Below are positions 1-54,855 of a stretch of 54,855 bases of DNA, piece after piece. Below the pieces are notes generated by a model. It had not been told where the DNA came from. It saw only the letters and a program-made list of their open reading frames with translations, and ran no database searches. Position 1 is the stretch's first letter; each line of letters begins with the position of its first letter. Source of the stretch: an uncultured beta proteobacterium. Its GTDB lineage: Bacteria > Pseudomonadota > Gammaproteobacteria > Burkholderiales > Rhodocyclaceae. Made by a program: the position numbers and the translations under genes. The stretch spans positions 1 through 54,855 of the forward strand of contig CAINHS010000102.1 in NCBI GenBank assembly GCA_903848955.1, written 5' to 3'.

Positions 1-1484
1 AGGCGTTGCTCCTGTTTGCTGGTGACACCTTCGCGGCGCAGGATGTTGGCCATGCCGATGATGCCGTTCATCGGCGTGCGGATTTCGTGGCTCATGTTGG
101 CGAGGAAGGCGCTCTTGGCGACATTGGCGGCCTCGGCAGCATTTTTTGCCTCGGCCAGTTCGGCGGTTCGCTTTTCCACCGACTCCTCAAGGTGCTGTCG
201 GTACTGCTCCAGTTCAGCTTCGGTTTGCTTGCTTTCTGTGATGTCTACGTGAGTTCCGATCATGCGCAGCGCTCGACCCAGGGGATCTCTGGAAATTGCC
301 CTGCCGCGACCAAGTATCCATTTCCAGGAACCGTTCTTCGTCTGCATGCGGTACTCGACCTTGAAGCTCTGGCACCGGTTTTCAATGCAATCCTGATTGA
401 TTGACCAAGTTCGTTGGCGATCGTCAGGATGGATCACCTCGGACCATTTGCGACCGGTAGCGGGAAACTCGCCGGGTTCATAACCAAGCATGCGGAAATA
501 GGTCGGGCTGAAGTACCCCGTATCGCTTTCGATGTTCCAGTCCCATAGCCCGTCGGCACTTGCCTCCATGGCCAGACGAAAACGCTCTTCACTTTCTCGC
601 AATGATTGTTCGCTCTGCTTTAATTGGCGGTAAGGTCTTTCAATCGTCGTAACGACAAATGCGCGATAGATGAACAGGTAGGAGATTACCTTGTAGATAT
701 GGCCGAGGAGATTGAAGACGTCGGTGACCTCCGCATAGAGCGTGAAGAAAAATTCGCTCATGGCCATGGTACATAGGGCACCAAACAGGGGTGCTGCACT
801 GAATGGCTGTGGTCTGCTCATGCGTACCCACAGTGCCGTCACTGCAGCGATATTGATGGCGATAATCGCGTATTCGAGGTACTGCTTGAGCGGGGTTAGT
901 CCCTTGCCGGGAACAAGAAACAATTCCCTGGTCGAGTCTTGATGGAACAGGAACAGCCAGTGCAGGAAGCCGACGGCGATGAGCACTCCAATCAGCAGCA
1001 GGTAGCGCATCGCATCGGTGGCAGACGGGCGCCATGGTGCGACAATTGCCAACAGGAGTCCCGCAGCGGCCACCGCCCGCGCCGTCAGCCAAAAGTAGAT
1101 CGCCTTGTCCGGACCATTGGGGGTAACAAAGTCCGGCATGCCATAGAAGGAAAAGGTATGCGTAAAGTCAAGAAAGCCTACCCCGAGGAAAATGCATGCG
1201 AGTATGGACAGGGTTCCCGATGCCCCCTCGCCGTAGATCTTCCATCCCACGGCAAATACCAATACCGAGACGACAATCGAAGCCATCTCAAGCAGCATGT
1301 GCAGGGGCATGTAACCGGCAATACCGCGAGCACCGGCCGGGGGCGGCAACACCCACGCCAACACTAAGCCAAGCATAAGCAACGCCACGGCAAGAAGCAC
1401 GCCGCGTATGGCCGGGCCATGACTGGGGTCCAGCCCCAAGGTCCTTCGTTCGTCAGTCAGACCAGGACTCACGATGCAGCGCAT
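1..1484 (-). CDS. MASE3-PAS sensor histidine kinase, 3' end beyond window
   Basis: Membrane sensor kinase, incomplete because its C-terminus lies left of base 1. I translated the minus strand from ATG at 1482-1484; an in-frame TGA lies further upstream, so the start must be this ATG or GTG at 1470-1472. Residues 20-240 form a multi-helix membrane region with the MASE3 signature ([20 protein letters not shown], then [11 protein letters not shown]). A PAS domain follows (about 260-380, closing with [16 protein letters not shown]), then a coiled coil and the start of HisKA with the phosphoacceptor His in [15 protein letters not shown] near base 90. The ATP-binding domain and any receiver are off-window. 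The MASE3 ligand is unknown. It is the leftmost gene of a minus-strand set, and an FNR-like box lies 145 bp upstream. No frameshift was seen across the 1.48 kb. Confidence 0.88.
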
Positions 1485-1868
1485 TCCATAAGAGTATCGT
1501 TCCGGATCATACGGGGTACCTGCCGCCAACCATTCTGCTCTATTTGCCCGAGCGTCTCATCAGGACCTGGCTATTGCCCTGCCCGGAGCGAAACATGGAC
1601 ACACTATCGGTATTCCTGATGCGTATATGTGACTTAGGTCAACACGCCAGTAGATACGCCGGCAACAAGGAGAGCCTTTCGTCAGCTCAATCTAATGTCG
1701 GTTCCCGTTGCATTGCAGCCGGCCAGGCTCAGAACCCTGGTTTTGCGCGGGTCAGCGGCGGTTCCGGACTGACTGGCGGCTGATGATGAAGGCATCGTCA
1801 GCTCAGCGGGCAAGCCGGCGATCGATTCCGGCTGCATTGCCGCCCCGCTGTCGCATTTGTTCTCACGA
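1485..1868. other. Intergenic region upstream of the MASE3 kinase
   Basis: This 384-bp stretch lies between the amidase stop and the MASE3 kinase start, both on the minus strand. I see no credible gene in it. It contains an FNR-type dyad (1629-1642). Its 3' UTR part near 1720-1745 has a short CCAGG/CCTGG dyad, too weak to call a terminator. Confidence 0.5.
1629..1642 (-). promoter_or_regulatory. Candidate FNR/DNR-type operator
   Basis: The minus strand reads TTGACCTAAGTCAC. This is a TTGAC-N4-GTCAA dyad with one mismatch, the form bound by FNR/ANR/DNR-type regulators. It sits about 145 bp upstream of the MASE3 kinase start. A box centred at -41.5 would put transcription start near 1594, but the -10 there (TAGTGT) is weak. 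Oxygen or NO control of the kinase is inference from the motif alone. Confidence 0.4.
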
Positions 1869-3194
1869 TCAAGCAACAGCGCCGGCGAGCCAGCGTGCCG
1901 TGCGGAGCAGGCGGGCATCGTCGCCTACACGACCGACAAGTTGGACTCCCAGCGGCAGGCCATTGCCTGCTTGCAGAAGGGGCAGGCTGATGGCAGGCAT
2001 TCCGCAAAAGGTCCATAGCGTACAAAACATCGGGCTGCCGGTCGAATCCAGGCCGAGGGGTGCGGCACCCGCCACCGCCGGGGTCAGAATCGCGTCGCAG
2101 CGATCGAAAATCTCGTCGAGAGACTCGGTCACCGGTCTGATGCGCTCCAGCGCCTTCAGGTAAGCGACGGCGCTTATTGCATATCCGCGCTCGAGTTGGC
2201 CGCGCAGCGAAGCGGACAGTTGCCCGGCGCCACGCTCGTAGTCGGCCGCGTAGTTTGCGGCGAGGTCCGCCTCCATGACTGTGGCGTGCCAATCGAGCGC
2301 CTTCGCAGCCGGGTCGGGCAGCACAAATTCTTCGACATGCTCGCCGAGACGATCAGCGAGTTCGCCGAAACCCTCGCGGAGATCCGCATCGACCTGCGAC
2401 CACCACGGCGTCTTGACCAGAGCCAGTTTGGGCGGCAGGGGCGGATTCTCGTCGCACACCTTCTGCAGCGGTAGTGCGGCACGCGGCAGCATGCCGGGTT
2501 GGTTGGGATCGTAAGCCGACAGCACCTCGCCCAGCAGAGCCAAATCCTCGACGCTGCGGCCGAAGCCGCCGACCTGATCCAGGCGCGGCGACTGCATCAG
2601 GATGCCCTGGCACGAGACCAGTCCGCGACTGGGTTTGAAACCGAATACGCCGCAATATGCGGCCGGCCGAATCAGCGAGCCGTTGGTCTGTGTGCCCAGT
2701 GCCAGCGGCACCATGCCGGCCGCCACCGCTGCGGCGGAACCACTTGAGGAGCCGCCGGGAGTGTGCGCGAGATTGTGCGGATTGCGCGTCTTGCCGGGGA
2801 AGTAGGTGGCCAGTTCGGTCGTCACCGTCTTGCCCATGATGATCGCGCCGGCGGCACGCAGCAGATCAACCACCTTGGCGTCATGCGTTGGCATGCGTCC
2901 GGCGTGCAGCGGCGTGCCGTCCTCTGTCGGCATGTCAGCCGTATTGATGATGTCTTTAATGCCGACCGGAACGCCGTGCAAGGGGCCGAGCGGCTTGCCG
3001 CTCTCCCGCAGTTCGTCTGCTCGCCGGGCCTGTGCCAGCGCGTGGTCCGGGTCAAGGTATGCCCACGCCTGCACCTCCGGTTCGCGCAGCTTGATCTGCT
3101 CGAGGCACTGCCGCACCAGATCAGCGGCACTGAACAATCCATCGCGGATGCCTTGGGCCGCCTGGCGTGCGCCGAGCAGGTTTAATTGATCCAT
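1869..3194 (-). CDS. Amidase signature family hydrolase
   Basis: A 441-aa amidase-signature enzyme that hydrolyses a carboxamide to acid and ammonia; the substrate cannot be told from sequence. The Ser-cisSer-Lys triad is visible: K80 in PVGIKDI, the glycine/serine loop at 146-153 (PGGSSSGS, cis-Ser S149 by spacing) and the nucleophile S173 in TQTNGSLIRPA. Length is normal for a stand-alone amidase. No signal peptide is seen, so it should be cytosolic. It is not next to gatB or gatC, so tRNA amidotransferase is unlikely. The ATG at 3194 is the first in frame and the ribosome site is weak (GAGA). It stands alone, flanked by signalling genes and a decayed region. Confidence 0.9.
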   Translation of the reverse strand: MDQLNLLGARQAAQGIRDGLFSAADLVRQCLEQIKLREPEVQAWAYLDPDHALAQARRADELRESGKPLGPLHGVPVGIKDIINTADMPTEDGTPLHAGRMPTHDAKVVDLLRAAGAIIMGKTVTTELATYFPGKTRNPHNLAHTPGGSSSGSAAAVAAGMVPLALGTQTNGSLIRPAAYCGVFGFKPSRGLVSCQGILMQSPRLDQVGGFGRSVEDLALLGEVLSAYDPNQPGMLPRAALPLQKVCDENPPLPPKLALVKTPWWSQVDADLREGFGELADRLGEHVEEFVLPDPAAKALDWHATVMEADLAANYAADYERGAGQLSASLRGQLERGYAISAVAYLKALERIRPVTESLDEIFDRCDAILTPAVAGAAPLGLDSTGSPMFCTLWTFCGMPAISLPLLQAGNGLPLGVQLVGRVGDDARLLRTARWLAGAVA

Positions 3195-3307
3195 GTCGTT
3201 CTCGCGTCCCGGAGTTGGCCGGATCCAGCCAGCCGATCAGCGCACTCTATCACGGCCATATTGACCGGATTGCAGGGCGGGCTGCAAACCCGAGTCGTAT
3301 GCCAATG

Positions 3308-3699
3308 TCAATGACCGACAGGCTGAGTTTGCCCGGTATTGGCAGATTGCGGCTCGAAGTTGTAGTCGAGCGTATGCGTTGAGTCGCAGTCAATCATTAC
3401 GTTGACGCCATCGTCAAACGCCAGGACCCAGCGAACTGTCCCAGTACAAGCGGCCGAAACGGTTTCAGATTTCCTGCTGGTGCAATATCGAGCCCGTCGT
3501 GAATATGGCGAAGCGATAAATCGGGCGCGCTGAGGTCGGGGTTTGAGTTAAAAATCTGCTGAATTGACGCCATGTCAGACTCGTTCACATATGGAGTGAT
3601 CAATGGCGCCAGTGTTTGTGCAGTCGATGACCCAATCGAAGCAAACAAGAATGCTGCAGCAACCAGGGGCAACAATAATCTATCGATCAACTTGTTCAT
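3308..3699 (-). pseudogene. Frameshifted, truncated secreted M23-like protein
   Basis: Starting at ATG 3697-3699 the product has a clear signal peptide (MNKLIDRLLLPLVAAAFLFA, cleavage after STAQ). The mature part contains SIQQIFNSNPDLS and HIHDGLDIAPAGNLKPF, resembling secreted peptidase M23-type proteins. That frame then runs into unrelated residues and stops at 3397. One base shift at about 3449-3453 (within the PF codons) restores a convincing continuation, AACTGTVRWVLAFDDGVNVM followed by IDCDSTHTLDYNFEPQSANT, until a stop at 3308. Even so repaired, the protein is shorter than I would expect for an M23 domain, so it seems broken twice. The family assignment is moderate and the frameshift is directly visible. 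A sequencing error could explain the shift but not the short 3' end. The 5' end directly abuts a NapB fragment on the other strand. Confidence 0.6.
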
Positions 3700-3702
3700 C
3701 CG

Positions 3703-3855
3703 TTGATGGGCGACAGCCATTTTTCTAAGACGCGCAAGGAAAAGGATGGATCGCGCGCCGTGGAGATGGTCCGCTGGCAATGCGACAGCTGTCACGTGGC
3801 CCAGAGCGACGCCCCGCCGCTGGTTGAGAATACTTTCGTCGGCAACGTCAGGTAA
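3703..3855 (+). pseudogene. napB: C-terminal remnant of NapB, diheme subunit of periplasmic nitrate reductase
   Basis: The plus frame ending at TAA 3853-3855 translates as PLMGDSHFSKTRKEKDG, then a short linker (SRAVEMV) and RWQCDSCHVAQSDAPPLVEN plus TFVGNVR. This matches the end of NapB: the SxTHF-like segment, the second heme site CxxCH and the APPLVENTF tail. The first heme site and signal peptide are absent, because the frame is closed by TAA at 3676-3678 and no cytochrome-like sequence precedes it. No other nap gene is present. It is therefore a deletion stub, probably left when a nap operon was lost. Family recognition is from known NapB C-termini. Confidence 0.72.
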
Positions 3856-4462
3856 GTGCCTGGCTAACCTCCATGATCAGAGCCAAATAGCTGGTCAGTG
3901 ACTATGGGGGCATCCAATGTTCTTTCCCCGCTGGAGCGGCAGGTTCGCTACACCGTTCGCATAGGGCACTTAGTGATCGGTGGGGAAGGGCGGCTTTCGG
4001 GGATCAGAATTTCTATGCCCGCTTTCCGGAGTTGAATTTTTAAACGTGACTGTCTCCTGCCCTTAGCCGGCGGTGGAGGAAACCGGAAGCCGACATTCCC
4101 CAGGAACCCCGAAAATGCGGGAGCCGCCATTCGCCATGCGTTGGTGATATTCTTGCCATGAAGGTTCCTGCGAGCATTAGCCGCCACTGGTGATCACGAA
4201 CGCATCAGATTGGAGCGGTCGGTGTAAGCGCGAACCCGCTGCTCAAACGGGAAACAATTTTCTTCAGGTGGAGGGCAGACCCCGGCCAACTCTGGTCAGC
4301 CACGCCGTTAGACCAAAGCTAATCCGGGTGACGGCTTCGAAGGGGCTGCAGCCACGGAAGTAAAGCGTAGCTTCAGATTATGCTGCGTGCGGCCTGGGTC
4401 ACCGCATCGATCTGGTTCTGTCCTTCAGCCTGTTATCATCGTCCGGCGAAGCGAGGATATTA
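3856..4462. other. Non-coding stretch after the NapB remnant
   Basis: About 600 bp without a credible gene: open frames are short and lack family features. It may be further decayed DNA. Near 4440 the sequence becomes the leader of the next gene, with AGGA at 4454-4457 as its ribosome site. I found no tRNA-like fold and no transposase remnant. Confidence 0.45.
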
Positions 4463-6268
4463 ATGCCAAGTTCCTATGCCCAGAAGGATCTGCCGAAGCT
4501 AATTGCGCTGGTTGCGTTGTATGTGCTGGCAGCCAGGCTGACGTTGCTGCTGTTCGGCAACAATGGCGTTGTGGAGTTTTTGTGGGCGGCCAGTGGCATA
4601 TCCCTGGCGGTTGTTTTGTTAGGGGGCAACAAGTATCTTCCGGCCGTGTTTTTGGGGTCGTTGCCGGGTTACCTGCTGATTGGCGAACCGCCTGGATTTT
4701 CGGTTGCGGTCGCCCTGTGTCATGCGGCGAGCATCTTTCTCGGCACATGGGTCATGAAACGGGAAGGGGGACTCAATCCGGCTTTGCTGAAGCCGGGTGA
4801 TTTCTTTCGGATTCTGATATTGGCGGCGAGCGTCAGTCTGATCTATGCGGCTGGCCTTGAACTGTGCGCAGGGCTTGACCTGCAGCGCCCTGATGAAGCG
4901 CACAGCTTCATTCAGCACTGGGCGGGCAGCCTGCTCGGCATCATTGTCGCCGGGTCGTTCGCTCTGGTGTGGTCGCGATTGCCCCGCGAATGGGCTTCAC
5001 CGGCGGTAGCCGGTGAGGCGATATTGATACTCGGCATGTCGATTCTGGTCGGTCAGGTCGTTTTTGTTGGTTCGCTGAATGACTCGCTCGGTCAGGTTGC
5101 GCGGGGCTACTGGCTGTTTCCTCTCATCACCTGGGCTGCCGTGCGGATAGGGCGCCATGGCACAGTATTGATCGTGGCGATGGCAGCCGCGCAGGGGCTT
5201 ACTGGGGCTGCACTGGGGGTTGGCTTCTTCGCCGATGACGTAGCAAAAACCCATCTGACCAACTATTTTTTCTACATATTGAGCCTCGCCGTGGTCGACA
5301 TGGCGCTGGCAACCTACATCAACGAGCGCAAGTCGGCACTGGCAGCGGTGCAACAGCACCGCGACGACCTGGAGCTTCAAGTTTCGTCACGCACCGACGA
5401 ACTGGCCCGGCAGTTGGCTGACATGACCTTGCTCAACCGCAAGCTCGAAGATGCGCAGGTCCAGTTGCTGCAGTCAGAAAAAATGGCCTCCATAGGCCAA
5501 CTCGCTGCCGGTGTTGCCCATGAACTGAACAATCCGATCGGTTTTGTTCATTCCAACCTGGGGACGCTGGAGAGCTACCTCAGGGACATCTTCGAGATTG
5601 CCTCCGCGTGTGAAGCCGCGGCTGCGAAGGCAAGCAACCCGACCGACTTCGCGCGCATCGATGCGCTGAAGGCGGAAAAGGACTTCGATTACCTGAAGAC
5701 CGACATCTTCCAGTTGATGAATGAATCCAGGGACGGACTGAGCCGAGTCAAGAAAATCGTCCAAGACCTCAAGGATTTCTCGCGTGTTGGCGAAGCGGAG
5801 TGGCAATGGGCCGACATTCACCAGTGTCTCGATTCCACACTCAACATCGTCTGGAACGAACTCAAGTACAAATGTGTCGTAGACAAGCAGTACGCCGTCG
5901 CGTTGCCGCAGATACGCTGCCTGCCCTCGCAGCTCAACCAGGTGTTCATGAACCTGCTGCTGAACGCGGCGCAGGCCATTCCGGACAAGGGGAAAATCAC
6001 CATCAGCACCAGGCAGATGGATGAAGATACGATCCGGATATGCATCCACGATAGCGGTCTGGGTATTCCTGCGGAAAATCTGGCGCGGATCTTCGACCCG
6101 TTTTTCACCACCAAACCGATAGGCAAGGGCACCGGGCTGGGACTTTCGATTGTCTGGGGTATCGTCAGCAAGCATCATGGCAGAATAGAAGTTTCCAGTA
6201 CGGTCGGCGCCGGCACGACCTTCACCATCACGTTGCCGGTACAACAACAGGACGAGACGCCAGCATGA
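4463..6268 (+). CDS. MASE1 membrane sensor histidine kinase
   Basis: A 601-aa inner-membrane kinase. Residues 10-285 are an eight-helix MASE1-type sensor ([15 protein letters not shown] near 39-53, then [16 protein letters not shown] near 215-230). A coiled coil (290-340) leads to an NtrB/ZraS-like dimerisation domain with phosphoacceptor H353 in [14 protein letters not shown]. The ATP-binding domain follows with the N box near [16 protein letters not shown] and GKGTGLGLS. There is no receiver domain; the partner is presumably the next gene, whose ATG overlaps this stop (ATGA at 6265). Its H-box region is almost identical to that of the hemerythrin kinase at 7611 ([17 protein letters not shown]), so both may feed the same regulator. 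The ATG at 4463 has an AGGA ribosome site. Confidence 0.92.
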
Positions 6269-7590
6269 ATCCAATAGTCGGCGATGACGAGACGGTGCGC
6301 GCCGAGCCCGTCACCAGAACGGCCGAGCGCGCGAGGGTGCTGGTCGTCGATGACGAGCCTTCCATCCTCAATGCCATCAAGCGGGTCTTTCGCGGTCAGG
6401 GCTACGAAGTGCTCACCGCCACCTCGGGCAAGGAAGGCCTGGCGCTGCTGGAGCATGAACCGTTTGCAGCAGTAATTTCCGACATGCGCATGCCCGAGAT
6501 GGATGGTGCCCAGTTCCTCGAACAGGTTTTTGTGCGCTGGCCGGATACCAAACGCATCCTGCTCACCGGCTACGCCGACGCATCCGCGACAATTGCCGCC
6601 ATCAATCGCGGAAAAATATGGCGCTACGTCGCCAAACCGTGGAATGACGAAGAGCTGATCATCACCGTCCAACAGGCGTTGGCCCACCGGGATCTGATGC
6701 ACGAAAACGCGCGCCTGACCGAACTGACGCGCCAACAGAACGATGAGCTCAAGGTCCTCAACGAAGGGCTTGAGCAGAAAGTCGCGGAGCGCACAAAGCA
6801 GCTGCAAAACGCGATGAACTCGCTGAAGCAGGGATTCGTCAATGCCGTTCATGTGTTTTCCGGCATCATGGAACTGCACAGCGGGGACTTGGCGGGTCAC
6901 TCGCGCCGGGTTGCGGAACTCACGCGAAAGCTTGCCCAGCGCATGCACATGAGCGGCGTCGACATGCAGGACACGTTTCTCGCTGCCTTGTTGCACGACA
7001 TCGGCAAGATCGGCATGCCGGAGAGCATCATTACCCGCGCTTTCAACAGCCTGGGAGCCGAGGCGCGCGCCAGCATCATGAAGCATCCGGTCAAAGGCGA
7101 ATTGTTGCTGATGCCGATCGAACAGCTGTCCGGCGCATCTCTCCTGATCCGCCATCACCACGAGCAATTCGACGGACGGGGTTATCCTGACGGCAAGTCC
7201 GGGATTGAAATTCCGCTGGGCGCGCGCGTACTGGCTGTCGCCAACGATTACGACGCGCTGCAGCATGGCACGCTCGTGGCACGCCGCTTGAATGCCGCAG
7301 ATGCCTTGCGTTTTCTTGTGGACAATCGCAGCAAGCGCTACGATCCGAGCGTCGTCGACGAGTTTTCGCGGCTTTTGGCCGAATCCCGGCCTGAAGAATT
7401 TCCCGAGTTGCCGCTGCGGCCCGAGTCCCTCGCGCCGGGTATGCAGATCACCCGTGACTTGATTCACCGGGACGGCTATCTGCTTCTCGCCAGCGGCCAT
7501 GTTCTGGGTCAAAGCGAAGTTGATCAACTCAAGCGGCTGGAAATCTCGGAACAAGAGCCGATTATCGTGTATGTCGGACAATCGCTGTAA
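6265..7590 (+). CDS. Response regulator with HD-GYP c-di-GMP phosphodiesterase output
   Basis: A 441-aa RpfG-type regulator. The receiver occupies 23-140, with phosphoacceptor D73 in ISDMRMP, the Thr of TGYAD and K124 in the KPW motif. A coiled coil (145-190) connects to the HD-GYP domain: HDIGKIG with H244/D245, the HHHE cluster at 297-300 and GRGYPDG with GYP at 306-308. All the usual metal-binding and GYP residues look intact, so c-di-GMP hydrolysis is expected. A C-terminal extension (about 370-441) is of unknown role. The gene is translationally coupled to the MASE1 kinase upstream (4-base ATGA overlap) and sits 20 bp before the hemerythrin kinase, so two kinases flank one output protein. 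Confidence 0.93.
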   Translation: MNPIVGDDETVRAEPVTRTAERARVLVVDDEPSILNAIKRVFRGQGYEVLTATSGKEGLALLEHEPFAAVISDMRMPEMDGAQFLEQVFVRWPDTKRILLTGYADASATIAAINRGKIWRYVAKPWNDEELIITVQQALAHRDLMHENARLTELTRQQNDELKVLNEGLEQKVAERTKQLQNAMNSLKQGFVNAVHVFSGIMELHSGDLAGHSRRVAELTRKLAQRMHMSGVDMQDTFLAALLHDIGKIGMPESIITRAFNSLGAEARASIMKHPVKGELLLMPIEQLSGASLLIRHHHEQFDGRGYPDGKSGIEIPLGARVLAVANDYDALQHGTLVARRLNAADALRFLVDNRSKRYDPSVVDEFSRLLAESRPEEFPELPLRPESLAPGMQITRDLIHRDGYLLLASGHVLGQSEVDQLKRLEISEQEPIIVYVGQSL

Positions 7591-7610
7591 TTGCCGGGGG
7601 AGACCGTTGC

Positions 7611-9062
7611 GTGATTGAAGCTTTCGTCTGGTCCGACCGTTTCGCCAGTGGAATCGAGAGCGTCGATAGCCAGCATCAGCAGCTATTCAGGATCATAAAT
7701 CAGGTCGGCGAATTGCTGGTCCGCAGCGATGCGGCCACCGCGGCCAGCTCCGAGGCTCTGATAAAAAAGCTCGCCGACTACGCACGATTTCATTTCGCTG
7801 ACGAAGAACGCGTAATGCTCGAAGGCGGCCTGGATCCGGGCTACATCGATTCACACAGAAAGGTACATCAGCGTTTTACCGAGCAGGTCGTATCGATGTG
7901 GAAAAGCCGCGCCGGCATGGCCGATCCGGCGAAAACACTGTACGGCTTTCTGTCCTCCTGGCTGGTGTATCACATCCTCGGCGAAGACCAGACCATGGCT
8001 CGTGAGATTGTGCGAGTCAGTGAAGGCATGTCGCCAACGGCAGCGCACAAGATCGAAGCTGATCACATGGAGGTTGCGAGCTCGGCGCTGCTGCGCGCGA
8101 TGCAGAATCTCTACGACGTGGTGTCCGACCAAAATCGCGATCTTGCCAAGGCCAACACTGAGCTCGAGGCCCGCGTCTCCGAACGCACCGATCAGTTGAA
8201 CAAGGCCTACGCCAAGCTGGCTTCGGACAATCAGGAATTGACCGCGCTGCTGGGCCGCGTCGAAAAAACCCAAAGCCAATTGCTGCAGTCCGAAAAGATG
8301 GCCTCCATCGGCCAGCTTGCAGCGGGGGTGGCGCATGAGATCAACAATCCCGTGGGATTCGTCAATTCCAATCTGGGTACGCTCAGCCGCTACGTCGAGG
8401 ATCTGCTGCGGTTGGTCGATGCCGTCGGCGATGGTCCTGCGGTGCAAGCGATAGCAAAGGAAGTGGACCTGCCGTTCCTGCGAGCCGATCTGGCGGCGCT
8501 GCTGAATGAATCACGCGAGGGTCTGGATCGGGTACGCAAGATCGTTTCCAATCTGAAGGACTTTTCCCACGTCGACGAAGCAGCGGAATACCGCTATGCG
8601 GATATAGTCGCCGGACTGGAGAGCACGATCAGCGTGGCTGCGCATGAACTCAAGTACAAGACGGAAATGGTGCGCAAGCTGCAGCCGCTGCCGCTGGTTC
8701 GGTGCATTCCTGCACAGATCAACCAGGTATTCCTGAATCTGCTGGTAAATGCCGTGCAGGCAATTCCCGATCATGGCGTCATTACCCTCGAGAGCGGCCA
8801 GCAAGATGACCAGGTCTGGATCGAAGTGGCCGACACCGGCAAAGGGATGGATGAAGCAACCGCCAAGCGCATGTTCGAGCCTTTTTTTACCACCAAGCCT
8901 GTGGGCAGCGGTACCGGGCTCGGCTTGTCCATCTGCTACGACGTCGTGCACAAACACGGCGGCCGCTTCGAGGTGCACAGCGCGCCCGGTGCCGGCAGCC
9001 GTGTCCGCCTCTGGCTGCCCGTTTCCGGCCCGGCAGACACCGCAGCCGGTGTGGCCGCATGA
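7611..9062 (+). CDS. Hemerythrin-histidine kinase fusion
   Basis: A 483-aa soluble sensor kinase. Residues 5-135 are a bacteriohemerythrin domain with all seven diiron ligands: H22, H61, E65, H82, H86, H121 and D126 (HxxxE, HxxxH and HxxxxD spacings all correct). Such sites bind O2, and in some proteins NO or redox state sets their form. A helix (140-225) joins it to an NtrB-like kinase with H242 in AAGVAHEINNPVGF and an ATP domain (NLLVNAVQAI, DTGKGMD, GSGTGLGLS). There are no membrane segments. The start is GTG at 7611, preceded by GGGGGAGA. It closes an operon with the MASE1 kinase and HD-GYP regulator, so it probably phosphorylates that receiver in response to oxygen or redox. Confidence 0.93.
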   Translation: MIEAFVWSDRFASGIESVDSQHQQLFRIINQVGELLVRSDAATAASSEALIKKLADYARFHFADEERVMLEGGLDPGYIDSHRKVHQRFTEQVVSMWKSRAGMADPAKTLYGFLSSWLVYHILGEDQTMAREIVRVSEGMSPTAAHKIEADHMEVASSALLRAMQNLYDVVSDQNRDLAKANTELEARVSERTDQLNKAYAKLASDNQELTALLGRVEKTQSQLLQSEKMASIGQLAAGVAHEINNPVGFVNSNLGTLSRYVEDLLRLVDAVGDGPAVQAIAKEVDLPFLRADLAALLNESREGLDRVRKIVSNLKDFSHVDEAAEYRYADIVAGLESTISVAAHELKYKTEMVRKLQPLPLVRCIPAQINQVFLNLLVNAVQAIPDHGVITLESGQQDDQVWIEVADTGKGMDEATAKRMFEPFFTTKPVGSGTGLGLSICYDVVHKHGGRFEVHSAPGAGSRVRLWLPVSGPADTAAGVAA

Positions 9063-9104
9063 CCGAAACGCAGTAGGTTTTCAGCCGTTTTTACACAGCG
9101 GACG

Positions 9105-9130
9105 GCGCCAACCGGACCTTCGGGTGGCGC
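9105..9130. terminator. Hairpin between convergent operons
   Basis: GCGCCA at 9105-9110 pairs with TGGCGC at 9125-9130, and an inner CCG/CGG pairing extends the stem. It lies between the plus-strand kinase operon (stop 9062) and the convergent minus-strand genes (stop 9182). There is no U tract, so it could be a bidirectional or Rho-assisted 3' hairpin rather than a classical intrinsic terminator. Confidence 0.4.
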
Positions 9131-9181
9131 AGACTCGGCTGTCGCCGGTATCAGGAGCGCATTCCGGCGCAGCCGGATGGG

Positions 9182-9592
9182 TCAGCCACAGTCAGCCGGC
9201 TGAGCCGTGCCTAGAAATACGGCGTATTCCATATCCTCGAGATCGATGTGTTTGACGATCCACAAGCGAAGCATTCCCGCCAAGTCCTCCTCGACATCCT
9301 TCGCGCACTCCAGTTCGGCCTTCAATCCGGCCAGACCGCTGATTATCGATTGATGCAGTTCAATGTGCGCGGCCAGTTTTGGATACTGGTGATCGCGCAT
9401 GTGCTGCTCTTCAAACTCAAAATGAGTTCTGGTGTAAGACGACAAGGACTCAAGCGCATCGAAGGTTGCGGCGAAACCGTGTCCTTTGCTGATCCACATC
9501 AGAAGCCGTTCCAGATACGAGACGAGCTGGGCGTGCTGTTCGTCGATTGCCGGAATTCCGGTTTTCTTGAATTCGATTTCGGCAGTGGTCAT
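9182..9592 (-). CDS. Stand-alone bacteriohemerythrin
   Basis: A single-domain hemerythrin of 136 aa if started at ATG 9592 (MTTAEIEFKK). The seven diiron ligands are all present in order: the His of IDEQH, the H and E of HFEFE, both H of HIELH, and the H and D of HIDLED. It would bind O2 in the cytosol as a store, scavenger or carrier for the hemerythrin kinase coded nearby on the other strand. A longer version from GTG 9655 adds 21 residues rich in Pro and Lys without a clear ribosome site; I prefer the shorter start because it matches the family's length. It is the last gene of the long minus-strand run, 24 bp or more after the double-receiver gene. Confidence 0.88.
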   Translation of the reverse strand: MTTAEIEFKKTGIPAIDEQHAQLVSYLERLLMWISKGHGFAATFDALESLSSYTRTHFEFEEQHMRDHQYPKLAAHIELHQSIISGLAGLKAELECAKDVEEDLAGMLRLWIVKHIDLEDMEYAVFLGTAQPADCG

Positions 9593-9679
9593 CTTCGGCG
9601 CACCAGGTTCTGGTTTGGATGTAGATAAGTCAACCTTCAAAGGACTTCCCGGCACGGCCGAGGGAGCCCCTGTGTCAGA

Positions 9680-10687
9680 TCAGTCGTTCGTAAAATCGAG
9701 GTCGCGCGCCCGGCACATCTTGGCCAGCACGGCATTTTCGAGGCTCAGCCGGCGGCGCGTCAGAGCCTGCGCCACGGCGGCGCGAAGTTCGTAATCCACC
9801 CAGGGTTTGGCGATGAAATTGTGGATGTGCGCCATGTCCAGGGCAAATACGATCTGGTCCAGATTGGCCACGCCCGAGAGCAGCATGCGCACCGAGTCCG
9901 GCTGCTTTTCGGCGAACACTTCGAGCAGTTTTCCGCCATCCATGCCGGGCATCTGGTAGTCGGCGATGACACAGGAAAAGCTCATCTCGTCGGCCATTTT
10001 GAGGGCATGCGCCGCCGACTCGGTGACCTGCACGCTGATCCGTGCGGAGTCGAGTTCCGGCGAACTGCGCTGACCCGCTTCCAAGCGCATCGCCGAGAAG
10101 ACATCATCGAGCCGGCTGTGATGGGTCAGATCGCGTGCAATGGCATGGGCCACGTTGATGTCGTCATCGACCACCAGGATCTGATCCACCCTGTTGATGG
10201 CGTCGAGCGGCAGATCGATGCCCTTTTCGCGCAGCACCTTGGCCATGCGTCGGTTGTTGATCTGGGTAGAGCGGAAATCGATCGCCTGCATGACCGAGCT
10301 CTTCAGAAAATATCCGCTCCAGGGCTTGGGGATGAAGCGGTAGATATGGGTCTGGTTGATCATCTCCACCAGCGCCGCCATGTCGGTCTGGCCGGACAAC
10401 ACCAGGCGCACGCAGTCGGGCTGAATGGCATGCAGCCGCTTGAGGAATTCCAGGCCGTCCATCTGCGGCATGCGGAAGTCGGTGATGACCACCTCGAACT
10501 CCTTTTCCGTCGCCCGCTGCAACGCCGCCGCCGTATCGGTAAAGCCCTCGACGGCGTAGCGATACCGCCCCAGTGGCGGCGTCGAAAGCTCGCGGCGGAT
10601 GGCGTTGACGATGCCCTGCTCGTCATCGATAACGAGCACGGCACGCAGCGGCGGAGTGTTGTCGGTGGACGCTACAGTGGCAGTCAT
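9680..10687 (-). CDS. Double-receiver (REC-REC) protein without output domain
   Basis: 335 aa made of two receiver domains in tandem. REC1 spans about 14-137 (acid pair D21/D22, phosphoacceptor D70 in VVITDFRMPQMDG, lysine in IPKPW). REC2 spans about 167-305 (VVDDD, D243 in VIADYQMPGMDG, IAKPW), with an insertion of roughly 20 residues after its first helix pair. Both belong to the RpfG-like subtype with LSG...KPW, as does the HD-GYP regulator. No DNA-binding or enzymatic domain follows; a short C-terminal helix ends the protein. It may be a phosphate sink, relay or scaffold between the kinases of both operons. The ATG at 10687 has GGGAGA seven bases upstream. It follows the large hybrid kinase by 74 bp. 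Confidence 0.88.
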   Translation of the reverse strand: MTATVASTDNTPPLRAVLVIDDEQGIVNAIRRELSTPPLGRYRYAVEGFTDTAAALQRATEKEFEVVITDFRMPQMDGLEFLKRLHAIQPDCVRLVLSGQTDMAALVEMINQTHIYRFIPKPWSGYFLKSSVMQAIDFRSTQINNRRMAKVLREKGIDLPLDAINRVDQILVVDDDINVAHAIARDLTHHSRLDDVFSAMRLEAGQRSSPELDSARISVQVTESAAHALKMADEMSFSCVIADYQMPGMDGGKLLEVFAEKQPDSVRMLLSGVANLDQIVFALDMAHIHNFIAKPWVDYELRAAVAQALTRRRLSLENAVLAKMCRARDLDFTND

Positions 10688-10761
10688 TGCATTTCTCCCG
10701 GCAAGTTTATGACAATTCTATTCGATCAACGGCGCATGCGACGAGGGGGCAAACGTGTGCT

Positions 10762-13700
10762 TTAGTTGTCGCCGTCCGCCCCGGTTCGCCCCCGCACTAT
10801 GGCGAGCGCCCCTTCGTAGTCAAAATGCGCAATGCAGCGCACGATTTCGTCACCTTCCTTGCCTAGCGCAGCGCGCAATAATTGTTCTTCGGTGTGGGCC
10901 AGTTCGCTGGCAGCCATATTGCCCTTTTTCAGCAGGTGTTCGAGCTTTGCCAACACCTCATCGACACGGGCCGGGTCAACCACCGCCGGCGCCGGACTGT
11001 CGGTCGCCAGCGCAGCGAGGATACCGGCGAGAAGAGGCAACAACTCGTCGATCAGCTTCCGCGCGCGACGGTCGATTTCCGCCCGTGCTGCCGTCTGGCG
11101 GACCGCCGACTGCAGCGCATTGGCGGCCTCGCTGACGCCCATCGCGCCGAGGTTGCCCGCCGAACCCTTGAGGGCATGTGCCAGCTTCTGAACACCGGGC
11201 AGGTCGCCAGCGTCGAGCATCAGCCGCAGACGTTGCGGATCGGATCCGTGACTATCCGCAAACAGCGCCAGCAACCTGAGGTAACTCTCCCGGTTGTGAA
11301 CGATCGACAAGCCGTGCGCCAGGTCAAGGCCGGCAACCGTCGGCAGGCTGCGCAGGTCGGCATCATCGACCGCCGGCGCTGCGTTGGGCATCTGCGCGTC
11401 TTTTCCGACGCCGGTCAGCGGCAGCCAATGTTCCAGGGTTGCATACAGCTGATCGGGTTCGACCGGCTTGCCGATGAAGTCATTCATGCCCGCATCAGTG
11501 CAGGCCTGCCGGTCCTCGTTGAAGGCATTGGCCGTCATCGCCAGGATCGGTTTGCTTTCCCAACCCGGCAGGGCACGGATGGCGCGGGTGGCTTCGAGGC
11601 CGTCCATCTCGGGCATTTGGATGTCCATCAGGATCAGGTCGTAGTCATGCGCCTGCACCTTGGCCAGGGCTTCGCGGCCATCGGCGGCGGTGTCCACCGC
11701 GAGGCCCGCGCCGTGCAGCAGTTCCAGCGCCACTTCGGAGTTGATCGGGTTGTCTTCGGCCAGCAGCACCCGTGCGCCGGCGTGGTGCTGGCGCAATCGC
11801 GTCTCGGCGTTCTGCACCTCCGCGACAGGAATACTTGGCATCAAGCCATGGCCGTGCTGCAGGCGGGCGGTAAACCAGAAGGTGCTGCCCACCCCCGGCG
11901 TGCTTTCGGCACCGACTTCGCCGCCCATCAGTTCAGCCATGCGCCGGGTGATGACCAGGCCGAGCCCGGTACCGCCGTACTTGCGCGTGGTCGAGGTATC
12001 CGCCTGTTCGAAGGCCTTGAACAGCCGGCCCATCTGCCCGGGCGCGATGCCGATGCCGCTGTCCTGAACCTCGAAGCGCACCAGCAATCCGGCGCCGTCG
12101 TCTTCCAGCAGTTTGGTGCGCAGGACGATGGAGCCGGTCTCGCTGAATTTGACGGCGTTGCTGGCAAAGTTGAGCAAGGCCTGGCGCAGCCGCGTGACAT
12201 CGCCGCGCAGCCACAAGGGCACGCTGCCGGCGTCGGTTTCAAGCCGCAAGCCCTTGGCCTGCGCCGCCTGCCCGATGATCGAGGTGACGTTGTCGAGAAT
12301 CGCCGACAGGTGAAAGTCGACGCTTTCCAGTTGCATCTTGCCGGCCTCGATTTTCGACAGGTCGAGAATGTCGTTGATGATGGCCAGCAGGTGCCGGCCG
12401 GCGCCGTCGATCTTGTCCAGCCGGTCGACCTGTTGCGGTGTCGCCCCGGCGCGCCGCAACAGGTGGGTGAGGCCGATGATGGCATTCATCGGGGTGCGGA
12501 TTTCATGGCTCATGTTGGCCAGAAAGTTGCTCTTGGCGGCGTTGGCGGCCTCGGCCTGACGCCGCGCGTCGACCAGTTCCGTGGTGCGCTCGGCTACCAG
12601 TTGCTGCAGATGATGCCGATGACTGTCCAGTTCGATGCCGATGCGAATTTTTTCGGTGACGTCTTCCTGCACCGCGACATAGTGGCTGATCGAGCCGTCG
12701 GCCTGGCGCAGCGGCGTGATGATGGCAAACTCGATGCAGTCGCGACCGTCTTTTTTGCGATTGTGGAATTCGCCCTTCCACGGCAGGCCCTGGTTCAGTT
12801 CCGCCCACATGCCGACGTAGGTTTCCGGCGGCGTCCTGCCCGACTGCAGAATGCGCGGGTTCTTGCCGATCGCTTCCTCCTGCCGGTAGCCGGTGGCCTG
12901 CACGAAGGCCTGGTTCACGTACTCGATTTCGGCCCGGGTGTTGGTGATGATGATGCTTTCCGGGCTCTGCTCGACGGCCAGTGCCAGCTTGCGCAGCGAC
13001 TCTTCCGCCTGCCGGCGTTCGGTGATGTCGGTATGCGCCACCACCGCACCGCCGTCTTCGGTTTCCAGCGGCGTCACGCTCATGCTGAACCAGCGTTGCT
13101 GCTGCTGCGAATGGCAGGGGTACTCGAGGCGGAAGAGCGGCAGGCGGCCGTCGAGTACCGCCTGGATGCCCTCGCCGGCGCTCGCCGCCTCATCCGACGC
13201 CGCGCCGGAGCTGGTGCGGCACAGCACCAGATAGTTTTCGCCAACCCCGGTATGCGGCGCCGGTTGGTCCGGCACGATGCCGTTTCCCAGCGCAAACGCG
13301 TGCCAGGGCCGATTCACCGCCGTGATTACGCCGCTGCGGTCGAGCACCGCAATTTCGACGTCGACCGAATCGAGAATGGCGCGACCGAAGGCATCGCTGT
13401 CGCGCAGCGCCGCCTGGTCCAGCGCCTGATCTTCGAGCATGCTCAGCAAGGCAAGGCGGGCTTCGTCCGATGCCGTTTGCATCGCAACGCGCTGGGTGAC
13501 GTCGCGGATGAAGGCGGTCACCCCCGTGATCTTGCCGTCCGCCTGCCGCACCGGATTCCAGGTAAATTCGTAATGAATATCCGCGCCGGGCTGATGCTGG
13601 ATTTCGGTAACAATTTCGCCGCCGAGAGCCCGATCGATGCTTTGCCGGGCCAGTTCCCGCAGCCGGGAGTCGGTCATGCACTCCAGCAGGCTGGTACCGA

Positions 13701-14349
13701 CCTGGAGTTCGGCCTGCCAGATCGCGCGCATCTCCTGGCGGTGCTTTTCGTTGAAGGTCGTGTAACGGTAGTTCCGATCCAGCGAAAAAATCACGATGTC
13801 GGCGGGACTGTTGATCAAGGCATAGAGCAGGGCATTCCGTGTCTTCAGGCTCTCCTCGGCCTGCCTGCGCTCGGCCAGCTCCCGGTGCAGTTCGCCGGTT
13901 CGCGCGGCGACGCGCCGCTCGAGCGTCTCGTTTGCCGCGCGCAAGGCGATTTCCAGTCGCTTGCGTTCGATCGCGAAGCGCAGCGTGCGCTCGATCAGTG
14001 CGCCGCTTGATTCGCCCTTCACCAGGAAATCCTGCGCGCCACGCCGGATCGCCGCGCGGCCGACATCCGCGTCATGCGATCCTGTCAGCACCACCAGCGG
14101 CAGCACCTCGGCGCGGTCCATGACTGCCAGTGCCGTGTCGAGCCCGTCGCTGTCGGGCAGGCCGAGGTCGCACAGCACGACGTCAAACGGTTCTGCTGCA
14201 ATGCGTGCCAGCGCGTCCGCCAGCCGTTCGACGCCGATGATGGCGAACATGCCCGGCACGTGGTCGGCGAGCGCGGTCTGCACCAGCAGCGCATCGCCCG
14301 GGTTGTCCTCGATCAGCAGGACACGAAAGGTAGGCGTGGGACTATCCAA
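10762..14349 (-). CDS. Large hybrid kinase: REC-PAS-PAS-PAS-HisKA-HATPase-REC-Hpt
   Basis: A 1195-aa cytoplasmic phosphorelay kinase. Domains in order: N-terminal REC (about 8-125, [13 protein letters not shown], Asp in [13 protein letters not shown]); coiled coil; three PAS domains (about 170-290, 320-435, 445-565, the last closing with [11 protein letters not shown]); HisKA with [18 protein letters not shown] near 615; ATP domain ([27 protein letters not shown]); a second REC ([18 protein letters not shown], Asp in [13 protein letters not shown]); and a C-terminal Hpt with the phospho-His in [13 protein letters not shown]. The complete His-Asp-His chain lets it pass phosphate to a separate regulator. 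The start is TTG at 14347-14349: the preceding gene's stop region AAAGGATAG supplies the ribosome site, so translation is probably coupled to the Rcp1-type regulator. Confidence 0.92.
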
Positions 14350-14353
14350 GAGT

Positions 14354-14799
14354 CTATCCTTTGGGCAAAGTCACCACGCGAACCCAGAAGTCGTCAATTT
14401 GGGCGACGACCTTCATGAATTGCTCCATATCCACCGGTTTGGTGATGTAACAGTTCGCATGCAGGTCATAGGCGCGCAGCACATCCTCCTCGGCCTGCGA
14501 GGTAGTCAGGACCACCACCGGGATGCGCTTGAGCACGGGATCAGCCTTCACTTCGGCCAGCACCGCGCGCCCGTCTTTCTTCGGCAGATTGAGGTCGAGC
14601 AGGATCAGGTCCGGCCGTGGCGCATCGCCGAAGCGGCCCTCGCGCCGCAGGAATTGCATCGCCTCGATGCCATCCTCGACGACGTGGATGTAGTTTTCGA
14701 GCTTGGCTTCGTGCATCGCCTCGATGACAAGGCGGGTGTCGCCGGGGTTGTCTTCCACCAGCAGGATGACGATCGCCTGCCTGTTGTTTCCATTCGAGC

Positions 14800-14803
<4 letters not shown>
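14354..14803 (-). CDS. Rcp1-type single-domain response regulator
   Basis: A 149-aa receiver-only protein of the Rcp1 class that typically partners bacteriophytochrome-like kinases. Hallmarks are [12 protein letters not shown] near 14-25, phosphoacceptor D70 in [13 protein letters not shown], the TTS motif ([13 protein letters not shown]) and lysine in [10 protein letters not shown]. There is no output domain. Its ATG overlaps the stop of the 958-aa kinase upstream (ATGA at 14800-14803), so it is the obvious partner of that kinase. Downstream, its last codons form the ribosome site of the large hybrid kinase, whose N-terminal REC looks like the same subtype (EDNPGDALL). Confidence 0.92.
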
Positions 14804-17676
<2,873 letters not shown>

Positions 17677-17686
17677 GGCCGCGCTT

Positions 17687-19384
17687 TCACTTTTCTGGCT
17701 CCGCCTCCGCCGCGCTCGGATAGCGCGGCGGTTGGCCGAACTCGGCCAACAGGCTGTTGACTTCTTTCTTCATGGCCAGGACGCGGCCTTCGCGGCCAAG
17801 CGTCACCTGTTGCCAGCGGCGCAGCTCGTCGAGTTGTTTATCCAGCGTCGAGGTCATTGCCTCCGCTTGGCAGCGTGCGGCGACGGCGTCCGCCATCAGG
17901 TTCAGTGTCGCCCGGCCGGCCTGGCGCTGGGCTTCGAGGGCAGCGGCCTGCTCGCTGATGCGCCGGTCTTCGCTTTCATGGCTGCGGGCCTCGGCCTGCT
18001 TGCGTTCGGTGATGTCTTCCGCAGCCGAGAAGAGTTTGTCTCCCTGTGTGCTACGAATGACGGCACCCCAATATCTGCCAATGATTTCTCGGCCATTCTT
18101 GCTCTGAAGGACAAGTTCCATACCATTCACCGAACCAGTTTGCTGCAACTCTTGCACCATCCGCATCCGTTCATCCTTACTGATCCAGCCAAGCTCAATT
18201 GCTGTCTTGCCAACGGCTTCTTCTCGGCTAAATTCAGAAACCCTGCAAAAGCTGTCATTGACTTCAAGATATTTTCCTGTAGCCAGATCGCTGAGGGAGT
18301 TCATCAGGGGACTCTTGCTAAATGCATAGACTAAAAGTTCCCTGCTTTCGCGCAGCGCATCCTCCGCCCGCTGGCGCTCAAGCTCGTCGGCGGCCACGAA
18401 GCGTGCATGCGCCAACCGCCGTCGCTGGCCCACGAACAGACCGATGCCGGCAACGAGAGCGACCAGTCCGAACAGCATGGCCTTTTCGTAGGCATCCTTG
18501 CGCCACAAGGCAAAGATGGCCGGCAAATCGCGCGCGACGGACACCACCAGGGTTTTGTCCATCAGTAGGTCCGCAGGCTTGATGGTGCGCAGGGCCATCA
18601 TGCGTTCATCGCCGGTGGCATAGGCAATCCCCGTCAGCAGCGTCGCCTGCTGCCCGCTGTCGCGGTGACGGGTAAAGAAACTGCCGGGTTGCGCGAGATC
18701 CTGCCCTTGCAGGCCGGCTTGCTCGGGCACGATCGCAAACAGCCTGCCGTCGGAATGAGTGACGGAAACCCGCATATCCGGCGCATAGACGACCGAATGC
18801 AGCAGGGTCTTGAAATAGCCGGGGTCGATGGTGACCCCGACCATTCCAATTATCTGGCCACGGTCATCGGCAATCAGCTTCACCGCCGTCATGGCGAAAG
18901 CTCCGAGCGCCGTGGTGTAAGGCGCCGAAAGGTGGAGCATGGCCGGGTTGCGGCTTTGCAGGGCGGCCTTGACATACTCCCGCTCGCGGAAATTCCACCC
19001 CATAATCTCCTTGCGGTTGGTAGCGAGCACGGTGGCGTCGGCATCGTAAACGAGCAGGGTGCGCACCCCCGGCATGACTTCGACCAGGGCCTGCAGGCGG
19101 TCGTTGATCAGGTCCGTACTGTCCTTTTGCGCTTTCAACAGAGGCAAATCCCTGCGGATCGACTCCAGTGCGCGATTGGTCGCAAACAACTGGCGCCTGA
19201 TATTTTCATCAATCATGCTGGCCCGACGGGACAAGCGCTCGCGCTCCTCGTCCTCGAGCTCCTGGCGGTCGGCATAGAGACTCCAGCCCATGCCGCCGCC
19301 AAGCATCAGCAGGGCCGCCGCAAGGAACAGCCATTCCCGCGTCAAGCGGGCCGCAAGGCGCTCGTTCGCCGGGAGCGTGCTCAT
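17687..19384 (-). CDS. Cache-PAS sensor protein without kinase domain
   Basis: 565 aa. One membrane helix (about 18-36), a double-Cache-like periplasmic sensor (about 40-300, containing GWNFREREYVKAALQ and VGVTIDPGYFKTLL), a second helix (about 310-328), a PAS domain (about 350-465, ending FSAAEDITERKQAEARS) and a C-terminal helical tail. The tail (about 480-550) contains LNLMADAVAARCQAEA and ELRRWQQVTLGREGRVLAMK followed by KEVNSLLAEFGQPPRY. There is no His kinase, GGDEF, EAL or methyl-accepting domain, so the signal must leave through protein contact. It starts by ATGA overlap with the preceding gene (19381-19384) and ends 10 bp before the phytochrome-type kinase. A related tail is present in the next two proteins. 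The role as an input subunit for the adjacent kinase is inference. Confidence 0.85.
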   Translation of the reverse strand: MSTLPANERLAARLTREWLFLAAALLMLGGGMGWSLYADRQELEDEERERLSRRASMIDENIRRQLFATNRALESIRRDLPLLKAQKDSTDLINDRLQALVEVMPGVRTLLVYDADATVLATNRKEIMGWNFREREYVKAALQSRNPAMLHLSAPYTTALGAFAMTAVKLIADDRGQIIGMVGVTIDPGYFKTLLHSVVYAPDMRVSVTHSDGRLFAIVPEQAGLQGQDLAQPGSFFTRHRDSGQQATLLTGIAYATGDERMMALRTIKPADLLMDKTLVVSVARDLPAIFALWRKDAYEKAMLFGLVALVAGIGLFVGQRRRLAHARFVAADELERQRAEDALRESRELLVYAFSKSPLMNSLSDLATGKYLEVNDSFCRVSEFSREEAVGKTAIELGWISKDERMRMVQELQQTGSVNGMELVLQSKNGREIIGRYWGAVIRSTQGDKLFSAAEDITERKQAEARSHESEDRRISEQAAALEAQRQAGRATLNLMADAVAARCQAEAMTSTLDKQLDELRRWQQVTLGREGRVLAMKKEVNSLLAEFGQPPRYPSAAEAEPEK

Positions 19385-20775
19385 CGCGGCGTGCCTGTGG
19401 CCGGTGAGTCCGAATCGCTCGCCGCGGCGATCGGGTCCTGCGGCAGATCGGCAAAGGCCAGGTCGAACGGCGCCGCCAGCCCGAGTTGCAGCGACAGCGC
19501 GTTCACCTGGCGTTTGAGACCGATCATGTCCAGTTCGCGACCGACCGAGAGACGATTGAAGCGGTCGAGTTGCTCGTTGCGATGGCGCAGAGCTTCGGTT
19601 TGCTGTTGCAGCGCCGTGGCTACCGCCTCGGCGGCGGTACGGGCCGCAATCGCGTCCTCCATCAGGTTCAGTGCCGCAATCCGACCCCGGCGCTGGGCTT
19701 CAAGGGCGTCGGTCATCTCGGCTTTGCGCCGGGCCTCGCTTTCCAGTAGCGCCGCTGTCATCTGCTTGCTCCCGGTGATGTCGAGGATGCAGGACAAGAC
19801 GTTGCCTCCGCCTTCTGCGGAGAGGATGTTCGCCGAAAAAAGCCCCGTCACCGGCGCCCCGGATTTCGTCCGAAAATTCAGCTCTCGCGCTATTACCCTG
19901 CCGTCCCTTGCCAGGGTCTCCTTGACGGCAACGCGATCCTCGTCGCGTTCCCACAGCTGCAGATCGATGGGTGACTTGCCGACGACTTCAGCTCGCTCAT
20001 AGCCGGTGACAGCCGCGAACTGATCATTCACCTCGACGATGACGCCGTCGGACTGCCGCGTCATCGTGATGGCGTAGGGAGCCAACTGGAAGGCTCTGGC
20101 GAACTTGTCTTGCTCGGTCGCGATCTCCATGACCAGACGCCTGTTCACCATCAGCACCAGGCTATAGGTCAGCAAAATGAGCAGGGTCTGATAGGTGATC
20201 AGTACCATTATCTCGAAGCCGCCTGACTGGAGGTAGTCTTGCGGGCCTCGCCCACCGGCAAAATGGCCGGCGATGCGGACGATGCTGAGCAGGCAATAGC
20301 CGACGAATATCATGCCGGCGCCGAATGTCAGCCGGCGCAGCATGGGCTCGACGCGATGCCACAAGAGCCACACGCATTGCCCGCAAATGATCAGGAAAAA
20401 AATCGAGAAGATCAGCGTACGTGTGGGCAGATCGGAATCAAACAGGTAAAAAACAAAGCTTCCGGCCGCGAGCAACAGATAGTTGTGCAGTTGCGGTCCG
20501 GGCTTGCGCAGGAATCGTTCCAGCCCGACCAAGTTCAGCAACGATCCCACCATCGACAGGATGTTGGCGAAGGTGATGGATATCCAGTCCGGGGCTATGC
20601 CGCGCGACGCGATCAGGCACAGCATCACGGTTTGAAAAACGAAGTTGATGGCCAGGAGGTTCAGGCCGTCGAAACGGTTGCGGTTCTCCCACCACAACTG
20701 GATGACAAACAGTGTGCAGACCAGGTAACTGATCGCGGCGAGGACAACCACGGTGCGCATGTCGAGATGCATCAT
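19381..20775 (-). CDS. Integral-membrane PAS protein without kinase domain
   Basis: 464 aa. The first 215 residues contain about seven hydrophobic helices (VVVLAAISYLVCTLFVIQLW, then LIFSIFFLIICGQCVWLLW), a membrane sensor region I cannot assign to a named family. A PAS domain follows (about 225-345, FQLAPYAITMTRQSDGVIVE, closing SCILDITGSKQM), then a coiled coil and the C-terminal module: LNLMEDAIAARTAAEAVATA and NEQLDRFNRLSVGRELDMIG, continuing LKRQVNALSLQLGLAAPF. No catalytic or DNA-binding domain is seen. The start ATG overlaps the upstream PAS gene's stop (20772-20775) and its own stop overlaps the Cache-PAS start. It is likely a sensory subunit acting with neighbours. Confidence 0.83.
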   Translation of the reverse strand: MMHLDMRTVVVLAAISYLVCTLFVIQLWWENRNRFDGLNLLAINFVFQTVMLCLIASRGIAPDWISITFANILSMVGSLLNLVGLERFLRKPGPQLHNYLLLAAGSFVFYLFDSDLPTRTLIFSIFFLIICGQCVWLLWHRVEPMLRRLTFGAGMIFVGYCLLSIVRIAGHFAGGRGPQDYLQSGGFEIMVLITYQTLLILLTYSLVLMVNRRLVMEIATEQDKFARAFQLAPYAITMTRQSDGVIVEVNDQFAAVTGYERAEVVGKSPIDLQLWERDEDRVAVKETLARDGRVIARELNFRTKSGAPVTGLFSANILSAEGGGNVLSCILDITGSKQMTAALLESEARRKAEMTDALEAQRRGRIAALNLMEDAIAARTAAEAVATALQQQTEALRHRNEQLDRFNRLSVGRELDMIGLKRQVNALSLQLGLAAPFDLAFADLPQDPIAAASDSDSPATGTPR

Positions 20776-21566
20776 GTCGGCCCCTTTGCGGTTGGCGCGT
20801 CAGCAAAGTCCAGTGCAAACGGAGGGGTGCGCCCGAGTTCGCGCGACAGCGCATTCACCTGTCGCTTGAGATCGATCATGGCCAGCTCGCGGTCGACGGC
20901 AGCCCGGTTGAAGCGCTCCAGTTCCTCGTTTCGTTTCAACAGTGCGGCCTCGGCGGATTTCCTGAGGCTGACGTCGGTCAGGGCAATGCGAATTGCCGCA
21001 GCGCTGGCGCCGTCCCCGGGGATGCCGGCCCGCAAAACGGAATCTCCGGCAAGCAAGGCGCCGCTTCGCATAACTTTTTGGGGCGCACAGTCCAGTCGCA
21101 CCTGAAACACCGTGCCGTCGCCGCGCCGCACGGCCAGTTCCGCCGTGCCATTGTCGCCCCCTTGCTTCACGCTCATGAAAAGCCTCATCCAGCGCGCCTG
21201 GTCTTTGTCGAGGACCATGGAAGCGAAGCTACGCCGCAGCAGCTTCTTGCGTTCTCTCCCGAGCAGAGCCACGGCGGTGAAGTTGGTCTCCTCGATCATG
21301 CCCTCCGTGTCGAGCGTGAGATAACCGACCGGGGCAAAGTCGTAGAGATCGACATAGCGGTCGCGCGCGGCTTCCAGCTCGGTCTGTTTCTGGCGCAGGG
21401 CCTCGTTCTGCATTTCCAGTTCGACCTGATGCACCTGAAGTTCATGCAACAGCTTTTCGTCCGGGTGCGCGGGATTTCCCCGGGTCAGCCGTTCATTGTC
21501 GATATGCCTCTCGGCTTTCGCCCGCAGAAGTAGATCGCGTTGTTGCTTTTCGTCAGGAGGGTTCAT
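20772..21566 (-). CDS. Cytosolic PAS protein without kinase domain
   Basis: 264 aa. An N-terminal helix with [19 protein letters not shown] (about 40-60) runs into a PAS domain opening [17 protein letters not shown] (about 74-90) and ending ALTDVSLRKSAEAALLK near 200-215. The last 45 residues are the shared tail: NEELERFNRAAVDRELAMID, then LKRQVNALSRELGRTPPF. No membrane helices and no output domain are visible. The ATG at 21566 has GGAG six bases upstream. The N-terminal half is very similar, at DNA level too, to the start of the kinase at 24353-26902, which suggests duplication. It is first of the translationally coupled trio. Confidence 0.83.
   Translation of the reverse strand: MNPPDEKQQRDLLLRAKAERHIDNERLTRGNPAHPDEKLLHELQVHQVELEMQNEALRQKQTELEAARDRYVDLYDFAPVGYLTLDTEGMIEETNFTAVALLGRERKKLLRRSFASMVLDKDQARWMRLFMSVKQGGDNGTAELAVRRGDGTVFQVRLDCAPQKVMRSGALLAGDSVLRAGIPGDGASAAAIRIALTDVSLRKSAEAALLKRNEELERFNRAAVDRELAMIDLKRQVNALSRELGRTPPFALDFADAPTAKGPT
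21314..21448. repeat. Duplicated segment, copy 1
   Basis: This 135-bp stretch, coding the helix and start of the PAS domain, recurs at 26659-26793 in the same orientation, with no length difference and mostly identical bases. The start ATAACCGACCGGGGC and the end CTGATGCACCTGAAGTT are shared. It marks duplication between the kinase-less PAS gene and the triple-PAS kinase, and a possible recombination site. Confidence 0.7.
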
Positions 21567-21629
21567 GACTTCTCCTTCGCCTCGATCGTTGCCATCGCCA
21601 GCAGAATCAGCCGGGCTTGCCCCGGCACT

Positions 21630-24266
21630 TCAGTGTCCGTCGTGCTGCGCCCGTCGCCTCTCCTGCCTTTGTTCGGAGTGGCGGAAGGCATCACGAACTG
21701 TTTCAATCAACTCGGCGTCGTCCCACGGCTTGGTCAGGAAGGAGAACAGCTCGCCGCGATTGACTGCGGTGGTGACTGCCTTGAGATCGGTATAACCGGA
21801 GAGGATCATGCGCACGACGTCCGGATACATCTCCCGTACTTTGCCCACAAATTCGCCGCCATTCATTTCAGGCATGCGCGCATCGGATATGACCACATCA
21901 ACCTTGTTCTTCGCCAGCAGCTCCAGTCCCGCCATGCCGCTGTCGGCGGCAAGAATCACGTAGCCCTCGCGCCGGAACAGGCGCTTGAGGGAGGAAAGAA
22001 TCCCCGGCTCATCGTCCACCAGCAACAGGGTGCGGCTCGACGCCGGCTCGGTGGCGGCGAACTCCAGTTTGCGGCGGTCGCGCAGCATTTGCCCGAACTC
22101 GGCTGCCTTTACCGGCCTGCTGAAATAGTAGCCCTGCATTTCATCGCAGTTGCGCCGCCGCAGAAAATTGAGCTGCGCCTCGGTTTCGACGCCCTCCGCG
22201 ATGGCCGAAAGCTTCAGGCTGTGCGCCAGGGAAATGATCGCAAGCGCGATGGTGGCACTGTTGGGATCGCTGACGATGTCGCGGACGAAGGACTGGTCTA
22301 CCTTGAGGCGGTCGATGGCGAAGCGCTTGAGGTAGGAAAGCGATGAAAAGCCCGTGCCGAAATCGTCGATCGACAGTGTGATCGACAGCCCCTTGAGCTG
22401 CTCCGTGGTCTTGATGAAGGACTCGGCGTCGGCCATCACCGCACTCTCGGTGAGTTCCAGCTCGAGGTAGTTGGCGCCCAGCCCCGTCTCGGCCAGGATG
22501 GCGGCGGCCAGCTTGACTACGTCTTGCGCCGCAAACTGGCGCGCCGACATGTTCACCGCCACGGTCACCGGCGTCAGCCCGGCATCCTGCCAGGCCTTGT
22601 TCTGCGCGCAGGCTGTGCGCAAGACCCATTCCCCGAGCGGCAGGATAAGGCCGCAGTCCTCGGCCAGCGCGATGAACTCGCCCGGCATGACCAGACCCCG
22701 CTGCGGATGCTGCCAGCGCACCAGCGCTTCGGCACCGATGATTTCGCCCGTGCGCAGGCTCAACTGCGGCTGGTAATAGACCACCAGCTCGGCCAGATCG
22801 AGGGCGCGGCGCAGTCCGTTTTCCATGTCCATGCGCTCCAGAGAGCGCGCATTCATTTCCGGTTCGTAGTAATTGAAGCGGTTGCCGCCTCCGGCCTTGG
22901 CCCGGAACATTGCCGCAGCAGCGTTCCTCAGCAGCGCCCCGCCGTTTTCGCCGTCCTTGGGAAAAACCGCGATACCGATGCTGCCGGTGAGGAAGAACTC
23001 GCGTTCGCCGAATTTGAACGGGGGCGCCAGCATCTCGAGCAGGGAGAGAGCCTGCCTTGTCGCCGCATCGGATTCCGTTGGCCCGGCCACCAGCACAAAC
23101 TCGTCGCCGTCGAGGCGCGCCAGCGTGTCCATCTTCCCGGTCACCGCGCCAAGACGAGCCGCGACATCGCGCAATACCTGATCGCCCGCACTGTGGCCGA
23201 GGCTATCGTTGATGCCCTTGAAGCGATCGAGGTTTATCGTGAGCAGCGCCAAGCCGCTGTTGGCCGCGCTGCATCGCGCAATGGCGCCGGCGATGCGGTC
23301 ATTGAGCAGGTTGCGGTTGGGCAGGCCGGTCAGGTCGTCGAAATTCGACTTGCGTTCCAGTTGCTCAAGATAGCGCTTGCGCTCGCTGACATCCTGCAGC
23401 GTCACTACCGCTCCGGCCGGCTTGTCGTCTTCGGCAATCGGCGTACAGGAGAACTGCAGTTCCAGCGGCCTGCCATCCTTGCGCCGGAATAGTTCCTCGC
23501 GGCCGGAAATCGCGATGCCGGTCCTGCAGGAAGTCTGTATCGGGCAAACGCCAGGGGCGCCATTCCCAGGCACGCCGGAGCTGAAAAATATCCCGGCGGC
23601 ACTGTGACCGCACAATTCATCACCCTCATACCCCAGCAGGGCCGCCGCTGCCGGGTTCACGAAGTTGATGATGCCCTCCGCATCGGTGCCGAAGATGCCT
23701 TCCGCCGCCGAGATCAGGATCAGTTCGCGCTGGTGGTTAAGCCTCTCCCGGGTGCGCTCGGCCTCATCCTGGATGCGCCGGTTTTCAGCCACGCGGCGGG
23801 CCACTTCGGCCTCGAGATACTGGTTCTGGTTACTCAGCCACTGACGGGCACGATAGACCTCAAGCTGCGTCCGCACCCGGGCCAGAACCACCTCGGGCTG
23901 GATCGGCTTTGGAATATAGTCGGCGGCGCCTTGCAGCAAGCCGCGGGCAGTGTCGTGGGGATCGCTGAGGGCAGTGAGGAATATCACCGGAATATTCCGG
24001 GTGAGGTCGTTTTCACGCAGCAACCGGAGCACTTCAAATCCGTCCATCTCCGGCATCATTACGTCAAGCAGGATCAGAGACGGCCGCGGCTCCTGAATGG
24101 CATAGCGCAACGCGACGGCGCCGGAGTTGGCGGCCTTGACCTCGTAGCCCTCGCCTCGCAACAGGGCTCCCAGCACGCCGATGTTCTCCGGCATGTCGTC
24201 AACGATAAGGATCGTCGCCTCATCTTCGGCAGTTGTATGCCCGACCCCGGCCGAGTGTTCATCCAT
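21630..24266 (-). CDS. REC-PAS-GGDEF-EAL-REC c-di-GMP protein
   Basis: 878 aa from ATG 24266, chosen because GGAGG lies ten bases upstream; an in-frame ATG at 24314 has none. Order: REC1 (about 18-135, Asp in [13 protein letters not shown]); coiled coil; PAS (about 190-310, closing [18 protein letters not shown]); GGDEF-like domain with the motif altered to DGDEF ([13 protein letters not shown]) and no RxxD inhibitory site; EAL domain with EALVRW, the DDFGTG loop and KVDQSF, all expected for an active phosphodiesterase; and REC2 (about 755-865, [20 protein letters not shown]). REC2 is the RpfG-like KPW type, as in the HD-GYP and double-receiver proteins. The likely activity is c-di-GMP hydrolysis with a possibly regulatory GGDEF. 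It lies 64 bp upstream of the PAS trio, same strand. Confidence 0.92.
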
Positions 24267-24352
24267 GACAATACACCTCCGCCGCCCATGGTACTCCGTC
24301 TGATGCGGAATCAATATGCCAGGAGCACTTTATTGCTGCCACCGGGAGATAC

Positions 24353-26902
24353 TTACTTTATCCTTGCGTACTCTTTTCCGGTAACCGCTTCGGCATCGAC
24401 GTTCTCCGTCGCAGGGGCGACGACTATCTCGTTGCCCTTCTTCAGTCTCACGGTAGCCCAGAAGGTGCTGCCCCGACCTTCCTCGCTGATTACCCCCGCG
24501 TCGCCGCCCATCAACTGGGCAATGCGTTTGGAGATGACCAGGCCAAGGCCGGTACCGCCGTATTTGCGCGTCGTTGAGCCGTCGGCCTGGGTGAAGGCAT
24601 GAAACAAGCGATCCTGCTGTTCGGGGCTGATGCCGATGCCCTGGTCGGTGACCTCCATGCGCAGCAATACACTCAGACTGTCTTCCTCCAAGACGCCGGC
24701 AGTAATGGTGATCTGGCCGTTCGTTGAGAACTTGATGGCGTTGCCGACGAAATTGATCAGTATCTGCCGCAGGCGGGTGGCGTCACCGCACAGCCGGTCG
24801 GGCAAGGCGGGGGTAATTCCGCGGCCCAGGCAGAGCCCTTTGGCCTGGGCCGCTTCACCCAGCATCTGAAGTGTGTCGTCAAATACTCGCGCGAGAGAGA
24901 AGTTCTTCTCCTCCAGCGTCAGCCGCTCGGCTTCAATGTTCGAAATGTCGAGAATGTCGTTGATGACCGCCAGCAAATGCTGGGCGGAATCCCTGCTCTT
25001 GTTGAGCCAGTCGATCTGTTTGGCATCGGTGGCGCGGCGCAAGGCGAGGTCGATCATGCCCATGACGCCATTCATCGGCGTGCGCATTTCATGACTCATG
25101 TTGGCCAGGAATTCGCTCTTGGCGCGATTGGCGGCTTCGGCGGCATCTTTGGCCTGTGCCAGTTCAGCCGTGCGCGAAAAGACGAGCTCTTCGAGGTGAT
25201 TGCGGTTCTGCCAGAGTTCTATCTCGACCTTCTTGCGGGCAGTGATGTCTCTTGCAATCTTGGAAGCGCCGATCACCTTGCCGCTGGAGTCCAAAACAGG
25301 GGATATGGTGACGGCTATATCGATCAACCGGCCATCTTTGCAGCGACGTACGGTTTCATAGTGATCGATTCTCCCGCCGAGTGCGATGCGCCCGAGTATT
25401 GCCGGTTCCTCATCCATCCGGTCCGGCGGGATCAGCACCTGCATCGATTGGCCGATGACTTCTTCAGCCCTGTAACCGAACAGTCTTTCGGCGCCACGGT
25501 TCCAGCTCTCGATAATGCCTTCCAATGTCTTGCTGATGATCGCATCATCCGTCGAATCAACAATGTTCTTGAATTTGCGCAGATCGATCTCAGTCTGCTT
25601 GCGTTCGGTCATGGCTCCATATTGCCGGGCCAGGTTCCCGATCAGTTCCCGCTCTTCCTTTAGAAACGGCCCCTCGTCGAGAAGCGGTGTTTCCTCCAGA
25701 TATCTGACCTCCACCGACCCGACGGTTTTTCCCGGGACAGTGATGTCGGCAGAAAGTTTCCAGGGTGTTTCCCTGAAGTTGTCCGTGATGAACACCTGCT
25801 CACCGATTACGATCCTGGCGCAAGCAATTGCGGGATAGTGCCAGCCCGGTGGAATAAGCTGAACCGCCGCAGCGAATGCTTCATCCTGGGAGATATCCGG
25901 CTTGGCCATCAGTATGGATGTCCGATAGAGGCAACCGAGCTCCTTGACGCGCTCCTCAACAAGCACGGTCTTTCGGGCAAGTTCCGCTGCCGCCTGTTTG
26001 TGCTCGGTTATGTCGCTGGCCACTGCGTAGAACAAGTGCGTTGCTTCAGCGGCATTGGCCGACCAGGCCAGCAGCCTGAATTCGCCGTTGCGGTGGCGGT
26101 AGCGGTTTTCGAAGTGGAAAGTTGTTATCCCTTGTGCGAGCTTGCCCATCTCCACCACGGTTCCCGCCTTGTCGTCTGGATGGACCAGGTCAAGGAAGTT
26201 GCTTCCCTCAAGTTCCTTCTGGCCATATCCCAACGCCAATTCCCAGCCCTTGTTAACCCGCAGAATCGCTCCATCGGCCCGGGCGATAAGAAGCAGGTCC
26301 ATGGATTGATCAAAGAACTTGTCCAGCGCATCTTCCGCTTGTTTGCGGTCGCTGATATCGGTCAGGGCAATGCGTATCGCCGTGCCGGCACCGGTCGCGG
26401 GGATACTGCCAGGCACGACATTCTGCTGAGCGTAATCCAGCTGTGCCTGAAACACCGTGCCGTCGCCGCGCAGCAGGGCCAGTTCCAGGCCACCTTTCTC
26501 CCCGCGGCTTTTTGCCCGCAGGAAATGCTGCATCCAGCAACGTTGGTCTTCGGCAATGACCAGCGCGGCGAAGGACTTTTGCTGGAGAGTTTCACGGTTT
26601 CTGCCCAGCAGCGTGACGGCCGTGAGGTTGATCTCCTCGATCGCGCCGTCGTCAGTAAGCGTGAGATAACCGACCGGGGCGAAGTCGTAGAGATCGACAT
26701 AGCGGTCGCGCGAGGCTTCAAGCTCTATCTGGGCAGCGCGCAAGGCCTCGTTCTGTATTTCCAACTCGACCTGATGCACCTGAAGTTGATGCAGCAGGTC
26801 TTCGGTCGAGAGGCCTGCGGCCGGCAACGCGTTGTCGACCTGCCTCTCCGCCAATGCCCTCAGGGGCATTCGCTCATGCTGCCTTTTCGCGTGCGCCTTC
26901 AT
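24353..26902 (-). CDS. Multi-PAS sensor histidine kinase
   Basis: 849 aa from ATG 26902 (GGGAG seven bases upstream; the earlier in-frame ATG at 26947 lacks a site). A helix with [19 protein letters not shown] opens into PAS1 ([17 protein letters not shown]), PAS2 ([20 protein letters not shown]), a GAF-like linker starting [20 protein letters not shown], and PAS3 ([20 protein letters not shown]). HisKA follows with [18 protein letters not shown], then the ATP domain ([28 protein letters not shown]). There is no receiver or Hpt domain, so a separate regulator is required; the REC-EAL protein 86 bp downstream is a candidate. No membrane helices. The PAS1 region duplicates that of the small PAS protein at 20772. 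Confidence 0.9.
26659..26793. repeat. Duplicated segment, copy 2
   Basis: Partner of the 135-bp repeat at 21314-21448, same orientation and same length. It codes the helix and PAS1 entrance of the multi-PAS kinase. Differences are scattered, mostly synonymous-looking substitutions, so the copies diverged under selection on protein. Confidence 0.7.
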
Positions 26903-27012
26903 GGACGCTCCCTTGCTTCCGGTGCGACTATTGCTGCACGAGCCCACTTCGATCCAAAGCCGGATTCACGTCCCGGTTCAACGGCCAATGGAGCCTGTGT
27001 GTTCTCCCGGGA

Positions 27013-27246
27013 TCAGCTGTCCTGACCCGACTTGCATTCCGCTTCCGCCTGCAGCCAGTCATCCATCGCGCATCCCGGCGCGAAGCCGCGCTGCTAGGCG
27101 CGGAAATAGGCCGCAACCGCGATCATCTCTTCCGGGCTGGGCGCATCGACCTTCTGTCCGGCACAAGCGTCGGCCATCATGCCGGCTGTCTTTGCCGAAC
27201 CGTTGCCCTTGCTGGCGACCTGAACGGCTTCTTTGAGTGCTTTCAT
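27013..27246 (-). pseudogene. DUF2934 protein gene interrupted by an in-frame amber codon
   Basis: From ATG 27246 (ribosome site AGGAGGAG just upstream) the frame codes 50 aa ending EEMIAVAAYFRA, then TAG at 27094-27096. The same frame continues QRGFAPGCAMDDWLQAEAEC plus KSGQDS to a TGA at 27013-27015. Across the TAG the sequence reads IAVAAYFRA-stop-QRGFAPG...DDWLQAEAE, the consensus of DUF2934 (small proteins with IAxxAYxxAexRG and DDWLxAE). The amber codon sits where Glu or Lys is usual, one base change away. So the gene is either a recent nonsense mutant, a sequencing error or read through. DUF2934 has no known function. It follows the phasin gene on the same strand. Confidence 0.7.
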
Positions 27247-27322
27247 TTTCTCCTCCTGTCGCCGTCGGGCCGCGCCGCGTTGCATTGTTTTGGTGTTCGG
27301 GCGCGACCCCTAAGCCTCCTCC

Positions 27323-27742
27323 TCAGGCCGCCTTCTTTGCCCGGGCCGCTTGCAAAGCAGCCCCCCCGTTTGCCGCCGTTGTTGCCGTTGCAAGCCCCGC
27401 CATGTCTTTGATGAACTGCCCGGAAAGCGCCTGATTCGAGCCCTGCATCATCTGCAACATTTCGTCGTGGTACTCGCGGGCGTTCTTCATGAGAAGCGCC
27501 CCCGCTTCGGCATTGGCGCGCATCGCCGTGGACATCAGGCCGGACCAATTTTTGCTCATCGCCGCCGGGTCGGATGAGGTCAAGGCTTCGCGGCATTCCT
27601 GCCCCATCTCATCGTAGAGACATTTCATTACATCCGCCTGAGCCTGGGTCAGATTCAAGGTGCAATCCATCATCCGTTGCGCATAGTCGAAAGTGTTTTG
27701 TGTAGCGGGCCTGTTCAGCGCAGCCATAATTTGTTCGAACAT
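27323..27742 (-). CDS. Phasin family protein
   Basis: A 139-aa, mostly helical, amphipathic protein with the phasin pattern: TQNTFDYAQRMMDCTLNLTQ near 14-33, EYHDEMLQMMQGSNQALSGQ near 89-108, and a low-complexity Ala/Lys tail (QAARAKKAA). Phasins coat polyhydroxyalkanoate granules and control their number. No phaC or phaR is in the window, so granule association is family-based inference. The ATG at 27742 has AAGGA as ribosome site. It is divergent from the Crp-PAS gene across a 385-bp intergenic region and precedes the DUF2934 gene by 76 bp. Confidence 0.82.
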   Translation of the reverse strand: MFEQIMAALNRPATQNTFDYAQRMMDCTLNLTQAQADVMKCLYDEMGQECREALTSSDPAAMSKNWSGLMSTAMRANAEAGALLMKNAREYHDEMLQMMQGSNQALSGQFIKDMAGLATATTAANGGAALQAARAKKAA

Positions 27743-27839
27743 GGTGTGATCCTTTTCAGTGTGGTTGATATTTGCTGCGGAATTAATTGTTCAGGCCTTG
27801 TGCAACCCCGGTTGTCATCCCGGTTGCCAGACGCCTTTC

Positions 27840-27866
27840 TGCCGCCGGGGGCTTCGCCCGGCGGCA
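27840..27866. repeat. Perfect 10-bp stem-loop
   Basis: TGCCGCCGGG at 27840-27849 pairs with CCCGGCGGCA at 27857-27866 around a 7-base loop (GGCTTCG). It lacks a T tract on either strand and sits in a divergent promoter region, so a terminator role is unlikely. It may be a REP-like element or an mRNA leader structure. Confidence 0.6.
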
Positions 27867-28010
27867 AAGAATGCGATGCCGCTGCATCCTTCTTCATTTG
27901 CCATTGGTCTCGATTCACAGGGGTCTCCAGTCCGGGTCGCCAGCGCCGCATCGAGCCGTGCGGGTCGATTCATGCCATTTGCAATACCATACGCCTGCGG
28001 CGAGACTTAG

Positions 28011-28041
28011 TATGTTCACTTCCGGACATATGGCGAACATA
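28011..28041 (+). promoter_or_regulatory. Spaced palindrome, probable operator of the Crp-PAS gene
   Basis: TATGTTC (28011-28017) and GAACATA (28035-28041) form a perfect 7-bp inverted repeat with a 17-bp spacer. Adding the next two inner bases gives TATGTTCAC/GCGAACATA, with 8 of 9 complementary positions. It lies 87-117 bp upstream of the Crp-PAS start codon. Arm spacing is wider than in a classical Crp box (TGTGA-N6-TCACA), so if this is the regulator's own site its recognition differs. Confidence 0.45.
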
Positions 28042-28127
28042 GGTCGGCACGGAGTCTGGTATCGTCAGGATGGCGCCGTGGAGCTTTCGAGGGGCTTGAT
28101 TTTTGACTTGCGCAGGGAGGCGGACGA

Positions 28128-30158
28128 ATGAACACGCGGCTTGCTACGCCCAGGCAGAATCGCATTCTGGCAGCCTTGCCGGCGGCCGAATACCTTCGCC
28201 TGGAGCCCGAACTGGAAGTGGTGTCTCTGGCCCCGGACCAGGTCATCTATGAGGCCGGCGACACGGTCGAGTTCCTTTATTTTCCGACAGCGGGCATCGT
28301 TTCACTACTCTGGAATACCGCAAGCGGGGCCACATCGGAACTGGCGATGACCGGCAACGATGGCCTGGTAGGCATTCCGGCGGTTCTCGGCAGCGAGACA
28401 ACATCGCATTGCGCGGTCGTCCAAAGTCCGGGCAGCGCGTATCGAATCCGCTCCGAGGTCGCTGAGTGGGTACTCGATCAGGGGGGCGAATTGCTGCGGC
28501 TGGTGATCCTGTATGCCAAGGCCCTGATGACCCAGATGGCACAGATCGCATTGTGCGGTCGCCACCACAGCGTCGAGCAGCAACTGTGCCGCTGGATTCT
28601 CCTCTGTCTCGACCGGCTGCCGGGCATGCAACTGAACACCACCCAGGCCATGATGGCCCACCTGCTGGGCGTTCGCCGCGTTGCGGTCTCCGAGGCGGCA
28701 GGCAAACTTCAGGCCGCAGGCCTGATGACCTACAGCCGCGGGCAGATAACGATTCTGGATCGTCGCGGCCTGGAAGCACGCGCCTGCGAATGCTATGCGG
28801 CGATGAAAATGCACTCGGACCGCCTCCTGCACTCGATGTCGAAAGCGCTCAACCCACCCCCGGTTCGGCCCACTCCAAAGAACATACGCGCCCGTGCCGA
28901 AAAGAGGCTCAAACACATGCAGGTCAGCCAGCCCCGTTCTCCGGATGACGTCGCTCGCCTGGTGCGTGAACTCCAAGTGCGTCAGATTGAACTGGAGTTG
29001 CAGAACGAGGAAATTGCCAACGCCTACGCCGAGGCGGATGCGGTGCGCGACCGCTACGCCGACCTCTACGATTTCGCGCCGGTGGCCTACGTGACCCTTG
29101 ACGCGCTGGGCGCCATCCGGCAGATCAACCTCTCCGGAGCGATTCTGCTGGGCATCAAGCGATCGCAGATCAAGCAGCATCGCTTTAGTGCATCGGTGTC
29201 ACCGTCTTTTCTACCCGCGTTCAACCGGTTTCTGGCGGACGTGCTGGACGGGCGAGCCCGCAAGACCTGCGAGATCGAACTCAGTCCGACACAGCGGCGG
29301 GGCATTGCCATCGTCCATATTGAGGCGGTTTCCGACGAAGGCGGGCAGGAATGCCGCATGGTCATCAGCGACGTGACGGCGCAGAGGCGCAGCGAGTACG
29401 CGTTGCGGGAGCGCGAACAGTACCGGCGCGCCTTGCTCGACAACTTCCCGTTCCTGGTCTGGCTCAAGGACGACCAGAGTCAATTTCTCGCCGTCAACCG
29501 GCCGTTCGCAGACCGATTCGGCTGGCCGTCGGCGGAGGCATTGGCCGGCAAGACGGATTTCGATATCGCCTCCAAGGATTTGGCCGAGGCCTATCGGGCC
29601 GACGACCGGGCGATTCTCGACAGCGGCAAGAGCAAGATTGTCGAGGAGTGGATCGAAGACCACGGCGAGCGGCGCTGGAGTGAAACGTTCAAGTCTCCGG
29701 TGACCCTCGATGGCCGCGTGATCGGCACGGTGGGATTCGCGCGCGACATCACCGAGCGCAAGAATGCCGAAGCCGCTTTGCGCGAAAGCGAGGAGCAGTT
29801 TCGTACCTTGACGGCACTGGCGCCGGCGGGCATCTACCTGACCGATGCTCATGGCCAGTGCATCTACGTCAATTCAAGCTGGTGCGCGATGACCGGCATG
29901 AATCCACAGCAGGCTCTCGGCGACGGCTGGAAAAGTGCCTTGCACCCCGAGGACCGCGACAAGGTCTTCGCGGACTGGGAAAAAATGGTGGCATCACGGG
30001 GCAAATGGGGAACCGAATACCGTTTCAAAACCCCGCAAGGCCGGATCACGTGGGTCTATGCACTGGCGTCGCCGCTGCGCGACCCCGCCGGGGATATCGT
30101 CAAGTATGTCGGCATCAACATCGACATTACCGAGCGCAAACAGCTGAAACAGGAATGA
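28128..30158 (+). CDS. Crp/Fnr-type regulator fused to three PAS domains
   Basis: 676 aa. Residues 20-140 are a cyclic-nucleotide-binding-type jelly roll (EAGDTVEFLYFPTAGIVSLL), followed by a dimer helix and a winged helix-turn-helix (about 150-225, TQAMMAHLLGVRRVAVSEAA). After a basic linker comes the helix VRELQVRQIELELQNEEIAN, then PAS1 ([17 protein letters not shown]), PAS2 (LLDNFPFLVWLKDDQSQFL) and PAS3 (ALAPAGIYLTDAHGQCIYVN). The protein ends right after the last PAC motif (INIDITERKQLKQE), with no kinase, GGDEF or other output. So DNA binding is probably the output and the PAS block a C-terminal sensor. No FNR-type N-terminal cysteine cluster is seen. The ATG has GGAGG eight bases upstream. 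The jelly roll lacks an obvious cAMP-binding RxS pocket. Confidence 0.9.
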   Translation: MNTRLATPRQNRILAALPAAEYLRLEPELEVVSLAPDQVIYEAGDTVEFLYFPTAGIVSLLWNTASGATSELAMTGNDGLVGIPAVLGSETTSHCAVVQSPGSAYRIRSEVAEWVLDQGGELLRLVILYAKALMTQMAQIALCGRHHSVEQQLCRWILLCLDRLPGMQLNTTQAMMAHLLGVRRVAVSEAAGKLQAAGLMTYSRGQITILDRRGLEARACECYAAMKMHSDRLLHSMSKALNPPPVRPTPKNIRARAEKRLKHMQVSQPRSPDDVARLVRELQVRQIELELQNEEIANAYAEADAVRDRYADLYDFAPVAYVTLDALGAIRQINLSGAILLGIKRSQIKQHRFSASVSPSFLPAFNRFLADVLDGRARKTCEIELSPTQRRGIAIVHIEAVSDEGGQECRMVISDVTAQRRSEYALREREQYRRALLDNFPFLVWLKDDQSQFLAVNRPFADRFGWPSAEALAGKTDFDIASKDLAEAYRADDRAILDSGKSKIVEEWIEDHGERRWSETFKSPVTLDGRVIGTVGFARDITERKNAEAALRESEEQFRTLTALAPAGIYLTDAHGQCIYVNSSWCAMTGMNPQQALGDGWKSALHPEDRDKVFADWEKMVASRGKWGTEYRFKTPQGRITWVYALASPLRDPAGDIVKYVGINIDITERKQLKQE

Positions 30159-30342
30159 CCTTCGGCAGATTGTGATGCGCCGTTTTGCCGAAGTGACGCT
30201 GGCCAAGGCAGCAAGACCAAGTGAAAGCAGTTATGGCCAATGGTTTTTGGGGCAGTCGAAGGAGTCGACTGGATCGACGGCGTGAAGCCCTGATGCTGGC
30301 AGGCGCTCTATGTCCGGAATGGGTCTTTGGCGCAAGAATTCG

Positions 30343-30375
30343 TTCTCCGCTCTGCACGCAGAGTGCATCGGAGAA
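30343..30375. terminator. Stem-loop between convergent genes
   Basis: TTCTCCG (30343-30349) pairs with CGGAGAA (30369-30375), and inside it TGCAC pairs with GTGCA around GCAGA. It lies between the Crp-PAS gene (stop 30158) and the convergent hybrid kinase (stop 30404), where a bidirectional terminator is expected. No long T run follows on either strand. The rest of 30159-30403 shows nothing. Confidence 0.45.
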
Positions 30376-30403
30376 GGCTGCGCCGATGATGGCGAAGGCC
30401 GGC

Positions 30404-32733
<2,330 letters not shown>

Positions 32734-32737
<4 letters not shown>

Positions 32738-33267
32738 GAAACGCCCTTGACCTTGCGCGCCAGCTTCAACAGTTGCGCCGACAGTTGAATGCGGCCGCGA
32801 CGCGTCGATTCGAGGTTGACCTCGATCTGCACGCGGTTGTCGACCATGACGAGGCCCACCATGCCACCCTTCTCAATGAAGTCGTCACCATCGGAAATGG
32901 TCAGCGTGTCGCGCTCGTCCTGCAGCACGCTTCTTTGCTCGCTTGCCCCGGGCAGCATGATGGTTATGTGACATGGCTTCATCGGCGCAAAACGCTGGCC
33001 GGCGCGGACCTCCAGCACGTGCCCGCGCAGTTGCTTGCCGCGCAGGCCGCCGAGCGCATCGACCAGCGCGCGTTGCGATTCGCCCGGGCCGAGCACGCAC
33101 AGACTCAGCGGAGCACCGTCGGGCAGGGTGTCGGGGGACCATTCGGCATACCTGGCGATGCTGAAAATGAAGGCGGCCTTGACCTCCGCTTCGCTGTGCT
33201 GTGCCCATGACCGGGCAGGCACAATCAGCGCCAGAAAGGCCAGCAGGCTGACGGCGATCCCTTGCAT
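32734..33267 (-). CDS. YfiR family (DUF4154) periplasmic protein
   Basis: 177 aa from ATG 33267, two bases after the receptor's stop; an earlier in-frame GTG at 33300 lies inside the receptor gene. The N-terminus is a signal peptide ([20 protein letters not shown], cleavage near SWAQ). The mature part follows the YfiR pattern: [61 protein letters not shown] and an end with [14 protein letters not shown]. In Pseudomonas, YfiR binds the periplasmic domain of the diguanylate cyclase YfiN and represses it, and its action is redox-sensitive. Here the neighbour is a CHASE8 kinase rather than a cyclase. Only two cysteines remain in the mature part. Confidence 0.9.
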
Positions 33268-33269
33268 GC

Positions 33270-35357
33270 TCAGAACCGGCCGGTGAGTTTCAGCCGCCAC
33301 TGCCGGCCGTCCTGGGCGAATCGATCACGCAATACGCTTGCAGGCAATTGAGGATCAAGTGACGTCGGATCGTCGTAACGCCGGTCGAAGAGGTTGTAGA
33401 TGCCGGCAGAAACCTCCCACGGGGAAGACGTTTGCCGCCAGGTCAGGGTCAGGTTGGCCAGAGTACGTGCGTCGACGCTGGCGGCGCCGCTGTTTGTATT
33501 GCGCCGGGACACCGCATCCAGACCCAGTCCGGCATACAAGTCGCGGGATCCCAGCGGGGCGCCGGCATCGAGGTGCCAGAGGCCGCCTGGCGCATTGTCG
33601 GGGCTCTGGCCGTTCTGGCGCAGGAACTGTCCGCTGTAGCTGCCGCGCAGGACCGCGCCGTTGCTCCAGCGGCGCTCCAGTTCCAGCTCTGTGCCGTGGG
33701 CATCAACGGGGGAATTGTTGATGTTGATGCCCGTCGCCGGATCGAGCCCGATGGCATTGGCGACGCGGTAGCGGTAAAGCGAACCGGTAAAGCGGATTCC
33801 TTCGCCAAGACGCCGCTCCCAGACGCCCTCCAGCGTGCGTATCGTTTCCGCCGCGAGATCCGGATTTCCGTATTGACCATTGAAGATGTACCTGCGCTCA
33901 TAGGCATTGGGGGAGCGGAACGCTGTGCCGTAAAGCAGCTTCAGCGAATTGTCGGCATCCAGTTGATGCACCAGCGCCAGCCGCGGGCTGAGAAAACTCT
34001 TGCCTGTTTCAGCCGTGTCGTGCCGCACGCCCAGCATAAGGATGGTGTTGTCCGCCACGGCCATTTCGTCCTGCAGATACGCGCCGCTGCGATGGCTGTG
34101 TGCATCGGTATTCAGATACTGCGTGCCGTCGTCGTCGCGATTGCCCAGGTACTGTCGTGTATTGGCGATGTATTCGAGGCCTGCCACCAGTTTGTGTCCG
34201 GCCCAGGCCGACACCGTCCAGCGGCCGTCGGCCCCCCACCACTGGCCGCGCTGGGTATCGCGGTTGAGCAGGCGCGAGGCGCGGGGCGGCACTTCGCCGG
34301 AGTAGTCGTAGGGGAGTTGTGTGTCGTAACGGTACTGTCCGGCAAAGAGCCGCAGGTTGTAGCTGTGATGTTCTGAGACGTTCCTGGCGATGGCCAGGTC
34401 GGCGAGGGTGTAGCCGTCGTCTTCGCGGTGGCCCGGATCGGTCGGGATGGTGCCAAACGACCCGGTGGGGACGTGCTTGCGGCGCTCGCTATGGATCAGC
34501 GTTGCGCGCCAGTCGCCCAACCTTATCCGGCCGAAGACGCGCTGCTGCTGTTCGGCATCCGCGCCGCCGGGGCTGAGAACCCCCGCAGCGACATCCGGAA
34601 ATTCATAGCGACCGCCATCCTTGTCAAAGCCGCTGGCGGAAATCACCCACTCCGCATCTCCCGTTCGCTTGCCGGCGGAGGCGCGCAAACGCCTGGCACC
34701 CTGGCTGCCGATATCCAGCGCCAGTTCGCCGCCGTCAAAGGAGTCGGCGCTGCGGGTGAGGATGTTGATGACGCCGAACAGCGCGTTGCCGCCGTAGATC
34801 GAGGCACCGGGACCGCGGATGATCTCGACCCGCTCGATGAGGTCAAGGTCCAGCGGAAAGGTTTCACCGGCCAGCACGCTGTCGTAAATGTTGTCATTGA
34901 CGCGTATGCCGTCGATGAGGAAGAGGATGCGGTTGTTGAAGTCTCCGGGCGGGGAAAAGCCGCGCACCCCGAGGTAGCTGTAGGTACGGTCGTTGCTGCC
35001 GTGGAATCCCCGTTGTGCGGTAAGGAGTTCCTGCAGCGTGCGCCAGCCGAAGCGCCGGATGTCGTCGCGGGAAACCACGGTCACGGCCGAGGGGGCGCTT
35101 TTTGCCGATTGAACGTAGGTCGAGGCTCCCGTAACCTCGATATTCATCAGTTCCTCGAGCGAGAGTTCAGTCAGTTCGGCTTGAGCGGCGACCGCCGGCA
35201 GAACCGCCCAGGCAATCGTGCAGACAAGGACGCGGCGGCGATGGGAAAGAGAATGTGTTGGCATGTTTGGTTTGCGGGCAAAAGACAGCATGGATAGCAT
35301 GGTAATGAGAATTGCTTGAAGCGGGAAGATGTCTTTCGCGGGAATCAAAGATTCCAT
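33270..35357 (-). CDS. TonB-dependent outer-membrane receptor
   Basis: 695 aa. A plug domain (about 65-200: SAPSAVTVVSRDDIRRFG, ILFLIDGIRVND, IERVEIIRGPGASIYGGNAL) precedes a 22-strand-type barrel ending in a terminal Phe (WRLKLTGRF), as outer-membrane barrels do. A possible TonB-box region lies just after the signal sequence (LTELSLEELMNIEVTGAS). The signal peptide is probably within RRRVLVCTIAWAVLPAVAAQ. The first ATG (35357) has GGAG eleven bases upstream; starts at 35297-35303 or 35264 are possible, and a weak Fur-like half-site (AATGAGAAT, around 35304) overlaps codons of the long version. The substrate is unknown. Organised as receptor-YfiR-CHASE8 kinase, it may be part of a sensory operon rather than a simple siderophore receptor. 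Confidence 0.9.
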   Translation of the reverse strand: MESLIPAKDIFPLQAILITMLSMLSFARKPNMPTHSLSHRRRVLVCTIAWAVLPAVAAQAELTELSLEELMNIEVTGASTYVQSAKSAPSAVTVVSRDDIRRFGWRTLQELLTAQRGFHGSNDRTYSYLGVRGFSPPGDFNNRILFLIDGIRVNDNIYDSVLAGETFPLDLDLIERVEIIRGPGASIYGGNALFGVINILTRSADSFDGGELALDIGSQGARRLRASAGKRTGDAEWVISASGFDKDGGRYEFPDVAAGVLSPGGADAEQQQRVFGRIRLGDWRATLIHSERRKHVPTGSFGTIPTDPGHREDDGYTLADLAIARNVSEHHSYNLRLFAGQYRYDTQLPYDYSGEVPPRASRLLNRDTQRGQWWGADGRWTVSAWAGHKLVAGLEYIANTRQYLGNRDDDGTQYLNTDAHSHRSGAYLQDEMAVADNTILMLGVRHDTAETGKSFLSPRLALVHQLDADNSLKLLYGTAFRSPNAYERRYIFNGQYGNPDLAAETIRTLEGVWERRLGEGIRFTGSLYRYRVANAIGLDPATGININNSPVDAHGTELELERRWSNGAVLRGSYSGQFLRQNGQSPDNAPGGLWHLDAGAPLGSRDLYAGLGLDAVSRRNTNSGAASVDARTLANLTLTWRQTSSPWEVSAGIYNLFDRRYDDPTSLDPQLPASVLRDRFAQDGRQWRLKLTGRF

Positions 35358-35380
35358 TTTGACGACTCCAGCAATAAAGC

Positions 35381-35395
35381 GGCCGGCCGCCGGCC
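35381..35395 (-). terminator. GC-rich hairpin after the crotonase-family gene
   Basis: GGCCGG and CCGGCC pair around a 3-base loop. On the minus strand the hairpin is followed by GCTTTATT. It lies between the stop of the enoyl-CoA hydratase-like gene (35462) and the receptor start (35357), the right place to end the ligase-hydratase transcript. A separate GGAATC/GATTCC dyad (35341-35355) overlaps the first receptor codons. Confidence 0.4.
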
Positions 35396-35461
35396 CCGCG
35401 TTATCTTGCGCTCAGCTTTTTTGGGGACGGCGGGCAACACCACTAACGCATCCGGATTGCC

Positions 35462-36466
35462 CTAAATGATTGCGTCTATCAGCCCCCAGGCCAGGGCCTG
35501 CGCGGCCTTGATGCGCTTGCCGGAAAGCGCCAGCCAGGCGGTGCGCTGGCGGCCTATGCGGCGGGTGATGCTGACGGTGCCGCCGGCACCGGGGATCAAT
35601 CCCATGCCGATTTCGGGCAGTTGGAAGTAGGTGTCGGCGCTCGCCACCAGGCGTCCGGCGAAGGCCGGCAGTTCAATGCCGGAACCGATGCAGGCGCGAT
35701 GCACATGGAATTCCAGGCGCGGCGCCAGTTGCGCCAGCAGGCGGGCGACGGGACGCGAAGCGCGCACCAGATGGGCCTGCGCCGCATCGACGGCAAGGCC
35801 GAACTCGCTGAGGTCGCCGCCGCTGCAAAAGCAGTCGCCGTCTCCGCGCACCACGGCTTTGGCGATGCCCGGGTCGCTGGCGAGCAGCAGCAGTGCCTGG
35901 TAGAAGGCATCGCGCATGGTCGCCGACCAGGCGTTGCGCCGGTGGGCGTGGGTGAGGGTGATGTTAAGTTGCGCGCCGATGCGTTCGAGCTTGAGCGGAT
36001 CGGCATCGCCACAGGACTGCGGTGCCGGCTGCGTCGCCAGATAGCCGCGGAAATCGGCGCTGGCCTGGAGCAGTCCGAAGGCCAGCGATTCGGCGAGGAG
36101 GCCGGCGTCGATGCCGGCTGTGGCGTTGTGGCGCAGCAGTTGCACGAGGGTCGCTGCCGCCAGCGGATGCGCCTGGATATTGCGCAGCACGGGCGGCAAG
36201 TCCCCGGCGTTGTCGAGCACCACGTCGAGCGCGGCGAGCAGTTCCTGCGGCAGGCGGGCTGCGTGCGCGCCCAGGCCCAGCACAGGGCAGGGCAGGGTAG
36301 CGAGTACGGCGACGAGTGCCGGCACATCGGCGTCGCCGGGCAGTTCGCTGTCGAGGTCCAGCAGCAGCAGGGGATGGCCGGACAGCGGCGAATAGCTGTC
36401 CAGCTCGCCGGGCAGGGCGCCGAGCCGGACCAGTTCGGCCAATGCGATCGGAGCAGGAAAGGACAT
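35462..36466 (-). CDS. Enoyl-CoA hydratase/isomerase-like protein with long N-terminal extension
   Basis: 334 aa, versus about 260 for a standard crotonase. The C-terminal 165 residues carry the crotonase core: FCSGGDLSEFG (oxyanion loop), GSGIELPAFAG with the first catalytic Glu, and QLPEIGMGLIPGAGGT with the second. Both acid residues of hydratases are therefore kept. The first 160 residues (LLLLDLDSELPGD, CPVLGLGAHAARL, AGLLAESLAFGLLQASADF) look like a degenerate version of the same fold. ATG 36466 has GGAGG five bases upstream, and the gene starts 18 bp after the acyl-CoA synthetase on the same strand. It probably acts on the CoA ester made by that ligase; the substrate is not provable here. 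Confidence 0.85.
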   Translation of the reverse strand: MSFPAPIALAELVRLGALPGELDSYSPLSGHPLLLLDLDSELPGDADVPALVAVLATLPCPVLGLGAHAARLPQELLAALDVVLDNAGDLPPVLRNIQAHPLAAATLVQLLRHNATAGIDAGLLAESLAFGLLQASADFRGYLATQPAPQSCGDADPLKLERIGAQLNITLTHAHRRNAWSATMRDAFYQALLLLASDPGIAKAVVRGDGDCFCSGGDLSEFGLAVDAAQAHLVRASRPVARLLAQLAPRLEFHVHRACIGSGIELPAFAGRLVASADTYFQLPEIGMGLIPGAGGTVSITRRIGRQRTAWLALSGKRIKAAQALAWGLIDAII

Positions 36467-36484
36467 CGACGCCTCCGGGCGGCC

Positions 36485-38053
36485 TCAGCCGGGTGTGGCG
36501 AGCTTCCTCAGTTCCGTCTTCTGCACCTTGCCCGAAGCATTGAGCGGCAGGCTGGCAACCAGAGCGACGCGGCGCGGAACCTTGAAGTTGGCCATTTTGC
36601 TGCGGCACCAGTCGATCAGGCTGTCGGCTGCGAGCTCAGTGCCCGGTTTGGCGACGACAAAAGCCATCGCCACTTCGCCCTGGCGTTCGTCCGGGATGCC
36701 GATGACGGCGTTCATGGCCACGGCAGGATGCGAGGCGATGATGTTCTCGATTTCCGCCGGGTAGCAGTTGAAGCCGCCGGTGATGAACATGTCCTTGAGC
36801 CGGTCGGTAATGCGCAGGTTGCCGGCGTCGTCCATGACGCCGACATCGCCGGTGTGCAGCCAGCCGTCGCCGTCGATGGTCTCGGCCGTGGCTGCCGCGT
36901 TCTCGAAATAGCCGGCCATGAGGTTGTAGCCGCGCACGACGATTTCGCCGGCTTCGCCGCGCGGCACTTCCTCGCCCGCCGGCGAAATGCAGCGCAGTTC
37001 TATGTCGGCAATGGCGCGGCCCGAGGTGGTGGCGACCAGTTCGGCATCGTCGCCCGGCCGGCAGGCGGTCACCAGGCCGCAGCACTCGGTCAGGCCGTAG
37101 GCGGAGATCACGCTCTTGAAACCGAGCACTTCGCGCATCTGCCGGATCAGGGCCACGGGGATGCTGGCGGCGCCGGTCGATGCCTTCTGCAGCGAGGACA
37201 GGTCGTAGTCGGTCAGGCGCGGATGGGCGAGCAGCGACTGGAACAGGGTCGGTGGTCCGGGCAGCACGCTGATGCGCTCGGCGGCGATGCGGCGCAGGAT
37301 GTCACCGGCGTCGAAGATGGCGTGCGGCAGCAGGGTGGCACCGCGCAGCAGGCAGGCGAGGATGCCTGCCTTGTAGCCGAAACTGTGGAAGAAGGGATTG
37401 ACGACCAGGTAGCGATCACCCTCGACGATGCCGAGGATGTCGCAGAAGCTGTCGAAGGCGCGCAGATTCTGCCCGTGCCGGGTCATCACACCCTTGGGTT
37501 CGCCGGTCGTGCCCGAAGTGAACAGGATGTCCGAGATGTCGTCGGGCGTCTGCTCCGCGCGTGCAGCGGCGAGGTCGCCGGCGCTGACCTGTTCGCCGCG
37601 GCTGAGGAAGTCCTGCCACGGCGTATGTCTGCCGGCGTCACCGCGCAGAACAACGATCTGCTCGAGTGCGGGCAGGTCTTCGCCATCGAGCATGGCCGGA
37701 TAGTTGCTGCCGAGAAAATCGCCGATGGCGAAGAGCAGGCGTGCCCCGCTGGCGCGCAGGATGTAGGCGGCCTCGGCGGCCTTGTAGCGGGTATTGATGG
37801 TGACCAGGACCGCGCCCATCGATTGCGCGCCCAAAGCGGCGACGATCCATTCGTGAATATTCGGTGCCCAGACGGCGATGCGGTCGCCGCGGCGCAGCCC
37901 GCCGGCGAGCATGGCGCTGGCGACAATATCGCAACGCCGGCTGAAGTCGGCGAAATCGATCCTCGTCTGTTCCTCTTCGATGAAGGTGGACGCGCCGAAG
38001 CTGGCGGCCGCAAGGGCAACCAGTTCAGAGATGGTTCTGGGGATCCGGTTCAT
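36485..38053 (-). CDS. FadD3-like AMP-forming acyl-CoA synthetase
   Basis: 522 aa from ATG 38053 (GGAAA upstream; the longer in-frame start at 38125 has no site). The ANL-superfamily motifs are intact: P-loop ILFTSGTTGEPKG, YGLTE, the GWLHTGD acyl-AMP motif, ITDRLKDMFITGGFNCYPAE hinge and the C-terminal catalytic Lys in PLNASGKVQKTELR. The stretch PFFHSFGYKAGILACLLRGA and its surroundings are strikingly like FadD3, the ligase that activates HIP, the two-ring intermediate of steroid degradation. That makes a steroid or related alicyclic carboxylate a reasonable guess, but no other steroid gene is in the window. It is co-transcribed with the crotonase-like gene downstream. Confidence 0.88.
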   Translation of the reverse strand: MNRIPRTISELVALAAASFGASTFIEEEQTRIDFADFSRRCDIVASAMLAGGLRRGDRIAVWAPNIHEWIVAALGAQSMGAVLVTINTRYKAAEAAYILRASGARLLFAIGDFLGSNYPAMLDGEDLPALEQIVVLRGDAGRHTPWQDFLSRGEQVSAGDLAAARAEQTPDDISDILFTSGTTGEPKGVMTRHGQNLRAFDSFCDILGIVEGDRYLVVNPFFHSFGYKAGILACLLRGATLLPHAIFDAGDILRRIAAERISVLPGPPTLFQSLLAHPRLTDYDLSSLQKASTGAASIPVALIRQMREVLGFKSVISAYGLTECCGLVTACRPGDDAELVATTSGRAIADIELRCISPAGEEVPRGEAGEIVVRGYNLMAGYFENAAATAETIDGDGWLHTGDVGVMDDAGNLRITDRLKDMFITGGFNCYPAEIENIIASHPAVAMNAVIGIPDERQGEVAMAFVVAKPGTELAADSLIDWCRSKMANFKVPRRVALVASLPLNASGKVQKTELRKLATPG

Positions 38054-38169
38054 GCGCGGGTTTCCATCGGCTGATTGCGATGCCGCATAAGTTAGTCGAT
38101 GGCGCTTGGCTTGTCTTAGTCCCATTGGACGACACTTGCGGCGCCCGCCCGCCGCTGCACCGGGGCTGG

Positions 38170-39582
38170 TCAGGGCCTTGTTTCGCGCCAGCCGCCGCCG
38201 AGAGCCTTGAACAGGTCAACCGCGGCGACCAGGCGCAGTTGGCGATTGCGGATATGCGCCAGGCTCGCATCGTTGGCTGCGCGCTGCGCATCGAGCACTT
38301 CGAGATAGGCCGAGTAGCCGGCCTCATGGCGCTTGCGCGCGAGTTCCAGGCCGCGCGCCGTGGCCTCAACCTGGGTTGCGGTAGCCTGTTCCGCCAGGCC
38401 GCGTTCATGTCCGGCGACGAGGGCGTCGCGCACTTCCTTGAAGCCCGCCTGTACCGCCTGCCGGTAGGCCGCCAGGGCCTGCTGCTGCTGCGCGTTGGCC
38501 TGCTCCAGGCGCGCTTCGCGCTTGCCGCTGTCGAACAGGGCCAGCGTCGGCAGCAGGCCGACGGACCAGATGCCGGCCTTGGCGGCAAACAGGCCTGAGA
38601 GTTCCTTGCTTTCGCTGCCGAGGCTGCCGGTCAGGCTGATGGTGGGGAACAGCGCCGACTTGGCAACGCCGATACGGGCATTGGCGGCGATGAGCTGGGC
38701 CTCGGCCTGACGTATGTCGGGGCGCGCTTCGAGCAGGCTGGCCGGCAGGCCGGCCGGCGGCAGGGGCGGCAGCGGCAGCTGGCGCAGATCGCCGGCTGCG
38801 ATGGCGAGACCGGGCGTGGCGCAGAGCAATGCGAGTTGATGCTCGGCCACGGCGCGCTGCTGTCGCAGCTCGGTGAGTTGGGACTCGATCAGTGCCCGGT
38901 TCGTGCGCGCCTGCTGCAGTTCGAGTTCGCCGGCGGCGCCGAGGCGATGGCGGCTTTCGGCAATGCCGAGAGCGGCGCCGCGGGTGGCGAGCGTATCGCC
39001 GGCGACGGCAATCTGGGCATCCAGCGAGCGCAGCGAAAGATAGCCCTGGCTGACGCCGGCGACGATGGTCAGTTCCACCGTTGCCCGGCCGTAGCTGCTG
39101 GCCAGGGCGAGGGCGCGGGCGGTGGCGTCGGCGCTGCGCAGCCGGCCCCAGAAGTCGAGTTCGAAGCTGGTGTTGAGGTTGGCGGTGTAGTCCGGCCGCA
39201 GCACCGGATAGCCGGCAGGCAAGGGCGTAGCCGTGTCACTGCTTACCGAGGTGCGAGTGGCGCCGGTCGCCAGGCCGATTTCGGGTAGGCGGCTGGCTCC
39301 GGCCTCGCGCATCAGCGCCGCGGCCTCTTCGAAGCGGGCGGCCGCCAACTGCATGTCGCCGTTGTTGCGCAGAGCCTGTTCGATGAGCTGATCCAGCAGC
39401 GGGTCCTTGAAGGCCTGCCACCAGCTTCGATCGATCAGCGCATCGCCGCCGGCCGTGTGCCCGGCTTCCGTGTAGCTTGCCGGGAGCGGCAGGGCGGGAC
39501 GCTGATAGTCGGGACCGACCGTGCAGGCCGGCAGCAGGGCAGTCGCGAGCACGGCAAGGACGGCGCGATTCATTGCCCTCAT
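38170..39582 (-). CDS. RND efflux outer-membrane lipoprotein (OprM/NodT family)
   Basis: 470 aa. The lipobox LLPAC gives lipidated C20 after a short signal peptide. Mature features are VGPDYQRPALPLP at the start and two OEP repeats with long helices (for example QLAAARFEEAAALMREAGAS and ALAAYRQAVQAGFKEVRDAL). It forms the trimeric exit duct for the RND pump coded just upstream. Its ATG overlaps the pump's stop (ATGA at 39579-39582). The 116 bp to the next gene, the FadD3-like ligase, hold no clear terminator, so read-through is possible. Confidence 0.93.
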   Translation of the reverse strand: MRAMNRAVLAVLATALLPACTVGPDYQRPALPLPASYTEAGHTAGGDALIDRSWWQAFKDPLLDQLIEQALRNNGDMQLAAARFEEAAALMREAGASRLPEIGLATGATRTSVSSDTATPLPAGYPVLRPDYTANLNTSFELDFWGRLRSADATARALALASSYGRATVELTIVAGVSQGYLSLRSLDAQIAVAGDTLATRGAALGIAESRHRLGAAGELELQQARTNRALIESQLTELRQQRAVAEHQLALLCATPGLAIAAGDLRQLPLPPLPPAGLPASLLEARPDIRQAEAQLIAANARIGVAKSALFPTISLTGSLGSESKELSGLFAAKAGIWSVGLLPTLALFDSGKREARLEQANAQQQQALAAYRQAVQAGFKEVRDALVAGHERGLAEQATATQVEATARGLELARKRHEAGYSAYLEVLDAQRAANDASLAHIRNRQLRLVAAVDLFKALGGGWRETRP

Positions 39583-42500
39583 GGCAGTTGCTCCGCCTGA
39601 TGGCTCGCATCACCGACCGGCATGACGTGCTTGCCGCGGTCCAGCCAGGTGTAGAACAATGGAATAAACAGGGTGGCGATGAAGGTGGCGGCCAGCATGC
39701 CGCCGAACACGCCGGTACCCATCGAGCGCCGCGCTGCCGCGCCGGCGCCGGTGGCCAGCACCAGCGGCAGGACGCCGAGGACGAAGGCCAGCGACGTCAT
39801 GAGGATGGGGCGGAAGCGCAGCCGCGCGGCCTCGAGTGCCGCATCGACCGCCGACATGCCTTCCGCCCGCTTCTGGGCGGCGAATTCGACGATCAGGATC
39901 GCATTCTTTGAGGCCAGCCCGATCAGGACCACCATGCCGATCTGGAAATAGACGTCGTTGGGCATGCCGCGCGCGAGCACCGCGAGCAGGGCGCCGAGGG
40001 CGGCGAAGGGGACGGCGAGAATCACCGCCAGCGGCAGCGACCATTTTTCGTATTGGGCGGCCAGAATCAGCAGCACCATGACGATGCCGAAACTCAGGGC
40101 GATGACGGCGGCCTTGCCGGTGCGCTTTTCCTGGAAGGCCTGGCCGGTCCAGGCGATGCTGTAGCCCGCCGGCAGCAACTGCGCGGCGGTGTCCTCGACG
40201 ATGCGGATGGCTTCGCCGGAACTGACGCCGGGTACGCTGCCGCCCATGATCTTGGCGGCGAGGAAGCCGTTGTAGCGCTCCAGCTGCTCGGGGCCGAGCA
40301 CGTTCTTCACTTTGACCAGCGCCGCCAGCGGGATCATCGCGCCTTCGCTGCCGCGCACGTAAAGCTTGCGGATGTCCTCCGGCTTGGCGCGGAACTCCTC
40401 GGCGGCCTGCATCTGCACCCGGTAGGTGCGACCGAACTTGTTGAAGTCGTTGACGTAGAGGCTGCCGATGACGCTTTGCAGTGCATCGAACACCTCGCTG
40501 ATCGGGACCCCCAGCGAAATGGCCTTTTCCCGGTCCACGTCGACCAGCAACTGCGGCGAGGAAGGACGGTAGAAGGTTGTGACGCCGGCGAGCTTCGGGT
40601 TGGCCTTGAGGCCGTCCATGAACAACTGCATTACCCCGGCCAGGTGCTTGGGGTCGGCATCGGCGCGATTCTGCAGGTAAACCTCGAAGCCCCCGGCACT
40701 GCCTATGCCGCGGATCGGCGCCGGATTGAAGAACATGATCAGACCCTGGCGGAAACTCTGGGCCGGGCCGAAGAATTTCTTTGCATACTCCTGTGCCGTT
40801 GCGCTGCGCTCGTTCCATGGCACGAGGGATACGAACATGGTCGCGGCGCTGGGCTTGTTGGCGCCGCCGATCAGATCCATGCCCAGCAAGGCGCTGACGT
40901 GCTCGATGCCTGGTTCCTTGGCGATGCTTTCGAGAAAGCTGCTGACCAGCGCCGTGGTGCGCTCCAGCGAGGCGGCGTCAGGCAGTATCACGGAGCCCAG
41001 CACCAGGCCGCGGTCCTCCCCGGGAACGAAGCTGGTCGGCGTAAAGCGCAGCAGGCCGGCCACGGCGCCGATGACCGCGAGGAACAGCAGCAGGCCTATC
41101 CTGGAGTGGCCCAGCATCCAGCGCACGGTGCCGAGGTAGGCTTGACTGAGGCGGGCGAAGCCGACATTGAAGGGATGGAAGATCGGCGCCTCGTGATCGC
41201 TGGGCCGCAGCAGCAGGGCGCACAGGGCCGGCGTCAGGGTCAGGGCGACGATGCCGGAAATCACCACGGCGGTGGCGATGGTGACGGCGAACTGCTGGTA
41301 GAGCTTGCCGGCGATGCCGCCGAGGAATGCCACCGGCACGAATACCGCGCACAACACCAGGACGATGGCGACGACGGCGCCGGCCACCTCGCGCATGGCT
41401 TCGATGGCGGCATCCCGGGCACTCAGGCCTTCGGTACGCATCAGGCGCTCGACGTTCTCCAGCACGACAATGGCATCATCGACGACGATGCCGATGGCAA
41501 GCACCATGGCGAAAAGGGTGAACTGGTTGATGGAGAAGCCGAACAGCCACAGTCCCGCCGCGGTTCCGATCAGGGAGACCGGCACCGCGATCATCGGAAT
41601 CGCCGTGGCGCGCCAGTTCTGCAGGAAGGCGAAGACGACGGCCACCACCAGCACGGCGGCGATGCCCAGCGTCGTCAGCACCTCGTGAATCGACGCGCTG
41701 ACGACGCGGGTCGAGTCGAACGGAACCGTGTAGTTCATTCCGTCCGGGAAGCGCAGCTTGAGTTCCTCCAGTTTGGCGTGCACCGCCGTCACTGTGCTGA
41801 GGGCGTTGGCACCGCTCTGCAGGAAGATCATCATGACCACCGACGGGTTGCCGTCGATGATGGAGGCCTGATCGTAGCTCTGGGCGCCCAGTTCGACCCG
41901 CGCCACATCCTTGAGGCGCAGCACGCCACCGGCACCGTTGGCGCGCAGCACGATATTGGCGAATTCCTCGGGCCGCTCCAGGCGGCCTCCGGTCGTCACC
42001 GTGTAAACCAGGGCCTGTCCGGCGGGGGCCGGATTCTGACCGATCTTGCCGGCGGCGTACTGGGCGTTCTGGGCGCGGATGGCGTTGGCGATGTCGCCGG
42101 CGGTGATGCCCAGTTGCGCCATGCGGTCCGGCTTCAGCCAGATGCGCATCGAGTAGTCGCGCGCCGGAAAAATGTTGAGGTCGCCCACTCCCGGAACGCG
42201 CTTGATCTCGTCGGCAACGTTGAGCGTGGCGTAGTTGCTGAGGAACAACGGATCCCGCGTGTGATCGGGGGAGTTGAGGGCGGCGAGCATGAGTACGTCG
42301 TTCGAGCGCTTCAGCACCGTCACGCCGTTGCGGCGCACTTCCTCGGGCAGGCGCGGGGTGGCGATCTGCACCCGGTTGTTGACGTTGATCGTGGCCTGGT
42401 CGGCGTTGGTGCCGGTTTCGAAGGTGACGGTGATGTTGAGTCCGCCATCCGCCGTGGCGGAGGAATTGAAGAACAGCAGGCCGTCGATGCCGGAAAGCTG

Positions 42501-42701
42501 TTCCTCGATCGGAGCCGCCACGGTCTTGGCGATGGTTTCCGGCGTGGCACCGGGATAGCTGGCGCGGATCTGCACCATCGGCGGTGCCACCTCGGGATAT
42601 TCGGCGACCGGCAGTACGGTCAGCGCGACGAGGCCGGCAATGACGATGACCAGCGAGATGACCGAAGCGAAGATCGGCCGGTCGATGAAGAAGCGGAACA
42701 T
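39579..42701 (-). CDS. RND multidrug efflux permease (HAE1 family)
   Basis: 1040 aa, the normal length of AcrB/MexF-type proton-driven pumps. The N-terminus MFRFFIDRPIFASVISLVIV is the first transmembrane helix. The proton-relay acids D408/D409 are present in GIVVDDAIVVLENVE, and the porter domain has the usual SYPGATPETI and VAAPIEEQLSGIDG. The second half repeats the fold (MVVLIGLASKNAILIVEFAA). It expels drugs or solvents from inner membrane and periplasm. It follows the adaptor gene by 10 bp and is coupled to the outer-membrane factor. Substrates cannot be read from sequence. Confidence 0.95.
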   Translation of the reverse strand: MFRFFIDRPIFASVISLVIVIAGLVALTVLPVAEYPEVAPPMVQIRASYPGATPETIAKTVAAPIEEQLSGIDGLLFFNSSATADGGLNITVTFETGTNADQATINVNNRVQIATPRLPEEVRRNGVTVLKRSNDVLMLAALNSPDHTRDPLFLSNYATLNVADEIKRVPGVGDLNIFPARDYSMRIWLKPDRMAQLGITAGDIANAIRAQNAQYAAGKIGQNPAPAGQALVYTVTTGGRLERPEEFANIVLRANGAGGVLRLKDVARVELGAQSYDQASIIDGNPSVVMMIFLQSGANALSTVTAVHAKLEELKLRFPDGMNYTVPFDSTRVVSASIHEVLTTLGIAAVLVVAVVFAFLQNWRATAIPMIAVPVSLIGTAAGLWLFGFSINQFTLFAMVLAIGIVVDDAIVVLENVERLMRTEGLSARDAAIEAMREVAGAVVAIVLVLCAVFVPVAFLGGIAGKLYQQFAVTIATAVVISGIVALTLTPALCALLLRPSDHEAPIFHPFNVGFARLSQAYLGTVRWMLGHSRIGLLLFLAVIGAVAGLLRFTPTSFVPGEDRGLVLGSVILPDAASLERTTALVSSFLESIAKEPGIEHVSALLGMDLIGGANKPSAATMFVSLVPWNERSATAQEYAKKFFGPAQSFRQGLIMFFNPAPIRGIGSAGGFEVYLQNRADADPKHLAGVMQLFMDGLKANPKLAGVTTFYRPSSPQLLVDVDREKAISLGVPISEVFDALQSVIGSLYVNDFNKFGRTYRVQMQAAEEFRAKPEDIRKLYVRGSEGAMIPLAALVKVKNVLGPEQLERYNGFLAAKIMGGSVPGVSSGEAIRIVEDTAAQLLPAGYSIAWTGQAFQEKRTGKAAVIALSFGIVMVLLILAAQYEKWSLPLAVILAVPFAALGALLAVLARGMPNDVYFQIGMVVLIGLASKNAILIVEFAAQKRAEGMSAVDAALEAARLRFRPILMTSLAFVLGVLPLVLATGAGAAARRSMGTGVFGGMLAATFIATLFIPLFYTWLDRGKHVMPVGDASHQAEQLP

Positions 42702-42711
42702 GGCTGCCCGT

Positions 42712-43890
42712 TCAGGATTTGCCGGGCGCCGGCGTCCCGGGCGAGGGCTTTATATCTGCGCTGACCGGCGCACCGGGCCGCAGTTTCATCAGGTTGTCCA
42801 CGATGACCTTGTCGCCTGCACTGACACCCGCGATGACTACCCACTGGTTCTCATGCCAGCCGGCGGTCTGGACCGGTCTGATCTGCGCCGTGCCGTCGGC
42901 GCCGACGATGAAGACGAAGAAACCCAGTTCCCCTTGCGTCACCGCCGTTGCCGGCAACAGGACGGCCTTTCGTTCGCCGCCGACGAGGCGGACGCGGAGG
43001 AACTGTCCCGGCAGCATGCGGCCGTCCGGATTGTCGAACTCGGCGCGCAGCTGAATCGTTGCCAGTCGCGGGTCGACCTGCCTCGCCTCGAAATTGAGTC
43101 GCCCCGGCAGCGGGTAGGTGGTGCCATCCGGCAGTATTGCTTCCACCCGGGCAAGCTGCAGCGGTGCCGCCGGTGCCTTGCGCAGCACGGCGAGATCGCT
43201 GTCGGTGACGCTGAAGCGCGCCCACAGCGGATTGGACTGGACGATGCTGGTCAGCAGGCTGTCGCTGCCGGTCGAGACCAGGCTGCCTTCGGAGCGCAGT
43301 GCCCGGCCCGACACGCCGGCGATGGGTGCGACCACGGTGGCGTAGGAAAGATTAAGCGTTGCCAGTTGCACGCTTGCCTCGGCCGCCTTCACCGCCGCTT
43401 CGGCAATGCTGCGGTTCGAGGCCATGTCCTCGTATTCCTTGCGGCTGACCGCCTGGTCGGCGAGCAAGTCCTTGAGCCGACCGGCCTCGCGGCTGGTCTG
43501 TGCCAGTCGCGCCTGCTGCTCGGCCAGCTGGGCCTGAGCCTGGGACAGCGCAATCTCGAACGGGGCGCGGTCGATCTGGAACAGGGGTTGGCCGGCCTTG
43601 ACCGCGTCGCCCTCGTGATACAGGCGCTTCAGCAGGACGCCGCCGACCCGGGCCCGGACCTCGGCTTCGCGCTGGCCTTCGGTCTGGGCCACGGCGTCGA
43701 GGCTGAAGGGCAGCGTGGACAGCTTGGCCTCCAGAATCGTCACCGGCAGAGCGGGCTTGGCGGTGGCGGCCTGTTGCGCAGGGGGGGAGCAGGCGCCAAG
43801 TGCCAGCGCCAGGCAGGCGGCGAGCAACAGGCCCCGGCCGGCAGGAATGGCGCTCCGATGCTGTCTGAGTGGCGGATCGGTTTGTTTCAT
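42712..43890 (-). CDS. RND periplasmic adaptor lipoprotein
   Basis: 392 aa from ATG 43890, with GGAGAG six bases upstream. The frame stays open far upstream over the antisense regulator gene, but that part is spurious. The lipobox LGAC places lipidated C34. Then come the membrane-fusion-protein elements: VRARVGGVLLKRLYHEGDAV (barrel-sandwich half), a helical hairpin (AQLAEQQARLAQTSREAGRL), SYATVVAPIAGVSGRAL and a beta-barrel part with AVTQGELGFFVFIV. It links the pump to the outer-membrane duct. First gene of the efflux operon and divergent from the TetR regulator, which presumably represses it. Confidence 0.93.
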   Translation of the reverse strand: MKQTDPPLRQHRSAIPAGRGLLLAACLALALGACSPPAQQAATAKPALPVTILEAKLSTLPFSLDAVAQTEGQREAEVRARVGGVLLKRLYHEGDAVKAGQPLFQIDRAPFEIALSQAQAQLAEQQARLAQTSREAGRLKDLLADQAVSRKEYEDMASNRSIAEAAVKAAEASVQLATLNLSYATVVAPIAGVSGRALRSEGSLVSTGSDSLLTSIVQSNPLWARFSVTDSDLAVLRKAPAAPLQLARVEAILPDGTTYPLPGRLNFEARQVDPRLATIQLRAEFDNPDGRMLPGQFLRVRLVGGERKAVLLPATAVTQGELGFFVFIVGADGTAQIRPVQTAGWHENQWVVIAGVSAGDKVIVDNLMKLRPGAPVSADIKPSPGTPAPGKS

Positions 43891-43962
43891 CTGGACTCTC
43901 CGGTGCGAAGCGCTATTATATATACAAGCGTGAATGTTAATTACTGACCGGACCTGCTTTCC
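43891..43962. promoter_or_regulatory. Divergent promoter/operator of efflux operon and TetR gene
   Basis: The 72-bp gap holds, on the minus strand, a perfect TATAAT at 43915-43920 serving the adaptor gene. Immediately beyond it TATACAAGCGTGAATGTTAA (43921-43940) has TACA and TGTT arms eight bases apart, a plausible TetR/AcrR half-site pair overlapping the promoter. Regulation of both genes by the product of 43963 is inferred from this layout. Confidence 0.5.
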
Positions 43963-44580
43963 ATGGCACGCAAGACGAAAATCGAGACGCAGCGGACGCG
44001 GCAGCAGATCATCGATGCGGCACGCAAGATGTTCTTCCGCCACGGCATCGCCCGCACCACTCTGGACGTGATCGCCCGCGAGGCCGGGGTCACGCGCGGC
44101 GCGATCTATTGGCATTTCGACAACAAGGTGGCCTTGTTTTTCGCCCTGCGCGAGCAGACCATCCTGCCGCTGGTGGATCGTGTCGACGGCCTGCTGATGG
44201 CCTCTTCCGGCGAAGATCCGCTGCTGGGCGTGACGCGGGCCATGCAGGAGATCTTCAAGGCGCTCGACCGCGACGCCGGCGCCCGCGAGGTGTTCCAGAT
44301 CATGCAATTGCGTTGCGAGTATGTCGGCGAGTTTGCTTCCCTGGTGACGGAATTCGAGAAATCCCAGAACCAGCTGATAGCCAAGCTGGCACTCGCCTAC
44401 CGCCGCGCCAGGACCATGGGCTTGCTGCGCCCGGGCCTGCAACCGGCCGCCCTGGCGCTCGACTCGGTGCTGTTTCTGTCCGGGTTGATACGTCGTCGCC
44501 TGTCCTCGGCGGCGGAGGGCGGTGATCCGAAGGCGGTATCGCGTGCCATTCGCGCCCATGTCGGCTTGCGTCGTGTTTGA
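43963..44580 (+). CDS. TetR/AcrR family repressor of the efflux operon
   Basis: 205 aa. The N-terminal helix-turn-helix is typical: TRQQIIDAARKMFFRHGIAR, then TTLDVIAREAGVTRGAIYWH and FDNKVALF. The C-terminal ligand domain resembles AcrR/TtgR (REQTILPLVDRVD, SGLIRRRL near the end). Such proteins leave DNA when a pump substrate binds. It is divergent from the adaptor gene with a 72-bp shared control region, the classic position for a local repressor. No ribosome site stands out before ATG 43963. Confidence 0.92.
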   Translation: MARKTKIETQRTRQQIIDAARKMFFRHGIARTTLDVIAREAGVTRGAIYWHFDNKVALFFALREQTILPLVDRVDGLLMASSGEDPLLGVTRAMQEIFKALDRDAGAREVFQIMQLRCEYVGEFASLVTEFEKSQNQLIAKLALAYRRARTMGLLRPGLQPAALALDSVLFLSGLIRRRLSSAAEGGDPKAVSRAIRAHVGLRRV

Positions 44581-44603
44581 GTCCTGGGCTTGCCCGATGC
44601 CGT

Positions 44604-44623
44604 GTCCGGCCATTGTGCCGGAC
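44604..44623 (+). terminator. Hairpin after the TetR gene
   Basis: GTCCGGC at 44604-44610 pairs perfectly with GCCGGAC at 44617-44623 around CATTGT, 24 bp after the TetR stop. It is followed by TGTCCTT, so the T tract is poor. It is well placed to end the regulator's transcript. Confidence 0.5.
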
Positions 44624-44694
44624 TGTCCTTGAGGTAAGATTTGGCTGAGCGAAATGTGAATGATGAATCTGGCGTGTAGAGCGAGTGTGAGCCC

Positions 44695-45249
44695 ATGTTT
44701 CCATCCGGCGTAACGACGTCGAGCGAATCCCAGATTGCCCGTCTGCTGGCGGACCCCGCCAACACGGTGAACGTGGCCAAGGCGCATCTGCTGCTCGGGC
44801 TTGAAGCTGAAGAACGAAACGATTGGCAAGGTGCAGCGGAAAGCTACCTTCGCATCGTTGAACTGGCCCCTGCGGATGACATGGTTCGCTACTTCGGGCA
44901 CAACAACCGTGCCTATGCACTGCTCCAGCTAAAGCGATTCGAGGAAGCGCAGGCACAGTGCATGGCCGCCATCGAGGTCGATGGCACCCGGCACAGCGCC
45001 TACAGGAATCTCGGTCTGGCTTGTGCGGCGCTGGGCAGGCCGGCGGACGCCGCCGCCGCGTTTATGGATGCTGCGTGCAGGAACCTTGCGGACGCCCGGG
45101 CCTGGCTGCATCTTCAAGAACTTGTCGCCGCCAATCCTGACTTGCTGGCGCAGTCACCGGATCTGGCTGAACGCATGGCGGGCCTCGGCGACCGGCTCAG
45201 CAGAAGGCCAGGGCAAGCATCGCCGGATCATCCAGGATGGTCAGCGTGA
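44695..45249 (+). CDS. Tetratricopeptide-repeat protein
   Basis: 184 aa with about three TPR helix pairs: AHLLLGLEAEERNDWQGAAE, NNRAYALLQLKRFEEAQAQC (a canonical TPR) and SAYRNLGLACAALGRPADAA. There is no signal peptide or catalytic domain, so a cytosolic binding protein is likely. The C-terminal 25 residues are Pro/Gly rich and not repeat-like. It follows the TetR terminator and is convergent with the permease gene at 45328. The partner is unknown. Confidence 0.8.
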   Translation: MFPSGVTTSSESQIARLLADPANTVNVAKAHLLLGLEAEERNDWQGAAESYLRIVELAPADDMVRYFGHNNRAYALLQLKRFEEAQAQCMAAIEVDGTRHSAYRNLGLACAALGRPADAAAAFMDAACRNLADARAWLHLQELVAANPDLLAQSPDLAERMAGLGDRLSRRPGQASPDHPGWSA

Positions 45250-45327
45250 AATAGGCGGCCAGGCGATAGACGAGCGACACTGCGGATCCGGTCAGCCGGT
45301 TCAGCAAAGCGGAAGCGGGTTCGCTCA

Positions 45328-46128
45328 TCACTTGAACAGTTGATGGAGCATCTTCACCGCAAGCAGGATCAACAGGCCGGCGAAGATCCGCTTGAGAGCG
45401 CCTATTGGAAGGTGATGCGCGGTGCGTGCGCCGACGACCGCTGCGACGATGCTGGTGGCCAGGATGCCGGCGAGGGCGGGTAAATAGACAAATCCCAGGC
45501 TCCATGGCGGCAGGCCGGACAGATTCATGCCGTTGAAGACGTAGCCGAGCGTGCCGCCCAGCGCGATCGGGAAACCGACCGCAGCTGAAGTACCGATCGC
45601 GCGTCGCAGCGGAACATTGCACCAGGTAAGAAAGGGAACGGTGAACGCGCCACCGCCGATTGCCGCCAGGGCGGAGATGAGTCCGATGCCGCTGCCAACG
45701 AGAGTGATGCCCCAATTGCCGGGAAGCGCCCGGCTAGGTTTGGGTTGGAAATTCACGGTCATCTGGATGGCGACGAAAGCCACGAAGCCTGCGAACACGA
45801 TGGCCAGTGCATGGATCGACAAGTGGCGTGCGAGGAATGTGCCGGCAGCAGTTCCGAGCAGGATGCCGGGGGAGATTGTGCGTACCACCGGCCAGATGAC
45901 GGCATCGTAGAGGTGATGGGTGCGCAGGCTGGAGACCGACGTGAACAGGATCGATGCCATCGATGTGCCCAGTGCGGTCTGGAAAACCAGGGCGCGCGGC
46001 AGGCCGATGGCCTCGAAGATCATCACCAGCGCCGGCACCATGATGATCCCGCCGCCGACGCCGAGGAGGCCGGCAAAGAAGCCGGCACAGCCACCGACCG
46101 CCAGATACGCGGAAATCTCCGCGATCAT
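45328..46128 (-). CDS. TauE/SafE family sulfite/anion exporter
   Basis: 266 aa from ATG 46128; an in-frame ATG at 46185 would add 19 polar residues before the first helix. About eight membrane helices, with the duplicated family motif GCAGFFAGLLGVGGGIIMVP near the start and SGIGLISALAAIGGGAFTVP in the middle. Family members export sulfite, sulfoacetate or similar organosulfur anions. No sulfur-oxidation gene is nearby, so substrate is open. It is convergent with the TPR gene. Confidence 0.9.
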   Translation of the reverse strand: MIAEISAYLAVGGCAGFFAGLLGVGGGIIMVPALVMIFEAIGLPRALVFQTALGTSMASILFTSVSSLRTHHLYDAVIWPVVRTISPGILLGTAAGTFLARHLSIHALAIVFAGFVAFVAIQMTVNFQPKPSRALPGNWGITLVGSGIGLISALAAIGGGAFTVPFLTWCNVPLRRAIGTSAAVGFPIALGGTLGYVFNGMNLSGLPPWSLGFVYLPALAGILATSIVAAVVGARTAHHLPIGALKRIFAGLLILLAVKMLHQLFK

Positions 46129-46144
46129 GATGCCTGCTTGGCGA

Positions 46145-46399
46145 TCAAACGGATCCTGAGCTCCCGGCCACCAATCGCTCGGCATCCAGTCTGGCCTTGA
46201 TGCGCGTCTGATTTTCCGCCCGGTTGATCGTCGTCACGGTCTTGCCGAAGGCATCCCGTTGTGCGCTGCTTCTCCTGGTCGCCTGGATCGACTTGATGCA
46301 ACGCCATTTCTTTCCACTCTTGGTTTCGATCTGGCGCATTTCTTCGCGCGGGTGATGGCGGCCGCAGTGGTAGCAGTAGAGGGTTTCGGATGTGGACAT
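46145..46399 (-). CDS. Small conserved-type protein with CxxC motif
   Basis: 84 aa from ATG 46399 (an earlier ATG at 46456 adds 19 residues that look like noise). The N-terminus reads STSETLYCYHCGRHHPREEM with a CxxC, His-rich neighbours and a later Cys (KKWRCIKSIQ), suggesting a small zinc-binding knuckle. The rest is basic and helical (RAENQTRIKARLDAERL). I do not recognise a named family. It is on the same strand as the TauE gene, 16 bp upstream of it, possibly co-transcribed. Confidence 0.6.
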   Translation of the reverse strand: MSTSETLYCYHCGRHHPREEMRQIETKSGKKWRCIKSIQATRRSSAQRDAFGKTVTTINRAENQTRIKARLDAERLVAGSSGSV

Positions 46400-46758
46400 G
46401 GCGGTATCGGGTGAAAGGGGGTAGGGCTGGCGGAAAAAAGCAGGGGTCTGGTTCATCGATCCCTTTGCATTTCGCGCTGCCCTGCAGAGGGGATGGGCTG
46501 AGTCCGTCTCGAAGGTGTATCAGCCGCAATATTTCGAAGACTGCGGATAATACAGGGAATTCCGATGAGATGGACTCACCCGCAATGCCGGATACTCCTC
46601 TCCGAGCCATGCCAGGACTGTAATCTCACGCTCCCTGCCGGGGAATTCTCTGATACGGAACATGGCGTTGGCCGGATGAAAGTGTTCCAGGTCGGCGGCT
46701 ATTGAGGCAACAGGCGGGTGATGCAAATTCGTTCCGCCTCCGGACATAAAATACGGGC
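46400..46758. other. Divergent intergenic region
   Basis: 359 bp between the small CxxC gene and the conserved hypothetical gene. A 75-codon minus frame (46520-46747, containing FHPANAMFRIREFPG) exists, but I cannot link it to a family. The right end carries TAAAAT at 46747-46752, exactly one -10 distance before the ATG at 46759, which suggests a leaderless transcript for that gene. Confidence 0.4.
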
Positions 46759-47262
46759 ATGACAGAGAACATACCGAACCAGGCCATTGAGGCCGATGCG
46801 CCCGATTTGATCAGAGAGCCGAGACTCTGGTGCAACAACGGCTGGACCGCGCGAGTCGTCAAGAACGAAGACGATGAGGGCTGGGCCGTCGAGATGATTC
46901 TCGACGGCGAGTCCGAGCCTGCTTTGATTGGCCCGTGGACCATGGGACGCGACAAGAAGAATCCGAAACCGCTTGATGCACCGGCGTTCAACACGCTGGT
47001 CAAGACCGCCGGCGAATTCCGGCAGCGCCAGGTGCAGCAACTTCATGCGGCGCTCCACCAGAACATCACGATCAACGATCAATCCGGACGGATCAGCATC
47101 ACCCTCGATATCGTGCCGGACGAAGACGATCCGCATGCATTGCTTACCGCCCGCGATGCCGCAGATGAAGAACTCGCTCAGGTCCGTGTGGCGAGCAGTT
47201 TCAAGCTCAACAAGGCCAGTGCAAACGCCTGGATCGATGCGGATTTCCGCAAACCGGGATGA
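46759..47262 (+). CDS. Conserved-type hypothetical protein
   Basis: 167 aa, acidic and soluble, with no signal peptide. Recognisable only as a well-formed protein: PRLWCNNGWTARVVKNEDDE and GPWTMGRDKKNPKPL look like a small beta-rich domain, followed by a helix (FNTLVKTAGEFRQRQVQQLH) and another beta segment. I do not know the family. There is no ribosome site before ATG 46759, but a TAAAAT -10 element sits six bases away, so translation may be leaderless. It precedes the DUF2786 gene by 47 bp on the same strand. Confidence 0.7.
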   Translation: MTENIPNQAIEADAPDLIREPRLWCNNGWTARVVKNEDDEGWAVEMILDGESEPALIGPWTMGRDKKNPKPLDAPAFNTLVKTAGEFRQRQVQQLHAALHQNITINDQSGRISITLDIVPDEDDPHALLTARDAADEELAQVRVASSFKLNKASANAWIDADFRKPG

Positions 47263-47309
47263 GGGCCCTGCAGCAATGGCGACCGGGGCAGGCGTCACGT
47301 TGAGTGCTT

Positions 47310-48047
47310 ATGGATAAGGATCAGGCGATACGCAAGGCGCAAAAGCTGATGGCCGTCGCCATGGACGGTCGCGGCAATGACAACGAAGCCGAGCGCGCTC
47401 TGGCCCAGGCTGAAATTCTGATCCGGAAATTCGGCATCGAGCAGGCTGAAATCGCCGGCACCAAGGCGTCCGTCGATTTCGATTGGGCCGACGCTTTTCA
47501 TGCCTACGGTCCGCCGAACAATCCGGCCAGGAGTTGCCCGCGGTGGTTTCAATTCATCAGTACCGGCGTGGCCAATTTCACCGACACCATCGTGCGTATG
47601 CACTACGATCCAACGCAAGGTTATGGCGTTGGATTCTATGGTGACCGCGCTGACACCCTGTTTGCCCAGTGGCTGGTCGGCTATCTCAAGGCCAAGGTCT
47701 GGGATGCCTTGAATGTCGCGCACAGGCAGCATCCTGAATGGAGCAGGAGCGACATGGAGGATTTCCGCAAGGCAATGGCGGCGCGCCTGTCGTCACGAAT
47801 GCGTGACTTGCGCCGCGAGCGTGATGCCGAATATGCAGTTGCCGTGGCTAGTCAGGGGACTGGAACGGCGCTTGTGCTCGTCACCGACAAGCTGGCGCAG
47901 CGCGATGCGGAATTCGGTTCGCCGAAATACAAGCACTCGCGCATTACCCTGCGTGATCAGATGGCGGCGCACAAGGGCAGCCTGGCGGGTGATCAGGTCG
48001 GTTTCGCCAAACCAATCCAAGGCGCCAAAAGACACCCGGTTGCCTGA
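47310..48047 (+). CDS. DUF2786 domain protein
   Basis: 245 aa from ATG 47310 (GTG at 47304 is an alternative). The N-terminal DUF2786 signature is DKDQAIRKAQKLMAVAMDGR, then NEAERALAQAEILIRKFGIE. The following region has a conserved-looking core (VGFYGDRADTLFAQWLVGYL). DUF2786 proteins occur in phages and bacterial chromosomes and have no established function. The C-terminus is basic. No mobile-element genes adjoin it here. It probably shares a transcript with the hypothetical gene before it. Confidence 0.85.
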   Translation: MDKDQAIRKAQKLMAVAMDGRGNDNEAERALAQAEILIRKFGIEQAEIAGTKASVDFDWADAFHAYGPPNNPARSCPRWFQFISTGVANFTDTIVRMHYDPTQGYGVGFYGDRADTLFAQWLVGYLKAKVWDALNVAHRQHPEWSRSDMEDFRKAMAARLSSRMRDLRRERDAEYAVAVASQGTGTALVLVTDKLAQRDAEFGSPKYKHSRITLRDQMAAHKGSLAGDQVGFAKPIQGAKRHPVA

Positions 48048-48137
48048 GGCCGTTTGGATCAATATCCACGCGGATGTGTTTGCGGCCCTGAGGCGAATCA
48101 TGCATGGCGAACTTCGGCTAAGGCCGTCAGCCACAGG

Positions 48138-48167
48138 TTCTCAGAATGAGCGCCGCTGATCTAAAAT
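48138..48167 (+). promoter_or_regulatory. Sigma-70-type promoter of the PhnD-kinase pair
   Basis: TTCTCA (48138-48143), an 18-base spacer and TAAAAT (48162-48167) lie about 55 bp upstream of the PhnD-type gene. A GGAG ribosome site follows at about -11. Four of six and five of six hexamer positions fit consensus. Confidence 0.45.
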
Positions 48168-48221
48168 GACGGCCTCTCGACAGCTTTTTGGCAGGGCTGA
48201 TCATCTCCGGAGAAACATCCA

Positions 48222-49058
48222 ATGCTGAACCGATTTCTTCTTGCTGTATTGATACTGAGTATTCCGCCATTCGCAGCAGCCCAGAACGTGACCTACCGGT
48301 TTTCGCCGGTCAATCAGTGGGACATCAACAAGACCGCGGCCTACTGGAATCCGATAATCAAGTATGTCAGCGACAAGAGTGGCGTCAAGCTCGAACTCAA
48401 GATCGGCCGAACGTCGGCGGATACAACCGCGTATGTCCTTGCCAGGGAAGTCGAGTTTGTGTTTTCCAATCACTTGTTCAGCCCGGAGCGCGAGCAACTC
48501 GGTTGGACTGTGTTCGGGCGTCGTTGGACTCCGCCTTTGCAAGGGGAGATCGCCGTTCCGGCCGATTCACCCATAACAAGACTGGAGGATCTGAAGGGGC
48601 AGGAAGTCGTATTTGCCGGGCCTGAAGCGTTTGTCGGCTACAAGGTTCCGTATGCCCAACTGCTGAACAGGAAAATAGATGTCAAAGCCGTGTTTGCCGG
48701 CAACCAGAATGCGGCTTTTGCCCAGTTGTTTGCCGGCAAGGCCAAGGCCGTTGGCAGCAACTCCGCGCTGGTGGCCGGCTATTCGATCAAGGAGGGGAAG
48801 AAATTCCGTACCTTGTGGAAATCAGACGACTATAACGACCTCGCCTTGATGGCTTCAAGCAAAGTGCCGGGGGCGACCGTCAAAGCCGTTGCATCGGCAT
48901 TCATCGGCATGCATCGCGATCCGGTCGGAAAGGCCATTCTGGTCAAGGCATCGGAGGATGTGGGCCTTGATCCGCAGGCCTACTTTTTGCCGGCTACGGC
49001 CGCCGATTACGCGACCTATCGCCAGTTCTACCAGATTGCCCCTGCCTCGCTGCGTTGA
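48222..49058 (+). CDS. PhnD-type periplasmic substrate-binding protein
   Basis: 278 aa with a signal peptide (MLNRFLLAVLILSIPPFAAA). The mature part follows the phosphate/phosphonate-binding PhnD family: RFSPVNQWDINKTAAYWNPI, ELKIGRTSADTTAYVLAREV, LEDLKGQEVVFAGPEAFVGY and VASAFIGMHRDPVGKAIL. No ABC permease or ATPase gene is present. Instead a hybrid kinase starts 9 bp downstream. The arrangement suggests that this protein presents a ligand to the kinase's periplasmic domain rather than feeding a transporter. The ligand is unknown; related proteins bind phosphonates, phosphite or other oxyanions. Confidence 0.9.
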   Translation: MLNRFLLAVLILSIPPFAAAQNVTYRFSPVNQWDINKTAAYWNPIIKYVSDKSGVKLELKIGRTSADTTAYVLAREVEFVFSNHLFSPEREQLGWTVFGRRWTPPLQGEIAVPADSPITRLEDLKGQEVVFAGPEAFVGYKVPYAQLLNRKIDVKAVFAGNQNAAFAQLFAGKAKAVGSNSALVAGYSIKEGKKFRTLWKSDDYNDLALMASSKVPGATVKAVASAFIGMHRDPVGKAILVKASEDVGLDPQAYFLPATAADYATYRQFYQIAPASLR

Positions 49059-49067
49059 TCGCATAAC

Positions 49068-51095
49068 GTGAGCCTGCTTGACCGTTTCCTGCCCCAATCG
49101 CTCATAGGCCGCGTCTATGCGCTGTACTCGTTCGCCTTGCTGTTGTTCGTCAGCGGCACCATGGTGCTGTTTTTCCGGTATGAATACGTTCAGGCGGTGG
49201 AGGAGGCACAGCAATCGGCAACCATGTTGATCGAGGTGGCCGCCCACACGGTTTCCGACAGCGCCGTGATCGGTGACTACGACTCGATCCAGCGTACTCT
49301 GGACAGCGCGATCGTGCGTTCGCAGTTTGAATCGGCGATGTTCGTCGACCTCGCGGGCGGCAGCATCAAAAGCCGGAATTCGACATCGGAGGGCGGTCGC
49401 GCGCCGCGTTGGCTGGTGCAGGGGATCGCCGATCAACTGTACGACGTCAACCGCACCATCACGGTTGGCGACAAGGACTACGGGGTTTTGCGACTGACCT
49501 TCTCGGCCGCCACAATTGCTGACCGGCTTTGGGAACTGGTCCTTGCAGCACTGGCTCTGGCACTGGTTAGTTTGCTGGGCGGCTTGTTTTTCCTTTGGTT
49601 CCCTCTCAAGCGCTGGTTGGGTAGTTTGGATCGCGCGCGCATCGTCGGCAGCGGTAATCATCTGGCCGACGCGACGCTCATCAACGACGTACCTTTGGAA
49701 TTTCGTCCGGCATTTGAAATGCTGCAACATACGGCAGATACCTTGCGCAAGGAACTTCAATCGCGCGAGTTGGCAATAGGGTCACTACGCAATCTTGCCG
49801 CCAGCCTTCTGCCGGCGAGTGATTTGAAGACTCCCCGGGACGGTAGTGACGAGCTGGATTCGCTCTCGATGCTGATCGTGAGACTGGTTGGCGATCGGGA
49901 AGCGAGTCACCTGGAACTGCAGCAGGCAAAGGATATAGCCGAGGCTGCAAATCAGGCCAAGAGTGCGTTTCTCGCCAACATGAGCCATGAAATCCGCACG
50001 CCGATGAACGGCATCATCGGCATGACCGATCTCGTACTCGATTCCGATCTGAGCTCTGAGCAGCGCGAATTCGTGGGCTTGGCGAAGAAGTCGGCTGAAT
50101 CCCTGCTTGCGATCATCAATGACATTCTCGACTTTTCAAAAATTGAAGCCGGGATGCTGACTATCGAGAAACTGCCGTTTGATTTGCGGCCGGCATTGAT
50201 GGAGTGGGTCCGCTCGGCCGGATTTCACGCCAAGGAAAAGAATATTGATTTGCGCTGTGAAATCGATCCGGAAGTGCCCGCTACAGTCATCAGTGATCCC
50301 GCGCGCTTGCGGCAGATTCTGGTCAACCTGGTCGGCAACGCGATAAAGTTTACCCGGCAGGGTCAGATTGTCGTCCGTGTTTCGACGCTGACCGGCACGC
50401 AGACGCAGAATGCGATTCACTTTGTCGTTCAGGATAGCGGCATCGGTATTCCGGTGGAGCGGATCGATCATATTTTCGATCCCTTTACACAGGCGGACGA
50501 CTCGACGACGCGAAAGTACGGCGGCACGGGACTCGGGCTGTCAATCACGCGGCGCCTGGTGGAGTTGCTCGGCGGCCGGATCTGGGTTGAAAGTCAGATG
50601 AATGTCGGCAGCAGTTTCCATTTCACCTTGCCCGGCAGCGAGCCGGAGCAGCAGGAAGCAGGGCCGGCTGCCGGCTCACGCGATGACGCCACTGACGCGG
50701 TGGATGATGCATTGACTCAGGGTCACGCAATCCTGCTGGTGGAAGACAATCCGATAAACCAGAAACTGGCTATCACTCTCCTCACCCGCCGCGGCTACCG
50801 GGTCACTCTCGCACAGGATGGTCAGCAGGCGGTCGAGGCGCTCAGCGGCCGGAGTTTCGCTGCCGTATTGATGGATATGCAGATGCCGGTGATGGACGGC
50901 ATTGACGCCACGCGAAAAATCCGCGCCATGGAAAATGATAGACATGGTGCCCGCGTACCAATCATTGCCATGACGGCAAACGCCATGCAAGGCGACCGCG
51001 AACGTTGCCTTGAGGCCGGCATGGATGATTACATCGCCAAGCCGATCAAGCCGGATCAGCTTTTCGAAAGACTCTCGAGGTGGACAAAAAGTTAG
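49068..51095 (+). CDS. Membrane hybrid histidine kinase paired with PhnD-type protein
   Basis: 675 aa, GTG start. Membrane helix (about 17-36), periplasmic domain of about 115 residues (40-155, [25 protein letters not shown]8-like), second helix (about 156-178), linker with coiled coil, HisKA with H307 in [21 protein letters not shown] domain ([27 protein letters not shown]) and C-terminal REC (about 553-672, [17 protein letters not shown], Asp in [13 protein letters not shown]). There is no Hpt, so a separate phosphotransfer protein is needed. It lies 9 bp after the PhnD-type gene. A weak TCAGAC/GTCTGA dyad at 51101-51121 is the only terminator candidate. Confidence 0.93.
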
Positions 51096-51265
51096 CTCCG
51101 TCAGACAGGCCCTGCGTCTGAATCAGCCAGCGCGCATCGGCTGTCAGACGAAGATCACCGATACCGATCCGGCATTGCCGGATGAAAGTTCTCGAGGTTC
51201 CCGATGTGTCGGATATCAACTCAGGTGCCCCAAACCCGTAACGCCACTCTCTCATCGATGCCGAC

Positions 51266-51697
51266 ATGCTCGAACTCAATAATATTGACTTGACCGGGGA
51301 CCCCGCGGCCGTACTCGTCGTCAAGGACGAAGTCGTGGCGGTGGTGTTTGCCGCGACGGCCGGCGAACTGAGCAGCCGTGAAGGCCCGAATCGCTACGCG
51401 GCAGGCGATGCCCTGATAACCGGGTCAACCGGCGACCGCTGGAGCGTTTCGCGCAGCCGCTTCGATGCCCGATACGATCCCGTCGCCCCGGTGCGGGCCG
51501 GTGAGGACGGTGCCTACCGCTGCAAGGCTGTAACGGTGTTGGCCAGGCAGATGCCGGAAGCATTCACCCTGGCCCGCTCCTGCGGCGGCGACATCCTGCG
51601 TGGCCTGGCGCATGACTGGTTGCTGCAATACGCCCCCGGCGACTTCGGCATCGTCGCCGACGCCCGCTTCCGGCGGGTTTATCGGGCGCCGGACTAG
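51266..51697 (+). CDS. PGDYG-domain protein
   Basis: 143 aa. The C-terminus matches the PGDYG family: LRGLAHDWLLQYAPGDFGIV, then ADARFRRVYRA, with PGDFG in place of PGDYG. The N-terminal part (AAVLVVKDEVVAVVFA, EGPNRYAAGDALITGSTGDR) looks like a second, related beta domain, suggesting an internal duplication. The function is unknown in the family. The stop overlaps the convergent AI-2E-family gene's stop by four bases (51694-51697). Confidence 0.82.
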   Translation: MLELNNIDLTGDPAAVLVVKDEVVAVVFAATAGELSSREGPNRYAAGDALITGSTGDRWSVSRSRFDARYDPVAPVRAGEDGAYRCKAVTVLARQMPEAFTLARSCGGDILRGLAHDWLLQYAPGDFGIVADARFRRVYRAPD

Positions 51698-52695
51698 ACC
51701 AGCCCGGAGTCGATCAGTTCCTGCTTCAGGTAGGCGTAATACACCGGCGCCGCAATGACTCCCGTTATGCCGAAGGCAGCTTCCATGACCAGCATGGCCA
51801 GCAGCAGTTCCCATGAGCGGGCGGAGATGCGGGCGCCGACGATGCGCGCGTTGAGGAAGTATTCGAACTTGTGCACCACCACCAGAAAGGCCAGCGAACC
51901 CATCGCGACTTGCGGCGAGTGGGCCAGGCTGACGACGACGATCACGGCGTTGGAGACCAGATTGCCGATCACCGGCAGCAGGCCGGCAAAGAAGGTCAGG
52001 ACGATCATGGTCTTCGTCAGCGGCAGATGGATGCCGAACAGCGGCAGCAGGACGGCGAGGTAGAGCGCGGTGACCGCCGTGTTGATGGCGGCAATCCGCA
52101 CCTGGGCGAAGACGATGCGACGGAAGGCATCGGCCAGACGGCAGGCGCGCTCGGTCAGCGCGGCAGCGAGCGGCTGAGTGACGCGCTCTCCGCCGGCTTC
52201 GCGCAGGGCGAGCAGGGCGCCGAGAATGAGGCCGACCAGCACGTGCGCCATGACGAGGCCGGCTTCCTTGCCCAGCGACTGCACCTCGGCCGCGTGTTGC
52301 CGCAGCCACAGCACGACGGTGGTCTTGATGCCATCGACGCTGTCGGGCAGGGCGCCGACCAGCCAGTCCGGCATGGATTGGCGCGAATTCTCGAGGATTT
52401 CGGCCATTTTCTGGGCCAGCGCGGCAAGGCTGCCGGAATCGCCCCTGACGAAGCCGACGGCCAGAACCGTGCCCAGCACGGCCGCGCCGACGACCGTTGC
52501 GGCGAGAAAGATCACGGCGGCCTGTTTCGCCCGCGGGCCGGATAGCCGGCTTTCCAGCAGCGGTGCCGTCAGATGCACCAGTTCATACACCAGCAGGCCC
52601 GCCAGCAGTGCCGGCAACAGATGCAGTTGCAGCACCAGCAGCAGGGCCAGGGCGGCGAGAAGCCAGGATATTTGTTGAATGCGGTACGTGGGCAT
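51694..52695 (-). CDS. AI-2E family (PerM-like) permease
   Basis: 333 aa with about seven membrane helices (ISWLLAALALLLVLQLHLLP at the N-terminus, then KQAAVIFLAATVVGAAVLG). The family's C-terminal signature is present in TFFAGLLPVIGNLVSNAVIV and VVVHKFEYFLNARIVGARIS. Named after TqsA, the family mostly contains transporters of unknown substrate, some of them Na+/H+ antiporters. There is no adjacent luxS. Its start is 165 bp from the XRE regulator's operator region and divergent from it. Confidence 0.9.
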   Translation of the reverse strand: MPTYRIQQISWLLAALALLLVLQLHLLPALLAGLLVYELVHLTAPLLESRLSGPRAKQAAVIFLAATVVGAAVLGTVLAVGFVRGDSGSLAALAQKMAEILENSRQSMPDWLVGALPDSVDGIKTTVVLWLRQHAAEVQSLGKEAGLVMAHVLVGLILGALLALREAGGERVTQPLAAALTERACRLADAFRRIVFAQVRIAAINTAVTALYLAVLLPLFGIHLPLTKTMIVLTFFAGLLPVIGNLVSNAVIVVVSLAHSPQVAMGSLAFLVVVHKFEYFLNARIVGARISARSWELLLAMLVMEAAFGITGVIAAPVYYAYLKQELIDSGLV

Positions 52696-52860
52696 GGAGG
52701 TACTGGCGGACTGTCAGACGGGCCATTCTCACCCGTGGCCCCATTTGCCGCAATGCCGGGAGGGTTCATCGCGGCTGCGGCTTGCTTTGCGGCCCCGGTC
52801 GGCAACTAGCAAGGTACTCGAACTTCCATCGCGGTGACTCCAGGGTATATTACTTAAAAA

Positions 52861-52906
52861 GATTCTCAATATTGACAGATACACACAAATGGCTATTATG
52901 AGAATC
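52861..52906 (+). promoter_or_regulatory. Promoter bracketed by inverted repeat GATTCTCA/TGAGAATC
   Basis: A near-consensus promoter, TTGACA (52872-52877), 16 bases, TATTAT (52894-52899), is enclosed by a perfect 8-bp inverted repeat: GATTCTCA at 52861-52868 and TGAGAATC at 52899-52906. The left arm lies just before the -35 box and the right arm overlaps the end of the -10. This is the expected geometry for autorepression by the XRE protein encoded directly downstream, as for HipB-like antitoxins. The arms also resemble Fur half-sites, an alternative reading. Confidence 0.6.
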
Positions 52907-52909
52907 ACT

Positions 52910-53398
52910 ATGCCTGCTAAACCACCGGAAACAACAAAAGCCTCTGCCGAAAAGCTTGTTGAACTCGGTAAGCAGATACGCACTTACCGCAAGTCTTTGC
53001 GGGTCAGCGCCGTCGTGGCGGCTGAATCTGCCGGTATGTCTCGGGTAACCCTGCATAGGATCGAACGTGGCGAGCCTTCGGTAACCATGGGTGCGTATCT
53101 GAATGCCATGACATCCCTTGGCATGGAATTGAGCGTCTCCGGTCGTTCAGATTCGCTTTCGAATACCGAAAATCAAGACAAACCGGGATGGATTCCCGCT
53201 CGTATCAATTTGGAAAACTATCCCCAACTTAAGCAGCTTGCGTGGCAAGTCAAAGGAAGCAACGAACTTAAGCCGGCTGAGGCGCTGGGCATTTACGAGC
53301 GCAACTGGCGCCACGTTGCAACTTCGACGTTGGAGCCTCAGGAACAGCATCTGATTGATGCTTTGCGCCTGGCATTCGGCAACAAGCAACATCACTGA
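52910..53398 (+). CDS. XRE-family regulator, antitoxin-like, 3' end altered by IS insertion
   Basis: 162 aa from ATG 52910. Earlier in-frame ATGs (52889, 52898) lie before or inside the -10 element of the apparent promoter, so I prefer 52910, which implies an almost leaderless mRNA. The helix-turn-helix is VAAESAGMSRVTLHRIERGE (with upstream LGKQIRTYRKSLRVSAV). The C-terminal domain (GWIPARINLENYPQLKQLAW, then EALGIYERNWRHV) resembles regulators that precede AbiEii-type nucleotidyltransferase toxins; this is from memory and moderate. The stop codon TGA (53396-53398) lies within the left terminal repeat of an IS4-family element, so the native C-terminus and any toxin gene were displaced. Confidence 0.8.
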   Translation: MPAKPPETTKASAEKLVELGKQIRTYRKSLRVSAVVAAESAGMSRVTLHRIERGEPSVTMGAYLNAMTSLGMELSVSGRSDSLSNTENQDKPGWIPARINLENYPQLKQLAWQVKGSNELKPAEALGIYERNWRHVATSTLEPQEQHLIDALRLAFGNKQHH

Positions 53399-54715
53399 TG
53401 TCCGGTTAAAACGCGAATAGATTCAATTGGTTGTTGATGGTGGTGCTTTCGGAACTGGAGTCGCTGCCCGGAAAGGCTTGCTGCAAGGGCATCTTCTCGA
53501 AAAGGGTGACCGACAATATCTGTAGCAATGTGTAGAGCGAGGCGTCGAGGTTGAGGCGCTTCTTGACGATGGCGACGAGCACATAGACCGATACCGCGAT
53601 CCAGATTTGTGTCTTGACCGCATTCTCTGACGTACCGAAGAAACGCTTGATCCGAAGATGCTGCTTGATCCACTTGAAGAACAATTCCACATGCCAACGA
53701 TTTTTGTAGAGCGCACAGATGGTGGCCGCCGGGAATGTCATCTGATTGGTGAGGAAGATGAGCGTCTTGTCGGTCTCGGGATCCTTGAATCGAACACGGC
53801 GAAGCTGTGCGGGGTAGCCCTGCTTGGTGTAGAAGCCATCGAGCGCGATGGTCTGATCGCAGATCACGCCGGTACTGCGATTGGTCTTCGCGGAATAGAC
53901 GCGATGAAAGTTCGTGTTCGACTTGGCACGTGTGACGAAGAACGCGCCGGCCAGATGCAGCGTATGCAAGCGTGCGAAATCGACGTAGCCACGATCCATG
54001 ACGTAGATGGCGCCAGGCTCCGGCACGAGCAGGTCGAGTACATGGACGTCGTGCAGCTTGCCATTGGAGACGTGGATGAAACTTGGAATGTTGCCGCGCA
54101 GGTCGAGCAGCGTGTGCATCTTCACCGCCGCCTTGGTCGTGCGGAAGAGCGCCCACGGGAAGACCGACAGGCAAAGGTCGATGGTAGTGGAGTCCAGCGC
54201 ATAAACTGTGTTCGTCAATTCCAGCCCCAAGTCCTCTCCAGCATAAAGCGTTCTGGCCTGACCAATCAGGCGTTGCGCGAAGTCGGCATGAATGCGCCAG
54301 TCGCGCGACTCGTTGGCATCGGCCAGCGTCGAGCGTCGGATCGGCTCGCGAAAGCCCATGTGGTAGAGCTTGGCGTCCTGGGCCGTCAGACACACTTCGA
54401 TGTCGCGCAGGCTCTCGCGGTAGGTCAGTTGAGCGAAGGCCATGACCCGAAACTGCTCCGCGCAAGTCAGCGCACGAACGCCCTTGTCGCCTCCATAGCG
54501 CGCGACGTATCGGGCGAAGGTCGTCCATGGAAGAAAATCCATCAGTTGGGCGAACAGCGTTTTGCCGGTGTTCATGGCGGCCTCCGGGCAAAAACCCGGA
54601 AGACTGCCCGAATTGAAAATCGCCGTTCAAATCGACACCACCCCTCATCGCTCGGAAACCCTTGTCAATAATGGCTTTCAGAGATTCGATCATTCATTTA
54701 ACCGGACAGCAGTGA
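53392..54715. mobile_element. IS4-family insertion sequence
   Basis: About 1.32 kb with imperfect terminal inverted repeats. The left end reads TCACTGATGTCCGGTTAAA (53392-53410); the right end, on the other strand, reads TCACTGCTGTCCGGTTAAA (54697-54715): 18 of 19 match. One intact transposase gene fills it on the minus strand. No matching target duplication is visible next to these ends, so the insertion may be old, or one flank has been rearranged. The left repeat supplies the last codons and stop of the XRE gene. Confidence 0.85.
53406..54575 (-). CDS. IS4-family transposase
   Basis: 389-aa DDE transposase. The catalytic acids are visible: first Asp in VYALDSTTIDLCL, second Asp in IYVMDRGYVDF, and the Glu in the Y-R-E-K signature YKNRWHVELFFKWIKQH. 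The N-terminal domain (LFAQLMDFLPWTTFARYVAR, EQFRVMAFAQLTYRESLRDI) is the usual DUF4372-type region. The frame is intact end to end, so it may be active. The C-terminal tail TTINNQLNLFAF ends inside the left repeat region. Confidence 0.93.
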   Translation of the reverse strand: MNTGKTLFAQLMDFLPWTTFARYVARYGGDKGVRALTCAEQFRVMAFAQLTYRESLRDIEVCLTAQDAKLYHMGFREPIRRSTLADANESRDWRIHADFAQRLIGQARTLYAGEDLGLELTNTVYALDSTTIDLCLSVFPWALFRTTKAAVKMHTLLDLRGNIPSFIHVSNGKLHDVHVLDLLVPEPGAIYVMDRGYVDFARLHTLHLAGAFFVTRAKSNTNFHRVYSAKTNRSTGVICDQTIALDGFYTKQGYPAQLRRVRFKDPETDKTLIFLTNQMTFPAATICALYKNRWHVELFFKWIKQHLRIKRFFGTSENAVKTQIWIAVSVYVLVAIVKKRLNLDASLYTLLQILSVTLFEKMPLQQAFPGSDSSSESTTINNQLNLFAF

Positions 54716-54855
54716 GTTTACTTGTCAGGTAAATTATTAACACATTTGATTTATAACGGTTTATCCCGCTGCAACGGCCGGCGTCGATAAGTTGCGGCCG
54801 TTCAGGGCTTTAATCGCTTCGTGAGATTCGCTACAATTGCGGACTTTCCAAATTC
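54716..54855. other. Right flank of the insertion sequence
   Basis: 140 bp without a gene in the window. It is AT-richer than its surroundings at first and holds an inverted repeat (54773-54802). Near the end CTACAATTGCGG suggests a -10 element (TACAAT) for a gene starting beyond the window. No piece of a toxin gene was recognised here. Confidence 0.4.
54773..54802. repeat. Perfect inverted repeat AACGGCCG/CGGCCGTT
   Basis: Two 8-bp arms (54773-54780 and 54795-54802) flank a 14-base loop. It could be the terminator hairpin of a lost gene or an operator near the promoter-like sequence that follows. Confidence 0.5.

Follow-up and report, generated by a model that had tools for sequence, protein, structure and literature searches.

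A conserved C-terminal tail of kinase-less PAS sensor proteins is linked to neighbouring histidine kinase genes

In this study, we analysed 54,855 nucleotides from an uncultured beta proteobacterium (contig CAINHS010000102.1, assembly GCA_903848955.1; hereafter the window) and found that three consecutive sensor genes, coding for P0001, P0002 and P0003, end in a common C-terminal tail. On the evidence of sequence comparison, this tail is a real, unnamed and widespread output module of kinase-less sensors, and it is tightly tied to histidine kinases. We lean towards the view that it is a portable C-terminal output module, which would couple separate kinase-less sensors to a downstream histidine kinase.

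The sensor genes and their operon

A sequence-only reading of the window had described three ATGA-coupled genes on the minus strand. Their coordinates (Table 1) proved correct, and both junctions are 4-base ATGA overlaps. In addition, Pfam detected a PAS domain in each of the three proteins. In none of them did it find a kinase, cyclase, EAL, MCP or DNA-binding family, in agreement with the earlier description of three kinase-less sensors without output. The claim that their inputs are distinct also stands, since one is dCache-like, one lies in the membrane and one is soluble. However, the dCache_1 match of P0001 (E 1.2e-9, 38.5 bits) falls under the 45-bit cut-off of Pfam, and the "seven-helix" domain proposed for P0002 was only nearly right, because its 10 hydropathy windows merge into 6 segments at the threshold used. 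For comparison, there were 2 hydropathy segments in P0001 and 0 in P0003. Past P0001, the same run of genes continues with a kinase, a response regulator and a hybrid kinase.

Elsewhere in the window, the single chain encoded by the plus-strand frame at 28128-30158 combines, according to Pfam, three PAS stretches with a Crp-type HTH and a cyclic-nucleotide-binding domain. Unusually, a CRP-like regulator is fused here to sensors, which are placed after the DNA-binding part.

Table 1. Positions of the sensor genes, their tails and the neighbouring genes in the window
Feature	Positions	Strand	Description
P0003	20772..21566	minus	264 aa; soluble; N-terminal helix, PAS and tail; without output domain
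P0002	19381..20775	minus	464 aa; multi-helix membrane domain, PAS, coil and tail; without output domain
P0001	17687..19384	minus	565 aa; membrane-anchored dCache-like domain, PAS, coil and tail; without output domain
Tail of P0003	20799..20942	minus	profile match; predicted single helix, pLDDT about 97
Tail of P0002	19447..19590	minus	profile match; inside a predicted helix of 97 residues
Tail of P0001	17708..17845	minus	diverged RRW type; independent profile E 8e-9
Kinase	14800..17676	minus	membrane PAS-HisKA-HATPase; 10 bases past P0001; proposed recipient
Response regulator	14354..14803	minus	single-domain, presumably Rcp1-like; 4-base overlap with the kinase gene at 14800-17676
Hybrid kinase	10762..14349	minus	REC-PAS-HisKA-HATPase-REC-Hpt; 4 bases past the regulator at 14354..14803, with the TTG start given by the ORF list
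c-di-GMP protein	21630..24314	minus	REC-PAS-GGDEF-EAL-REC; 63 bases upstream of P0003
Kinase	24353..26947	minus	multi-PAS histidine kinase; N-terminal sensor common with P0003

The shared tail

The shared C-terminal motif reads ELERFNR..VGREL.MI.LK..VN.L...LG..PPF, and the consensus of the tail is ELERFNRxAVGRELRMIELKxxVN. The tail is about 45 residues long and has the core R-E-x(6)-K-x(3)-N, followed by L, G and PP-Y/F. Furthermore, the FNR-type tails include a conserved post-helical segment, PPY/F-x-L-x-F.

The tails of P0002 and P0003 share 67-69% identity, and that of P0001 was only weakly similar to them in single-sequence comparison (E 0.009 and 0.08). We then used an independent profile of 86 FNR-type tails from other loci, from which the window tails and the RRW-type tails were excluded. 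This profile gave exactly three matches among the 579 frames of the window (E 5e-28, 5e-26 and 8e-9, the last being P0001), with the next best at 4.2. In addition, the last 60 residues of P0001 scored 35.8 bits vs 5.5 bits for the best of 1000 shuffles, 821 of which were reported at all. Judged from these comparisons, the tail of P0001 is homologous to the other two, as the sequence-only reading had supposed when it described a similar tail in two proteins and a diverged one in the third.

The mean column entropy was 1.09 bits for the tail vs 2.89 bits for the PAS domain in the same 67 PAS-tail proteins, a contrast that is partly inflated by the selection of loci through the tail itself. Still, columns outside the search patterns were conserved (V or I in 67/67, N205 in 67/67, L211 in 66/67 and P216 in 66/67). 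The R, E, K and N columns were invariant in the 67 proteins and also in 45 more diverse copies. Codons at these invariant residues varied, and thus selection acts on the protein.

No consistent Pfam match was found when 45 tails were scanned (at most 3 members hit one family, best E 0.013), and the tail lies outside the NCBIfam matches of P0001-P0003. A PDB sequence search with the tail gave chance coiled coils only (E 0.21 and 0.89). The part of the literature that was accessible, including the results of motif-string searches, held no description of it. With its low column entropy and without a Pfam, NCBIfam or PDB match, the tail fits the earlier proposal of a real, conserved and unnamed module.

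AlphaFold2 predicted residues 34-264 of P0003 as a PAS core and a 44-residue C-terminal helix that runs through the motif (mean pLDDT 91.7, pTM 0.75). The C-terminus of P0002 was predicted as a 97-residue helix (pLDDT 93.0, pTM 0.65). In a Foldseek search, the best solved folds were short LOV proteins (PpSB1-LOV and W619_1-LOV) and PAS domains or dimers.

Tail carriers and their neighbours

To survey the tail in other genomes, contigs were scanned and the best 80 of 112 relatives were kept, which gave 78 loci. Together with the window, these 79 sequences hold 91 tails, each in its own carrier protein. The tail lies within 60 residues of the C-terminus in 91/91 carriers and within 20 residues in 82/91. 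HisKA, HATPase, REC, GGDEF and EAL domains are all absent from 89 of the 91 carriers. The two exceptions, L097 and L118, carry HisKA-HATPase-REC, a PAS (by eye) and the tail in one chain.

These domains were detected with our own profiles, which started from window seeds, went through three hmmsearch rounds and are blind to HWE, HD, MCP and HTH domains; for these four, coverage came from Pfam and for subsets only. Pfam was run on 71 of the 91 carriers and found 19 families, every one sensory or linker, including PAS types, dCache, DUF4118, HAMP, CHASE, MASE3, SBP_bac_3 and GAF. The 20 other carriers include the three of the window (scanned separately), L097 and L118. The MCP signalling domain was absent from the 71 carriers and from P0001-P0003.

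We found that a kinase gene is the usual downstream neighbour. At least 1200 bases downstream were available for 85 of the 91 carriers and not for the other 6. We took the nearest following frame with a domain, up to about 600 bases away, and for these 85 it was a kinase in 65 cases (one of them, L117, is just an 84-residue HATPase frame) and another tail protein in 10; in 2 cases it carried only REC, and in the remaining 8 there was no such frame. We scored 77 junctions: 55 are overlaps, and the overlap is exactly 4 bases in 49 of these. In three of the cases without such a frame (L058, L101 and L123), the next frame is a long DUF4118 or 5TMR multi-PAS frame at most 40 bases from the contig end, and these frames may be cut kinases. 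In L057, L081, L099 and L109, a short ATGA-started frame stands right after the tail gene; by eye, it resembles the N-terminal part of a DUF4118 kinase that has been lost or frame-shifted. In L066, L070, L071, L082, L104 and L106, the kinase past the tail gene has a REC between two HisKA-HATPase units; by eye, the second unit of such double kinases corresponds roughly in position to the tail of L097 and L118.

For comparison, we examined 40 tail-less PAS_9 proteins (frames shorter than about 800 aa) from 5 genomes, hand-picked among the matches listed. A kinase frame was next in only 2 of these 40 (L200 and L207) vs 65 of 85 tail carriers. However, 36 of the 40 have HisKA, HATPase, REC, GGDEF or EAL of their own. 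In the remainder, L193 is MCP-like and L203 and L209 are CRP-HTH-like (all by eye), and no output was recognised in L173. Thus, 39/40 have their own output, three of them judged by eye, and the control holds hardly any output-less PAS protein for comparison.

The sequence-only reading had proposed a profile search to see whether the tail occurs mostly on kinase-less sensors beside kinases, and the counts of 89/91 without output and 65/85 with a kinase next show that it does. It had also named either a kinase or the REC-GGDEF-EAL protein as the target; the kinase is the recurring neighbour, whereas the REC-GGDEF-EAL protein is not. Read from gene order, a conserved coupling between tail gene and kinase gene is strongly supported.

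Two DHp classes are found among the partner kinases, with 36 of SHEIRTP type and 26 of SHDLRAP type. We looked for tail residues that track the kinase class in these 62 pairs, using plain permutations with statistics that ignore kinship. This failed, because only 1 of 49 tail columns differed at p<0.03, which is about the chance level. The result argues against a docking surface that is specific to DHp or to the kinase class. A hybrid kinase with a YR.HLEELV..RT coil was also considered as the universal partner and was rejected, as 12 of the 50 sequences that extend 7 kb or more downstream lack it.

Distribution and internal copies

The tail of P0003 was found in 11/200 genomes of the order at E 0.01, and with a 12-row profile the motif was found in 50/398 genomes of the phylum at E 0.001 (both counts include the window genome). 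The loci come from beta- and gammaproteobacteria, from Telmatospirillum and Desulfobulbus, and from single MAGs with the labels Chloroflexaceae and Lentisphaerae. In the methanotroph Methylomonas sp. LW13 (L094), two tails precede the kinase. Between 1 and 3 tail matches were counted in each of twelve genomes picked as locus holders. In the window genome itself (3.62 Mb, 151 contigs), two single-sequence searches and one profile search gave no further credible copy. We attribute its two weak matches, L004 (E 0.32) and L005 (E 0.80), to chance and take the L004 frame to be acetyltransferase-like and the L005 frame to be antisense to a NifB-like one. In addition, a record of Aeromonas caviae from a plasmid collection shows the order REC-HD, tail protein, hybrid kinase. 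This record (locus L211, NZ_AP026896.1) is a 4.94-Mb circle listed as plasmid pKAM479_3, and its size suggests a chromosome.

Forty further regions with flanks, from other families, were hand-chosen from the 77 matches of the phylum profile search. The tail is C-terminal in 24 of them, 6 of which hold a second, internal copy. In the 23 of these 24 with room downstream, the kinase is next in 15 and follows after one intervening gene in 8. These intervening genes occur in L137, L139-L141, L148-L150 and L166; the three that were scanned encode FIST, NMT1-like and Peripla_BP_4 domains, and they are sensor-like and without output themselves.

In the other 16 regions, the motif is internal only, and HisKA-HATPase comes later in the same chain in 12. 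Where scanned, the internal motif is followed by PocR in L131 and L161 and by a coil into HisKA in L154. Thus, the motif is also found outside kinase-less proteins, and sensors that are separate in one genome are fused with a kinase in another. An ordinary linker that always precedes a kinase, which the sequence-only reading had set against its own proposal, does not describe the 91/91 C-terminal tails of the 79 sequences.

Discussion

In the mechanism that we prefer, P0001-P0003 would be receptor subunits without an enzyme. In each of them, a different input domain would lead to PAS and then to a C-terminal helix running on into the tail module. The tail would be the output and would couple the receptor to the kinase at 14800-17676, encoded directly downstream, and several separate sensors would set the activity of this one kinase. 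From this kinase, the signal would pass through the small regulator at 14354 and the hybrid kinase at 10762, and perhaps also through the c-di-GMP enzyme at 21630. In favour of this mechanism are the homology of the tails and their place at the C-terminus, their conservation, the lack of any other output, the coupling of the genes to kinase genes, the fusions with kinases that occur in nature, and the sensor that P0003 and the kinase at 24353 have in common as far as the tail. Judged from its carriers and gene neighbours, the tail probably functions as a "coupling plug". We infer a contact between the tail and the PAS, coil or DHp region of the kinase, as well as the direction of the effect and the nature of the signals. 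Since the tails do not differ between the two DHp classes, the contact, if any, should lie at a feature common to both. Alternatively, the tails may form bundles with one another, and their effect on the kinase may come from PAS contacts.

A broader idea, which we put forward tentatively and with the chances somewhat against it, is a chemoreceptor-like logic for ordinary histidine kinases. The tail would plug any sensor in trans into one kinase, 1 to 3 or more membrane and soluble receptors, each from its own gene, would make up a mixed sensing complex, and such proteins would form a widespread unnamed receptor class.

The absence of kinase-class-specific residues from the tail would also suit a structural cap, that is, a homodimerising coiled coil that ends the PAS stalk, with an ordinary operon order and receptors acting via the PAS surface. 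The tail is predicted as one straight helix with PAS, the top PDB folds belong to short LOV proteins without an effector and to PAS dimers, and internal copies lie between PAS and other domains, all in line with a cap. However, the four invariant polar residues and the PPY/F-x-L-x-F segment of FNR-type tails exceed the needs of a zipper, and the kinase is next far more often than in the tail-less PAS proteins, although that control is non-random and consists mostly of proteins with their own output. We therefore consider the cap unlikely. Far less credible is a tail derived from a former kinase, as its decayed DHp helix or linker. The tail does follow PAS where HisKA does in kinases, and its start resembles, by eye, the region ahead of the H-box. 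Nevertheless, hhalign of the tail profile against a window kinase gave E 0.55 (one kinase tested), Pfam found HisKA in 0/45 tails, and a conserved histidine is absent from the tail alignment. Furthermore, the tail is more conserved than PAS, and the varied codons at its invariant residues point to selection at the protein level.

Two other explanations concern the partner. Upstream of the 85 carriers with room, the neighbour was REC-only in 43 cases, a tail protein in 10, REC-GGDEF-EAL-REC in 4, others in 5 and none in 23. The HDxGK motif occurs in 33 of the 43 REC-only neighbours (one was confirmed as REC-HD by Pfam), and many relatives have a REC-HD-GYP-like protein where the window has REC-PAS-GGDEF-EAL-REC. 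Thus, the tail might dock on the upstream c-di-GMP regulator (REC-HD-GYP or REC-GGDEF-EAL) and not on the kinase, and the presence of a REC frame with HDxGK or EAL in 48/79 sequences speaks for this. Still, we regard it as quite improbable: there is no such frame in 31/79. In the other families, a regulator of this type lies within 1.2 kb upstream in 5/40 regions (L142, L143, L145, L146 and L160) vs a kinase within two genes downstream in 23/23 regions with C-terminal tails. The tail proteins might also heterodimerise with kinases via paralogous PAS domains, as P0003 with the kinase at 24353, and the tail would then replace the kinase half. Residues 1-211 of P0003 are 55% identical to the N-terminus of this kinase (E 9e-63), and the similarity stops where the tail starts. 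Sensor parts are also shared with a same-locus kinase in L111 (67% over 510 aa) and L130 (129 residues). Still, heterodimers are improbable, as a same-locus sensor match (at least 40% over at least 100 aa) was found in only 3/91 carriers, and sensor swaps are thus rare. In L111, the identity is strong (78-98%) over about residues 17-366 and weak (16-42%) beyond residue 366, in the last PAS. L111 was rejected as a sensor swap up to the tail, because close identity ends about one PAS before it; judged by alignment, such a swap is clear only for P0003.

We return to the tail as an output module for kinases, which can be compared with known systems. Methyl-accepting chemoreceptors are kinase-less, have varied inputs and use one conserved helical output that controls CheA in trans. 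Like them, the tail proteins are kinase-less and combine many inputs with one common helical module. However, the 71 carriers scanned have no MCP domain, the tail has only about 45 residues, and its proposed partner is an ordinary HisKA kinase. DivL, RetS and TorT are accessory regulators, in which a separate protein tunes a histidine kinase, and the tail proteins would do the same. Unlike the tail proteins, each of these is an individual case and has kinase-like or periplasmic parts, and to our knowledge none of them uses the tail.

In the accessible part of their descriptions, the short LOV proteins PpSB1-LOV and W619_1-LOV resemble the tail proteins in having a PAS-fold core, helical extensions and no effector domain. 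We know of no such common C-terminal motif or kinase-neighbour rule among short LOV proteins. The LOV cysteine motif is NCRFL, and it is absent from the sequences of P0001-P0003.

The S-helix of signalling proteins, a helical and conserved stretch some 40 residues long, stands beside PAS, bears ERT as the signature of its central heptad and joins an upstream to a downstream signalling domain, according to the accessible part of its description (PMC1592074). The tail is likewise a conserved helical segment adjoining PAS. Compared with the S-helix as described there, it has R-E...K...N and no ERT in its consensus, and it is C-terminal in 91/91 carriers of the 79 sequences; a linking position is seen only in the internal copies of other families.

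Output-less PAS proteins are mostly left unexplained. The tail would mark them and point to their kinase, and it would make such genes readable as receptor-kinase systems. Furthermore, it would show that several inputs can be combined on one kinase without fusing every sensor into one chain, and it would offer a ready plug for sensor building.
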